From Deltaproteobacteria bacterium (GTDB lineage Bacteria; Myxococcota_A; Polyangia; HGW-17): 42,988 bases of DNA. This document shows positions 1 to 42,988 of this stretch, piece after piece. A program made the translations under genes and the position numbers. The notes under the pieces were generated by a model, which searched no databases, was not told where the DNA came from, and saw nothing but the letters and a program-made list of their open reading frames with translations. The stretch's first letter is position 1. Every line of letters starts with the position of its first letter. The DNA is taken from contig JAFGWM010000014.1 in the NCBI GenBank assembly GCA_016937155.1, forward strand, positions 1 through 42,988, given 5' to 3'.

Positions 1-85
1 ATTTTATATAGATTGACATTCGGACAAAGTCAAGGTGTTAATTCGCTAACTTACCGAAATTTTAAGATTATCAAAATTTAATATC

Positions 86-616
86 ATGCTGAAAACACCT
101 CCGGCATTAGCGAAGAAATATGATCGGCTTTTAATCAACAGCGATATTCCACCGGATGATTATTATGCCTGTCGTAAATGGCTGCGGTTTTACCTTGATT
201 TTTGTAAAAAATATGAGCATGGGTATGCTGACAACAAAAGCCTGATTTTGTTTGTCGAAAAACTGAATTCGAAAAATCAGAACTCATTTCAAAAGAATCA
301 GGCTCAAAGCGCTGTAAATCTGTATTATTCCGGTATAGATAAAAAAACATCTGTACCCATATCTGCAAAGGAATACCCTGCACCAGCAGATTTGGTCATG
401 GAGGGGTCCGATTCGATAGATATTGCTGAAGAAAACAATCCCTGGGATGTGTCCATTAACAAGTTAAAAAATAAAATTCTGACCCGCCACTATTCTAAGA
501 AAACATTGAAAGCATATTCGTTATGGGCTGAAAAATTGCGGTATTTTGCAAAGGATAAAGAACCTGATACTCTTACGATTGATGATGCAAAAGACTTCTT
601 AACATTTTTCAGGTGA
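86..616 (+). pseudogene. Truncated integron-type tyrosine recombinase, N-terminal part only
   Basis: The 176-residue product starts with a region resembling the extra N-terminal domain of deltaproteobacterial integron-type integrases (around residues 20-80: KWLRFYLDFCKKY, then QAQSAVNLYYSGI). A phage-integrase SAM-like core-binding domain follows (residues 125-176: RHYSKKTLKAYSLWAEKLRYF, DDAKDFLTFF). The reading frame stops (tandem TGA TGA) exactly where intact relatives continue into the catalytic domain. No Arg...His-x-x-Arg...His...Tyr catalytic region is found downstream in any frame, so the protein cannot recombine DNA. It is most likely a remnant left by a rearrangement or by insertion/deletion of a mobile element. 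A TTGACA at 13-18 could be a promoter box, but no good -10 box accompanies it. Family assignment is from motif memory; the truncation is seen directly. Confidence 0.6.
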
Positions 617-1061
617 TGAGGAACCTTTGTTACTCTTTGCGGATAAATTTCCACAGATTCAATATGGGTAATCCTGTTTTGAATCATGCAGAGGGGCTGC
701 CTTCATCCTTCCTTTTATATCAATGATAAAAACCAGACAGATGCAAGTATATTACTTTATATTGCAGGATAAGGATAATCACATGTTACATATAGAACTA
801 TATGCCTGATATAGAATCATGATTACGCTTTAACAATGTTTGTTGCTGAAGTACATCCCAATAATATAATACATCACACTAAAAAAATAAGGCTGCTGGA
901 GTTTTTGGTGAAGTTGAAGAGGCGGTGAAGGACTAAATGCCCACCATCTGAAACCAGTACTTTAGATGTGTGCGAGGATGTTCAGCAATTGTCTATTACC
1001 ATATACCCTTACTTGTCAGGGATTTTCAGAGTGTGGTGGGTTCTGGGTTCAGGCGGCAGGT
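617..1061. other. Gene-free stretch between recombinase remnant and lipoprotein gene
   Basis: About 445 bases with no supportable gene on either strand. Stops are frequent in all frames and the only ORFs are short antisense noise. No recombinase catalytic motif, tRNA, strong terminator hairpin or obvious repeat was found. Its position between a truncated integrase and a higher-GC lipoprotein gene suggests scrambled or decayed mobile DNA. Confidence 0.5.
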
Positions 1062-2681
1062 TTACTGGGCGCTGTATCCAATCAGGAAGATGTCGTAGCC
1101 TCCAGCACTGGATTGCCCTAAGAATGCACTGGAGGTTGTACCTGTGAGGTAGAGGATATCGTCGGAAGAGATAGCGAGGTTGCCTCCAAGGTCCATTGAA
1201 TCGGTTCCTGATGTACCCCACTGCTGTGTCCACTCTTTCGTCCCGTCGGGAGCATACTTTGTGAGGAAAATATCATAACCGCCCGCACTGGTATTGCTGT
1301 CAAGGGCACCTAACGTTTTGCCTGTTACGTAAATGTTACCGTTACTGTCAATTGCAACACCATGGCCGTAGTCATTGCTCGAACTACCCCACTGCTTTGT
1401 CCACTCTTTTGTCCCGTCGGAAGCATACTTTGTGAGGAAAATATCAAGGCCGCCCGCACTGGTATTGCTATCAAGGCTGCCATAAGTGAAACCCGTCACG
1501 TAGATGTTGCCGCTTGCGTCAACTGCGGTGCCATAGCCAATGTCATACCCCGAAGTCCCCCACTGCTTTGTCCACTGTTTCGTCCCGTCGGAAGCATATT
1601 TGGTGAGGAAAATGTCTTGAGCCCCGGCGCTGGTATTGCCGTCCAGACCACCCAAAGTCGCCCCCGTCACGTAAATATTCCCACTGGTGTCAACTGCTGT
1701 GCCATAGCAAAAATCACTACCCGAGGTACCCCATTGCTGTGTCCACTGTTTCGTCCCGTCGGAAACATATTTGGTGAGGAAAATGTCTTGAGCCCCGGCG
1801 CTGGTATTCCCATCAAAACCACCAGAAGTATACCCAGTCACGTAAACATTCCCATTTGCATCAACGGCAACTCCTTGGCCGTTGTCATCGCTCGGTGTTC
1901 CCCACTGTGCTAGCAAATCTACTGGGCCGTCTGGGCAGTTGGTGTAGGATGTGCCTGTAACTTCTGTGGGGTCCAGGGTGCCGTCGTTGTTTTCGTCGAA
2001 GCCTATGTCTATGCGCTCTGCTCCTGAAACTAAGCAGAGAGGTTCAGTTGTTACTTTGACCAGGGCGTCGTAGGCGTTGCCGTCGGTGCCGTTGCAGACG
2101 TATTCTGTTGTTGCAACCTCTGCAGGTTCCAGAGTTCCGTTGGCGTTTGTGTCGGGGCCGGTTTCTATCTTTTGTCCTCCGTAGGTGCAGTTGGTGCCTG
2201 AGCCTTCCGGTGTTACTGCTACCAGTGTGTTCACCGCGCCGGTGCCGTTGCAGACGTACTCGACCACGTCGACTTCAGAGGGTTCGAGGATACCGTCGTC
2301 GTTGTCGTCGATTCCTGATGCTACTCGCACGCCTCCACCAGCGCAGTTATCCCCTGGAGCCTCCTCGGTCAACTCCACGAGAGCAGAGATGCCATCGGTG
2401 CCATCTTGGCCGTCGGTGCCGTCCTGGCCGTCGGTGCCGTCCTGGCCGTCGGTGCTGTTGCAGACGAAACGTGTGGAGAGAATCTCTTCAGTATCGAGGA
2501 TCCCGTCACTATTGAGGTCGAGGCCGCTGTCTATACGCACACCCCCGTTGTCGCAGTTGTCACCCGCTGCTTCATCCGAGAGCTCCACGAGAGATGAAGT
2601 TCCCTGAGAGCCGTCCTTTCCGTCAGAACTACAGGCGTAGAGACCTGCAACAAATAGTAAACCAAGATGCCAAAGTTTCAT
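1062..2681 (-). CDS. Surface lipoprotein with collagen-like linker and SBBP beta-propeller repeats
   Basis: The start is placed at the ATG at 2681 rather than the upstream in-frame ATG at 2735. AAGGA sits at proper distance before it, and the product then begins with a lipoprotein signal (MKLWHLGLLFVAGLYAC, lipid Cys17). Residues 31-270 hold four copies of a roughly 44-residue module with paired Cys and a D-x-N-x-D-G-x-L-x-x-x-E-V calcium-loop-like motif (DUF7151-like). The first two copies are joined by a collagen-like GTDGQD linker (78-97). From about 275 to the end are five SBBP repeats of 57 residues (DIFLTKYASDGTKQW..., ASGNIYVTG), expected to form a beta-propeller. The protein is probably exported and anchored in the outer membrane; ligand unknown. 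It is divergent from the LuxR-type gene at 2840. Base composition is clearly richer in G+C than the chemotaxis genes, which suggests transfer. Confidence 0.85.
   Translation of the reverse strand: MKLWHLGLLFVAGLYACSSDGKDGSQGTSSLVELSDEAAGDNCDNGGVRIDSGLDLNSDGILDTEEILSTRFVCNSTDGQDGTDGQDGTDGQDGTDGISALVELTEEAPGDNCAGGGVRVASGIDDNDDGILEPSEVDVVEYVCNGTGAVNTLVAVTPEGSGTNCTYGGQKIETGPDTNANGTLEPAEVATTEYVCNGTDGNAYDALVKVTTEPLCLVSGAERIDIGFDENNDGTLDPTEVTGTSYTNCPDGPVDLLAQWGTPSDDNGQGVAVDANGNVYVTGYTSGGFDGNTSAGAQDIFLTKYVSDGTKQWTQQWGTSGSDFCYGTAVDTSGNIYVTGATLGGLDGNTSAGAQDIFLTKYASDGTKQWTKQWGTSGYDIGYGTAVDASGNIYVTGFTYGSLDSNTSAGGLDIFLTKYASDGTKEWTKQWGSSSNDYGHGVAIDSNGNIYVTGKTLGALDSNTSAGGYDIFLTKYAPDGTKEWTQQWGTSGTDSMDLGGNLAISSDDILYLTGTTSSAFLGQSSAGGYDIFLIGYSAQ
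1110..1910 (-). repeat. 171-bp tandem repeats encoding SBBP propeller blades
   Basis: The segment around GTCCCGTCGG recurs at about 1240, 1411, 1582 and 1753, a regular 171-bp spacing equal to 57 codons. Middle copies are nearly identical, and the copy encoding the C-terminal blade has diverged. Such near-identical in-frame units can expand or contract by recombination. Boundaries are approximate. Confidence 0.85.
2398..2455 (-). repeat. 18-bp tandem repeat encoding Gly-Thr-Asp-Gly-Gln-Asp
   Basis: About three copies of an 18-bp unit (GTCCTGGCCGTCGGTGCC on the plus strand) encode GTDGQD triplet-type repeats, a collagen-like linker between the first two Cys-containing modules of the lipoprotein. 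Copy number is likely variable. Confidence 0.8.
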
Positions 2682-2839
2682 GATAATAGTCCTTTCGGTA
2701 AACGTGGTGGTTGCCCATAACCTTAATTGGGACAAACAAGTTATCCTACTTAAAAGAAAATGGCAAATATATCCTCCGAACGTGCAATTCTATAGTATAA
2801 ACATCCGGCATAAAACTGACGGAACAAAGGTACTGCCGC

Positions 2840-3820
2840 ATGAACTCACTGAACATCATTGACCGGATTACTACAAGCCCGCTTTCTGCACGGAAAAAAC
2901 TCATCAAGCTCCTTGGCGATTTGGTCGGGGCATCAAAAGGGCTCTCCTACTCCATCGTAATGCGTGGGGGAAAACCCTATTCCGTAGAGCATGTCACCTT
3001 TGGGCCTGAACCCTTCTTGGAGTACTTTAAAAAGGAAGAGGGTACTTGTATGCTTTAACTTGTCGGGGATGGACAGGGTGATGCATCAACGACAATTACC
3101 GATCTGCCATCGTTCGATGAGACCTTGACGATTACCGAAACTGAACTCTTCAAGTCGATGTCGCGGTACGAACGTATGTTCGTGATGACTGATATCAAGT
3201 CTATCATTGGCGCCTATGTGGTGCTCGAAGAGGGTCTCGCTGGTTGGTTTGGGGTGTATCGGGGATTTGATGAGCCCAGCTTCACTCAAAGTGATCTAAG
3301 AAAAGCTCAAAGAAATGAGGAACAAATGCTGAGTATGTTCAAACTGGCACATAAGCGCAATCCGCTCCAGCTCCCGGAAGAAGGTGCCTTCGGAGTTGTG
3401 GATCAGCAGGGAAAAGTAATACAGGCCTCTGCAGATGCCCCTGAGTGGTTTCTCAACAACCAGGTATGTGGGGACCTCAAGGGCGCAGCTGATTTCCTTG
3501 CTTCAGAGCTCAACACACGCGAGCTCTTTGTTAAAAGCTACGCTGTCACATTTTACAGAATGCGTGGCAATAAAGGCGATACCGCCTACGTGAACATCTC
3601 TCCAACCACCCCTCAAAGTGTCCCCGCACTCGTTTATCTATCCCCACGGCAGAAGGCTGTCGCCCAGGAGATTATGGCAGGACTCACCATTTCCGAAGCA
3701 GCCAAAAATCTTACTATCAGCCCCGAGACAGTTCGTTCCCACCTCAAGGCAATCTACAGCATCTTCAACGTCTCAAACAGGGTTGAGTTGGTAAAAGCTC
3801 TCAGTGGCCGAAAACAATAA
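2840..3820 (+). pseudogene. LuxR-type HTH regulator interrupted by one in-frame TAA
   Basis: One reading frame runs from the ATG at 2840 (AAAGG 9 bases upstream) to the stop at 3818-3820, broken only by TAA at 3056-3058. Downstream of that stop the frame stays open and protein-like at once (LVGDGQGDASTTITDLPSF), so this is one ancestral protein of about 326 residues. The N-terminal 240 residues look like a GAF/PAS-type sensory region (LSYSIVMRGG, GAYVVLEEGLAGWFGVYRG). The C-terminus is a canonical LuxR/GerE helix-turn-helix (LSPRQKAVAQEIMAGLTISE, SPETVRSHLKAIYSIFNVSN). The only start close behind the stop would be a TTG at 3125 with no clear ribosome site, and it would lack part of the sensor. 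It is divergent from the SBBP lipoprotein gene and may once have controlled it. Either a recent nonsense mutation or stop read-through could explain it; a sequencing error cannot be excluded. Confidence 0.75.
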
Positions 3821-4318
3821 TTACTGATTTATCTCCAAAATCACACACTCAGCTGTGACTCTATCCTCTATTAATTCCCTCTCAGTTGAGAATCACCTGA
3901 AGTCAGGAAAGTTGAGTTTCCGGGAAACCTCCTCAACGCCCCCCGAGGCCTCTCCTGCAAGATAGCAATGTGAAAAAATGGGGTTCTACACGAAATCGCC
4001 GATGTTTTTCAAAAGCTAAAAAGCATGAGTGTTAAAGAATATCTGAAATTTCTGGATGAAAGGTGGAAATGTCCGTCATGTGGAGGAACCATCTGGTTTT
4101 ATGCGTATAAATGTAATCGTTGTGGGTAGGAGCACCTGGTGAAATAAATCATTCCGGTGTATCTTTATCTCCTGATGATCAGGCAAGTCAAACCCTCTAT
4201 TCCGATAATGAGAAAGTATTTTCCTGCACATTCCCTCTGCCTTTCTTTTATCATATTTACGGGTTTAAAAACGAAGACTGATTACAAAACTGAGCCTGGA
4301 GAATTATGAATTCTGTTT
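3821..4318. other. Non-coding/decayed stretch with small inverted repeats
   Basis: There is no complete gene in these 498 bases. A near-perfect short inverted repeat (GTTTCCGGGAAAC, flanked by TTGAG and CTCAA) lies around 3915-3940, and a zinc-ribbon gene scrap is at 3974-4129 (separate entry). From about 4130 to 4318 nothing was recognised. The hairpin is not followed by a T run and is not called as a terminator. Confidence 0.4.
3974..4129 (+). pseudogene. 3' fragment of a DUF3795-like zinc-ribbon gene
   Basis: The frame after the stop at 3971-3973 reads KNGVLHEIADVFQKLKS, then from an ATG at 4025 continues into SVKEYLKFLDERWKC, ending with a CxxC...CxxC zinc ribbon (CPSCGG, CNRCG) and TAG. 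This resembles the C-terminal tail of DUF3795-type proteins, where a helix precedes a 'W(K/R)CP-C-GG' ribbon. The rest of such a gene is absent upstream. It could instead be a very small 34-residue zinc-ribbon protein starting at 4025, but no ribosome site is convincing there. Confidence 0.35.
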
Positions 4319-6703
4319 TCAGACTTTAAATTTGTTGACTATGGAATCTATATCGCCAGAAAGCTTGAATACTTCAGATGCTTCTGATTCAATTTTGTCT
4401 GTTTCACTTTTTGCCTCTGACATAACCTGATTCATCAGAGTAACTTTGTCCATCAGAGAAGTTGACAGTGATGCTATTTCACTTGTGGATGAACTTACTG
4501 CTGTGACACCTGATGCTGCTTCTGTAGTACTTGCAGCTACAGTCATAACACCAGTTGAAACCTCTCCCAGTCTTCTGGAGATATCCTCGGCAGCTCCCGC
4601 ACCACTTGTTATACTCCCTGAAAGTTCTCCAACAGTTGCCGTCTGTTCTTCAACTGCAGCGGCAACGGTATTAGCCAGAGATGTAACCTTTGCTATCAAC
4701 TGAGCTACTTCTGTTATCATCCTGATTGTACTGGAGGTAACATCCTGCATGGAATTTACTTCATTGGCAATATCATCTGTCGCTTTTGCAGTCTGTTTAG
4801 CCAGTTCTTTAATTTCCTGAGCTACCACGGTGAACCCTTTTCCCGCGTCCCCTGCGCTGGCTGCTTCAATAGTGGCATTTAACGCCAGAAGGTTTGTCTG
4901 ATCTGCAATATCATTTATCATTTCTATAACTTTAGCAATATCTTTGGCACTTTTACCAAGGAGGGTCATCTGGTTACCAGCATTTTGCGCTCTGTCATTA
5001 CTGTCAGTGGATGCCTGAGCAGCCTGAGCGAAGCTTGAAGAGACTTCTCCGAGACTGGCCGTGAGTTCTTCAATGGAAACTGCTATTGTGGCAATATTTG
5101 AGGACATTTCTCCAGCCCCGATGTTTACTGAATTTATGCTCATACTCATCTGTTCAGCTGTACTTGACACTTCATCAATTGTAGTACTTATTTCCTCGGT
5201 GGCAGCAGCAACAGTCCTTATATTTTCATTGAGATCACTGAAACCATCGGTAACTTTTCCTGTCTGCACCTGCATTGATGACACTGCTTCTGATAAGGAT
5301 GTAAATGTGCTTCCCAGAGCCACAGATGAATTGTTCAATCGTCCGGATGTCATAGCCAGTTCCCTTATGATTGATGCCAGATATTCCACAAATTTATTAA
5401 AATATTCTCCCATTTCCCCTGTTTCATCCGAAGATGTAATAGATATTCTCTTGGTAAGATCCCCTTCACCATCAGACATTTCCTTCAGGAAATCTCTCAC
5501 ATGAAGAATAGGTTTTACAATTTTCCTTGAGAAATAAAAACTGAATATTGACCCTGCAAGAAGTATCATCAGCCCGCTTATCAGGAAAAATCCGTTGGTC
5601 TGGTTGGAATTATCTTTCAGTATCTTATTTATCTCATCAAAATCATCTTCATATGCACTAACCCCTACTATCCAGTCAAAATGTTTGAAATAAAAAACAG
5701 ACGCAATTTTACTTCTGGCTTTTGACTCACCCTTGTTTCTCAAATCATATTGGCACATCGTGGTTTTACCGCCTGCAGCAATTGCCTTTTCCACCATTAC
5801 TCTTCCGAAATACCTGCCACTATGATCCTTGAGGTTCCAGACACTTTTTCCATCAGATTTTCCATCAGCACTTATGATATACCGGCCCTTTTCTTTTCCT
5901 GAAGCGCCCAGGACGAAAACATAACCGGTTTTCCCCACTCTGATGCTCTGAAGAGCTTTTCTGAATTCACTTATATGTTCGACTCTTTCACCATAATAAA
6001 GAGCACCTATAACAGTGCCTTTTTTGTCCTTAATTGGTTCGTACACTGTGTAATACCAAGCATTTACAACATATGCTCTTCCTCTGTAACTCTTGCCTTC
6101 ATTTATACTCTTTGCGACGGGATTTACTTTTCCATCGGGGTTGTTATATGGAATGAAAGTTCCAACAGCTCTTTTTCCATCGAGCTTTTTAACATTTGTC
6201 GCCACTCTGAGAAGACTTCCGCCTTTCATCCTCTGAAATACTGTAACTGTCCCACCTACAAGGGATTGCACCCTATCCACCAAAGGAACTTCCACTGAAA
6301 AATTATCAGTATAAGGAAGTGGTGTTTTTCCAATTTTAAGTACTGGAAGTTTAATCTTTTCAATTTCACCTGTGTACTGGTTTTTTACAGATACTTCGCG
6401 CACAGCAGTTGCATCAGCACTGATTTTTCCCAGCGTGTCATGTATGCTCCACGTGACGGCAATACTTTCACTAATCTTCTTTTTTAGAGATGCTTCCTGA
6501 GAAATAATCATCTCTCTTATTGCAACTGACATCTGTTCCAGATTTGACTGAGAAATGGATTTAATTATGGTATCTGTTTTTCTTCTGCTTTTGGAATCTC
6601 CAATATTCTGAATGAGAATCAGTATTCCAACTGAAATAACAACCAGAGACACTCCCATAAGAACCATCTTTAACGTAATTGAAATTTTATTAAAATTTTT
6701 CAT
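4319..6703 (-). CDS. Methyl-accepting chemotaxis protein with Cache sensor
   Basis: The 794-residue product starts at the ATG at 6703, which has AGGTGGAG six bases upstream; the in-frame ATG at 6715 lacks this. TM1 spans about residues 10-34. A large periplasmic region (about 40-365) has Cache_3-Cache_2 features ([54 protein letters not shown]), pointing to a small-molecule ligand. TM2 (about 373-393) leads into a HAMP domain, then a long methyl-accepting coiled coil. Its hairpin tip ([20 protein letters not shown], then [19 protein letters not shown]) is the CheA/CheW-binding signature. It is transcribed divergently from the che operon with a 220-bp spacer, and presumably feeds the CheA at 7368. 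No C-terminal CheR-binding pentapeptide is visible. Confidence 0.95.
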
Positions 6704-6923
6704 AGATAACTCCACCTTTTAAGAAAGCATCGTCCTGACAAAAAGAAATGTTAATTATTTTTTAAAATCAAAAAAATCCTTTTTTTTCTAATAATTCTGT
6801 TCTGCCAACCCGATAGTAAAGACATGATTGCCGAATCTGTGAATATATTATCTGCTCATGAATGCTTCACCTGATTTAATGGAAGGATTCATAAAATGAC
6901 CGATAATTGCCTGGAGTTTACCA

Positions 6924-7364
6924 ATGCCTAGAAAAAAAATTGAACCTGTTAAAATACCGGACGCAGAAACTGAGCCAGAAAAAAAACAAAATGATGAAAC
7001 AAAGGATTCCAGGAAAACTGAAAACGAAAAGAACTTAGGAAACACGCCTGAAACATCTGATACTTCAGAAAATAGCCAGGCTGATAAAATCGACGAAAAA
7101 GACAACGACTCTATCGCCAGTGATGATTATCCAGTATTCACTGTGGACACTTTAGAATCGGATACTAACTTTGTTTTCTCGGAAAATCCTGAATTGGTTG
7201 TTTTTGATTTTGAAAACCGGAAACTTCTGGATGAATCCGGCCTGTACAGATTTTTAACAGTCTACCAAAAGACTGTTGAAGAAAATATCAGACTTAAGGC
7301 TGTAAATTCTGATGAAATAATAAAATCACTTCTTCAGGTAAACATAGAATTGAATGCGGAGTAA
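6924..7364 (+). CDS. STAS-like protein with charged N-terminal extension, first gene of che operon
   Basis: The 146-residue product has GGAG eight bases before the ATG and ends three bases before cheA. Residues 1-70 are low-complexity and highly charged (Lys/Glu/Asp/Ser), probably disordered. Residues about 75-146 resemble the second half of a STAS fold: ELVVFDFENRKLLDESGLY matches the 'xDxxxxxxxDxSGL' loop, followed by helix, strand and helix (LKAVNSDEIIKSLLQVNIE). STAS-domain proteins are found in chemotaxis-type operons as phosphorylatable or adaptor modules. The usual acceptor Ser in the D-S-S-G-L loop reads D-E-S-G-L here, so one Ser is replaced by Glu. The STAS assignment is inference from pattern; another small alpha/beta domain is possible. 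Confidence 0.6.
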   Translation: MPRKKIEPVKIPDAETEPEKKQNDETKDSRKTENEKNLGNTPETSDTSENSQADKIDEKDNDSIASDDYPVFTVDTLESDTNFVFSENPELVVFDFENRKLLDESGLYRFLTVYQKTVEENIRLKAVNSDEIIKSLLQVNIELNAE

Positions 7365-7367
7365 CCC

Positions 7368-10300
7368 ATGATAGATGACAATGATCTTGAACTGTTGCAG
7401 GAATTTGTGGTTGAAAGCAGTGAACATTTGTCCAGTGTGGAAAATGAACTGGCAGCCTTATACGGCCTTGATGGGGATTTGGAAATTGTGAACCGAATTT
7501 TCAGGGCAGTTCACAGTGTTAAGGGTGCCGCAGGATTTTTTGGTCTTACAAAAATCAACAGGCTCAGTCATACGATGGAAAGTCTGCTGATGAAAATCAG
7601 AGATGGTGAGAGAAATTATGATAATTTAACTCTGGATATTCTCGTAAAATGTAATGACAGACTGGTGAGAATGCTTGAAAAAATTGAAACCAGTGAGGAA
7701 GAGAATATTGATAATCCGGTTGCTATGCTGCAGGCAATTCTTGATAATAACTATACCACTAACGAAACCCTTCCTGCATTTCTGGCTCGTCTTGGGTTTT
7801 CAGATGCTGACCAAGTGGAAAAAAGTCCTTCCCCATCAGAGGAAAAATTAGAAAAACTACATGAAGAATTCACTGATGCATATGAAACGGCATCTGCATC
7901 TGAAAACGAAATATCAGTTTATATTCCCAGAGAGGCTGATTTAAATGAAATCAACCGTTTTGGTCATTTCCTTTACAAACTCACAGTTCCTTTTTCAGTT
8001 TTTGAAAACACCATAAATATGGAGGAGATTATAGGTGAATGGAAAAAACTGGGAAAAATTTATGAACTGGAAATTAATCCTAAAAAGACTCCTGAGGGTA
8101 ACAAAACCCCTGAAGAAAAAGTCCTTTTAACAGGATTTCTTTCCACCGTACTTAAACCTGATATCATTTCTGATGGTCTTGAAATTCCTGAGGACTGTGT
8201 TGAAATGATTGATACAGGGAAAAAAACACCTCTGGCACCACTTAAGGACAGCTCTCCTGTAATAAAGGTGCAAAACACCAAGCCAACCAGTGTCAGGCCT
8301 GGAATGGTAAGTTCAAGAGCAGGAGGGGGACTGACTCAGATAATTGATTCAGCTATGAATGAAGTTGAAACACCAGCAAAAATAAAATCTGAGCAAAAAA
8401 GAACTGTCAGTGAAGAAACCGTAAGGGTAAAAACTTCACTGCTGGATTCACTTATGCAGATGGCTGGAGAACTGGTTCTGGCTAGAAACAGACTGATGCG
8501 CATCATGAAAAACAATGATGAGCAGTTTGAGGGTCTTGGAACTGTGCTGCATCAGGTGGATAGTGTAACAAGTGGCATACAGTCACAAATTATGAAGACC
8601 AGACTTCAACCAATAGGAAATCTTTTCAAGAAATTTCCAAGGGTGATAAGAGAACTCGAACTTAAACTTTCAAAGGAAGTAGACCTCATAATCAAGGGGA
8701 AAGAAGTTGAACTTGATAAGACAATAATAGAAAATCTTTCAGATATTCTGACCCACATTATCAGAAACAGTATGGATCACGGAATAGAAGATCCTGACTA
8801 CAGGGAAACAGCAGGTAAACCGCGAAAAGGAACTATCATTCTAAGTGCCTATTATGAAGGAGGAATGGTAAACATTGATGTTGAGGACAACGGTAGAGGA
8901 ATTGATAAAAATAAAATAGCAGAAAAAGCTCTTTTAAAAGGTCTGATTACCCGGGATGAACTGGAAATAACATCAGATCGTGAAATTTTAAACCTTCTGT
9001 TTGCTCCTGGATTTTCAACCGCAGAAAAGGTCAGTGATGTGTCCGGTCGTGGTGTGGGAATGGATGTCGTCAGAACAAATATTGAAAAACTTGGTGGAAA
9101 TGTTGAAATTAACAGTGAGTTTGGATCCGGAACTATGATAAATTTAAAACTTCCCCTTACTCTGGCAATAATACCATCACTGATTTTCGAGGTTTCAGGA
9201 TTCACTTTTGCAATTCATCAGGTGGCTCTCGAGGAGGCTCTAAGAATAAAAAGTGGTGATTTGAAAGTAAAAATAGAAAAAATCAATCATAATCTTGTAC
9301 TCAGACACAGAGATTCTCTTCTTCCACTGGTGAATTTATCAGATGTACTGAAGATAAATAAACTATTTATTCATCCTGATTCAGGAACCCCTTCAAATGA
9401 CAGGAGAAAATCAATTATTGATACCAGAGATGAAGAAACATCAGAAAGAAGAAAAGATACTTCCACTTATCATCGTGTTCTTGTCCTCAGAGCAGGTAGA
9501 TACCGGTATGGGCTGATAGTGGATCGGATTCTTGATAATGAAGAAATTGTAATAAAACCACTGGCTAAACTTGTAAAAACCTCTCCGGCATTTTCAGGTG
9601 CAACCATTTTGGGAGATGGAACAATTGCAATCATTCTGGACGCCCTTGGAATCATTCAGCAGTCAAGAATCAAGTTCCATGAGATCGAACAGCTCGAAAT
9701 TAAAGATGAAACTGAATCTGAAAATGAACTTGGTGAAATGCAGAGTCTGTTCTTTTTTGACAACGGTTCAAAAGAGAAATTTGCAGTTCCTCTCAATCTT
9801 GTAAAAAGAATCGAAAAAGTTGATTCTTCAATGCTCAAAATTGTAGGTGACAAGGAATACATTGCCACGAGTGGAAATAAATTCCTCCCGATTTTAAGAC
9901 TTGAAAACCTGCTTGATGTGGGACACGGTGAAAATACAGATGAATCCTTTTATATCATCCATCCCAAACTCGTGAAAAAGCCGGTGTGTATTGTTGCAAG
10001 AAATATTGTTGATATTAATGAAGTGAGGATTCAACTTGACAGGGAAACCATCAAAATGGACGGCCTTGTGGGTAGTGCTCTGATTAACGGGGATATTACC
10101 TTATTACTGAATATATACCGGCTATTTGAGATGTTCGACCCTGATTCATTCAAATCAATACAGGAACTTCATGATGGCATAGAACCATCAAAAATTAGAA
10201 TCCTTCTGGCGGAGGATACCCCATTTTTCAGGATGATTGAAAAAGATTACCTTGAGCATGAAGGATTTCATGTAATTTCAGCTATAAACGGTGTTGAAGC

Positions 10301-10580
10301 TCTTGAAAAACTTGATGATGAAGGACCATTCGATATGGTGGTGACAGATATAATAATGCCTCATATGGATGGTTTTACGCTTTTTGAAAATATCAAAAAA
10401 AATGATCGCTATAAGGACATTCCTGTAATGGCAGTAACCAGTATGGATGATGATAAGAGTAAAGAAAAAGGGGAAAAAATGGGATTTGACGCATTCGAAA
10501 TGAAGCTGGACAAAGAAAAACTCCTAAGCACTGTTTATCATCTTCTAGCCAGAAAGGGCGGATACAATGGCCAGTATTGA
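7368..10580 (+). CDS. cheA: Hybrid chemotaxis histidine kinase CheA with two CheW domains and a receiver
   Basis: The 1070-residue product has GGAG six bases upstream of the ATG. Domains in order: HPt P1 (1-110, phosphoacceptor His49 in FRAVHSVKGAAGFFG); a spacer with a possible response-regulator-docking region (about 165-270); dimerisation helices (350-410); HATPase (430-590, with HIIRNSMDHGIEDPDYR, VEDNGRGID and GRGVGMDVV boxes); a CheW-like domain with an internal insertion (594-767); a second CheW-like domain (790-920); and a receiver (940-1065) with phosphoacceptor Asp994 in VVTDIIMPHMDG. It is much longer than the E. coli enzyme (about 650 residues). The receiver may act as a phosphate sink or autoregulator. 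The last 14 bases overlap cheW, so translation is coupled. Confidence 0.97.
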   Translation: MIDDNDLELLQEFVVESSEHLSSVENELAALYGLDGDLEIVNRIFRAVHSVKGAAGFFGLTKINRLSHTMESLLMKIRDGERNYDNLTLDILVKCNDRLVRMLEKIETSEEENIDNPVAMLQAILDNNYTTNETLPAFLARLGFSDADQVEKSPSPSEEKLEKLHEEFTDAYETASASENEISVYIPREADLNEINRFGHFLYKLTVPFSVFENTINMEEIIGEWKKLGKIYELEINPKKTPEGNKTPEEKVLLTGFLSTVLKPDIISDGLEIPEDCVEMIDTGKKTPLAPLKDSSPVIKVQNTKPTSVRPGMVSSRAGGGLTQIIDSAMNEVETPAKIKSEQKRTVSEETVRVKTSLLDSLMQMAGELVLARNRLMRIMKNNDEQFEGLGTVLHQVDSVTSGIQSQIMKTRLQPIGNLFKKFPRVIRELELKLSKEVDLIIKGKEVELDKTIIENLSDILTHIIRNSMDHGIEDPDYRETAGKPRKGTIILSAYYEGGMVNIDVEDNGRGIDKNKIAEKALLKGLITRDELEITSDREILNLLFAPGFSTAEKVSDVSGRGVGMDVVRTNIEKLGGNVEINSEFGSGTMINLKLPLTLAIIPSLIFEVSGFTFAIHQVALEEALRIKSGDLKVKIEKINHNLVLRHRDSLLPLVNLSDVLKINKLFIHPDSGTPSNDRRKSIIDTRDEETSERRKDTSTYHRVLVLRAGRYRYGLIVDRILDNEEIVIKPLAKLVKTSPAFSGATILGDGTIAIILDALGIIQQSRIKFHEIEQLEIKDETESENELGEMQSLFFFDNGSKEKFAVPLNLVKRIEKVDSSMLKIVGDKEYIATSGNKFLPILRLENLLDVGHGENTDESFYIIHPKLVKKPVCIVARNIVDINEVRIQLDRETIKMDGLVGSALINGDITLLLNIYRLFEMFDPDSFKSIQELHDGIEPSKIRILLAEDTPFFRMIEKDYLEHEGFHVISAINGVEALEKLDDEGPFDMVVTDIIMPHMDGFTLFENIKKNDRYKDIPVMAVTSMDDDKSKEKGEKMGFDAFEMKLDKEKLLSTVYHLLARKGGYNGQY

Positions 10581-11079
10581 AATAGCTACTTTCAGGATTC
10601 AGGATACTCTATGGGGTATCAATATACTTCAGGTCCGGGAAAATATCCGAAATGTAGTTCCCACCCCAGTTCCTTTGACCCCAAGATATGTTTCCGGGCT
10701 TATTAACCTGAGGGGGCAGATTGTAACAATTATAGATCTTGCATGGCATCTTGGTATGGTGAACAACGATAGTAAAACTGATGATGATGGGACACCGAGA
10801 TTCTGTATAATTCTTAAAAACGATTTTGAAATTATGAAATCTGCTGTCATCAGTTCAAAGGAGTATGGCGTTGTCAACATCGGAAAAGATAGCATGGGTA
10901 TCCTGGTTGATAAACTTGAAGATGTTATTCCTGTTGAAACCGAAGATATCATAGACTCTCCGGCTCAATCGGAGAAAGTGAATGAGAGACTGATTAACGG
11001 TGTCGTAAAACTGAAAGATGAACTGCTTTTGTTACTTGATCTTACTGAACTTATGGAAAGTTTCACTGAAAAGCAATGA
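10567..11079 (+). CDS. cheW: Chemotaxis scaffold protein CheW
   Basis: This 170-residue single CheW domain couples chemoreceptors to CheA in cytoplasmic signalling arrays. Diagnostic segments are TFRIQDTLWGINILQVRE near the start, the receptor-binding strand YVSGLINLRGQIVTIIDL (about 40-58), and the C-terminal LINGVVKLKDELLLLLDLTE. It begins inside cheA (14-bp overlap) and its TGA overlaps the cheB ATG as ATGA. Length is near the family norm, with a modest insertion after residue 65. Together with the two CheW-like domains in CheA, this system has three CheW folds. Confidence 0.95.
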   Translation: MASIEIATFRIQDTLWGINILQVRENIRNVVPTPVPLTPRYVSGLINLRGQIVTIIDLAWHLGMVNNDSKTDDDGTPRFCIILKNDFEIMKSAVISSKEYGVVNIGKDSMGILVDKLEDVIPVETEDIIDSPAQSEKVNERLINGVVKLKDELLLLLDLTELMESFTEKQ

Positions 11080-12179
11080 TACAGCTAAAAGTAGCCCTCT
11101 TTATAAGGAATCGTAATCTAAGATCACAAATTGCAATGATCCTTGAGGGTATCAGTCCATTCGATGATGTTTTTCCTGTACAAACCATTGATGGGATTTT
11201 TAGGAACGTTTCTGAAAACCATCATCTGCTTGTGATCACAGATCTCAAAATGGAATATGATTCAATGGCAGATATGGTTAAGAAAATCAGACGGACGGTA
11301 CCGTCTTCAGAGATAATTATTCTTACCGCTGTCAGTAATGAGTTTCAGACTTTTCTTGAAAGCGCTCTTTCAGCTGGAATTCTTGATGTATCTCAACTTT
11401 CAGAAACAATGGATATCAGCACTCAACTCCGGCGTATTCTAAGACCATTAATTTCTCTCGTAAAAATCAGATTCGGAACTGTTCCTGAAAAGGCAGCTTT
11501 GTTAAGGGAAAACTACAAAAGAAACAGAACCGGTTCCTTTGATAGAAAAACTGTTCCTCTGAGAATTGTTGATCAAAGTCTGCTACCCTCAAAGTCTGAA
11601 TATGCAGTTGTTGCAATAGGTGTATCAACAGGAGGTCCAGGAGCTCTGGGTGTTGTGATCCCTGCCCTGCCTAAAAATATTGGCGTGCCGGTTATTATTG
11701 TACAACATATGCCCTCCGGGTTTACAAATCAGATGGCTATTAATCTTGATGCAAAGAGTAAACTTACTGTCAGGGAGGCAAAAAATGGTGAAGAAGCTGT
11801 GCCTGACACTGTATATATCGCTCCAGGGGGTATTCATCTTAAGGCACTGTTTATAGGAAACAGGATGATTCTCAGAACACAGATGTCTGCTCCAGTGAAC
11901 TCATGCAGACCTTCAGTGGATGTTTTATTAAATTCTCTGGAAAAAATGCCGAATGGTAAAGCTATTGTGGTGATCATGACGGGTATGGGAGAAGATGGTG
12001 CAAAGGGAGCCTCAAAACTGCGCTCCATGGATCTGGCCTGGAATATTGCACAGGATGAGGAAAGCTCTGTAGTATTCGGAATGCCTGGTGCACTGGTTAA
12101 ATCTAATGCCGCTGATGAAGTGGTAAGTCTTGATAATCTGGCTGTTGCGATTAAAAAAAGGCTCGGAATAACGAAATGA
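11076..12179 (+). CDS. cheB: Chemotaxis methylesterase CheB with a degenerate receiver
   Basis: The 367-residue product has a receiver-like N-terminus (1-120) and a C-terminal CheB methylesterase (about 175-367) that removes methyl groups from receptor glutamates (and deamidates glutamines). The catalytic triad is intact: Ser184 in AIGVSTGGPG, His211 in VQHMPSGF and Asp307 in MTGMGEDGAKG. The receiver keeps an Asp in ITDLKMEYD. It lacks the acidic pair at the end of strand 1 (VALFIRNRN instead of an xDD motif) and has no Lys-Pro at the strand-5 end (AGILDVSQL). Phosphorylation control is therefore probably lost or altered. The linker 130-172 is basic. It overlaps cheW and cheR by 4 bp each (ATGA). 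Confidence 0.93.
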   Translation: MIQLKVALFIRNRNLRSQIAMILEGISPFDDVFPVQTIDGIFRNVSENHHLLVITDLKMEYDSMADMVKKIRRTVPSSEIIILTAVSNEFQTFLESALSAGILDVSQLSETMDISTQLRRILRPLISLVKIRFGTVPEKAALLRENYKRNRTGSFDRKTVPLRIVDQSLLPSKSEYAVVAIGVSTGGPGALGVVIPALPKNIGVPVIIVQHMPSGFTNQMAINLDAKSKLTVREAKNGEEAVPDTVYIAPGGIHLKALFIGNRMILRTQMSAPVNSCRPSVDVLLNSLEKMPNGKAIVVIMTGMGEDGAKGASKLRSMDLAWNIAQDEESSVVFGMPGALVKSNAADEVVSLDNLAVAIKKRLGITK

Positions 12180-13027
12180 CTATAATTTCTGTTTCAGTTA
12201 ATGAGTTTAAGGAATTACAATACTTCATTGAAAAGCAGTGTGGTATTCAGGTGGGTGATAACAAAAAGTATCTCATCGAAACACGATTGTCCCGAATACT
12301 TTTCGATCTGAGGATGACATCATTCACAGAATTGATAAACAAACTGAAAATTGCCCCTCCAAAGGATCTTGTTGTCAAAATAGTGGATGCAATGACAACA
12401 AATGAAACTCTATGGTTCCGGGACTCCCATCCATGGCAGATTTTCAGAGATATAATCATTCCTCAACTGGTTTCAAACGCCAACGGTCGTAAAATAAGGA
12501 TATGGAGTGCAGCCTGTTCAACAGGTCAGGAACCATACACCATTTCAATGCTGATAAAAGACCTCCATCGAAAAGGTATTTTAAAGTCAACTCCTGATAA
12601 ATTTGAAATAACAGCCACTGACATAAGTCCAAGTGCGCTTTTTCTGGCCATGAGCGGCAGATACGATAATATATCCATGAAACGAGGTTTCACCGATGAG
12701 TGGGTTGAATTTAAAACCCGCTATTTTTCAGATAAAGGAAGATTTACTGAAATAAATCCTGAAATTAAAAAAATTATTAAATTTAAACGATTCAATCTTC
12801 AGGATTCCTTCATTGAGTTGGGTAACTTTGACATGGTCTTTTTGAGAAATGTGGCAATATATTTCTCAAAAGAATTTAAGAAAGAACTGTTTGGAAAAAT
12901 ACATAAAACCCTTAATAGTGGAGGGTTGATGATGCTGGGTTCCAGCGAAACACTCCCTATGGATATCAAGGGATTCAAGCCGAAAATGCATAATCGCACT
13001 ACGGTATTTACAAAGGAGGCCCCTTGA
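12176..13027 (+). CDS. cheR: Chemotaxis receptor methyltransferase CheR
   Basis: The 283-residue SAM-dependent methyltransferase adds methyl groups to receptor glutamates, opposing CheB. It has the usual N-terminal helical domain (1-80), the conserved MTTNETLWFRD segment around residue 75, SAM-binding motif I (RIWSAACSTGQEPY), the acidic motif (FEITATDISPSALFLA) and the late motif (FDMVFLRNVAIYFS) corresponding to the family's 'RNVLIYF'. Length matches the family. It overlaps cheB by ATGA, and its stop shares bases with the TTG start of the next gene. Confidence 0.95.
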   Translation: MTIISVSVNEFKELQYFIEKQCGIQVGDNKKYLIETRLSRILFDLRMTSFTELINKLKIAPPKDLVVKIVDAMTTNETLWFRDSHPWQIFRDIIIPQLVSNANGRKIRIWSAACSTGQEPYTISMLIKDLHRKGILKSTPDKFEITATDISPSALFLAMSGRYDNISMKRGFTDEWVEFKTRYFSDKGRFTEINPEIKKIIKFKRFNLQDSFIELGNFDMVFLRNVAIYFSKEFKKELFGKIHKTLNSGGLMMLGSSETLPMDIKGFKPKMHNRTTVFTKEAP

Positions 13028-13398
13028 AAGCACTTATAGTTGATGACTCCAAAGTAATGATAAGGATCATTTCAGGTACAGTAGAAATGCTTGGACTTGA
13101 TGTGGTAAAAGTGAACGACGGAAAACAGGCTCTTGATTTTCTTGAGACCGGTTATGAAGATATTTCCATTATACTGCTTGACTGGAATATGCCAGTGATG
13201 AATGGCTTTGAGACACTTGAAGCAATAAAAAAAGATGAACGTTTTTCACATATACCGGTGATGATGGTTACAACTGAAGGTGAACAGTCAAATGTGATTA
13301 AAGCACTGAAAGCCGGAGCTGAAGGTTATCTTACGAAGCCATTCAATCAACAGGATCTTGCTGTGAAGATAATGGAAACTATGGGAATGGGTATTTGA
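13024..13398 (+). CDS. cheY: Single-domain response regulator CheY
   Basis: This 124-residue stand-alone receiver has all active-site residues: Asp7/Asp8 (LIVDDSK), phosphoacceptor Asp53 (ILLDWNMPVMNG), Thr83 (VTTEGEQ) and Lys105 (YLTKPF). It is the likely phospho-output of the CheA encoded here, carrying signal to a motor or other effector. The start is TTG at 13024, overlapping the cheR stop. The choice is secured by the strong AAAGGAGG immediately upstream and by the protein alignment; no ATG is available in frame there. Which output it drives cannot be told, because no flagellar or pilus genes are in the window. Confidence 0.93.
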   Translation: MKALIVDDSKVMIRIISGTVEMLGLDVVKVNDGKQALDFLETGYEDISIILLDWNMPVMNGFETLEAIKKDERFSHIPVMMVTTEGEQSNVIKALKAGAEGYLTKPFNQQDLAVKIMETMGMGI

Positions 13399-13399
13399 A

Positions 13400-14266
13400 A
13401 TGACTCTTACTCGAAAAGATATACTACTGAAACTGGCTCGGGTGGAAAATCTTCCATCTCCCCCAAGGCTTTTAAACAATGCTTTATCATTGATTGAAAA
13501 TCCTGATTCGAGTGTAGAGGAAATTGCAAAAATCATATCTCAGGACGCCGCAATTTCAGCTAAACTGATAAGCATTTCAAATTCACCCTTTTTCAGAGGT
13601 GCTACAGAAGTCACAGAGCTGCAGACCGCGTGTGTCAGACTGGGCCTCAATGAACTGCAGAATCTTCTTCTTGCAAGTGTCCTTTCGGGAACATTCAGTG
13701 TTTCATCTGAAGAAACAATGAATAAATTCTGGCTCCACTCAATGGCCTGTGGATATACAACAGATGTTATTTTTGATATGAGTGTTTCTTCCAAAAACAG
13801 TCCGTTTAAATCAATGGCCTTCAGTTCCGGACTGCTTCACGATCTGGGTTCACTGGTGCTTATGCAGCAATGGCCGGAAGAATACAATTTGCTCATCGAG
13901 ACACTGATTCAAGGTGATACAACCATTTTTAATCTGGAAACTGAAAAATGGGGGGTAAATCACAGTGAAATAGGTGATTTACTTAGCCGAAGGTGGAAAC
14001 TTCCCGAAGTATACCGCTTTATCATGAGATATCATCACGAACCATGGGAGGCTCCTGAAGCCTATTCAGAATTGGTCAAAGCTGTTCACCTTGCTGATTT
14101 TATCTGTTCTTCACAGGGATTTGCAAGAGTCGAAAGCATGCCCATTGAATTTGACTCCACCAGTTGGGATTATTTCGGACTATCTGAAGATGATGTTCCT
14201 GAAATCCTTGATAGAGTGGAAAGAACCGGTGAAAAAAGTGAACATTTTTCATCTTTAATAAAATAA
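13400..14266 (+). CDS. HDOD domain signalling protein
   Basis: The 288-residue product contains an HDOD domain (an HD-related output domain) over most of its length: LPSPPRLLNNALSLIENPD, IISQDAAISAKLISISNSPF, GATEVTELQTACVRLGLNEL and the 'GLLHDLG' box around residue 147. HDOD proteins sit downstream of two-component and chemotaxis systems and are usually thought to be regulatory rather than catalytic. It starts one base after the cheY stop and ends 13 bases before cheX, so it is part of the operon. The ribosome site is weak, consistent with coupling. Exact role unknown. Confidence 0.85.
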   Translation: MTLTRKDILLKLARVENLPSPPRLLNNALSLIENPDSSVEEIAKIISQDAAISAKLISISNSPFFRGATEVTELQTACVRLGLNELQNLLLASVLSGTFSVSSEETMNKFWLHSMACGYTTDVIFDMSVSSKNSPFKSMAFSSGLLHDLGSLVLMQQWPEEYNLLIETLIQGDTTIFNLETEKWGVNHSEIGDLLSRRWKLPEVYRFIMRYHHEPWEAPEAYSELVKAVHLADFICSSQGFARVESMPIEFDSTSWDYFGLSEDDVPEILDRVERTGEKSEHFSSLIK

Positions 14267-14279
14267 CGGAGTAGTTGAA

Positions 14280-14747
14280 ATGCTGGAAAGTTTTAAATCA
14301 AGCACTACAAATGGCACACTGGACATGCTTTCTATGATGATGGGGGTTGAGGGTGAACTTATTGAACAAACTTCAAAAGATGTTCCTGTTTTTGTTTCCG
14401 GAATCGTTAGTTTCAGAAGCGAAACACATAGCGGTCTGGTTAGCCTCAGATTCTCAAGAGAAACTGCGGCTACTCTGGTAGGACTTATGCTTGGCATGGA
14501 ACCAGACGAGGTGGATGACGAAACAATGTTTGATGGCGTAGGTGAAATGACTAACATTGTATCAGGTCAGTTGAAAGTGGACGTCAGTTCTCTGTTTGAT
14601 GGTTTTGACATAAGTATTCCGTCGATAATCAATGGACTGGGACATAAAATAAACGTATTTCACGGCTCTGAAAATCATGAAAGCTTAATAAATACAGAAT
14701 ACGGGATTATCAGAGTCAGAATTGAATTGTGTAAAGATCAAAAGTAA
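14280..14747 (+). CDS. cheX: CheX-type phosphatase of CheY~P
   Basis: The 155-residue product belongs to the CheC/CheX family, which dephosphorylates CheY~P to end the signal. The diagnostic E-x-x-N active-site helix is present as VGEMTNIVSGQLK (about residues 92-104). It follows a strand-rich region (VSGIVSFRSETHSGLVSLRF) and the LVGLMLGMEPDEVDDE segment typical of the family. A single motif copy and the length favour CheX over CheC. GGAG lies eight bases before the ATG. It is the last gene of the che operon, followed by about 90 AT-rich bases and a hairpin. Confidence 0.85.
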   Translation: MLESFKSSTTNGTLDMLSMMMGVEGELIEQTSKDVPVFVSGIVSFRSETHSGLVSLRFSRETAATLVGLMLGMEPDEVDDETMFDGVGEMTNIVSGQLKVDVSSLFDGFDISIPSIINGLGHKINVFHGSENHESLINTEYGIIRVRIELCKDQK

Positions 14748-14834
14748 GTATGTATTTTTTTGTTCTTCACTATTTCTGTATACATATGAAAACTCTTGCT
14801 CTTGTTTCAATCGCCAACTAATGCTATTAATGGC

Positions 14835-14862
14835 CTCCGGTGAAACCGCCGGAGAGCTTTTG
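14835..14862 (+). terminator. Possible intrinsic terminator/attenuator between cheX and hflX
   Basis: CTCCGG (14835-14840) pairs with CCGGAG (14849-14854) around an 8-base loop, followed by AGCTTTTGT. The stem is GC-rich but the T run has only four Ts, so termination may be partial. It lies between the che operon and hflX and could separate the two units. Confidence 0.45.
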
Positions 14863-14900
14863 TATTGTTAAAATACCCTAAAAAAACTTCTGAGGATTTG

Positions 14901-16526
14901 ATGAGTGATATTTTTGGAAATATTTCCGGGCTTAAACCCAGTCAGATTAAAGCATTATCCAATTTAAAAAAAAGAAGACTGCCACCCAACGATTTAATAA
15001 CTACAGCTATTGCTTCATCGTTGTGCATTTTGTCTGAAGAAATAGGACGGGAAATTGGTGTTCTTTGTGATCGCAAAGGCCATATCCTTAAGATAATCGT
15101 AGGATCCAACCTTACCCTCGATATTCCGGAGCTGGCATGGAAAGAACGAGGGCGCCTTTCAGGTATAAGACTTATACACTCTCATCCCAACCCGGATGCC
15201 CTTAGACCTGATGATATAACCAATCTCCTTATCAATAGACTTGACTGTGTTACTGTAGTTTTCCGAAACAGGTATTCCGGAAATATTATGCTGCAGTATG
15301 CATTCATGGATACTTATGAAAAAGCTTGGAAAAGCGATATAACTCAATATTCTGATGTAAAATTAAATCTCAGAGAACTTATTTTTGATCTTGAAGAAAA
15401 ATTGGGGAGCACTGAAAAAGTCAGGAAAGTCTATAAATCCAATCAGGCTGTGTGTGTGGTCTGTGCTGACAGCAGAGATCGTGCTGAACGTCGAAGCGAA
15501 GAACTTTCTGAACTTGCAGCCACTGCAGGTGTTGAAGTGGAAGATGTTATTATTCAAATCAGAAAGCGAAATGATCCTTCATTTCTCGTTGGCAGCGGGA
15601 AATTAAAGGAAATTCTCACCCAGGCAAGACGGCTTGATGTTGATATGCTCATTTTCGATCCTGAATTAACACCGGTTCAGGCAAAAAATATAAGTGATGC
15701 AACTGAGCTTAAAATTCTTGATAGAACCCTTCTCATCCTTGATATATTTGCCGTCAGGGCAGCCAGTCGTGAAGGAAAAATTCAGGTGGAACTGGCTCAA
15801 CTGAAATACTCACTACCCAGACTTGTGGGAAAAAATAATATGCTGAGCAGGCTTATGGGGGGCGGAATCGGAGGACGAGGCCCGGGGGAAACAAAACTGG
15901 AAATTGACAGAAGAAGAGCTCAGGAACGAATTCTTTATCTTGAAAAACAGATTAAACAGATCAGTGCTCAAAGAGCTTTAAGACGCGGAAAACGAAACTC
16001 ATCAAATATTCCGGTTGTCGCAATTGTAGGCTACACAAATGCCGGAAAATCAACTCTTTTAAAAAGTATAACCAAGGCCGATGTCCTATGTGAAGATAAA
16101 CTGTTTGCCACACTTGATCCAAGGACCAGAAGGGTAAGATTTCCTGAAAATCTTGAACTTATTCTTACAGATACCGTTGGATTTATAGAAGACCTTCCTG
16201 AGGATCTTCAGAAGGCGTTTAAAGCAACTTTAGAGGAACTGGAGAATTCTGACCTGCTGATTCATCTCATTGATATTTCGGATCCCAGACATATTTTCCA
16301 TATGGGGGAGGTTGAAAAAATTCTCAAGGAAATGGGTCTTTCAGATAAGCCTTTTGTCAATGTATTTAATAAAATTGATAAAACAGATATCTATCCTGAA
16401 AACAACACGGGAAATTTCTTTATCAGCGCTCTTGATAAAAGAACTATGGAGCCACTGATCAGTTTTGTGGCAGATTTTTTCCTTGTTCCTTCAGTAATTC
16501 CTGAATATTCAGAATCAGTTGAATAA
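14901..16526 (+). CDS. hflX: Ribosome-associated GTPase HflX, long form
   Basis: The start is placed at the ATG at 14901 with GAGG just upstream; a TTG at 14865 in frame is less likely. The product has 541 residues. HflX binds 50S subunits and rescues or splits stalled ribosomes. G motifs: G1 AIVGYTNAGKSTLLKS (about 370), G3 DTVGFIEDLP, G4 NVFNKIDK, G5 SALDK. The glycine-rich GGGIGGRGPGETKLEIDRRR linker is diagnostic of HflX. An N-terminal extension of about 160 residues precedes the usual HflX N-domain and contains GIRLIHSHPNPDALRPDD, resembling a JAB-like metal-site motif. The extension also occurs in related deltaproteobacterial HflX proteins. It is followed 19 bases later by the channel gene. 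Confidence 0.93.
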   Translation: MSDIFGNISGLKPSQIKALSNLKKRRLPPNDLITTAIASSLCILSEEIGREIGVLCDRKGHILKIIVGSNLTLDIPELAWKERGRLSGIRLIHSHPNPDALRPDDITNLLINRLDCVTVVFRNRYSGNIMLQYAFMDTYEKAWKSDITQYSDVKLNLRELIFDLEEKLGSTEKVRKVYKSNQAVCVVCADSRDRAERRSEELSELAATAGVEVEDVIIQIRKRNDPSFLVGSGKLKEILTQARRLDVDMLIFDPELTPVQAKNISDATELKILDRTLLILDIFAVRAASREGKIQVELAQLKYSLPRLVGKNNMLSRLMGGGIGGRGPGETKLEIDRRRAQERILYLEKQIKQISAQRALRRGKRNSSNIPVVAIVGYTNAGKSTLLKSITKADVLCEDKLFATLDPRTRRVRFPENLELILTDTVGFIEDLPEDLQKAFKATLEELENSDLLIHLIDISDPRHIFHMGEVEKILKEMGLSDKPFVNVFNKIDKTDIYPENNTGNFFISALDKRTMEPLISFVADFFLVPSVIPEYSESVE

Positions 16527-16545
16527 CTGTTATCGGTGTATAAAC

Positions 16546-17697
16546 ATGTCTATTTCAACAAGTATTTATAATTCTTTATTGTTAGGTAATTCATTGAAAA
16601 ACTGGGGATATACTACTGGCAGCATTCTGGCAATTTCTCTTGCATCGATTTTTGTTTACTGGTTATTTAAAAATATCTTAAAAAAAGCCACCCACCATAC
16701 ATCAACTCATCTTGATGATCATCTGGTGGAAGCTGCTCAGTATCCTGTACTTGTGTATATAAACACCTATGGTGTATGGACCGTACTACATAAATTTCTT
16801 TCTTTCAGTTCTGGTGTCGAAGATTCTCTTCAGACAGTATTACACACAGTTATTGTATTCAATACCGCCTGGCTACTGGTGCGAATTCTGGATAAAATTC
16901 TTGAATATTACCTGATTCCTTTAGCTGAAAAAACAGAATCAGATCTTGACGATATTCTTTTACCTCTGCTTAAGGGAAGCCAGAAATGGATAATTTTTAC
17001 TGTGGCCGCCGTTATTGGAATTTCTAGAGCCGGGTATAATGTCAGCGCCATATTAACAAGTTTTGGTATTGGAGGACTTGCTGTTGCACTGGCAGCCAAA
17101 GACACAATAGCTAATATTTTTGGTGGGATAATTGTACTGACATCAAGACCTTTTAAGGCTGGAGAACGAATCAAATTTCAGAGTTACTGGGCTGAAGTTC
17201 TGGAAATCAGTTTAAGAACTACAAAACTTCAACATCCTGATTTTGGATACATTATAAGCGTACCCAACAGCTATTTTCTCACTAATCCTGTTATTAATAT
17301 TCAAAAAAGTGCAGGTTACCTGTTTTTTCTGGATCTTCGACTGTCAATCACAACAGAACCATCCATGTTGAAAAAAGCCATGGAGATAATGGCAGATGTT
17401 GTTGCACAGAATCCCAGAGTTGTATTAAAGGACGTCAGGTTCATTGATTTTCTACAGAGTGCTTTTACCCTGAGAGCTTATTTTCATGTGGAACAGTTTT
17501 CCCAGAGACATATAGCAAGAACAGAAATAAGACTTGAAATCCAAAGACTTTTCCATGCAAATGACATACATTTTGCTGAAATTCCAATTGTTGATGTAAA
17601 TACCACTTCCTCTGAAAACATTATTACAGATGGATTTAATATTGAGGAATTTCTGGATAACAAAAAAAGGAGCCAGACCTTACCAGGTGGACACTGA
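16546..17697 (+). CDS. MscS-family mechanosensitive channel
   Basis: The start is placed at the ATG at 16546; an in-frame TTG at 16519 would overlap hflX and has no ribosome site. The 383-residue inner-membrane protein has N-terminal hydrophobic segments (about 17-42, 65-85, 100-122 and 140-165). The MscS pore helix and beta domain follow: SAILTSFGIGGLAVALAAKD, TIANIFGGIIVLTSRPFKAG. A cytoplasmic C-domain of the expected size runs from about 230 to 350. MscS channels open under membrane tension and release solutes during hypo-osmotic shock. It lies close behind hflX and could be cotranscribed with it. Confidence 0.9.
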   Translation: MSISTSIYNSLLLGNSLKNWGYTTGSILAISLASIFVYWLFKNILKKATHHTSTHLDDHLVEAAQYPVLVYINTYGVWTVLHKFLSFSSGVEDSLQTVLHTVIVFNTAWLLVRILDKILEYYLIPLAEKTESDLDDILLPLLKGSQKWIIFTVAAVIGISRAGYNVSAILTSFGIGGLAVALAAKDTIANIFGGIIVLTSRPFKAGERIKFQSYWAEVLEISLRTTKLQHPDFGYIISVPNSYFLTNPVINIQKSAGYLFFLDLRLSITTEPSMLKKAMEIMADVVAQNPRVVLKDVRFIDFLQSAFTLRAYFHVEQFSQRHIARTEIRLEIQRLFHANDIHFAEIPIVDVNTTSSENIITDGFNIEEFLDNKKRSQTLPGGH

Positions 17698-17826
17698 ACA
17701 TAAGCTTTCTGGATTATAAGCTCCATATACTATGACTCATGTTTCATATCTGTTGACAATAGATTATATTTTGATACCAATTGAAAAATTGACGAGGAAC
17801 AATTACTAAGGAAAGGACCACTGATA

Positions 17827-18312
17827 ATGAAAAAGATTTTACCTTTAATCGTCGCATTGAGTCTGCTCTCCCTCACTGGGTGTGATAAGCAAAAGAAGAC
17901 AAAAGAATTCAATAACTACATGAATAAAGCCAGAGCTGTTATGATGGAGGCCGCTAATCACATGCGTAAATCCACATCATGGTTCAACAAATTCAATCCA
18001 AAAGCAGCTGATAAATACAAAACAGGGATCAAAGCAAAGATAACTGAGATGGAAGCTCTCAAAGCAAAAATGTCTGCACTGAGCGTTCCAAACGACGAAA
18101 TAGGTGCGTTCAAGAAAATCCATGTTGAAATGGTTGAAGTAATGGTAAACATTTACAAAACTTGGGATGAAATAGTAAACACAACTGATCCCAAGAAAAT
18201 CAAAGAGGTTCAGAAAAAAGCCATGGAACTTCAGAAGAAGGTTCAGAAACTCACAAAAGACGAAGAAGATCTTCGTCAAAAATACATCAAAAAGCATGGT
18301 CTCAAAGGCTAG
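17827..18312 (+). CDS. Small predicted lipoprotein with charged helical body
   Basis: The 161-residue product has a lipoprotein signal (LLSLTGC, lipid Cys around residue 19). Its long, Lys/Glu/Met-rich helical body is probably a coiled coil (residues 25-150) and ends KKHGLKG. A good ribosome site (AAGGAAAGGA) lies upstream. No domain was recognised. A weak hairpin, GGCTA...TAGCC, overlaps the stop codon. The gene is flanked by independent units and converges on the receiver gene at 18407. It is probably periplasmic, anchored to inner or outer membrane; function unknown. Confidence 0.75.
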   Translation: MKKILPLIVALSLLSLTGCDKQKKTKEFNNYMNKARAVMMEAANHMRKSTSWFNKFNPKAADKYKTGIKAKITEMEALKAKMSALSVPNDEIGAFKKIHVEMVEVMVNIYKTWDEIVNTTDPKKIKEVQKKAMELQKKVQKLTKDEEDLRQKYIKKHGLKG

Positions 18313-18406
18313 TTTTCATAGCCCCTTGTATAATTTACTCTTCCATTCCCATCCTCATTTGCCAGTATAACAGATATTTTTTATTGCCGTTTTAAACCGG
18401 GGAGTC

Positions 18407-18832
18407 TCAACTTTCCTTGGGCTCTTCTTCAGTAATACCTATAAATTCAGTAGATTGACACCTTTTAGCTCTAAGAGGAATATGCCCTGTCTGAGATATA
18501 ATTTCTCTTAGTTCTTTGATACCGAATGGCTTTGGAAGATACCATACATAACTTCTTTTAAGAATTACATCCAACTTACCAGTGAAATCATATGCACTGA
18601 TGAAAATTACCTTCTGTTGTGGAATCAACTCAGATAATCTCTCATAGACCTGAATACCATTTAATCCCGGCATTAGTATGTCAAGAAATACCAGATCAGG
18701 CCTGAAATTTTCAATATCATTCAGAAACAGTTCACCACTCCTGTAAACTCTTACAACATAGCCATCACGTTCAAGAGTTTTTTTCATAAGACGCAGTATA
18801 AAAGTTTCATCATCGATTACAGAAATATTCAT
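18407..18832 (-). CDS. Orphan single-domain response regulator
   Basis: The 141-residue product is a receiver domain with Asp7/Asp8 (VIDDETF), phosphoacceptor Asp51 (LVFLDILMPGLNG), Ser in IFISAYD, and the Lys-Pro of YLPKPF, plus a short charged tail (ITEEEPKES). No output domain and no adjacent kinase. It is monocistronic, with its own promoter-like sequence (18865-18892) and AAGG before the ATG. The tail is too short to bind DNA, so it must act through protein contacts or as a phosphate relay. Confidence 0.88.
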   Translation of the reverse strand: MNISVIDDETFILRLMKKTLERDGYVVRVYRSGELFLNDIENFRPDLVFLDILMPGLNGIQVYERLSELIPQQKVIFISAYDFTGKLDVILKRSYVWYLPKPFGIKELREIISQTGHIPLRAKRCQSTEFIGITEEEPKES

Positions 18833-18864
18833 GATATGTTACCTTACAAAAAAATCACCGTTAT

Positions 18865-18892
18865 ATTATGACTGAATTTAGCGCAATGTAAA
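18865..18892 (-). promoter_or_regulatory. Predicted sigma-70 promoter for the orphan receiver gene
   Basis: Read on the minus strand, TTTACA (18887-18892) is followed by 16 bases and CATAAT (18865-18870), each one mismatch from consensus. It lies 33 bases upstream of the ATG at 18832, in otherwise non-coding DNA. Confidence 0.5.
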
Positions 18893-19014
18893 GATAATGT
18901 TCTTGATAAAAACTGATTTTATAAAAATTCATTATCAGATCAGAGTGTTTATGGAAAATTTTTCTTATTGTGCAGTATTTAAAACCGGAATTTTAAGGCA
19001 GGAATTTGATGTTT

Positions 19015-19575
19015 TTAATGTCTGCTTGCAAAGGAGGATTTATTTCTTTTTGACATCCTGACAGTTCGTCTCTTGTTTCTTTTTATTTGTCGCCTGGAAG
19101 CCACAGCATTACTCTTGTTTTTCCGTAGGGCTTTCTTTGCGGTGGCGGTTCTTGCTTTTCTCTTCAAATTAATACTTCGTTTTAATTTTACTTCTTTTAC
19201 CGAATTACTTTTTCTTGATAAAGCAACTGTCATCTTTTTCTCAGATTCCAAAGGCATCACACGGATTTTTTCCTTCTGGGACTCATCATTGAATTCATTA
19301 AGTGGAACATGTCTTTTCCTTGTAATAGTCAGAGCTTTCTTGGCAACAAAAGCCCTGCTTTTTTCTTCCAGTTCATCCAGACGGCTCAGTAAATCCCTTG
19401 TGTCCTCCCGCATACTTACATTACCTCTGTTGCGTTCAGTTCTGCGACCACTGAAATATCCGGCCATGAATGCAAGAACTGTAGCCATAACAAGGCCAAA
19501 TGCCAGGATCATTATCTGTTTTGAGTTCAGGGAGATTTCAGTTTTTTCTTCCAGTCTCTCAAGATTCCTGTTCAT
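19015..19575 (-). CDS. Single-TM protein with extremely basic tail, cotranscribed with argS
   Basis: The 186-residue product starts one base after the argS stop, with AGGAGGT upstream inside argS. Residues 19-43 form one hydrophobic segment (IMILAFGLVMATVLAFMAGY) followed at once by GRRTERNR. The C-terminal 90 residues are dominated by Lys, Arg, Ala and Ser (KRKARTATAKKALRKNKS, RRQIKRNKRRTVRMSKRNK), similar in composition to histone-H1-like tails. The positive charges directly after the TM suggest that the tail is cytoplasmic. Some deltaproteobacteria carry a SPOR-domain membrane protein next to argS, but no SPOR motif is visible here. Function unknown; nucleic-acid or ribosome tethering is only a guess. 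Confidence 0.75.
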   Translation of the reverse strand: MNRNLERLEEKTEISLNSKQIMILAFGLVMATVLAFMAGYFSGRRTERNRGNVSMREDTRDLLSRLDELEEKSRAFVAKKALTITRKRHVPLNEFNDESQKEKIRVMPLESEKKMTVALSRKSNSVKEVKLKRSINLKRKARTATAKKALRKNKSNAVASRRQIKRNKRRTVRMSKRNKSSFASRH

Positions 19576-19576
19576 T

Positions 19577-21331
19577 TTACACCTCCTGTGCTGATGTCAT
19601 GTATTGAGGGGACGATAATCCCAGAAGATTCAGTGCGTTACCTGTTACTACCTTAAAACATTCAATCCAGGCCAGTCTTGCCAGTGTTTTTTCATTATCC
19701 CAGGTTAATTCCCATCCCATGGACTGCTGAGTAGGTTTCGGCAAAACAGGGTCATCCTTGTAACGAGTATAGTAACTATTAAACATCCTACTTATTTCAA
19801 TCAGAAAATTTGCTATTTTATGCGGGCTTCTGGTATTTGCGGCATCCCACACAACCTGAGGAAACATCATCATGCTTTTGGTGATTTCCAGTTCATCATC
19901 AAGAGTTAATCTACCAAGTATCCCGGAGTCAACTTCTGTAAAATCCTTTTCGTATAATTCGTGAGCCTTAGCCAGGATTGAACATGCTCTTGCATGTCCG
20001 TACTGAGCATATTTTGCCGGATTTTCACGTGGATCCTCTGAGAGTGCCTGAGAGAGATCAAAATCAAGAGCAACATCATGACTTTTAGCAACGAAATACC
20101 ATCTTGTAACATCAGAGCCAATCTCACTTATAAGCTCATCAAGAGTTACAAAGTTTCCACTTCTTTTACCCATTGCAAGTTTCTCGTCGCCCTTTACAAG
20201 ACTGACAAACTGAACAAGAAGAACCTCGAGATCCGTTCCGCTATATCCCATGGCTTCAAGAGAAGCCCTCATCCTGGGAATATATCCATGATGATCAGCC
20301 CCCCACAAATCTATAAGATGATCATGACCTCTTCTGAATTTATCCAGATGATATGCAATGTCAGCAGCAAAATATGTAGGCTCTCCATTACTTCTGATTA
20401 AGACCCTATCCTTTTCATCTCCAAACTCAGTGCTCTTAAAAAATACAGCGCCTTCGGATTCATATAAAAATCCTTTATTTTCTAGAATTTCTCTCGCACT
20501 TTCCAGAGCACCTTTTTTGTGAAGCTCTTTCTCTGAATAATAAACATCAAAGGTAATATCAAGATCTTTAAGGGTTTTCTTGATTCCAGTCAAAGCACTT
20601 TCAATTGCAAACTCTTTAAATACATCCTCGTTATATCCGGTGGAAAACTCTGCGCCGCGTTCATTGAAAAAATCATTTGCGATACTGTAAACATATTCCC
20701 CATGATAACCATCTTCCGGAAATTCTATGGTTTCAACTGAAGAGTCAATTTTATTAAGTATTTCCAGATATCTTGCATAAACGGATTTTGCAAGATTATC
20801 AACCTGGCGGCCAGCATCATTCAGGTAATATTCACTTGTAACACTGTAACCGGCAAATCTTAATATCCTTGCCACGCTGTCACCTACAGCGGCTCCACGT
20901 CCGTGACCAACATGCATTGGACCGGTGGGATTAGCACTTACAAATTCAAGATTAATTTTTCCGGGTTTTTCTTCATGCTTCCCCCAGGATTTTTTTGAGG
21001 CAAGAATTCTTTGAATTCCTTCATAAAGCTGCTCGGTACTTAATTTAAAATTTATAAATCCTGGGCCTGCAATAGAAACTTCTGAGAAAACTCTGCTTCC
21101 TTTTGCATTCAAACCGGAAACTATCAGAGAAGCCAGTTCTCTTGGATTCTTCTTTAGCTTTTTTGAAAAAGCCATTGCAAAATTTGTCGAAAGATCACCA
21201 TGCTCTTTAATTTTGGGTGGTGAAAGAATTATATCTTTTTCGGAGACAGTCACTTCGAGATCATTGTCAGTAACTATATTTCCAATAACTTCCAGAATTT
21301 CATTTTTAAGCAGTTCGATGCAGTGAATCAT
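19577..21331 (-). CDS. argS: Arginyl-tRNA synthetase
   Basis: This 584-residue class I synthetase charges tRNA-Arg. The N-terminal ArgRS additional domain (1-95, KEHGDLSTNFAMAFSKKLKK) is followed by the HIGH-type motif HVGHGRG in NPTGPMHVGHGRGAAVGDS, and ADIAYHLDKFRRGHDHLIDL marks the catalytic core. The second signature is MGKRSGN with Met387, a usual variant of KMSKS in ArgRS. The C-terminal anticodon-binding helical domain ends at LGLSSP. Length is normal. GAGG lies upstream of the ATG, and a promoter with an overlapping palindrome is at 21354-21382. It is probably a two-gene operon with the basic membrane protein that follows. Confidence 0.97.
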   Translation of the reverse strand: MIHCIELLKNEILEVIGNIVTDNDLEVTVSEKDIILSPPKIKEHGDLSTNFAMAFSKKLKKNPRELASLIVSGLNAKGSRVFSEVSIAGPGFINFKLSTEQLYEGIQRILASKKSWGKHEEKPGKINLEFVSANPTGPMHVGHGRGAAVGDSVARILRFAGYSVTSEYYLNDAGRQVDNLAKSVYARYLEILNKIDSSVETIEFPEDGYHGEYVYSIANDFFNERGAEFSTGYNEDVFKEFAIESALTGIKKTLKDLDITFDVYYSEKELHKKGALESAREILENKGFLYESEGAVFFKSTEFGDEKDRVLIRSNGEPTYFAADIAYHLDKFRRGHDHLIDLWGADHHGYIPRMRASLEAMGYSGTDLEVLLVQFVSLVKGDEKLAMGKRSGNFVTLDELISEIGSDVTRWYFVAKSHDVALDFDLSQALSEDPRENPAKYAQYGHARACSILAKAHELYEKDFTEVDSGILGRLTLDDELEITKSMMMFPQVVWDAANTRSPHKIANFLIEISRMFNSYYTRYKDDPVLPKPTQQSMGWELTWDNEKTLARLAWIECFKVVTGNALNLLGLSSPQYMTSAQEV

Positions 21332-21353
21332 ATTACTCTACCTCACATATGGA

Positions 21354-21382
21354 ACATTATCCTACATGTAGGACAATGTCAA
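21354..21382 (-). promoter_or_regulatory. argS promoter with a palindromic operator-like site in its spacer
   Basis: On the minus strand, TTGACA (21377-21382) is followed by a -10-like GATAAT (21356-21361, 15-base spacer) or TAATGT (21354-21359, 17-base spacer). The whole spacer is an inverted repeat: a perfect 14-bp core TCCTACATGTAGGA (21360-21373), extended on both sides to 26 bp (21354-21379) with one mismatched pair. A protein bound there would cover the promoter, 23 bases upstream of the argS ATG. The half-sites TATCC/TGTCC separated by 8 bases resemble HipB-type operators, but no such regulator is in the window. Confidence 0.55.
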
Positions 21383-21425
21383 CTTTTGTATCCATTTGTA
21401 TTCTTTTTAGAGCATTTTTCGGCGA

Positions 21426-21992
21426 CTATGGGAGATAATTAATTGAAATAGAAGAGAAATTATTTGAGTCGGTTCCAGTATAGGACATTTCACTCCCGTC
21501 AAGAGTAATAGACTCAAAAGCATATGGTCCCTGACCATTATTTTCAGTAAATTCAAACCATACTTCATATACTCCAGGTAAAATATTGCTTCCTGTGTAA
21601 TCCTTAAGATCCCAGGTAAGATTAATTGTACCATGTCCCGTTCTGGTTGCGGATGTCACAGCATCTGCATCAGTGGAATCATAATCGCCCTTCCACCTGA
21701 ATAGGTAATAATCGTAATGGTAACCATACAATTTTATGGTTTTGATATAACTTCCATCTTCTTTCAAAAGCCAAACTGCTGCACAGTTTCTCGGAGCATA
21801 CTGACCATTATTTGAAACCGTTGTGAAACTTATCTGAAGTTCACCCATAAGTCCTGAGGAATTATTTGTATTGGAAGAATTGTTTTCTGTTATGTTATTG
21901 CTATTATTATTTAAGGTGGAATTATTTGTGTCATCACCATCATTACATCCCACAATCAGAATAGTCAGAAGAAGCAATACAAATCTATACAT
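21426..21992 (-). CDS. DUF2271-type lipoprotein
   Basis: The start is placed at the ATG at 21992, which has GGAGG five bases upstream; the ATG at 22004 lacks this. The 188-residue product starts MYRFVLLLLTILIVGC (lipid Cys16), continues with an Asn/Thr/Ser-rich linker (17-45), then a folded domain. That domain has DUF2271 features: CAAVWLLKEDGSYIKTIKLY, DAVTSATRTGHGTINLTWDL and LPGVYEVWFEFTENNGQGPY. DUF2271 domains have a beta-sandwich look (FlgD-Ig-like) and are sometimes near redox/iron-uptake genes. Location is likely periplasmic face or cell surface; function unknown. It stands alone, between argS and the TIGR04551 gene. Confidence 0.8.
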   Translation of the reverse strand: MYRFVLLLLTILIVGCNDGDDTNNSTLNNNSNNITENNSSNTNNSSGLMGELQISFTTVSNNGQYAPRNCAAVWLLKEDGSYIKTIKLYGYHYDYYLFRWKGDYDSTDADAVTSATRTGHGTINLTWDLKDYTGSNILPGVYEVWFEFTENNGQGPYAFESITLDGSEMSYTGTDSNNFSSISINYLP

Positions 21993-22101
21993 GTGCACCT
22001 CCATGCAAACATTCCAGCGTTTTATATACCTTCTTTTATGACTTTTTCAACAATTTTATGGAATGACGACTCTATAATTCAAGTGGATTTCAGAAAAGTT
22101 A

Positions 22102-23901
22102 TCAGTACTTCAGTATTATACGCCCTTGAAAAGTGTGGGCAGTATTAGCATCGGCGGCATATGCATCATATATTGAACTTGGTCTTTCCATAGCGTCAAG
22201 TGGGTAGAAGAAGCCATAACCAAGACCAATTATAAACTTTCCATCTTCAGAGGTATAACTTACATCCGCATTTACTTCAGCACCATACATGAAATCATTT
22301 CCGGGAGTGGCAACTTTTTCATTTGCAAAAGGCAACAGTAAAGTTGCTTTAAAACGCCATCTGTTAGCCTTATAAACCATGTCTAACTTGGCATAAGTAC
22401 TGTTATATACCGTTCCCATTAATTCCCTGAAGAAGATCATGCCAACATGATATGATGGATGAAACAGAAATAATGTGTTTGTTGAGTCTTTGCCGTCAAC
22501 AGGAAACGGTGAAAGATACTGAAAATTGGTGGTTCCTTTTTTTGCAATATTCTCATACTGATCATCTCCACTCGCATATCCAGCTTCAAAGCAGAAATTG
22601 AAATCAGTGGACCACTTATAATTCACCCTGAAAACACCACCAAGACTTAAAAATTTAAGGTCATCGCCAGTTCTTGCCATGGTTGTACCATTGTCAAGGG
22701 TCACATCACTAAGATTTGAAATCCATCCGTACTTACCTGCAAGTTCCATCTGTAGTGTCAAGTTACCTTTTCTGAACTCAAACCACACATCAGGAATAGC
22801 CAGAAAAGATTCTCTTGGTTTGAGCAGATCAGCTAACTGAGTCATATCATTCGAGGTGTATGTAAGATTATCATCACCTGAGAGAACGTTTCCGAGAGCA
22901 TATTTCTGCTGCCTGAGCGTAACCCTCATTCCCATATCTACTACGGACTTTCCAGCTCCCAGCATAGTCTTTCTTTCATCTTTTGAATATTTTCTGAGAA
23001 TGAAAAAAGTCCACTGAGTTGCGTCATCAAAATCACCAAGATCATACGGCTGCCCTTCAAGCTGCCATGGATAAATAATTTGACTTGTTAGTCCCTGACT
23101 GGCGAAATCCCAACTTGCCCCTATTTTCAGTTTCCATGAAGGAATCTCAGTTGTAATTCCCACTCTGTCAACACTATCACCATAATCAGCATCAATTCCT
23201 GAACCGTCATTATGAATCATACCCAGACCAAAATGATCAGGTGTCCGCCCGAAAACAAGATCGAAAAGTTTCAGATTTACTTTACCATAAAGATTCTTGA
23301 AACGTATAACATCCCAGGTGCTTGTTGTTCCGACTTCTGTTACATTCTGAGTCCCGGTAATACCGCCATAAGCGATATATGGAGAAGTTCCATAACTGTA
23401 TGTCTGCCCGGAAGGAGAAGAACCCAGAACATAATTGTCAAAAACATCTATAGTGGAGTGAATTGAAATAGTTGAAGTCGGTCTGATTGTTGGATTAATC
23501 CTGAATCTCATATTAGTACTGCCGATCGTATGGCTACGGCAATGCTTTGGAGGATTTGTCCCTGAACACTCACTTTCATAAGCAATCAATGGGTTGGGGA
23601 AAGGACTTCCGATATTTGTATGGTTATGAAGTCCAAGATCCAGACGGTAGAAATAATCGGATCTTAATCTCATATAGCCATCAATGGAAAACATCTGAAA
23701 TGATGGAGGTTTTTGAAGATAGTCATCATTGTCAGTATTCTGATTAGCATTTTTTTCAGCATCATCAGCCTTTTTAAGGACCATCTCTTTTTCGTCTTTT
23801 GGACCACCCTTACCCATTTGAGGTCCCATGCCCATTTGAGCCTGAGCATGATTTATAAAAACCAGTGAAAGCAGAACAACTGCACAGATAGAATATTTCA
23901 T
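22102..23901 (-). CDS. TIGR04551-family outer-membrane porin-like protein
   Basis: The start is placed at the ATG at 23901 with GGGAG six bases upstream, giving MKYSICAVVLLSLVFINHAQA as a cleavable signal peptide (599 residues). A Met/Gly- then Lys/Asp/Asn-rich stretch (22-65) leads to a beta-rich body with alternating hydrophobic/aromatic strands, e.g. IDGYMRLRSDYFYRLDLGL, KNLYGKVNLKLFDLVFGRTP and RWRFKATLLLPFAN. It ends in an aromatic-containing strand (FQGRIILKY). The pattern and length match the TIGR04551 family known from Myxococcota-type bacteria, an uncharacterised presumed outer-membrane beta-barrel. It is monocistronic. Confidence 0.8.
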   Translation of the reverse strand: MKYSICAVVLLSLVFINHAQAQMGMGPQMGKGGPKDEKEMVLKKADDAEKNANQNTDNDDYLQKPPSFQMFSIDGYMRLRSDYFYRLDLGLHNHTNIGSPFPNPLIAYESECSGTNPPKHCRSHTIGSTNMRFRINPTIRPTSTISIHSTIDVFDNYVLGSSPSGQTYSYGTSPYIAYGGITGTQNVTEVGTTSTWDVIRFKNLYGKVNLKLFDLVFGRTPDHFGLGMIHNDGSGIDADYGDSVDRVGITTEIPSWKLKIGASWDFASQGLTSQIIYPWQLEGQPYDLGDFDDATQWTFFILRKYSKDERKTMLGAGKSVVDMGMRVTLRQQKYALGNVLSGDDNLTYTSNDMTQLADLLKPRESFLAIPDVWFEFRKGNLTLQMELAGKYGWISNLSDVTLDNGTTMARTGDDLKFLSLGGVFRVNYKWSTDFNFCFEAGYASGDDQYENIAKKGTTNFQYLSPFPVDGKDSTNTLFLFHPSYHVGMIFFRELMGTVYNSTYAKLDMVYKANRWRFKATLLLPFANEKVATPGNDFMYGAEVNADVSYTSEDGKFIIGLGYGFFYPLDAMERPSSIYDAYAADANTAHTFQGRIILKY

Positions 23902-24212
23902 CAAAAACTCCCTGTCCTCCCTGTCGAGAGATGACAAAACTGGAACCGGGATAATTAAATTTTATTCCCGGAGCAGAGCCAATATATTGTCATTACGGGT
24001 TAATGGTCAAGGTTTTTAACCATTTGAATCCAAAAATGTTCTGTATTAACCCAAAATTCCGTTTATTTATCTTTTGATGGTACAGTTTGTCACAGGAAGA
24101 TAATGATTTTATTTACAAATACTAAATATACAAAAAGAGCACTTATTGCTTATATTGCCCCTGCATCAACTCAAAACTTTGAAATTTATAAAGTATACAT
24201 ATTTAAAAAAAA
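23902..24212. other. Intergenic stretch between glnS and the TIGR04551 gene
   Basis: These 311 AT-rich bases have no gene. A small inverted repeat AATGGT...ACCATT lies at 24002-24024, but no T run follows in the direction of glnS transcription, so it is not a typical terminator. Promoter elements for the downstream minus-strand gene must lie here; none stands out clearly. Confidence 0.5.
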
Positions 24213-26330
24213 TCAGTTGACGTCGGCACCGGGGAAAGCTCCCTCAGGAGCCAGCATAACCTTTATTTCAGAACCAATTTCTGTCGCAAGAACCATACCT
24301 TCACTTAAACCAAACTTCATTTTTCTTGGTTTAAGGTTTGAAACCACAACAACTGATTTTCCTTCAAGGATGGATGGGTCAGGATAGCTTTTTTTAATGC
24401 CACTGAAAATCTGCCTGAGACGACCTTCTCCCAGATCAAGCTCAAACCGTACAAGTTTATCTGCATTTTCCACAGCCTCGGCCTTGACAACTCTCGCACA
24501 TTTAAGGGCTACTTTGCTAAAGTCATCAAAGGATATCTCAGAAACTGCTTCATCGCGTTTTTCTGTTTTCAATTCCGGCACTTTATTTACAACTGATTTT
24601 TCAGGCATTTTTGTTTTTGCAGCGTCAATTCTAGCCCAACTGTCTTTAAGGGTGACTGTTCTGTTGAATACAGGATTGCCATCAGCACTGTCAAAGGGAT
24701 CCACATAAAAATATCCCTTCCGCTCGAATTGCCACCTGCTACCCTTAACAGCACTTCCAAGATATGGCTCCACCACAGAGTTTTTAAGAACCACCAGACT
24801 GTCAGGATTAAGAAAATCCAGATAAGAACCATCTGTATCCATTGGATTTTCCACTGTAAACAGCCTGTCATAAAGTCTAATCTCCACTCGCTGTCCATGA
24901 GAAGCACTAACCCAGTGTGATGTACCTCTGACTTTTCTTCCATCGGGTGAGGTCCCGCCTTTTGACTCAGGATCCCATGTACATTCAAGATATTCAATAT
25001 TCCCATCCGGGCCTTTTATGACTTTTTCACATTTAATAAGACATGCATACCGAAGACGAATTTCACCACCAGGTTTCAGCCGGAAAAACTTTCTTGGAGC
25101 ATCTTCTCTGAAATCTTCCTTTTCAATAAATATTTCTTTGGTCAACGGAACTTTTCTTGTTCCCATTTCATGTTTTTCAGGGTGAAGCGGAGCATCAAAC
25201 CATATGACCTCATTGTCTGGAAAATTTGTAATGACAACTTTTAGAGGCTCCAGTACGCCCATCACTCTGGGAGCAGATTCATTTAGATCCGTTCTTATGG
25301 AATGCTCCAATAGCCCAATGTCAACTGTGGAATTACGCTTTGCAACTCCAATCCTTTCACAAAAATTCCAGATTGATTCAGATGTGTACCCTCTACGCCT
25401 CAAACCACTTATTGTCGGGAGTCGTGGATCGTTCCATCCCTTTACGAGCTTCCTCTCGACCAGCTCAAGAAGACGACGTTTACTCATCACCGTATAATTA
25501 AGGTTCAGTCTGGCAAATTCATACTGATGGGGCCTGTTTTCCGTTGTAACATTATCCAGAAACCAATCATACAAAGGACGATGATTTTCAAACTCAAGAG
25601 TACAAATTGAATGTGTAATTCCTTCAATACTATCCTCGAAACCATGTGCAAAATCATACATTGGGTAAATGCACCACTTATCACCAAGCCGGTAATGGTG
25701 TCTATGAAGAACCCGGTATATGATTGGATCCCTCAGATTCATATTGGGCGATTTCATATCAATTTTAGCCCTCAGAAGTCTTTCACCATCACCAAATTTT
25801 CCATCTTTCATCTGCTGAAACAATTCCAGATTTCTTTCAACAGTGTTGCTTCTGGATGGACTGTCCACACCGGGCCGGTTGTAATCACCCCTCATCTCTT
25901 TTAACTGTTCGGGACTTAAATCATCCACATAAGCAAGACCTTTGGTAATTAATTCCACCGCCCATATGTAGAACTGATCAAAGTAATCGGATGCATAAAA
26001 AACCCTGCCATCAAATTCTGCACCAAGCCATTTTATGTCCTCAAGAATTGAATCAACATATTCCTCATCTTCAGTAATTGGGTTTGTGTCATCAAAACGA
26101 ACATTAAAAGTACCACCATAGTCCCTTGCCAAACCATAATTTAAAACAATGCTCTTTGCGTGACCTATATGAAGATAGCCGTTTGGCTCAGGTGGAAATC
26201 TGGTTGCAACCCTTCCTCCGTTTATGCCGGATTCAATATCCCCATCGATAATTTCCCGAATAAAATTATTAGCAGCAGATGGACTAGAACCATCATCCTG
26301 AGAGTAGCATATATTTGTAATTCTCATCAT
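24213..26330 (-). CDS. glnS: Glutaminyl-tRNA synthetase fused to a Trbp111/EMAPII-type tRNA-binding domain
   Basis: The 705-residue product has AGGAG nine bases upstream of the ATG at 26330. Residues 20-580 form a full class Ic GlnRS: FPPEPNGYLHIGHAKS with HIGH at 54-57, RFDDTNPITEDEEYVDSI, VMSKRRL at 281-287 as the KMSKS loop, and the beta-barrel anticodon-binding region. After a charged linker (about 575-600), residues 602-705 are an OB-fold tRNA-binding domain (FSKVALKCARVVKAEAVENA, RQIFSGIKKSYPD, VVVVSNLKPRKMKFGLSEGM, MLAPEG), the module seen as free Trbp111, at the C-terminus of MetRS, and in EMAPII/Arc1p. It should add non-specific tRNA affinity. GlnRS is usually about 550 residues without this domain. 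Confidence 0.95.
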   Translation of the reverse strand: MMRITNICYSQDDGSSPSAANNFIREIIDGDIESGINGGRVATRFPPEPNGYLHIGHAKSIVLNYGLARDYGGTFNVRFDDTNPITEDEEYVDSILEDIKWLGAEFDGRVFYASDYFDQFYIWAVELITKGLAYVDDLSPEQLKEMRGDYNRPGVDSPSRSNTVERNLELFQQMKDGKFGDGERLLRAKIDMKSPNMNLRDPIIYRVLHRHHYRLGDKWCIYPMYDFAHGFEDSIEGITHSICTLEFENHRPLYDWFLDNVTTENRPHQYEFARLNLNYTVMSKRRLLELVERKLVKGWNDPRLPTISGLRRRGYTSESIWNFCERIGVAKRNSTVDIGLLEHSIRTDLNESAPRVMGVLEPLKVVITNFPDNEVIWFDAPLHPEKHEMGTRKVPLTKEIFIEKEDFREDAPRKFFRLKPGGEIRLRYACLIKCEKVIKGPDGNIEYLECTWDPESKGGTSPDGRKVRGTSHWVSASHGQRVEIRLYDRLFTVENPMDTDGSYLDFLNPDSLVVLKNSVVEPYLGSAVKGSRWQFERKGYFYVDPFDSADGNPVFNRTVTLKDSWARIDAAKTKMPEKSVVNKVPELKTEKRDEAVSEISFDDFSKVALKCARVVKAEAVENADKLVRFELDLGEGRLRQIFSGIKKSYPDPSILEGKSVVVVSNLKPRKMKFGLSEGMVLATEIGSEIKVMLAPEGAFPGADVN

Positions 26331-26408
26331 CTCAAATATCTCCTGAGGAGGTGATTCTATTGAGAGATGCTAAACTGTCAATCCAAGTTTTCACTACTTC
26401 AGATACGC

Positions 26409-26864
26409 TTATGGGTTATGAGGTCTCCGAACAGGAACGCCGGCAGTTCTGAAATGCCTTACAGGACATCCATTTTGAGAATGATCCGTTTTATTCGCAG
26501 GCCCTCTGGAGTTGGGACAGGCATCATCTGCATCAGCTATTCCGTCCCCATCATTATCCAAATCTGGACAACCATCTTTGTCCATATATCCATCGAAGTC
26601 CTCTGGATCATCAGGACACTTATCATTGAGATCTGCAATTCCATCTCCGTCAGAATCAATTGTTGAGGCCGGAATATTTGTATTTCCCACCCCTGCCTGC
26701 TGTCTTGAAGCAGGAGATGTTTCCTCTTTTACGGGACCAGATGTTCCATTACACCCTGCACTGATTACTGTTATTGCTGCTACACCGATAATTTGCCATC
26801 TGAATGATTTCAAATCGGGATATGTTTTTGATTTATCGTTTTTTTTACCGGCAAATAATTTCAT
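26409..26864 (-). CDS. Lipoprotein with thrombospondin type-3-like calcium repeats
   Basis: The 151-residue product from the ATG at 26864 has a long polar N-terminus then a hydrophobic segment ending in ISAGC (lipid Cys near 39). After a Thr/Ser/Pro-rich linker come two calcium-loop repeats: DSDGDGIADLNDKCPDDPED and DNDGDGIADADDACPNSRG, with a related DKDGCP motif between them. It is like the TSP3 segments that precede OmpA domains in deltaproteobacteria, but here no OmpA domain follows; the protein ends soon after NGCPV. An ATG at 26891 is an alternative start; neither has a strong ribosome site. It is probably a cell-envelope protein. Confidence 0.75.
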   Translation of the reverse strand: MKLFAGKKNDKSKTYPDLKSFRWQIIGVAAITVISAGCNGTSGPVKEETSPASRQQAGVGNTNIPASTIDSDGDGIADLNDKCPDDPEDFDGYMDKDGCPDLDNDGDGIADADDACPNSRGPANKTDHSQNGCPVRHFRTAGVPVRRPHNP

Positions 26865-26967
26865 ATTATTATCTTCTGTTCCATATACCATGGTGAGCGG
26901 ATCAGTTTACTCTTTATAACACCAATTCTATCCTGGAATTCTTTTTTTTTCTTCCCGGAGTTGATAT

Positions 26968-27483
26968 GTGCAAAAAAATGCATATACAATCAGAATGTCA
27001 GTTCATTCTTCTGTTTATCTTTCAAGACTAGGCTATTTATCAATCATTATTACTTTTGTACTGATGTGTATCACCAGATTGTGGTACACCATGTTTCTAC
27101 TGTTTGCCATTGCGGTCCTGACCGTTTTGACTACAGGGAGAAACAGCTACTGTGGTTATGTTTGTCCATTGGGAAAGTTTCAGGATTATCTGGCAGATAC
27201 TGAAACTTCAAAATCCCGTAAATTAAAAAACTTTTCATTCAAATATATTTTTATAGCTATCTTCTGGGCTGCAGTCATTTATTCCACATTCACACCGATG
27301 AGTGATGATCGACTGCTGTGGGTATACATGCTAAGAATAATGCTTTCAGCTTTCGCTATCGCTATTGTAAGTCAACTTTTTTTAGGAAAAAGGTTTTTCT
27401 GCATCAACTTATGTCCATTGAGAATACCAATTCTATCTTCTATACTCAGAATTAAAAGACGCCTCTTAAAGACTAACAAGTAA
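26968..27483 (+). CDS. Short CcoG/NapH-like membrane 4Fe-4S protein
   Basis: The GTG start at 26968 is chosen because CCGGAG lies seven bases upstream; the ATG two bases earlier opens a different, short frame. The 171-residue product has about four TM segments (20-38, 42-58, 90-110, 118-138) and two cysteine motifs typical of the polyferredoxin membrane family: YCGYVCPLGKFQDYL and FFCINLCPLRIP. Family members (NapH, CcoG/FixG, RdxA) normally also carry C-terminal ferredoxin CxxCxxCxxxC clusters, which are absent here. It may hold a redox centre or metal at the membrane. It precedes the metal-dependent repressor gene by about 90 bp. Confidence 0.8.
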   Translation: MQKNAYTIRMSVHSSVYLSRLGYLSIIITFVLMCITRLWYTMFLLFAIAVLTVLTTGRNSYCGYVCPLGKFQDYLADTETSKSRKLKNFSFKYIFIAIFWAAVIYSTFTPMSDDRLLWVYMLRIMLSAFAIAIVSQLFLGKRFFCINLCPLRIPILSSILRIKRRLLKTNK

Positions 27484-27575
27484 TTATTTTTACTTAATTT
27501 TATTAAATTTTATTTCATCCTTGAATAATTAAAATGAGGTGGTATTCTGCCACTTGTAGAGGAGACTTAGACTTA

Positions 27576-28319
27576 ATGACACAAGACAATAATGACCCAT
27601 CTTTGACCAGTGCACTGGAGGATTATCTGGAAACAATTTATCAGTTTACTCAAAAACAGGGATTTGTCCGGGTAAAAGATATTGCCAGAGCAAGAAATGT
27701 GAAAGCGGGGAGTGTATCCCCTGCAATGAAGCGTCTTTCAGAGTTGAATCTTATTGATTATGCGCAGAGAGAATACATCCGTCTCACACCACATGGAGAG
27801 GAACTGGCAAGGAGAATTCTAAGCAGGCATGATGTCCTGACACGTTTTTTCCATGAAATACTTAAAATGGATTTGGAAGAAGCAGCAAAGGACGCTTGCG
27901 CCATGGAGCATTCCCTCAGCAGGAAAACCATGGATAATCTCGTAAAACTCCTTGAGTTTCTTACAATATGCCCACATGCTCAGTTGAGCTACTGGGAAAA
28001 ATTTATGAACTGCCGGGTTGTTAATATTGAGTCGGAACAGTGTTCAACCTGTGATGAATCATGCATATTCTGTACTGCAAGCCGGGGTAACGAAAAAACA
28101 AGAACACTTCTGGACATGAAACCAGGCGAAATCTCCGCTATTGTCAAAATTGACGGAAATGATGAGACTAGACTTAGACTTCTTGAAAGTGGTTTATTAC
28201 CTGAGACGACTGTAAAGGTAGATCATTTTCTATCTAATAATAACGATATCCACATCAAGGTTAATGAGTATGATTTTATTATTCCAAAAACTGATGCATC
28301 CCGTGTAATTATAAAGTGA
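27576..28319 (+). CDS. DtxR/MntR-family metal-dependent repressor with FeoA/SH3-like domain
   Basis: The ATG at 27576 (after GAGGAG) is preferred over the one at 27534. In the 247-residue product, residues 10-75 form the winged helix (LEDYLETIYQF, VKDIARARNVKAGSVSPAMK). Residues 75-140 are the dimerisation/metal domain with CAMEHSLSR and LTICPH, matching the Cys/His ligands of DtxR. A Cys-rich insert follows (about 147-172: NC, QCSTC, SCIFC), and then a FeoA-type domain (LDMKPGEISAIVKIDGNDE to the end). It should sense Fe2+ or Mn2+ and repress uptake genes, although no transporter is in the window. The neighbouring upstream gene is a membrane Fe-S-type protein, which fits an iron theme. Confidence 0.9.
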   Translation: MTQDNNDPSLTSALEDYLETIYQFTQKQGFVRVKDIARARNVKAGSVSPAMKRLSELNLIDYAQREYIRLTPHGEELARRILSRHDVLTRFFHEILKMDLEEAAKDACAMEHSLSRKTMDNLVKLLEFLTICPHAQLSYWEKFMNCRVVNIESEQCSTCDESCIFCTASRGNEKTRTLLDMKPGEISAIVKIDGNDETRLRLLESGLLPETTVKVDHFLSNNNDIHIKVNEYDFIIPKTDASRVIIK

Positions 28320-28436
28320 CTATAGCCATCGGGAAGTGATGCAACTGCGATCTTTCAGCTTGATCTTTTCCCGGTCTGTGAATAACCTCACTGACGTTGT
28401 TTTACTAAAACTGTTTTCTAAAGGAAGGATGACCCT

Positions 28437-29393
28437 ATGACTGGATTGGTACTTGCTCGCTCAGGAATTGAAGGACTTTTTTCAAGCCCCTACGATGGGA
28501 TTTCAACTTTAATATCCCCCAGATTTCTTCTGATGTCTTTCGCTGTTCTTCTCTTCATCGTTTTATGGAACGAAATGAAGAAAGAGGAAGATGAACGTGA
28601 CGGGCTTTTACCATTGAAGACTGGTTTTTATTTACTGGAAATTTTCGCTATTCAGTATGCCGTTTCCGGTGTTTTCTTTTTCCTCAACTTTTTGCTGTCA
28701 AAGATGACGGATGCTGCTCTCCCTTCTGATGCACTCAAGGCTGGTCTTGGTTATCTTCTTGGAGGTATAGTGACAGCTGTTGGAATCGAACTGGCAATTG
28801 TATTTATGGGAAAAGTGGAAAAAAATGTTCTTCCCAGAAAACTTGCTTTTACACTCATGCTTCTGATGTTCGGATTCATGGCTACGGATAGTACTGTTAA
28901 ACTTGTTGGTTCTATCGCAATGTTCCCCAAAGGGGCAAGCTTTCATGTACCCCTTACAGCATTTATAGTGTTTGTAGCTGCTACATTCTTCGGTGTAATG
29001 TACTACAAAGCTGTTTTCGGGGGAGAAGTTTCCAGTCATACTTTCCTGCCATCAAGCTTTGTTGACAAAGCAAATAATATAGTGGAAAAATCCGGCGTTG
29101 GAACTTTCGGGGCCGCAGCTATGGGTGGTGCAGCAGGAATGGGAATGGGCGCAGCTCCTCAGCAGCAGCCGCAGCAGTTTTCTCAGCCCATGCAGCAGCA
29201 GCCTCAGCAGGACTTTTCTCAGCCCATGCAACAGCAGCCTCAGCAGTTCTCTCAACCCATGCAGCAGCAGCCTCAGCAGTTTTCTCAGCCTGTTGCTCAA
29301 AATGCAAATGCATGCCCAACATGTGGTGCTGCTGGAAGACATATTCCACAGTACAACAGGTACTGGTGTGATTCCTGTCAGAAATACCTCTAA
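28437..29393 (+). CDS. Five-TM protein with Gln/Pro repeats and C-terminal zinc ribbon
   Basis: The 318-residue product has AAGGAAGGA upstream of the ATG. TM segments lie at about 29-45, 63-88, 100-122, 134-158 and 170-192. After them come a Gly/Ala/Met linker (GAAAMGGAAGMGMGAAP), a tandem FSQPMQQQPQQ segment, and a C-terminal zinc ribbon (CPTCGAAGRHIPQYNRYWCD followed by SCQKYL: CxxC...CxxC). The family was not recognised. The layout (membrane part or scaffold, then Gly-Met linker, Gln/Pro repeats, zinc ribbon) is shared with the SPFH protein at 37890 and recalls zinc-ribbon membrane-stress proteins of the YdjG/YdjI type. A role as a membrane-bound partner is inference. Confidence 0.8.
   Translation: MTGLVLARSGIEGLFSSPYDGISTLISPRFLLMSFAVLLFIVLWNEMKKEEDERDGLLPLKTGFYLLEIFAIQYAVSGVFFFLNFLLSKMTDAALPSDALKAGLGYLLGGIVTAVGIELAIVFMGKVEKNVLPRKLAFTLMLLMFGFMATDSTVKLVGSIAMFPKGASFHVPLTAFIVFVAATFFGVMYYKAVFGGEVSSHTFLPSSFVDKANNIVEKSGVGTFGAAAMGGAAGMGMGAAPQQQPQQFSQPMQQQPQQDFSQPMQQQPQQFSQPMQQQPQQFSQPVAQNANACPTCGAAGRHIPQYNRYWCDSCQKYL
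29178..29291 (+). repeat. 33-bp tandem repeats encoding FSQPMQQQPQQ
   Basis: Three near-identical in-frame units of 33-36 bp plus a partial fourth (TTTTCTCAGCC) encode FSQPMQQQPQQ. They lie in the linker between the TM domain and the zinc ribbon of the gene at 28437. Likely length-variable. Confidence 0.85.
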
Positions 29394-29533
29394 AAACTCT
29401 TGTTCCTTGGGTTTTTTAGCCTCCCGACTCTTCACTTGAAAACAAAGTTTGTCTATTTTGAAATTACTCATATAATATAGAGGATGTAAATTATCTGGTC
29501 ATAACCATTATTGCCAAGTGCAGTGAGGACATC

Positions 29534-31489
29534 ATGAAATCAGTTTTTAAATTTTTATTAGTAGCAATGCTATTTGCAATAACAGGATGTGACGATTCAA
29601 CATATAAACCACCACCACCAATTGATGGGGGAAATGATGCTGATATCGTACAGGATCATGTTTCACCTCCTGACGATCTTGATGCGAATCCTGATGGTCC
29701 GCAGATAGAAATAACCAATCCCTTGAGTGATCAGACTGTTGCAAGTGAATTTTTACAGGTAAAAGCAGTAATCACTTCAGAATCATCTACAATAGATTTT
29801 GACTCCTGCGTTGTCTACATTGAGGGGGAATATTATGATATGACCGTAGATACCACTGTAGAGGACGGATTCAAAGCTACAGTGGATCTCACTGAAATTC
29901 CAGCAGGAATAGTACTTGTGAGGGTACAGGCATCAGATGTAGAAGGCCTGACCAATTATGCAGATGTTAATTTCAATCTGGACAAGGGACCATCATTCAC
30001 CATCTACAATCCTGCAGATGATGAGAGATACTCTGGCGCTCTGAATTTGTCTTTTCAGGTTCAGGATAACGATGGAGTGGATTCAGCAACAGTTACAGCC
30101 GTGATTGGCGATGTGGAACTGGATCTTACACCTAGTGATGTATCAGCAGAAACAGCGAATGGCAATCCTGTATCCATTTCATATGAATCTGAAATTGTGT
30201 TTGATGATTCTATGTTTTCCCCGGCACTTACAGGAACTCAAAGAATAACCCTCAGTGCTGTAAACAGTCTCGGAAACTCCGGAAATGCAGGTGTGGATTT
30301 CATAATCGACAATACCGGACCGGTAATTGAGGTTACAAGTCACGAGCAGGGTCAGATTATCGGCTCTATAATCACGATTAGCGCTAACATCACTGATGAT
30401 GCAGGAGTACTGAGTTCCTCTGTTTTTGCTGTAATTGGAAACAACGACACTACTCATGAAATTCCACTTTCAAAAATTACCGGAACGAATACCTACGAAG
30501 GATCTTTCGATACTAACGTTTTGCCTTCAACTTATCTCTGGCCTGCTCTTCAGGTTTTTGCCACAGACCTTCTTGGGAATGAAAGTTCCGTTGCATTTGA
30601 ACTTGCACTGGACAATACAGCTCCCCTCATCAGCCTTGATCCTCCTGAGAACTTCAGGATTGCAAAAACAGACTCTGAAAGCCAGATTCAGTGCAGTAGA
30701 GTTCTGGATCCTGTTGGTTCAGGCGCTGCAAATGATGGAGATCTGGTTCCCCAGATATTCTGGCTTCGAGCCAGAGTGGAAGATATGGGAAATGTAGCCG
30801 CGGGAATGGCATGGTCACCACTGGCTCTTGTTAATCAGGATAACGTTGAACTTTTTATTCTCAATGATGTATCCTACCCTCTTGTTGTGGATTCTAACGG
30901 AGATGGGTATTGTGATGACATCAATCCGGAATTGCTTCCCACAATTCATCTCACGGGAAACCCAAAAGAAACTCTCAAGCTTGATCTCACATCTATTCCC
31001 CCAAGCGGATCAGCAGATTACAGATATGACTCAGGTGAGCTTCCACCGGTATGTGATCTTCCCGGTGATGATCTTACTGAGCCTGATGGGTTATGTCCGG
31101 TTACCGAAGATGATATGACAATAGCAATCTGGTATACTTTTGATAAACAGGAGCCTGCAATTTATACACTCCCACCTGTGGATACAAGTTCATCACTAAC
31201 CTGCTCAGGAATTCAGTTTGACTCTCTGGCTAACAATATCAGTGAGGGCTGGGCCTGTATCGCTGTAAGAGCAGTTGATAACGCAGGTAATATTGGAGTA
31301 AGTGCTCCACTCCGGGTATGTATTGATTACAATCCCTATGACGGTAATATTCCTGCAGATTGCCAGAATCTGTCCAATGCTCCCGACTGTACCGGAACTC
31401 TTGATAATTCAGTTTCGCCTGCACAGGTTACACTTACACCCTGCACGCCACTGGTATTTTCTGAAAATGAAGTAAGACGTGATAGCTAA
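29534..31489 (+). CDS. Large lipoprotein with Ig-like repeat domains
   Basis: The 651-residue product has a lipoprotein signal MKSVFKFLLVAMLFAITGC (Cys19) and an Asp/Pro/Gly-rich linker (24-55). Repeated Ig-like beta-sandwich modules of about 95 residues follow, each beginning with a phrase such as 'PQIEITNPLSDQTVASEF', 'GPSFTIYNPADDERYSG', 'GPVIEVTSHEQGQIIGS' or 'APLISLDPPENFRIAKT'. The C-terminal half (380-650) is cysteine-containing (paired Cys in VCDLPGDD/LCPVTEDD, PDCTGTLDN) and has no recognised domain. It is probably surface-exposed on the outer membrane, in adhesion or structural use. Its last 11 bases overlap the next lipoprotein gene, implying coupling. Confidence 0.8.
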   Translation: MKSVFKFLLVAMLFAITGCDDSTYKPPPPIDGGNDADIVQDHVSPPDDLDANPDGPQIEITNPLSDQTVASEFLQVKAVITSESSTIDFDSCVVYIEGEYYDMTVDTTVEDGFKATVDLTEIPAGIVLVRVQASDVEGLTNYADVNFNLDKGPSFTIYNPADDERYSGALNLSFQVQDNDGVDSATVTAVIGDVELDLTPSDVSAETANGNPVSISYESEIVFDDSMFSPALTGTQRITLSAVNSLGNSGNAGVDFIIDNTGPVIEVTSHEQGQIIGSIITISANITDDAGVLSSSVFAVIGNNDTTHEIPLSKITGTNTYEGSFDTNVLPSTYLWPALQVFATDLLGNESSVAFELALDNTAPLISLDPPENFRIAKTDSESQIQCSRVLDPVGSGAANDGDLVPQIFWLRARVEDMGNVAAGMAWSPLALVNQDNVELFILNDVSYPLVVDSNGDGYCDDINPELLPTIHLTGNPKETLKLDLTSIPPSGSADYRYDSGELPPVCDLPGDDLTEPDGLCPVTEDDMTIAIWYTFDKQEPAIYTLPPVDTSSSLTCSGIQFDSLANNISEGWACIAVRAVDNAGNIGVSAPLRVCIDYNPYDGNIPADCQNLSNAPDCTGTLDNSVSPAQVTLTPCTPLVFSENEVRRDS

Positions 31490-32381
31490 CAAAAAACTGA
31501 TTACTCTACTCTTTCCACCGCTGATTCTTCTTTTATTGAGCACTGCATGTACACCTAAAAAGAAAAAAAAGAAGAACCGCTTCTGGGGTGAGTGTATATC
31601 CAATATAAATTGTCCTGATAAAAAAATTTGTATACATCATAAGTGTGTTTCACTGGATTCACAGGGAACAACCCAGGCGCTTAAGCCACCCCTTGGAATG
31701 GTTTATATTCCACCTGGCTCATTCATAATGGGTTCAAACTCCGGTTCTCCTATGGAAAAGCCACAGATTGAAGTGAGTACGGGAGGATACTTTATAGATA
31801 TTCTGGAAGTGACCCGGAAGAAATATGATATCTGTATTAAAAAAGGTATCTGTACTGCACCTGCATGCAATTCACCATCTCCTGATGCGGCTGTATCATG
31901 TGTTACATGGGAGCAGGCTGTTAAGTACTGCATCTTTGCCGGAAAAAGGCTTCCATCTGAGGAGGAGTGGGAAAAAGCCGCCAGAGGAGTAGATGCCAGA
32001 ACTTATCCATGGGGAGAACAATCCCCCACATGTTCCAGAGCAAACTTCAATGAATGCAAAAACAACACTTTGGTTGATTACAATCAGAGATTGGAAGGGA
32101 AATCTCCTTTTGGAACGCTTGATCAGGCTGGAAATGTCTGGGAGTGGACATCCACCGCACTCTGGCCATGGGATAAAAAAAAGGATCCTGAGATGCTTAG
32201 TGCCGGATATAAGCCATTGAAACAGATCAGCCATGAATTACAAAGCGAACATCGTGTAGTCAGAGGGGGTAGCATAGCAGACGGACAACTAGGTGTACGA
32301 ACGACTATAAAACAGCTCCTGAAAAAAAACATGTCCAGTAGGCTTGTGGGCTTCAGATGTGCTAAAGATGTGGTGAAATAG
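31479..32381 (+). CDS. SUMF1/FGE-fold lipoprotein lacking the catalytic cysteines
   Basis: The 300-residue product uses a GTG start at 31479, inside the preceding gene; no ATG would retain the signal. MIANKKLITLLFPPLILLLLSTAC gives a lipid Cys, followed by a Lys tract. A small disulfide-rich module (CISNINCPDKKICIHHKC) precedes a formylglycine-generating-enzyme-type (SUMF1) domain (66-300: GMVYIPPGSFIMGSNSG, RLPSEEEWEKAARG, GNVWEWT, RVVRGGS, RLVGFRCA). The Cys pair used by true FGE in the region after RGGS is missing (SIADGQLGVRTTI), so sulfatase activation is unlikely. Such domains are common as ligand-binding folds in Myxococcota-type lipoproteins. The gene converges on the ABC ATPase gene. 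Confidence 0.85.
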   Translation: MIANKKLITLLFPPLILLLLSTACTPKKKKKKNRFWGECISNINCPDKKICIHHKCVSLDSQGTTQALKPPLGMVYIPPGSFIMGSNSGSPMEKPQIEVSTGGYFIDILEVTRKKYDICIKKGICTAPACNSPSPDAAVSCVTWEQAVKYCIFAGKRLPSEEEWEKAARGVDARTYPWGEQSPTCSRANFNECKNNTLVDYNQRLEGKSPFGTLDQAGNVWEWTSTALWPWDKKKDPEMLSAGYKPLKQISHELQSEHRVVRGGSIADGQLGVRTTIKQLLKKNMSSRLVGFRCAKDVVK

Positions 32382-32402
32382 TATTGTTTGTATTACTAGG
32401 TA

Positions 32403-33299
32403 TTAAAGAGGAAAATGGCACCTGTAACTCCGATTTTCTTCTGTTTTGAGATCCGGAAAGACTTCTTCACATATTTTTCGTTTTCTCTTACAATAATTTA
32501 CAAAAGGACAGCAGTTAGTATCCGGGGAGTTAATACCGGTAGTTTTTCGTCCCACCCTGAACCTGTGTGCACTAATAAGTAACTCAGTATAGGGATGTCT
32601 GGGCTTGCTGATTACATCAGCTGTTGGTCCGTATTCAACGGCATATCCGTTATAAAGTACAAGAACTTTTTCACTGATATGAGTAATCAAGGCAAGGTCA
32701 TGGGTAATAAACATAAATGTTGCGGTTTTCTGAATCTCCTGAAAAAGTTTAATAATCATCCCCTGCAGTGAAACATCAAGAGCACTTGTAGGCTCATCAG
32801 CTATCAAAAATTCAGGCTCTGTTAAAAGTGCCCTTGCAATCCCGGCTCTCTGCCTCAGCCCCCCACTCAGTTCTGAAATATACTTTCCGAGAACATTTTC
32901 CGGAAGTTTAACTAATTCCAGAACTTTACTGATTCGCTTGCTATAATCATCCCTCATATTGTTGATATATAAAATTTCCTCAAGAGATTTACCTATTTTC
33001 ATCAATGGATCAAATACCGCCTGTGAATCCTGAAAAATCATCTGATAACGGCGTCTCAGGGTTTTTATATCATGAAAATCTCTGGAATAAATATCCTTCC
33101 CGAATACATTAACTGATCCGGAAAATGGGGGAAGCACCCCCATAATGACTTTTGCGAGGGTAGTTTTACCACTTCCAGACTCTCCTATTAAACTGATACT
33201 CTGGTATTTTTTGCAGTTTAAGGAGATATCATGCAAAACAACAGGTGTAGTATCATTGTATCTGACATTCAGATTAGCTATTTTGAAAATATTATTCAT
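32403..33299 (-). CDS. Orphan Opp/Dpp-type ABC transporter ATP-binding protein
   Basis: The 298-residue ATPase carries Walker A (GESGSGKTTLAKVI, about 38-51), the Q-loop region (QMIFQDSQAVFDPLMKIGKS), the signature (ISELSGGLRQRAGIARALL), Walker B (EFLIADEPTSALD) and the switch His (FITHDLALITHISE). The C-terminal oligopeptide/dipeptide-type extension has the Cys-containing tail (CCPFVNYC, KRKIC, YRCHFPL), as in OppD/DppF. No permease, second ATPase or binding protein is adjacent. The gene overlaps the end of the M16-like lipoprotein gene by 8 bp, so the two are translated together. Substrate unknown; peptides are suggested by family only. Confidence 0.9.
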   Translation of the reverse strand: MNNIFKIANLNVRYNDTTPVVLHDISLNCKKYQSISLIGESGSGKTTLAKVIMGVLPPFSGSVNVFGKDIYSRDFHDIKTLRRRYQMIFQDSQAVFDPLMKIGKSLEEILYINNMRDDYSKRISKVLELVKLPENVLGKYISELSGGLRQRAGIARALLTEPEFLIADEPTSALDVSLQGMIIKLFQEIQKTATFMFITHDLALITHISEKVLVLYNGYAVEYGPTADVISKPRHPYTELLISAHRFRVGRKTTGINSPDTNCCPFVNYCKRKRKICEEVFPDLKTEENRSYRCHFPL

Positions 33300-34551
33300 T
33301 TTCCTGGCTCAGTATTGTCATGTCAACCTTACTATCAGGACCTATCCCTGCACATACCATACGGTTTACAATACCTTTCCATTCCTTCAGAATCCGGGAA
33401 GCCGAAACCGCATCATTGAAGCCTAAAACATCAGTATGCTTTAATTTCATCCCATCAAGGTACAGCATTCGATCCAATAACATCATAAAATCGATTTTCT
33501 TCATTTTTTTAAGCAGTGAAATTTTCCAGGCATTTCGCAAAATTTCAATATCATTTTCGGATATTTTTAAATTATCCATCAATGTTTTCAAAAGTCTAAG
33601 ATTCTTTGACGCAGAATCAGAATCCACTGTAACTGAAATTTTAATAGCCGGATAAAGTGCCAGAGAGGATGATACAATAACTTCAGTTGAATCTGAATTC
33701 AGTTTTTGTGTAAGAAACCCTGATAGCATATCCCATAATGCCCAGCTCCTGAATGACAATTCTGCTCCACATGAAATATAAGTGGTTTTAGCCTCACTGG
33801 AATTAACAAGGTTCGTCCTTAATCTGTTTTTACTCTTTTTAAAAGGTCCATAAAAAGGTGTAGCTCCAATTTCTGAGTTAAAATTCTGTTTTTTCAAATA
33901 CTCAATTACATTCTTTTTATTAAATGGACCATAAACAAAAATAAGTTTAGAGTTTTTCTGGTACTTTTCCTGCAAATGACGCTGTAAAATAATTGAATCA
34001 ATTGCTTTCATTTCATCTCTGGTACCAACAGGTGATGCCCCGAACATCATTTTTTCAAGTTCAGACTCAGCTTTAGAAGAACTACCTGTTTCAATATCTT
34101 CCAGAATTCCTTCCATTCTATTTTTCACCCGGGCCCAGATATTATCAGTAATGCGACCATTTCTCATTTGACGAAAAAACAACCTTAACCCGTCATTACT
34201 TCGATTTCGTTTCCAGATACCTGTGATGTATAAAACGCCTGCTGTTTTTCCACCCCATGTTTTCATTCCACAGCTTTTTTTCAGTCTATACCACTCCTTT
34301 TCCTCGATATTTTCTGGAATCATCATCCCGGCGGCAGACATAAGAGCATAATCAAGAGCCTGATTATCTCCTGGAACAGGAGGGAAAATAAGGTGAACTC
34401 CGGCATATTCACCGGAAAAATCCCTGATAATAAATGTAGTGTTAAAGTTATCCCCAAAAAAAATCTGACTATAACTCTCTTTGGAGAGATCAAGGTATCT
34501 TCCACAAGCGGGAACCGTTAAAAATAGAAAAAGAAAAATTTTATGATTCAT
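33292..34551 (-). CDS. Divergent M16-type (insulinase-fold) lipoprotein without catalytic motif
   Basis: The 419-residue product has a short lipoprotein signal (FLFLFLTVPAC). The layout resembles one M16 peptidase unit: an N-terminal strand-rich half, a segment like the family's 'fGxxPxGxxxxixxi...lxxfhxxyyxPxnxxlvvvGdf' (MMFGASPVGTRDEMKAIDSI, LQEKYQKNSKLIFVYGPFN), and a helix-rich C-terminal half. The zinc-binding HxxEH is absent; the equivalent region reads LMSAAGMM. Any role is therefore binding or structural rather than proteolytic. Some bacterial M16 pairs consist of one active and one inactive subunit, but no active partner is nearby. The stop lies within the start of the ABC ATPase gene. 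Family call is moderate. Confidence 0.55.
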   Translation of the reverse strand: MNHKIFLFLFLTVPACGRYLDLSKESYSQIFFGDNFNTTFIIRDFSGEYAGVHLIFPPVPGDNQALDYALMSAAGMMIPENIEEKEWYRLKKSCGMKTWGGKTAGVLYITGIWKRNRSNDGLRLFFRQMRNGRITDNIWARVKNRMEGILEDIETGSSSKAESELEKMMFGASPVGTRDEMKAIDSIILQRHLQEKYQKNSKLIFVYGPFNKKNVIEYLKKQNFNSEIGATPFYGPFKKSKNRLRTNLVNSSEAKTTYISCGAELSFRSWALWDMLSGFLTQKLNSDSTEVIVSSSLALYPAIKISVTVDSDSASKNLRLLKTLMDNLKISENDIEILRNAWKISLLKKMKKIDFMMLLDRMLYLDGMKLKHTDVLGFNDAVSASRILKEWKGIVNRMVCAGIGPDSKVDMTILSQENE

Positions 34552-34715
34552 TTACATATCCCATCACAGTGAGCGTCCACATTTACTACTTTATATCGGT
34601 TGAATTGTATGCTAAGCAAGATAATAATTCATGTTGTACTTTCTATGGGAAAGTTATAGATTAAGGGCTTAATATACTTTGGATATTCTTTGATTTAAAG
34701 GTGCCGGAGGGCTAA

Positions 34716-36938
34716 ATGACTAGACTGGCAGTTATTATTGTTATTATTTCAACGTTTTTTGTAAATTCAGCATTTGCACAAACCACTGATGCTAAATCCG
34801 GTGATAAAAAAACTTCTGCAGACAGTAAAACAGAGGTTCCCACAGGTGTAGTACCTGCATTTGGAAAAATGCCTGCACCCGAAAATAATTCGCCCTCAGC
34901 TGATACCACAAAAAAAACCGACGACAAAGTTGAAGTTGAAAGTATCGCTCCATCAAAAAAATCTGATTCAGAAACCCAACCCGTTAAATATTACAAATAC
35001 AGTACTGCAACTAACACTGCCGGTTCGGGACTGTTTCTCACAATGGATGCCCTTGTAAAAAAACCATGGACTTATTCCTTTGGACTTCATACTGAATTTT
35101 TCAGGTATTCTGATTTCATCGTTTCAGGACAAAATGAAGTTAATACCAGATTTGCAGGTGGTATACATGGAATGCTTTTTCTCCCTGGGGGATTTGAACT
35201 TTTCACAACTATTTATTCATCATCAAACCTGAATGAAAGGGATCCGGTAGTCCTGAGTGCAGAACCTAAAGTTCAAATGGCTCTTGGTGATTTTACTATT
35301 GGTGGTAAATATTCCAGAGAGATCATGCCTGGTCTCAATGTGGGTGGTGCTGTTCAAGCCAAATTTTTCAGTGGTGTAGGAGAGGCATCCCCGGATCTTG
35401 GAGCCACGGCTCTTGGGGGAACTCTTATTGCAACTATCACTCCATCAAAACTTTCAGGAGCAATTCAGTTTCCACTTCGTTTTCATATAAATCTTGGATA
35501 TGTATATGATAACTCCAAATCCCTTATGGAGAATGTACCCTCCGTTGAGGATAACACTTCACTTCAGGTGTTTTATCAGTACCTCATCAGAGAATTTGCA
35601 CTCGGTATCCAGGGAAGCAGAGTTCAGGGAAGTATCGGATTCGAGTACCCAGTCTTTTTCGGAAAATCTGTTATTTCTCCAATTGTGGAATGGGGGTTCA
35701 GATACTATACGGATTCTGCGGATAAAACACTTCTTGACTGGCAGTATCTTGTATCCATAACAGGAGATGTTGGTCCTGAAGATGCCTTTTCTCACAATGT
35801 GATACTTGGTGCTCGCTATGATATTAATTCGAACTTCTCTCTGGCAGCAGGTCTTGATATTACTCTCGCCTATCCGGGATATGCTGTAAGTCCCACTCTG
35901 CCTGTTTATAACATATTTACTCAACTCACTTATAGAAACACTCCATGCGGGAGTTCAGATAAAGAGCCTTCAGTAAAAATCGTAGAAAAAATAAAAGAAA
36001 CAATTAAGTATATAGATAAAAATGCTGATGCTGACAAAAAATTCATTTCAGGGAAAGTAATTACCAGCAATGGAACAGCTATTGCCGGTGCAATTATTTC
36101 ATATTCTGGTACAGGGAAAACAGATCAGGCTACAGATGAGATGGGAACATTCAAAAGTTATCCACTGAAAGTCGGTGAATACTCCATTAATGTTTCCCGT
36201 AAAGGATATATTGCACAAGATATAAAAGTGGTTGTTAAAAAGGATTCAGATACCCAGGTGACGGTGAAACTCGAGAAAAAGATGGATCCGGTGTGCAGCG
36301 TCAAATTTAAGGTCACTGATGCAAAGAAAAAAGTTCTGTCCGCTGGAATAAGAATAGAAGGAAAAAGCCTTGATGGAAAAATCGTTCTTGTGGAACAGAC
36401 CACTGCTGAACAGGGGGAATCCATAGTAAAAATCAAACCTGGAGCATACAGTGTATCTGTAATTAAAAAAGGTTATCTCTCTCGTTCAAAAACTATTACC
36501 ATGACAAAATGTGATGAAAACATTCTCACTTTTGAACTGAAGAAAAAACCAAGACGCAGTTCAGTCAGGGTAAATAAAAAGCGAAAACGAATTTCTATTT
36601 CAAAAAGGATCCATTTCAAGTATAACAGTTCAAGGCTTCGTAATGATGCCTACACTATTTTAGATGAAGTAGCTTCGGTATTAATTGAAAATCCGGATTT
36701 GCTTCTTGTCAGAATTGAAGGACATACAGATAATAAGGGGAGTGGTGACTATAACAAGCGCCTATCTCAGGAGAGGGCTGATGCTGTCAGGAGTTATCTC
36801 ATAAAGCAGGGGGTAAAATCTGACAGACTTGAAGCCAAAGGATATGGCAGAAGTAGACCAAGATATGCAAATATCTCCGAACGACTTCGCCGGAGGAACA
36901 GACGGGTAGAATTTAAAATTCTCAAACAGAAAAAATAG
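34716..36938 (+). CDS. OmpA-family outer-membrane protein with carboxypeptidase-regulatory-like repeats
   Basis: The 740-residue product has GGAGG six bases upstream. The signal peptide is MTRLAVIIVIISTFFVNSAFA. Residues 22-85 are a Lys/Asp/Ser/Thr-rich linker, and about 90-415 look like an outer-membrane beta-barrel (GLHTEFFRYSDFIV, VGGAVQAKFFSG, NLGYVYDNS). Two CarboxypepD_reg-like beta-sandwich repeats follow (about 445-525, ISGKVITSNGTAIAGAIISY; and 530-610). The C-terminal OmpA/Pal peptidoglycan-binding domain (630-735) carries RIEGHTDNKGSGDYNKRLSQ and ERADAVRSYL. It should tether the outer membrane to peptidoglycan. First gene of the co-directional SPFH/CHAT cluster; the next gene is 28 bp downstream. 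Confidence 0.88.
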   Translation: MTRLAVIIVIISTFFVNSAFAQTTDAKSGDKKTSADSKTEVPTGVVPAFGKMPAPENNSPSADTTKKTDDKVEVESIAPSKKSDSETQPVKYYKYSTATNTAGSGLFLTMDALVKKPWTYSFGLHTEFFRYSDFIVSGQNEVNTRFAGGIHGMLFLPGGFELFTTIYSSSNLNERDPVVLSAEPKVQMALGDFTIGGKYSREIMPGLNVGGAVQAKFFSGVGEASPDLGATALGGTLIATITPSKLSGAIQFPLRFHINLGYVYDNSKSLMENVPSVEDNTSLQVFYQYLIREFALGIQGSRVQGSIGFEYPVFFGKSVISPIVEWGFRYYTDSADKTLLDWQYLVSITGDVGPEDAFSHNVILGARYDINSNFSLAAGLDITLAYPGYAVSPTLPVYNIFTQLTYRNTPCGSSDKEPSVKIVEKIKETIKYIDKNADADKKFISGKVITSNGTAIAGAIISYSGTGKTDQATDEMGTFKSYPLKVGEYSINVSRKGYIAQDIKVVVKKDSDTQVTVKLEKKMDPVCSVKFKVTDAKKKVLSAGIRIEGKSLDGKIVLVEQTTAEQGESIVKIKPGAYSVSVIKKGYLSRSKTITMTKCDENILTFELKKKPRRSSVRVNKKRKRISISKRIHFKYNSSRLRNDAYTILDEVASVLIENPDLLLVRIEGHTDNKGSGDYNKRLSQERADAVRSYLIKQGVKSDRLEAKGYGRSRPRYANISERLRRRNRRVEFKILKQKK

Positions 36939-36966
36939 ATTTCTGTTTGTATGAAAGGAGTTACAT

Positions 36967-37314
36967 ATGGGTAAAGACAAAAGTAAAATGATGACAATGA
37001 TCCCGTGGATTGCCACGTTACTTGCTGCTGCTTTCGTCCTTATTACATCAGTTACATTTGGTGGCCCCGGTTTTGGAAAAACATGGCCCCTGATTCCAAC
37101 AGTTTTATTCGCATCTCTTGCAGTAACCTATTATATGGATGATATGACTGCAGCCTGGCCTGGACTCAGTTTTCTGAGTTCTGTGTTTTTATTGTGGCTA
37201 CTGGGAAATACAGGTGTTGCACCATTCAGCAGAACCTGGCCGTTCTTATTACTAATCGCAGTACTACTCATAATAGTTGCCGTAATGTTGAATAAAAATA
37301 AGAAAAAGAAATAA
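36967..37314 (+). CDS. Small four-TM membrane protein
   Basis: The 115-residue product has AAAGGAG seven bases upstream. Four hydrophobic segments lie at about 12-31, 40-58, 65-80 and 88-107, with a Lys-only C-terminal tail (NKNKKKK) expected in the cytoplasm. No family recognised. It lies between the OmpA-type gene and the coiled-coil/SPFH genes with gaps of 28 and 18 bp, so it is probably part of the same transcript and a membrane partner of the SPFH complex (inference). Confidence 0.75.
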   Translation: MGKDKSKMMTMIPWIATLLAAAFVLITSVTFGGPGFGKTWPLIPTVLFASLAVTYYMDDMTAAWPGLSFLSSVFLLWLLGNTGVAPFSRTWPFLLLIAVLLIIVAVMLNKNKKKK

Positions 37315-37332
37315 ATACTGAAGGAGTATTCA

Positions 37333-37818
37333 ATGGCTATACTTGATTACATCATTCCAGGATACAAGGGATACAGAGAAAGAACTGAAGGAAGAGCGAC
37401 AGATAGAGCTTTTCGTGAGTACATGGGAGCAAAACTCAAGGAAGTGCATGATCGTCTTGAAAGAGTTAAGTATGATATTACGTCGGATCTCTCAAAAATC
37501 GCCTTATTGAACGATGCAGAACAAAGTACAATGCTTCTTACAAAAGTTCGTGACCGAATGCGCTGGTCCAATCAGGGATTTGCTGGAAATCTCACAGGAT
37601 CAAAAACTGAAACAGAGGCAGTAAAGGCTATTGAACAGTTTGATCAGGCACTTGAAGAATACAGACAGAATGTTGAGACAGCAATTGGCAATATTGAAAG
37701 TCAGTTTGGCTCGGGGGGTGATATGAAGAGTGCTTTTTATCAGTTGACAACTTCACTGAGACAAATGGACTCTCACATGAACGACAGAGAAAGTCTTCTG
37801 CGCAAAACTATTGGATAG
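37333..37818 (+). CDS. Coiled-coil protein associated with SPFH gene
   Basis: The 161-residue product has AAGGAG upstream. After a short N-terminal amphipathic start (MAILDYIIPGYKGYRERTEG) it is almost entirely helical and charged (AKLKEVHDRLERVKYDITSD, AVKAIEQFDQALEEYRQNVE, MDSHMNDRESLLRKTIG). There is no signal peptide or TM, so it is cytoplasmic. Similar short 'GY+...R..D+..R' coiled-coil proteins, as far as I recall, sit next to YdjI-type SPFH genes in other bacteria. Its position 71 bp before the SPFH gene suggests a peripheral membrane scaffold role, possibly comparable to PspA, but it is not recognisably PspA. Confidence 0.7.
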   Translation: MAILDYIIPGYKGYRERTEGRATDRAFREYMGAKLKEVHDRLERVKYDITSDLSKIALLNDAEQSTMLLTKVRDRMRWSNQGFAGNLTGSKTETEAVKAIEQFDQALEEYRQNVETAIGNIESQFGSGGDMKSAFYQLTTSLRQMDSHMNDRESLLRKTIG

Positions 37819-37889
37819 ATTTTGTTGCTCTAGGCCTCATAGTCAGGTAGTATTTTTTTCAGGTTTTCTGATAACCACAGGAGTTATTC

Positions 37890-39218
37890 ATGGCACTTAT
37901 AGATATTCTTGAATTTCAGGATCAGACTCGGGAAGTTATGGCTAAAAGGCTGCCCGATGATCTTCAGGCTGACATCAAAATGGGCGCCCAGCTTATTGTT
38001 CGTGAAGCTCAGGTAGCCATTTTTTACCGTGGCGGGCAGGCTCTGGATACATTCGGCCCCGGTCGACATACACTCACTACTGCAAATCTGCCAATATTAT
38101 CACAGCTTATCAATCTTCCTTTTGGAGGAAACACTCCTTTTAAGGCAGAAGTTGTATTTGTTGATACAGGACTTATTGATGATCAGAAATGGGGCACTAA
38201 AGAGCCAATTTCCTTCCGTGACACAGTTCTTAAGGTAGTCAGACTGCGTTCTTTCGGAACAATGACCTATAAAATCGTAGATCCTGTTCTTTTCACCAAT
38301 AAGCGTTTGAAGAGTTCATCAAAATACACTTCTTCTGATTTTGCAAACTGGGCCAGAGACAGTGTCGTACAAAGAATGACTGACGTTCTCGGAGAGGTTA
38401 TGAAGAGCATCTTCGACCTCCCTGCTCTTTACGATGAAATCGTTGTTGCTTGTAAGGCAAGACTCTCTGAGGATTTTGCTAAAAATGGTATTGAACTTGA
38501 AGACCTGAGAATTAATGCCATCAGTCCTCCAAAAGAGGTCCAGGAGAAAATTGACGAACGTTCCGGAATGGGACTTTTCGAAGACTCTATGCCAGCTTTC
38601 CAGCAGTATCAAATGGGATATGCTCTGAGAGATGCAGCTAAAAACGAAGGTGGAACAGCCGGTGCTGGTATGGGTATGGGTATGGGACTTGGAATGGGAT
38701 TCATGATGCCTGGAGTTATGGCTCAGGGTATGGCTCCCGGAATGCCTCAGCAGGGAGGAATGCCACCTCAGGGTTATCCTCCTCAGGGATATCAGCAGGG
38801 AATGCCGCCTCAGGGTTATCCTCCTCAGGGATATCAGCAGGGAATGCCACCTCAGGGTTATCCTCCTCAGGGATATCAGCAGGGAATGCCACCTCAGGGT
38901 TATCCTCCTCAGGGAACTGCTGCAGTTGGGGCTGCGGCACCACCATCAAGCCCTCAGGGGTTTGCATGTTCTAGTTGCGGATATGGCCTTGGCCCGGGAC
39001 AGAAATTCTGTCCTAATTGTGGAAAACCGCAGGCAGAGCCAGATAAAGTTCCTTGTGTAAAGTGTCAGTCACCACTTCCCGCCGGTTCTAAATTCTGTCC
39101 CAACTGTGGTTCGTCTCAGGTTCAAAATGCTCCTCAGAATCTTTGTGTCAACTGCCAGAAAGAACTGGCACCAGGAGCCAGATTCTGTCCATATTGTGGA
39201 ACTCCTCAACCAGCCTGA
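37890..39218 (+). CDS. SPFH/stomatin-like (YdjI-type) protein with Pro/Gln repeats and three zinc ribbons
   Basis: The 442-residue product has AGGAG before the ATG. Residues 1-235 are the SPFH/band-7-like region of the YdjI 'virion core protein' type (QLIVREAQVAIFYRGGQALD, FGPGRHTLTTANLPILSQLI, ELEDLRINAISPPKEVQEKI). Residues 250-285 form a Gly/Met linker, and 285-345 are tandem GMPPQGYPPQGYQQ repeats. Residues 355-440 are three consecutive zinc ribbons: CSSCG...FCPNCGK, CVKCQ...FCPNCGS and CVNCQ...FCPYCGT. YdjI of Bacillus belongs to a membrane-stress operon with a PspA paralogue and recruits partners to membrane foci. The same scaffold role here is inference. No TM segment, so it is peripheral. 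Confidence 0.88.
   Translation: MALIDILEFQDQTREVMAKRLPDDLQADIKMGAQLIVREAQVAIFYRGGQALDTFGPGRHTLTTANLPILSQLINLPFGGNTPFKAEVVFVDTGLIDDQKWGTKEPISFRDTVLKVVRLRSFGTMTYKIVDPVLFTNKRLKSSSKYTSSDFANWARDSVVQRMTDVLGEVMKSIFDLPALYDEIVVACKARLSEDFAKNGIELEDLRINAISPPKEVQEKIDERSGMGLFEDSMPAFQQYQMGYALRDAAKNEGGTAGAGMGMGMGLGMGFMMPGVMAQGMAPGMPQQGGMPPQGYPPQGYQQGMPPQGYPPQGYQQGMPPQGYPPQGYQQGMPPQGYPPQGTAAVGAAAPPSSPQGFACSSCGYGLGPGQKFCPNCGKPQAEPDKVPCVKCQSPLPAGSKFCPNCGSSQVQNAPQNLCVNCQKELAPGARFCPYCGTPQPA
38760..38915 (+). repeat. 42-bp tandem repeats encoding GMPPQGYPPQGYQQ
   Basis: Units begin at 38760, 38802, 38844 and 38886 with exact 42-bp spacing: three complete copies and a 30-bp partial. They are nearly identical at the DNA level (one A/G difference in the second copy). 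They encode a Pro/Gln/Gly/Tyr-rich linker, a composition often found in condensate-forming disordered regions. Confidence 0.92.
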
Positions 39219-39245
39219 TGCTGAACTAAATTCAAGGAGATAATT

Positions 39246-40190
39246 ATGTCCGAAGCCTTAGATATAAAAGCAAAAATAATCTACGGAGATATCGTTCTGG
39301 GTGAAAATCTAGAGGTAAGCAATTTCACTACAGACACCTTTGATGTTGCATTTGACGAACCTATGCCTGTGGCAACGGATCTGATAGTGGAAATCTCAGG
39401 CAATGATGCACCATCTAAGGGCAATGCAGTTGTAATTCATGTCTGTGAAGGGGAAAACGATAAATTGCCGGGCATGTCTTTAAGATGGGTGGAAATAAGT
39501 GATGACAGTCTATCAAAGATGTCAGAACTTGTTGAAGGGAATTCCGGAGCTGATCTGGATTCGGCTTCTGAAATTGAATCTGAGAAACCTGTTAAACCCA
39601 CAAAACGTAAACGTAAAAGCAAGAAGGCTGAGCCTGTTTTAGAAGAAGTTGTGGAAGAGAAACCTGAGAATAATGAGGATGTATCCGATACTGATATATC
39701 TGATGAGGCCGGTTCTCCTGAAGAATTTACTGAAACGCCGGATGATTCTGGTGAAACTTCCGCTACTGAAGATGACGACATTTCCGATCATTCTGGAGAA
39801 GTTGATATCTCTGACTCAGCAGAAGTCCCTGCAGAAGATCAGGAAGCTCTTGAATCAGGCGAAAATGAAGCAACTGATTCTTCTAACGAAGTCACCCAGG
39901 AAAGCATGGAATCCGAGGAAGCACCAGTTGAACAATCAGTACCAGCAGTTGTAACTGATGACGATGAAACAGTTGAAATGAGTCAGAGTAATGAAGACTT
40001 TGACACCACAGTGTCGGATGAAAACTCGTCAGAAGAGCCTTTTGAACCGGACACTGGAGACTCTGGCTCAGACGATGATGCTACTGAGGCACAAGTGGAT
40101 GAAGAAGAAAGCTCCGAAGAGAAAACTGAAGAGAAACCCGAAGAAAAGCCCAAACGCAAAAAAGCCCGTAGAAGAAAAAAATCAACCTGA
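39246..40190 (+). CDS. PilZ-like N-domain with long acidic tail and basic C-terminus
   Basis: The 314-residue product has AAGGAG upstream. Residues 1-98 are strand-rich and resemble PilZ-type domains in outline: LEVSNFTTDTFDVAFDEPMP, VATDLIVEISG and LPGMSLRWVEISDDSLSKMS matching the family's final 'GmgvrF...' strand and helix. The RxxxR and [D/N]xSxxG motifs for cyclic-di-GMP are absent. A basic patch (PTKRKRKSKK, near 118) is followed by about 165 residues dominated by Glu, Asp, Ser and Thr, ending in KRKKARRRKKST. The tail is surely disordered and polyampholytic. It lies 27 bp after the SPFH gene and 17 bp before the S66 peptidase gene. Function unknown. Confidence 0.65.
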   Translation: MSEALDIKAKIIYGDIVLGENLEVSNFTTDTFDVAFDEPMPVATDLIVEISGNDAPSKGNAVVIHVCEGENDKLPGMSLRWVEISDDSLSKMSELVEGNSGADLDSASEIESEKPVKPTKRKRKSKKAEPVLEEVVEEKPENNEDVSDTDISDEAGSPEEFTETPDDSGETSATEDDDISDHSGEVDISDSAEVPAEDQEALESGENEATDSSNEVTQESMESEEAPVEQSVPAVVTDDDETVEMSQSNEDFDTTVSDENSSEEPFEPDTGDSGSDDDATEAQVDEEESSEEKTEEKPEEKPKRKKARRRKKST

Positions 40191-40207
40191 TATCCTTACA
40201 GCCTGTT

Positions 40208-41071
40208 ATGAGTCAAAATATAAAAGCAGGAATCGTATTTCCGTCTGGAAAAGTTAAAACTGACATTTTTGAAAATGGATTAAGTCTATTAAAGGATTTC
40301 AGTGACATTGAGATTTTTAAGACAAATTTTGATTATGGATATTTCGCTGGAACTGATATTGAAAGAACAACTACAGTATTAAGGGCACTCCGATCTGATA
40401 GTGATATTTTAATAAGTGCCAGAGGTGGGTTTGGTTCCATAAAAATGGATCTTAAGGCGATACAGGCTGAACTCAAAAAATATCCCAAACCAATTTGTGG
40501 TTTTTCCGATATAACTGTTCTTCTTGAACTATGGTGGAAAACAGATGTGAGATCATTCCATTCACCTGTTATTACCCAGCTGCCTATACTGGAAGATAAC
40601 TCGCTGAATTATTTTATGAAATTTCTTTCAAACGGTACTCTACCACAAATTACTGTAAAACCTGTCCTTAACAGCATCAATAATTCTGACCAGGTTAAAA
40701 TTAAAGCCGGAAATCTCACAGTTTTTGGATCCATTTCCGGGACTTTTCTTTCCCCTGTATTTAAAAATCATTATGTTTTACTGGAAGATATTAATGAACC
40801 TGATTACAAAATTGATAGAATTCTTTCTCAACTGTTTCTAGGAACTGATTTATCACAAAGTCTTGGAATTATTTTGGGTCAATTTTCAGAATGTTCCAGT
40901 AATATAGAAGATATCGTCGTTGATGCTGTGAAAAAATATGCGCCTTCAATATTTATTGGTTCTGGCGCCAATATTGGACACAGTACAACCAACCAGATTG
41001 TTGAATATGGTGGAAACTATACACTCAGGAATATTGGTAGTGATATATATTTTACTCATTCCGGAGAATGA
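40208..41071 (+). CDS. S66-family serine carboxypeptidase (LdcA/MccF-like)
   Basis: The 287-residue product belongs to the S66 family: LD-carboxypeptidases that trim murein tetrapeptides in the cytoplasm, and MccF-type enzymes that inactivate microcin C-like toxins. Signatures: SARGGFGSIKMD; CGFSDITVLLE with the nucleophile Ser100; LLEDINEPDYKIDRILSQLF with Glu193; and the catalytic His258 in IGHSTTN. Spacing of Ser, Glu and His fits the family. No signal peptide, hence cytoplasmic. Its TGA overlaps the start of the CHAT protease gene (ATGA), so translation is coupled. Whether the substrate is peptidoglycan or a peptide conjugate cannot be told from sequence. Confidence 0.9.
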   Translation: MSQNIKAGIVFPSGKVKTDIFENGLSLLKDFSDIEIFKTNFDYGYFAGTDIERTTTVLRALRSDSDILISARGGFGSIKMDLKAIQAELKKYPKPICGFSDITVLLELWWKTDVRSFHSPVITQLPILEDNSLNYFMKFLSNGTLPQITVKPVLNSINNSDQVKIKAGNLTVFGSISGTFLSPVFKNHYVLLEDINEPDYKIDRILSQLFLGTDLSQSLGIILGQFSECSSNIEDIVVDAVKKYAPSIFIGSGANIGHSTTNQIVEYGGNYTLRNIGSDIYFTHSGE

Positions 41072-42669
41072 AATTGAATTTAAAAGTTCTCTTATCTACA
41101 GGAAATTTAATATACACGCTGTCATCGTCAAGAAAGTCCCGAAAATTTACTGTTGAATATTCAACCGAGGTTATTTTTCCTGTTTTAACCGAACTTCAAA
41201 CAGCCTTTCATCATCAGATTACAGGGTCAGATAAAAGTGCTGTAGATCATATTAAAATAATATGTACAAAACTTACAAACAACCTTATACCTGCAACTTT
41301 GAGAAAAGAACTCAGCCACTCATCTGGAAAACTCACTCTCGAAGTAGAAGAAGATCTTTTCTTTATTCCATGGGAATTGCTGGTTATTGAAAATCGTTTT
41401 TTTTGTGATCAGTTTGAGACTGGTCGATTACTCATTCAAAATTCCCCTAGCGTTGATGGTATAGGAACGCATCAGACTTCCAATCAAACTACAATAATCG
41501 TTTCAGACCCCGGAAGTTCGTTATCTTCTTCTATCGAGGAAGGTGAAACAATTCTTGCACTACTCAAAAAATATGGCCATAAAAACATTACGCTTTTAAT
41601 AAATCCTACTATGGACAAAGCATTGTCAGCTATTAGTGAAAGTTTTCTGCTCCATTTCATTGGCCATGGATTTTCAAGTGAGATTGCCTCAGGGTGGAAA
41701 TTTTCTGATGCAACTCTTGGAATTAAGGAAATCCGACAACTTCAGATAAATGGTAGTGCTCCTAAATTCATTTTTTCCAATGCATGTCCTCCTAGAAGTA
41801 GTAATAATCTGGAATCACCAGTCAGCAATGCTGTGGAATTCATTAAAGCAGGCACCCTGGTATTTATTGGCAGCCACTGGGATTTAAAAGATAAAGAAGC
41901 CTCAGACTTTGCTGGTGCTTTCTATCTTGAACTGGCATCCGGAAAGTCGGTTGGGGCATCATTACAGAGCTCTCGTAGTCAACTTTCAGTACAGGGCAGA
42001 GAAAAATCAATAACCTGGGCAACGTATTTTCTCTGTGGAAAACCTGAGTTCAAGTTGTCTGATAACAACACTAATGATATTAATGATTTTATTGGACACA
42101 GAGGCGATTTGCCTGCAAAAAATTCATATGAAGATCTTGGAGAAAAGCTTAAACACTATGATGAATTATGGACGAAAAAAAATAAGTTCTGGCATCATCG
42201 TTTTATTCAAAAATACGCTAAGTTATCACTATGGTTGCTTATTTTAGCTACTTTAGGAATTTTATTCTCCAACGTTTATTTGAGTTCCAGACCATTAAGA
42301 GTTGTTTTTCAGAGACAGGGTGAAATCCTTCCGGAAAATCGTAGGATTGATTTTATGGGGTTTTCAAACAAAGATATACTGAATGAAGTTTCTAACGAAA
42401 AAATTGAGCAATGCTTCATTCGTCATCTTACAACCTTAAAATCTGGAAAGATTTTTGACAAAAGAGGTATTCCCTCAAAAAACATACCAAGTTTTTTTAC
42501 TGTTTCAGGTAAAATATTCAAGGATGAGAATTCAATTCGAATATTTTTAATGGTACATCGAACCTCCGATCGCGCAATACTTTATGCCGATGACTTTCTA
42601 GCATCCACCACTGACGAGTTTCCATGCCTGAAATTAGCAGAATGGTTCAAATCAAAATATCACTTTTAA
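41068..42669 (+). CDS. CHAT (caspase-like) protease with a single TM segment and extracytoplasmic C-domain
   Basis: In the 533-residue product, residues 1-345 form a CHAT domain: LTLEVEEDLFFIPWELLVIE (entry segment), catalytic His200 in LLHFIGHGFS, catalytic Cys240 in FIFSNACPPR, and the following VEFIKAGTLVFIGSHWDLKD, plus SVGASLQSSRSQL typical of the family's end. A positively charged stretch (KKNKFWHHRFIQKYAK) precedes one TM helix (about 390-410: LWLLILATLGILFSNVYL), putting the protease in the cytoplasm. The last 120 residues lie outside and weakly resemble FlgO/TolB-N-type domains (VSGKIFKDENSIRIFLMVHR). CHAT proteases are effectors in bacterial defence and signalling. No TPR or Csx29-like region is present. 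Confidence 0.85.
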   Translation: MKLNLKVLLSTGNLIYTLSSSRKSRKFTVEYSTEVIFPVLTELQTAFHHQITGSDKSAVDHIKIICTKLTNNLIPATLRKELSHSSGKLTLEVEEDLFFIPWELLVIENRFFCDQFETGRLLIQNSPSVDGIGTHQTSNQTTIIVSDPGSSLSSSIEEGETILALLKKYGHKNITLLINPTMDKALSAISESFLLHFIGHGFSSEIASGWKFSDATLGIKEIRQLQINGSAPKFIFSNACPPRSSNNLESPVSNAVEFIKAGTLVFIGSHWDLKDKEASDFAGAFYLELASGKSVGASLQSSRSQLSVQGREKSITWATYFLCGKPEFKLSDNNTNDINDFIGHRGDLPAKNSYEDLGEKLKHYDELWTKKNKFWHHRFIQKYAKLSLWLLILATLGILFSNVYLSSRPLRVVFQRQGEILPENRRIDFMGFSNKDILNEVSNEKIEQCFIRHLTTLKSGKIFDKRGIPSKNIPSFFTVSGKIFKDENSIRIFLMVHRTSDRAILYADDFLASTTDEFPCLKLAEWFKSKYHF

Positions 42670-42988
42670 TATTCACCCAGGTTAGTTTTTATGAAAACAC
42701 TTTTAAAATAATCACCCAGGTTAGTTTTTATGAGAATGGGTTTATTCCTTAATTTTACTCCCTGGTTTTTTCCCGTCTGTTTATGTTGCTGAATTTTTAG
42801 TTGATTTTATGTACTTCTCGGCTGGATTTGCCGTTTCAGATTACAGTTCTCCCATCGATTTTGCCCCCTGAGCCCTTCTTTTCAGTACTTTACCGCTTCA
42901 GGCTTCCATCTTTAGTCGCTCTATGGCCAACTGGCTTATTCGTACACCGTGTGTCTCATACATCTGATTGGTTCCAGGGGGAAAATAA
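42670..42988. other. Gene-free window end with imperfect inverted repeats
   Basis: These 319 bases have no convincing gene. ATTTTACTCCCTGG (42752-42765) faces CCAGGGGGAAAAT (42974-42986) as an imperfect inverted repeat enclosing about 235 bp, possibly a small non-autonomous element or IS end. On the minus strand, a frame open at the window edge runs from 42988 to a stop at 42898 (ending ISQLAIERLKMEA) and could be the last residues of a gene beyond the window. Neither interpretation is secure. Confidence 0.3.
42673..42733 (+). repeat. Pair of 22-bp direct repeats just after the CHAT gene
   Basis: An identical 22-bp sequence beginning TCACCCAGGTTAGTTTTTA occurs at 42673-42694 and 42712-42733, separated by 17 bases. 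The first copy starts four bases after the CHAT stop codon. Both copies contain ATGA at the end but open no reading frame of note. It could be a local duplication, a protein-binding pair or an insertion footprint. Confidence 0.85.

Follow-up and report, generated by a model that had tools for sequence, protein, structure and literature searches.

Aminoacyl-tRNA synthetase genes are often controlled by T-box and other leader RNAs. Palindromic DNA operators are represented by that of the antitoxin HipB, with the consensus TATCC-N8-GGATA in which the N8 is free, and by those of the BlaI/MecI/CopY type, with the core TACA-N2-TGTA. The regulatory sites of the phylum treated here have, to our knowledge, been little mapped. 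A further system is CdbA of Myxococcus xanthus, a c-di-GMP-binding ribbon-helix-helix nucleoid protein. CdbA is reported (PMC7156744) to bend DNA and to interact in vitro with the promoter of cdbAB, with transcription hardly altered; the motif derived from ChIP consists of two direct copies with a 4-bp separation, about one helical turn, and at least one orthologue is present in all fully sequenced Myxococcales, with none found elsewhere. The essentiality of CdbA depends on CdbS, a PilZ protein (PMC10313047).

During the analysis of a 42,988-nucleotide stretch of DNA (hereafter designated the window), a 26-bp palindrome was noticed at the predicted promoter of argS, the arginyl-tRNA synthetase gene. 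Comparison with related genomes indicates that the palindrome probably (roughly 80%) acts as a transcriptional operator and belongs to a regulon that extends across the class of the window and is thin beyond it; the binding, the repression and the operon are what we infer from the sequences compared. No description of the 12-bp core CCTACATGTAGG or of such an operator was found in the papers searched.

Palindrome in the predicted argS promoter

The argS gene (19577–21331, minus strand; 584 residues) is preceded by a ribosome-binding site, GAGGT (21340–21344, minus), placed 8 nt 5' of the ATG, and a co-directional DUF2271 gene (21426–22004, minus) lies upstream with a 94-bp gap. The predicted argS promoter, on the minus strand, consists of the −35 box TTGACA (21382–21377), the 17-bp spacer TTGTCCTACATGTAGGA (21376–21360) and the −10 box TAATGT (21359–21354). 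The spacer is almost wholly occupied by TCCTACATGTAGGA (21360–21373), a perfect 14-bp palindrome that encloses the conserved core CCTACATGTAGG (21361–21372) and widens to an ungapped 26-bp palindrome (21354–21379) with 13-bp arms, 12 of the 13 positions being paired. This dyad-symmetric site overlaps the predicted promoter, and its outer arms, which coincide with the promoter hexamers, are poorly conserved at other sites. The palindrome is a real, confirmed observation. The original prediction of a perfect 14-bp core extending to 26 bp with one mismatched pair was borne out, and its statement that the palindrome fills the spacer holds for the 14-bp core but not for the 26-bp form, which overlaps both hexamers; it had also carried the feature from 21354 to 21382, whereas the palindrome stops at 21379 and the remaining bases are the rest of the −35 box.

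No other 26-bp palindrome in the window has one mismatch or fewer. Such a 26-mer appeared at least once in 2 of 100 first-order Markov resamplings (mean 0.02), and the expectation from composition is 0.04 per window. Perfect 14-mer palindromes are unremarkable by themselves (2 observed versus 3.3 expected).

The argS promoter had no entry in a consensus promoter scan because its −10 box is weak, TAATGT matching TATAAT at 3 of 6 positions; GATAAT (21356–21361), at 15-bp spacing, is an alternative −10 box. The prediction is nevertheless supported by comparison of the genome of the window (G000, 95% complete) with that of the same genus (G001), both drafts, since the promoter block TACAAAAGTTGACA...GTGAGGT differs at only 2 positions, one of them inside the palindrome, while ungapped identity further upstream falls to 25/59. 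Moreover, argS of G002, which represents another genus, carries TATTGT at the same 17-bp spacing as TAATGT in the window.

Conservation at argS in relatives

A match to ArgS was obtained in 36 of 39 genomes; when the cut-off was tightened, 71 of 289 class genomes gave 73 matches. The upstream regions of 59 of these 73 (30 loci and 29 further stretches) were examined, the rest being 7 long matches from f14 and f26 genomes and 7 partial matches; a region was counted when CYTAC-N2-GTARG or its N3 form occurred with at most one mismatch within 250 bp upstream of argS. The N2 form (CYTACNNGTARG, at most one mismatch) was present in 16, the N3 form in 12 and either form in 27 of the 59 regions, whereas, among the matches listed, 80 distant argS loci taken as the outgroup gave the N2 form in 3, none of them exact, and the N3 form in none. 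Conservation in orthologous argS promoters is thus above background (27/59 versus 3/80), which backs the operator-like arrangement originally proposed, for which conservation in related argS promoters had been named as the test.

The distribution differs markedly among families. The operator stood at argS in all 23 regions from f2 (2/2), f4 (2/2), f5 (1/1), f7 (14/14) and f8 (4/4), and in none of the 6 from f3 (0/1), f9 (0/1), f22 (0/1) and f26 (0/3), with 3/5 in the window's own family (f1) and 1/25 in f14. It was absent from the argS promoters of the same-family genomes G004 and G007, and likewise from that of G006, which was read in addition to the five f1 regions. In G001, one arm of the palindrome carries a substitution (CCTACATGTGGG); elsewhere pairing is kept as the arms change, for example in G010 (CTTACATGTAAG), and the central bases include CAGG and CGTG. 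Paired changes in the arms around a variable centre are as would be seen for a protein dyad.

The placement of the operator relative to the argS promoter also varies. It lies inside the promoter spacer in the genus of the window, just past the expected −10 box and over the start site in G002, f2, f4, f5, f8 and 4 f7 genomes, and over the expected −10 box, starting 16 bp past TTGACA, in the 10 f7 genomes with the N3 form. In an alignment of 7 promoters, CCATATGTGAGG of the window (21341–21352, minus) falls where most relatives place the strong operator, just after the −10 box, and may be a degenerate second site.

A probable class-wide operator with varied targets

The conserved unit across the class is only 12–13 bp, CYTAC-N2/N3-GTARG. 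Of 39 genomes, 22 contain bare CCTACATGTAGG, with 35 sites in total versus 9 for the reversed control. Linked to a −35 element as TTGAC-N11..31-CCTACATGTAGG, the core is present in 26 of 240 class genomes, which together have 30 such sites, the reversed pattern giving none. In a draw from the whole phylum, 16 of 377 genomes had the operator; 10 of these (12 sites) were outside the class as against 3 control genomes, all likewise outside it, so that the excess beyond the class is small. Among 68 collected sites, nearly all the information resides in the 12-bp core and flank information is low; most of these sites were picked by the exact core, which makes the invariance of the core a matter of construction but not the low information of the flanks.

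In relatives, a single genome carries as many as 3 exact cores; the genome of the window carries one. A search of G000 for further sites, as had been suggested, gave a single exact core and no enrichment of the degenerate pattern (5 versus 12 reversed) or of the 14-mer with at most two mismatches (9 versus 21 in the control). The four other CYTACNNGTARG sites of G000 all lie within long ORFs, and six of its 8 two-mismatch sites lie within ORFs, the two outside being L290 and L004. At L290 (G000:C32, near 13015), the intergenic two-mismatch copy of the palindrome precedes a gene for a small membrane-type protein, and a PilZ gene with the same orientation is located some 1.2 kb further upstream. 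The original view of the site as specific to argS is correct for the window's genome, in which the exact core is single-copy, but fails across the class, in which other genes too have this operator upstream of them.

The TTGAC-linked operators precede PilZ, FtsK, ParA-like, SPOR and other genes, and bare cores precede Amidase_3 and transpeptidase genes. Target genes were called by the nearest long ORF, a chosen subset was checked by Pfam, and individual calls may err; at L039 and L049, for example, a smaller gene could fit between the site and the assigned ORF, and L244, L254, L278, L279 and several f10 and f15 sites gave no clear assignment. Pfam agreed with the calls for PilZ (6/6 picked as such), FtsK (2/2), Amidase_3 (2/2) and SPOR (2/2), and also matched the ParA-like AAA_31 and Transpeptidase families. 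Lon and a DsbA-like thioredoxin were matched as well, neither gene being adjacent to its site, as was OmpH (L253), whose gene runs antiparallel to the anchored TTGAC. An EAL match was below threshold (24.3 bits; cut-off, 31.3), Pfam gave no match for L059, L165, L247, L280 and L282, and L276 gave weak RHH-type matches only. No RecA- or LexA-like protein was seen on reading the downstream proteins at sites with assigned genes, and a LexA operator was rejected. At L059 and L060, in the same-family genomes G006 and G007, a perfect operator is followed about 30 bp on by the near-copy CCTACATGTGC; the pair precedes the gene of a protein (330 residues at L059) with a weak SCO1664-family match (20.4 bits; cut-off, 172.4).

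Relative to the promoter elements, the site is found upstream of TTGAC at the PilZ genes of L054, L057 and L070, in the spacer in the window, at the expected −10 box for the PilZ genes and N3-form argS of f7, and at the expected start site for other argS genes. This spread of positions is that expected of a repressor. In f7 genomes such as G088, the spacing is N2 at PilZ (L239) and N3 at argS (L189), so a single binding protein would need to tolerate both.

Phased half-sites

Additional half-sites around the operator were counted for 40 promoter-linked sites thinned for redundancy, allowing at most one mismatch per half-site, and compared with 1000 block shuffles. Half-sites at offset 19 occurred in 14 cases versus a shuffle mean of 1.2 and maximum of 6; these cases are not all independent, since they come from 13 sites that include 3 ftsK promoters and 2 closely related PilZ promoters. 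There were 6 half-sites at offset 29, and in the opposite orientation 7 at offset 10 and 5 at offset 20. The sum over offsets 19, 29 and 39 and 10, 20 and 30, which were picked after preliminary inspection of the data, was 34, whereas the shuffles averaged 7.1 and never went beyond 17. No shuffle gave a value above 8 at any offset, a level that the offset-19 peak (14) surpasses and the offset-10 peak (7) does not. At L248, CGTAGG-N4-CGTAGG precedes ftsK. The window's own site has no clear accessory half-site around it. The phasing suggests cooperative binding, in which proteins would sit side by side in helical phase.

Candidate binding protein

In G357 and G396, two genomes of another class, the promoter carrying the operator precedes a gene of the TIGR04563 family, to which CdbA belongs. 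The encoded proteins, of 62 residues (70.9 bits) and 60 residues (76 with an earlier start; 70.8 bits), both exceed the family cut-off of 65. Their best solved-structure match is CdbA (6sbw; E values, 3.3e-16 and 3e-15, respectively), with 29 and 26 identities in 51 aligned residues; Lys8, Arg27 and Arg30 of CdbA are kept and Ser10 is replaced by Thr. The presence of the operator ahead of these genes makes a CdbA-type protein the leading candidate for the binding protein. It is quite possible, though we put it at somewhat under even odds, that the binding protein is a CdbA-family ribbon-helix-helix protein, repressing the regulon as well as its own gene and released by c-di-GMP.

In addition to the two genes under the operator, the phased half-sites across the regulon resemble the M. 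xanthus direct-repeat motif with its 4-bp gap of about one helical turn, and several of the targets are PilZ genes, so that the regulon touches c-di-GMP. CdbA too is linked to division, chromosome segregation and PilZ proteins (PMC7156744 and PMC10313047). The main site is nevertheless an inverted repeat, a rare palindrome within promoters, whereas M. xanthus CdbA is described as a nucleoid protein with a GC-rich direct-repeat consensus, more than 500 sites and little transcriptional effect, no palindrome being mentioned in the main text of the paper (PMC7156744). Furthermore, the cdbA-like genes of G357 and G396 could equally be one more target, and tblastn (E up to 10–20) of the 43-kb window, the G000 stretches and the other collected loci gave no homologue except at L276 and L277. 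We regard as more tentative still the generalization that CdbA-family proteins of related lineages are promoter-specific repressors acting through phased GTAGG half-sites and coupling c-di-GMP with genes for the septum, chromosome segregation and PilZ proteins and, here, with argS.

Operator model and alternative explanations

In the model that we favor, a symmetric multimeric DNA-binding protein would read CCTAC/GTAGG half-sites throughout the class of the window, which is probably Polyangia (Myxococcota). This protein would nucleate on the inverted pair CCTAC-N2/3-GTAGG and extend to phased half-sites at many targets. At the argS promoter, where the site lies in the interval between the −35 and −10 boxes and abuts both, the bound protein would exclude RNA polymerase and thereby repress by occlusion an operon of argS and the downstream envelope-type gene; release of the regulator, perhaps by c-di-GMP, would open argS transcription. 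An activator bound at the same site would also be compatible with the data. The operator would be a newly defined one whose targets shift among lineages, from division and envelope genes to c-di-GMP receptors and the argS operon, placing a synthetase gene under a DNA site shared with septal genes, and its analysis supplies a testable candidate regulator.

Four other origins of the palindrome were weighed against this model. Chance assembly from AT-rich promoter hexamers is very improbable for the palindrome as a whole. In its favor, a perfect 14-mer is expected 3.3 times per window, the window's own genome shows no enrichment, and the outer arms, which overlap the promoter hexamers and show little conservation elsewhere, may indeed have arisen in this way; for the core, chance is contradicted by its conservation across other families and genes with no control match in the class. 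An RNA-level element (leader hairpin, AUG-UAG start-stop, hidden ribosome-binding site or riboswitch-type leader) would suit a synthetase gene, as with T-box and other leader RNAs, and the right arm of many relatives is at once a Shine-Dalgarno sequence and an ATG-TAG string. Such an element is nonetheless very improbable, because the site in the window and G001 lies upstream of the predicted start and hence outside the predicted transcript; moreover, the f8 genomes G016 and G033 have the centre AG and no ATG. An Rfam search of 21000–22100 (E up to 1) found nothing at the palindrome, its sole match being a sub-threshold SAM-II (20.3 bits; gathering threshold, 44) at 21144–21211, inside argS.

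Readings based on known repressor families fared no better, the HipA and BlaI families not being found in G000. The HipB-type spacing originally proposed can be seen in TGTCC-TACATGTA-GGATA, which has outer TCC/GGA 8 bp apart and resembles the HipB consensus on one side. The other arm is TGTCC, however, the inner TACATGTA recurs at sites of other families instead of being free, and the set of genes is different. First-look HipA_C candidates numbered none in G000 and G001, and HipA_C (PF07804) had no match in G000, G001, G002, G009, G010, G011, G014, G015 and G016, among others; it is present in 17 of 39 genomes with a distribution that does not track the operator, being unmatched in the operator-bearing G002, G010, G011, G014 and G016. 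An orphan HipB without HipA would be compatible with this absence, but a HipB-like operator as a whole is even less probable than an RNA element. Least probable of all is a BlaI/MecI/CopY-type operator, which shares the TACA/TGTA half-sites and their overlap with promoters but would have N0/N1 spacing here, and whose family (Penicillinase_R, PF03965) is found in 9 of 39 genomes and in none of the 13 of the window's order (G000–G012).

The gene downstream of argS

In the window, no more than a few bases separate the argS stop from the start of the next gene. It encodes 186 residues (19015–19575, minus) with an N-terminus homologous to the SPOR-protein family and no SPOR match; in f1, the two other argS-downstream proteins tested (G001 and G004) likewise keep this N-terminus, and the SPOR domain was found in neither (0/2). 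From f2, f4, f7, f8 and f9, 8 proteins encoded 3' of argS were tested and every one has the domain, and in f11 genomes the operator precedes a stand-alone SPOR gene (L067, L158 and L159). The SPOR gene after argS in f2, f4, f7, f8 and f9 raises the possibility that the target of regulation is the envelope gene and not argS. A SPOR relative also lies within the stretch 3' of argS in 15/16 f14, 1/1 f22 and 0/3 f26 genomes, families that are nearly operator-free. The idea that the operator tracks the SPOR gene therefore holds only in part: the link is not obligatory, because f9 and most f14 genomes keep the SPOR gene after argS without the operator. Elsewhere in the window, the glutaminyl-tRNA synthetase GlnRS (24213–26330, minus) has a C-terminal tRNA_bind domain (PF01588, 80.6 bits) added to the usual domains.
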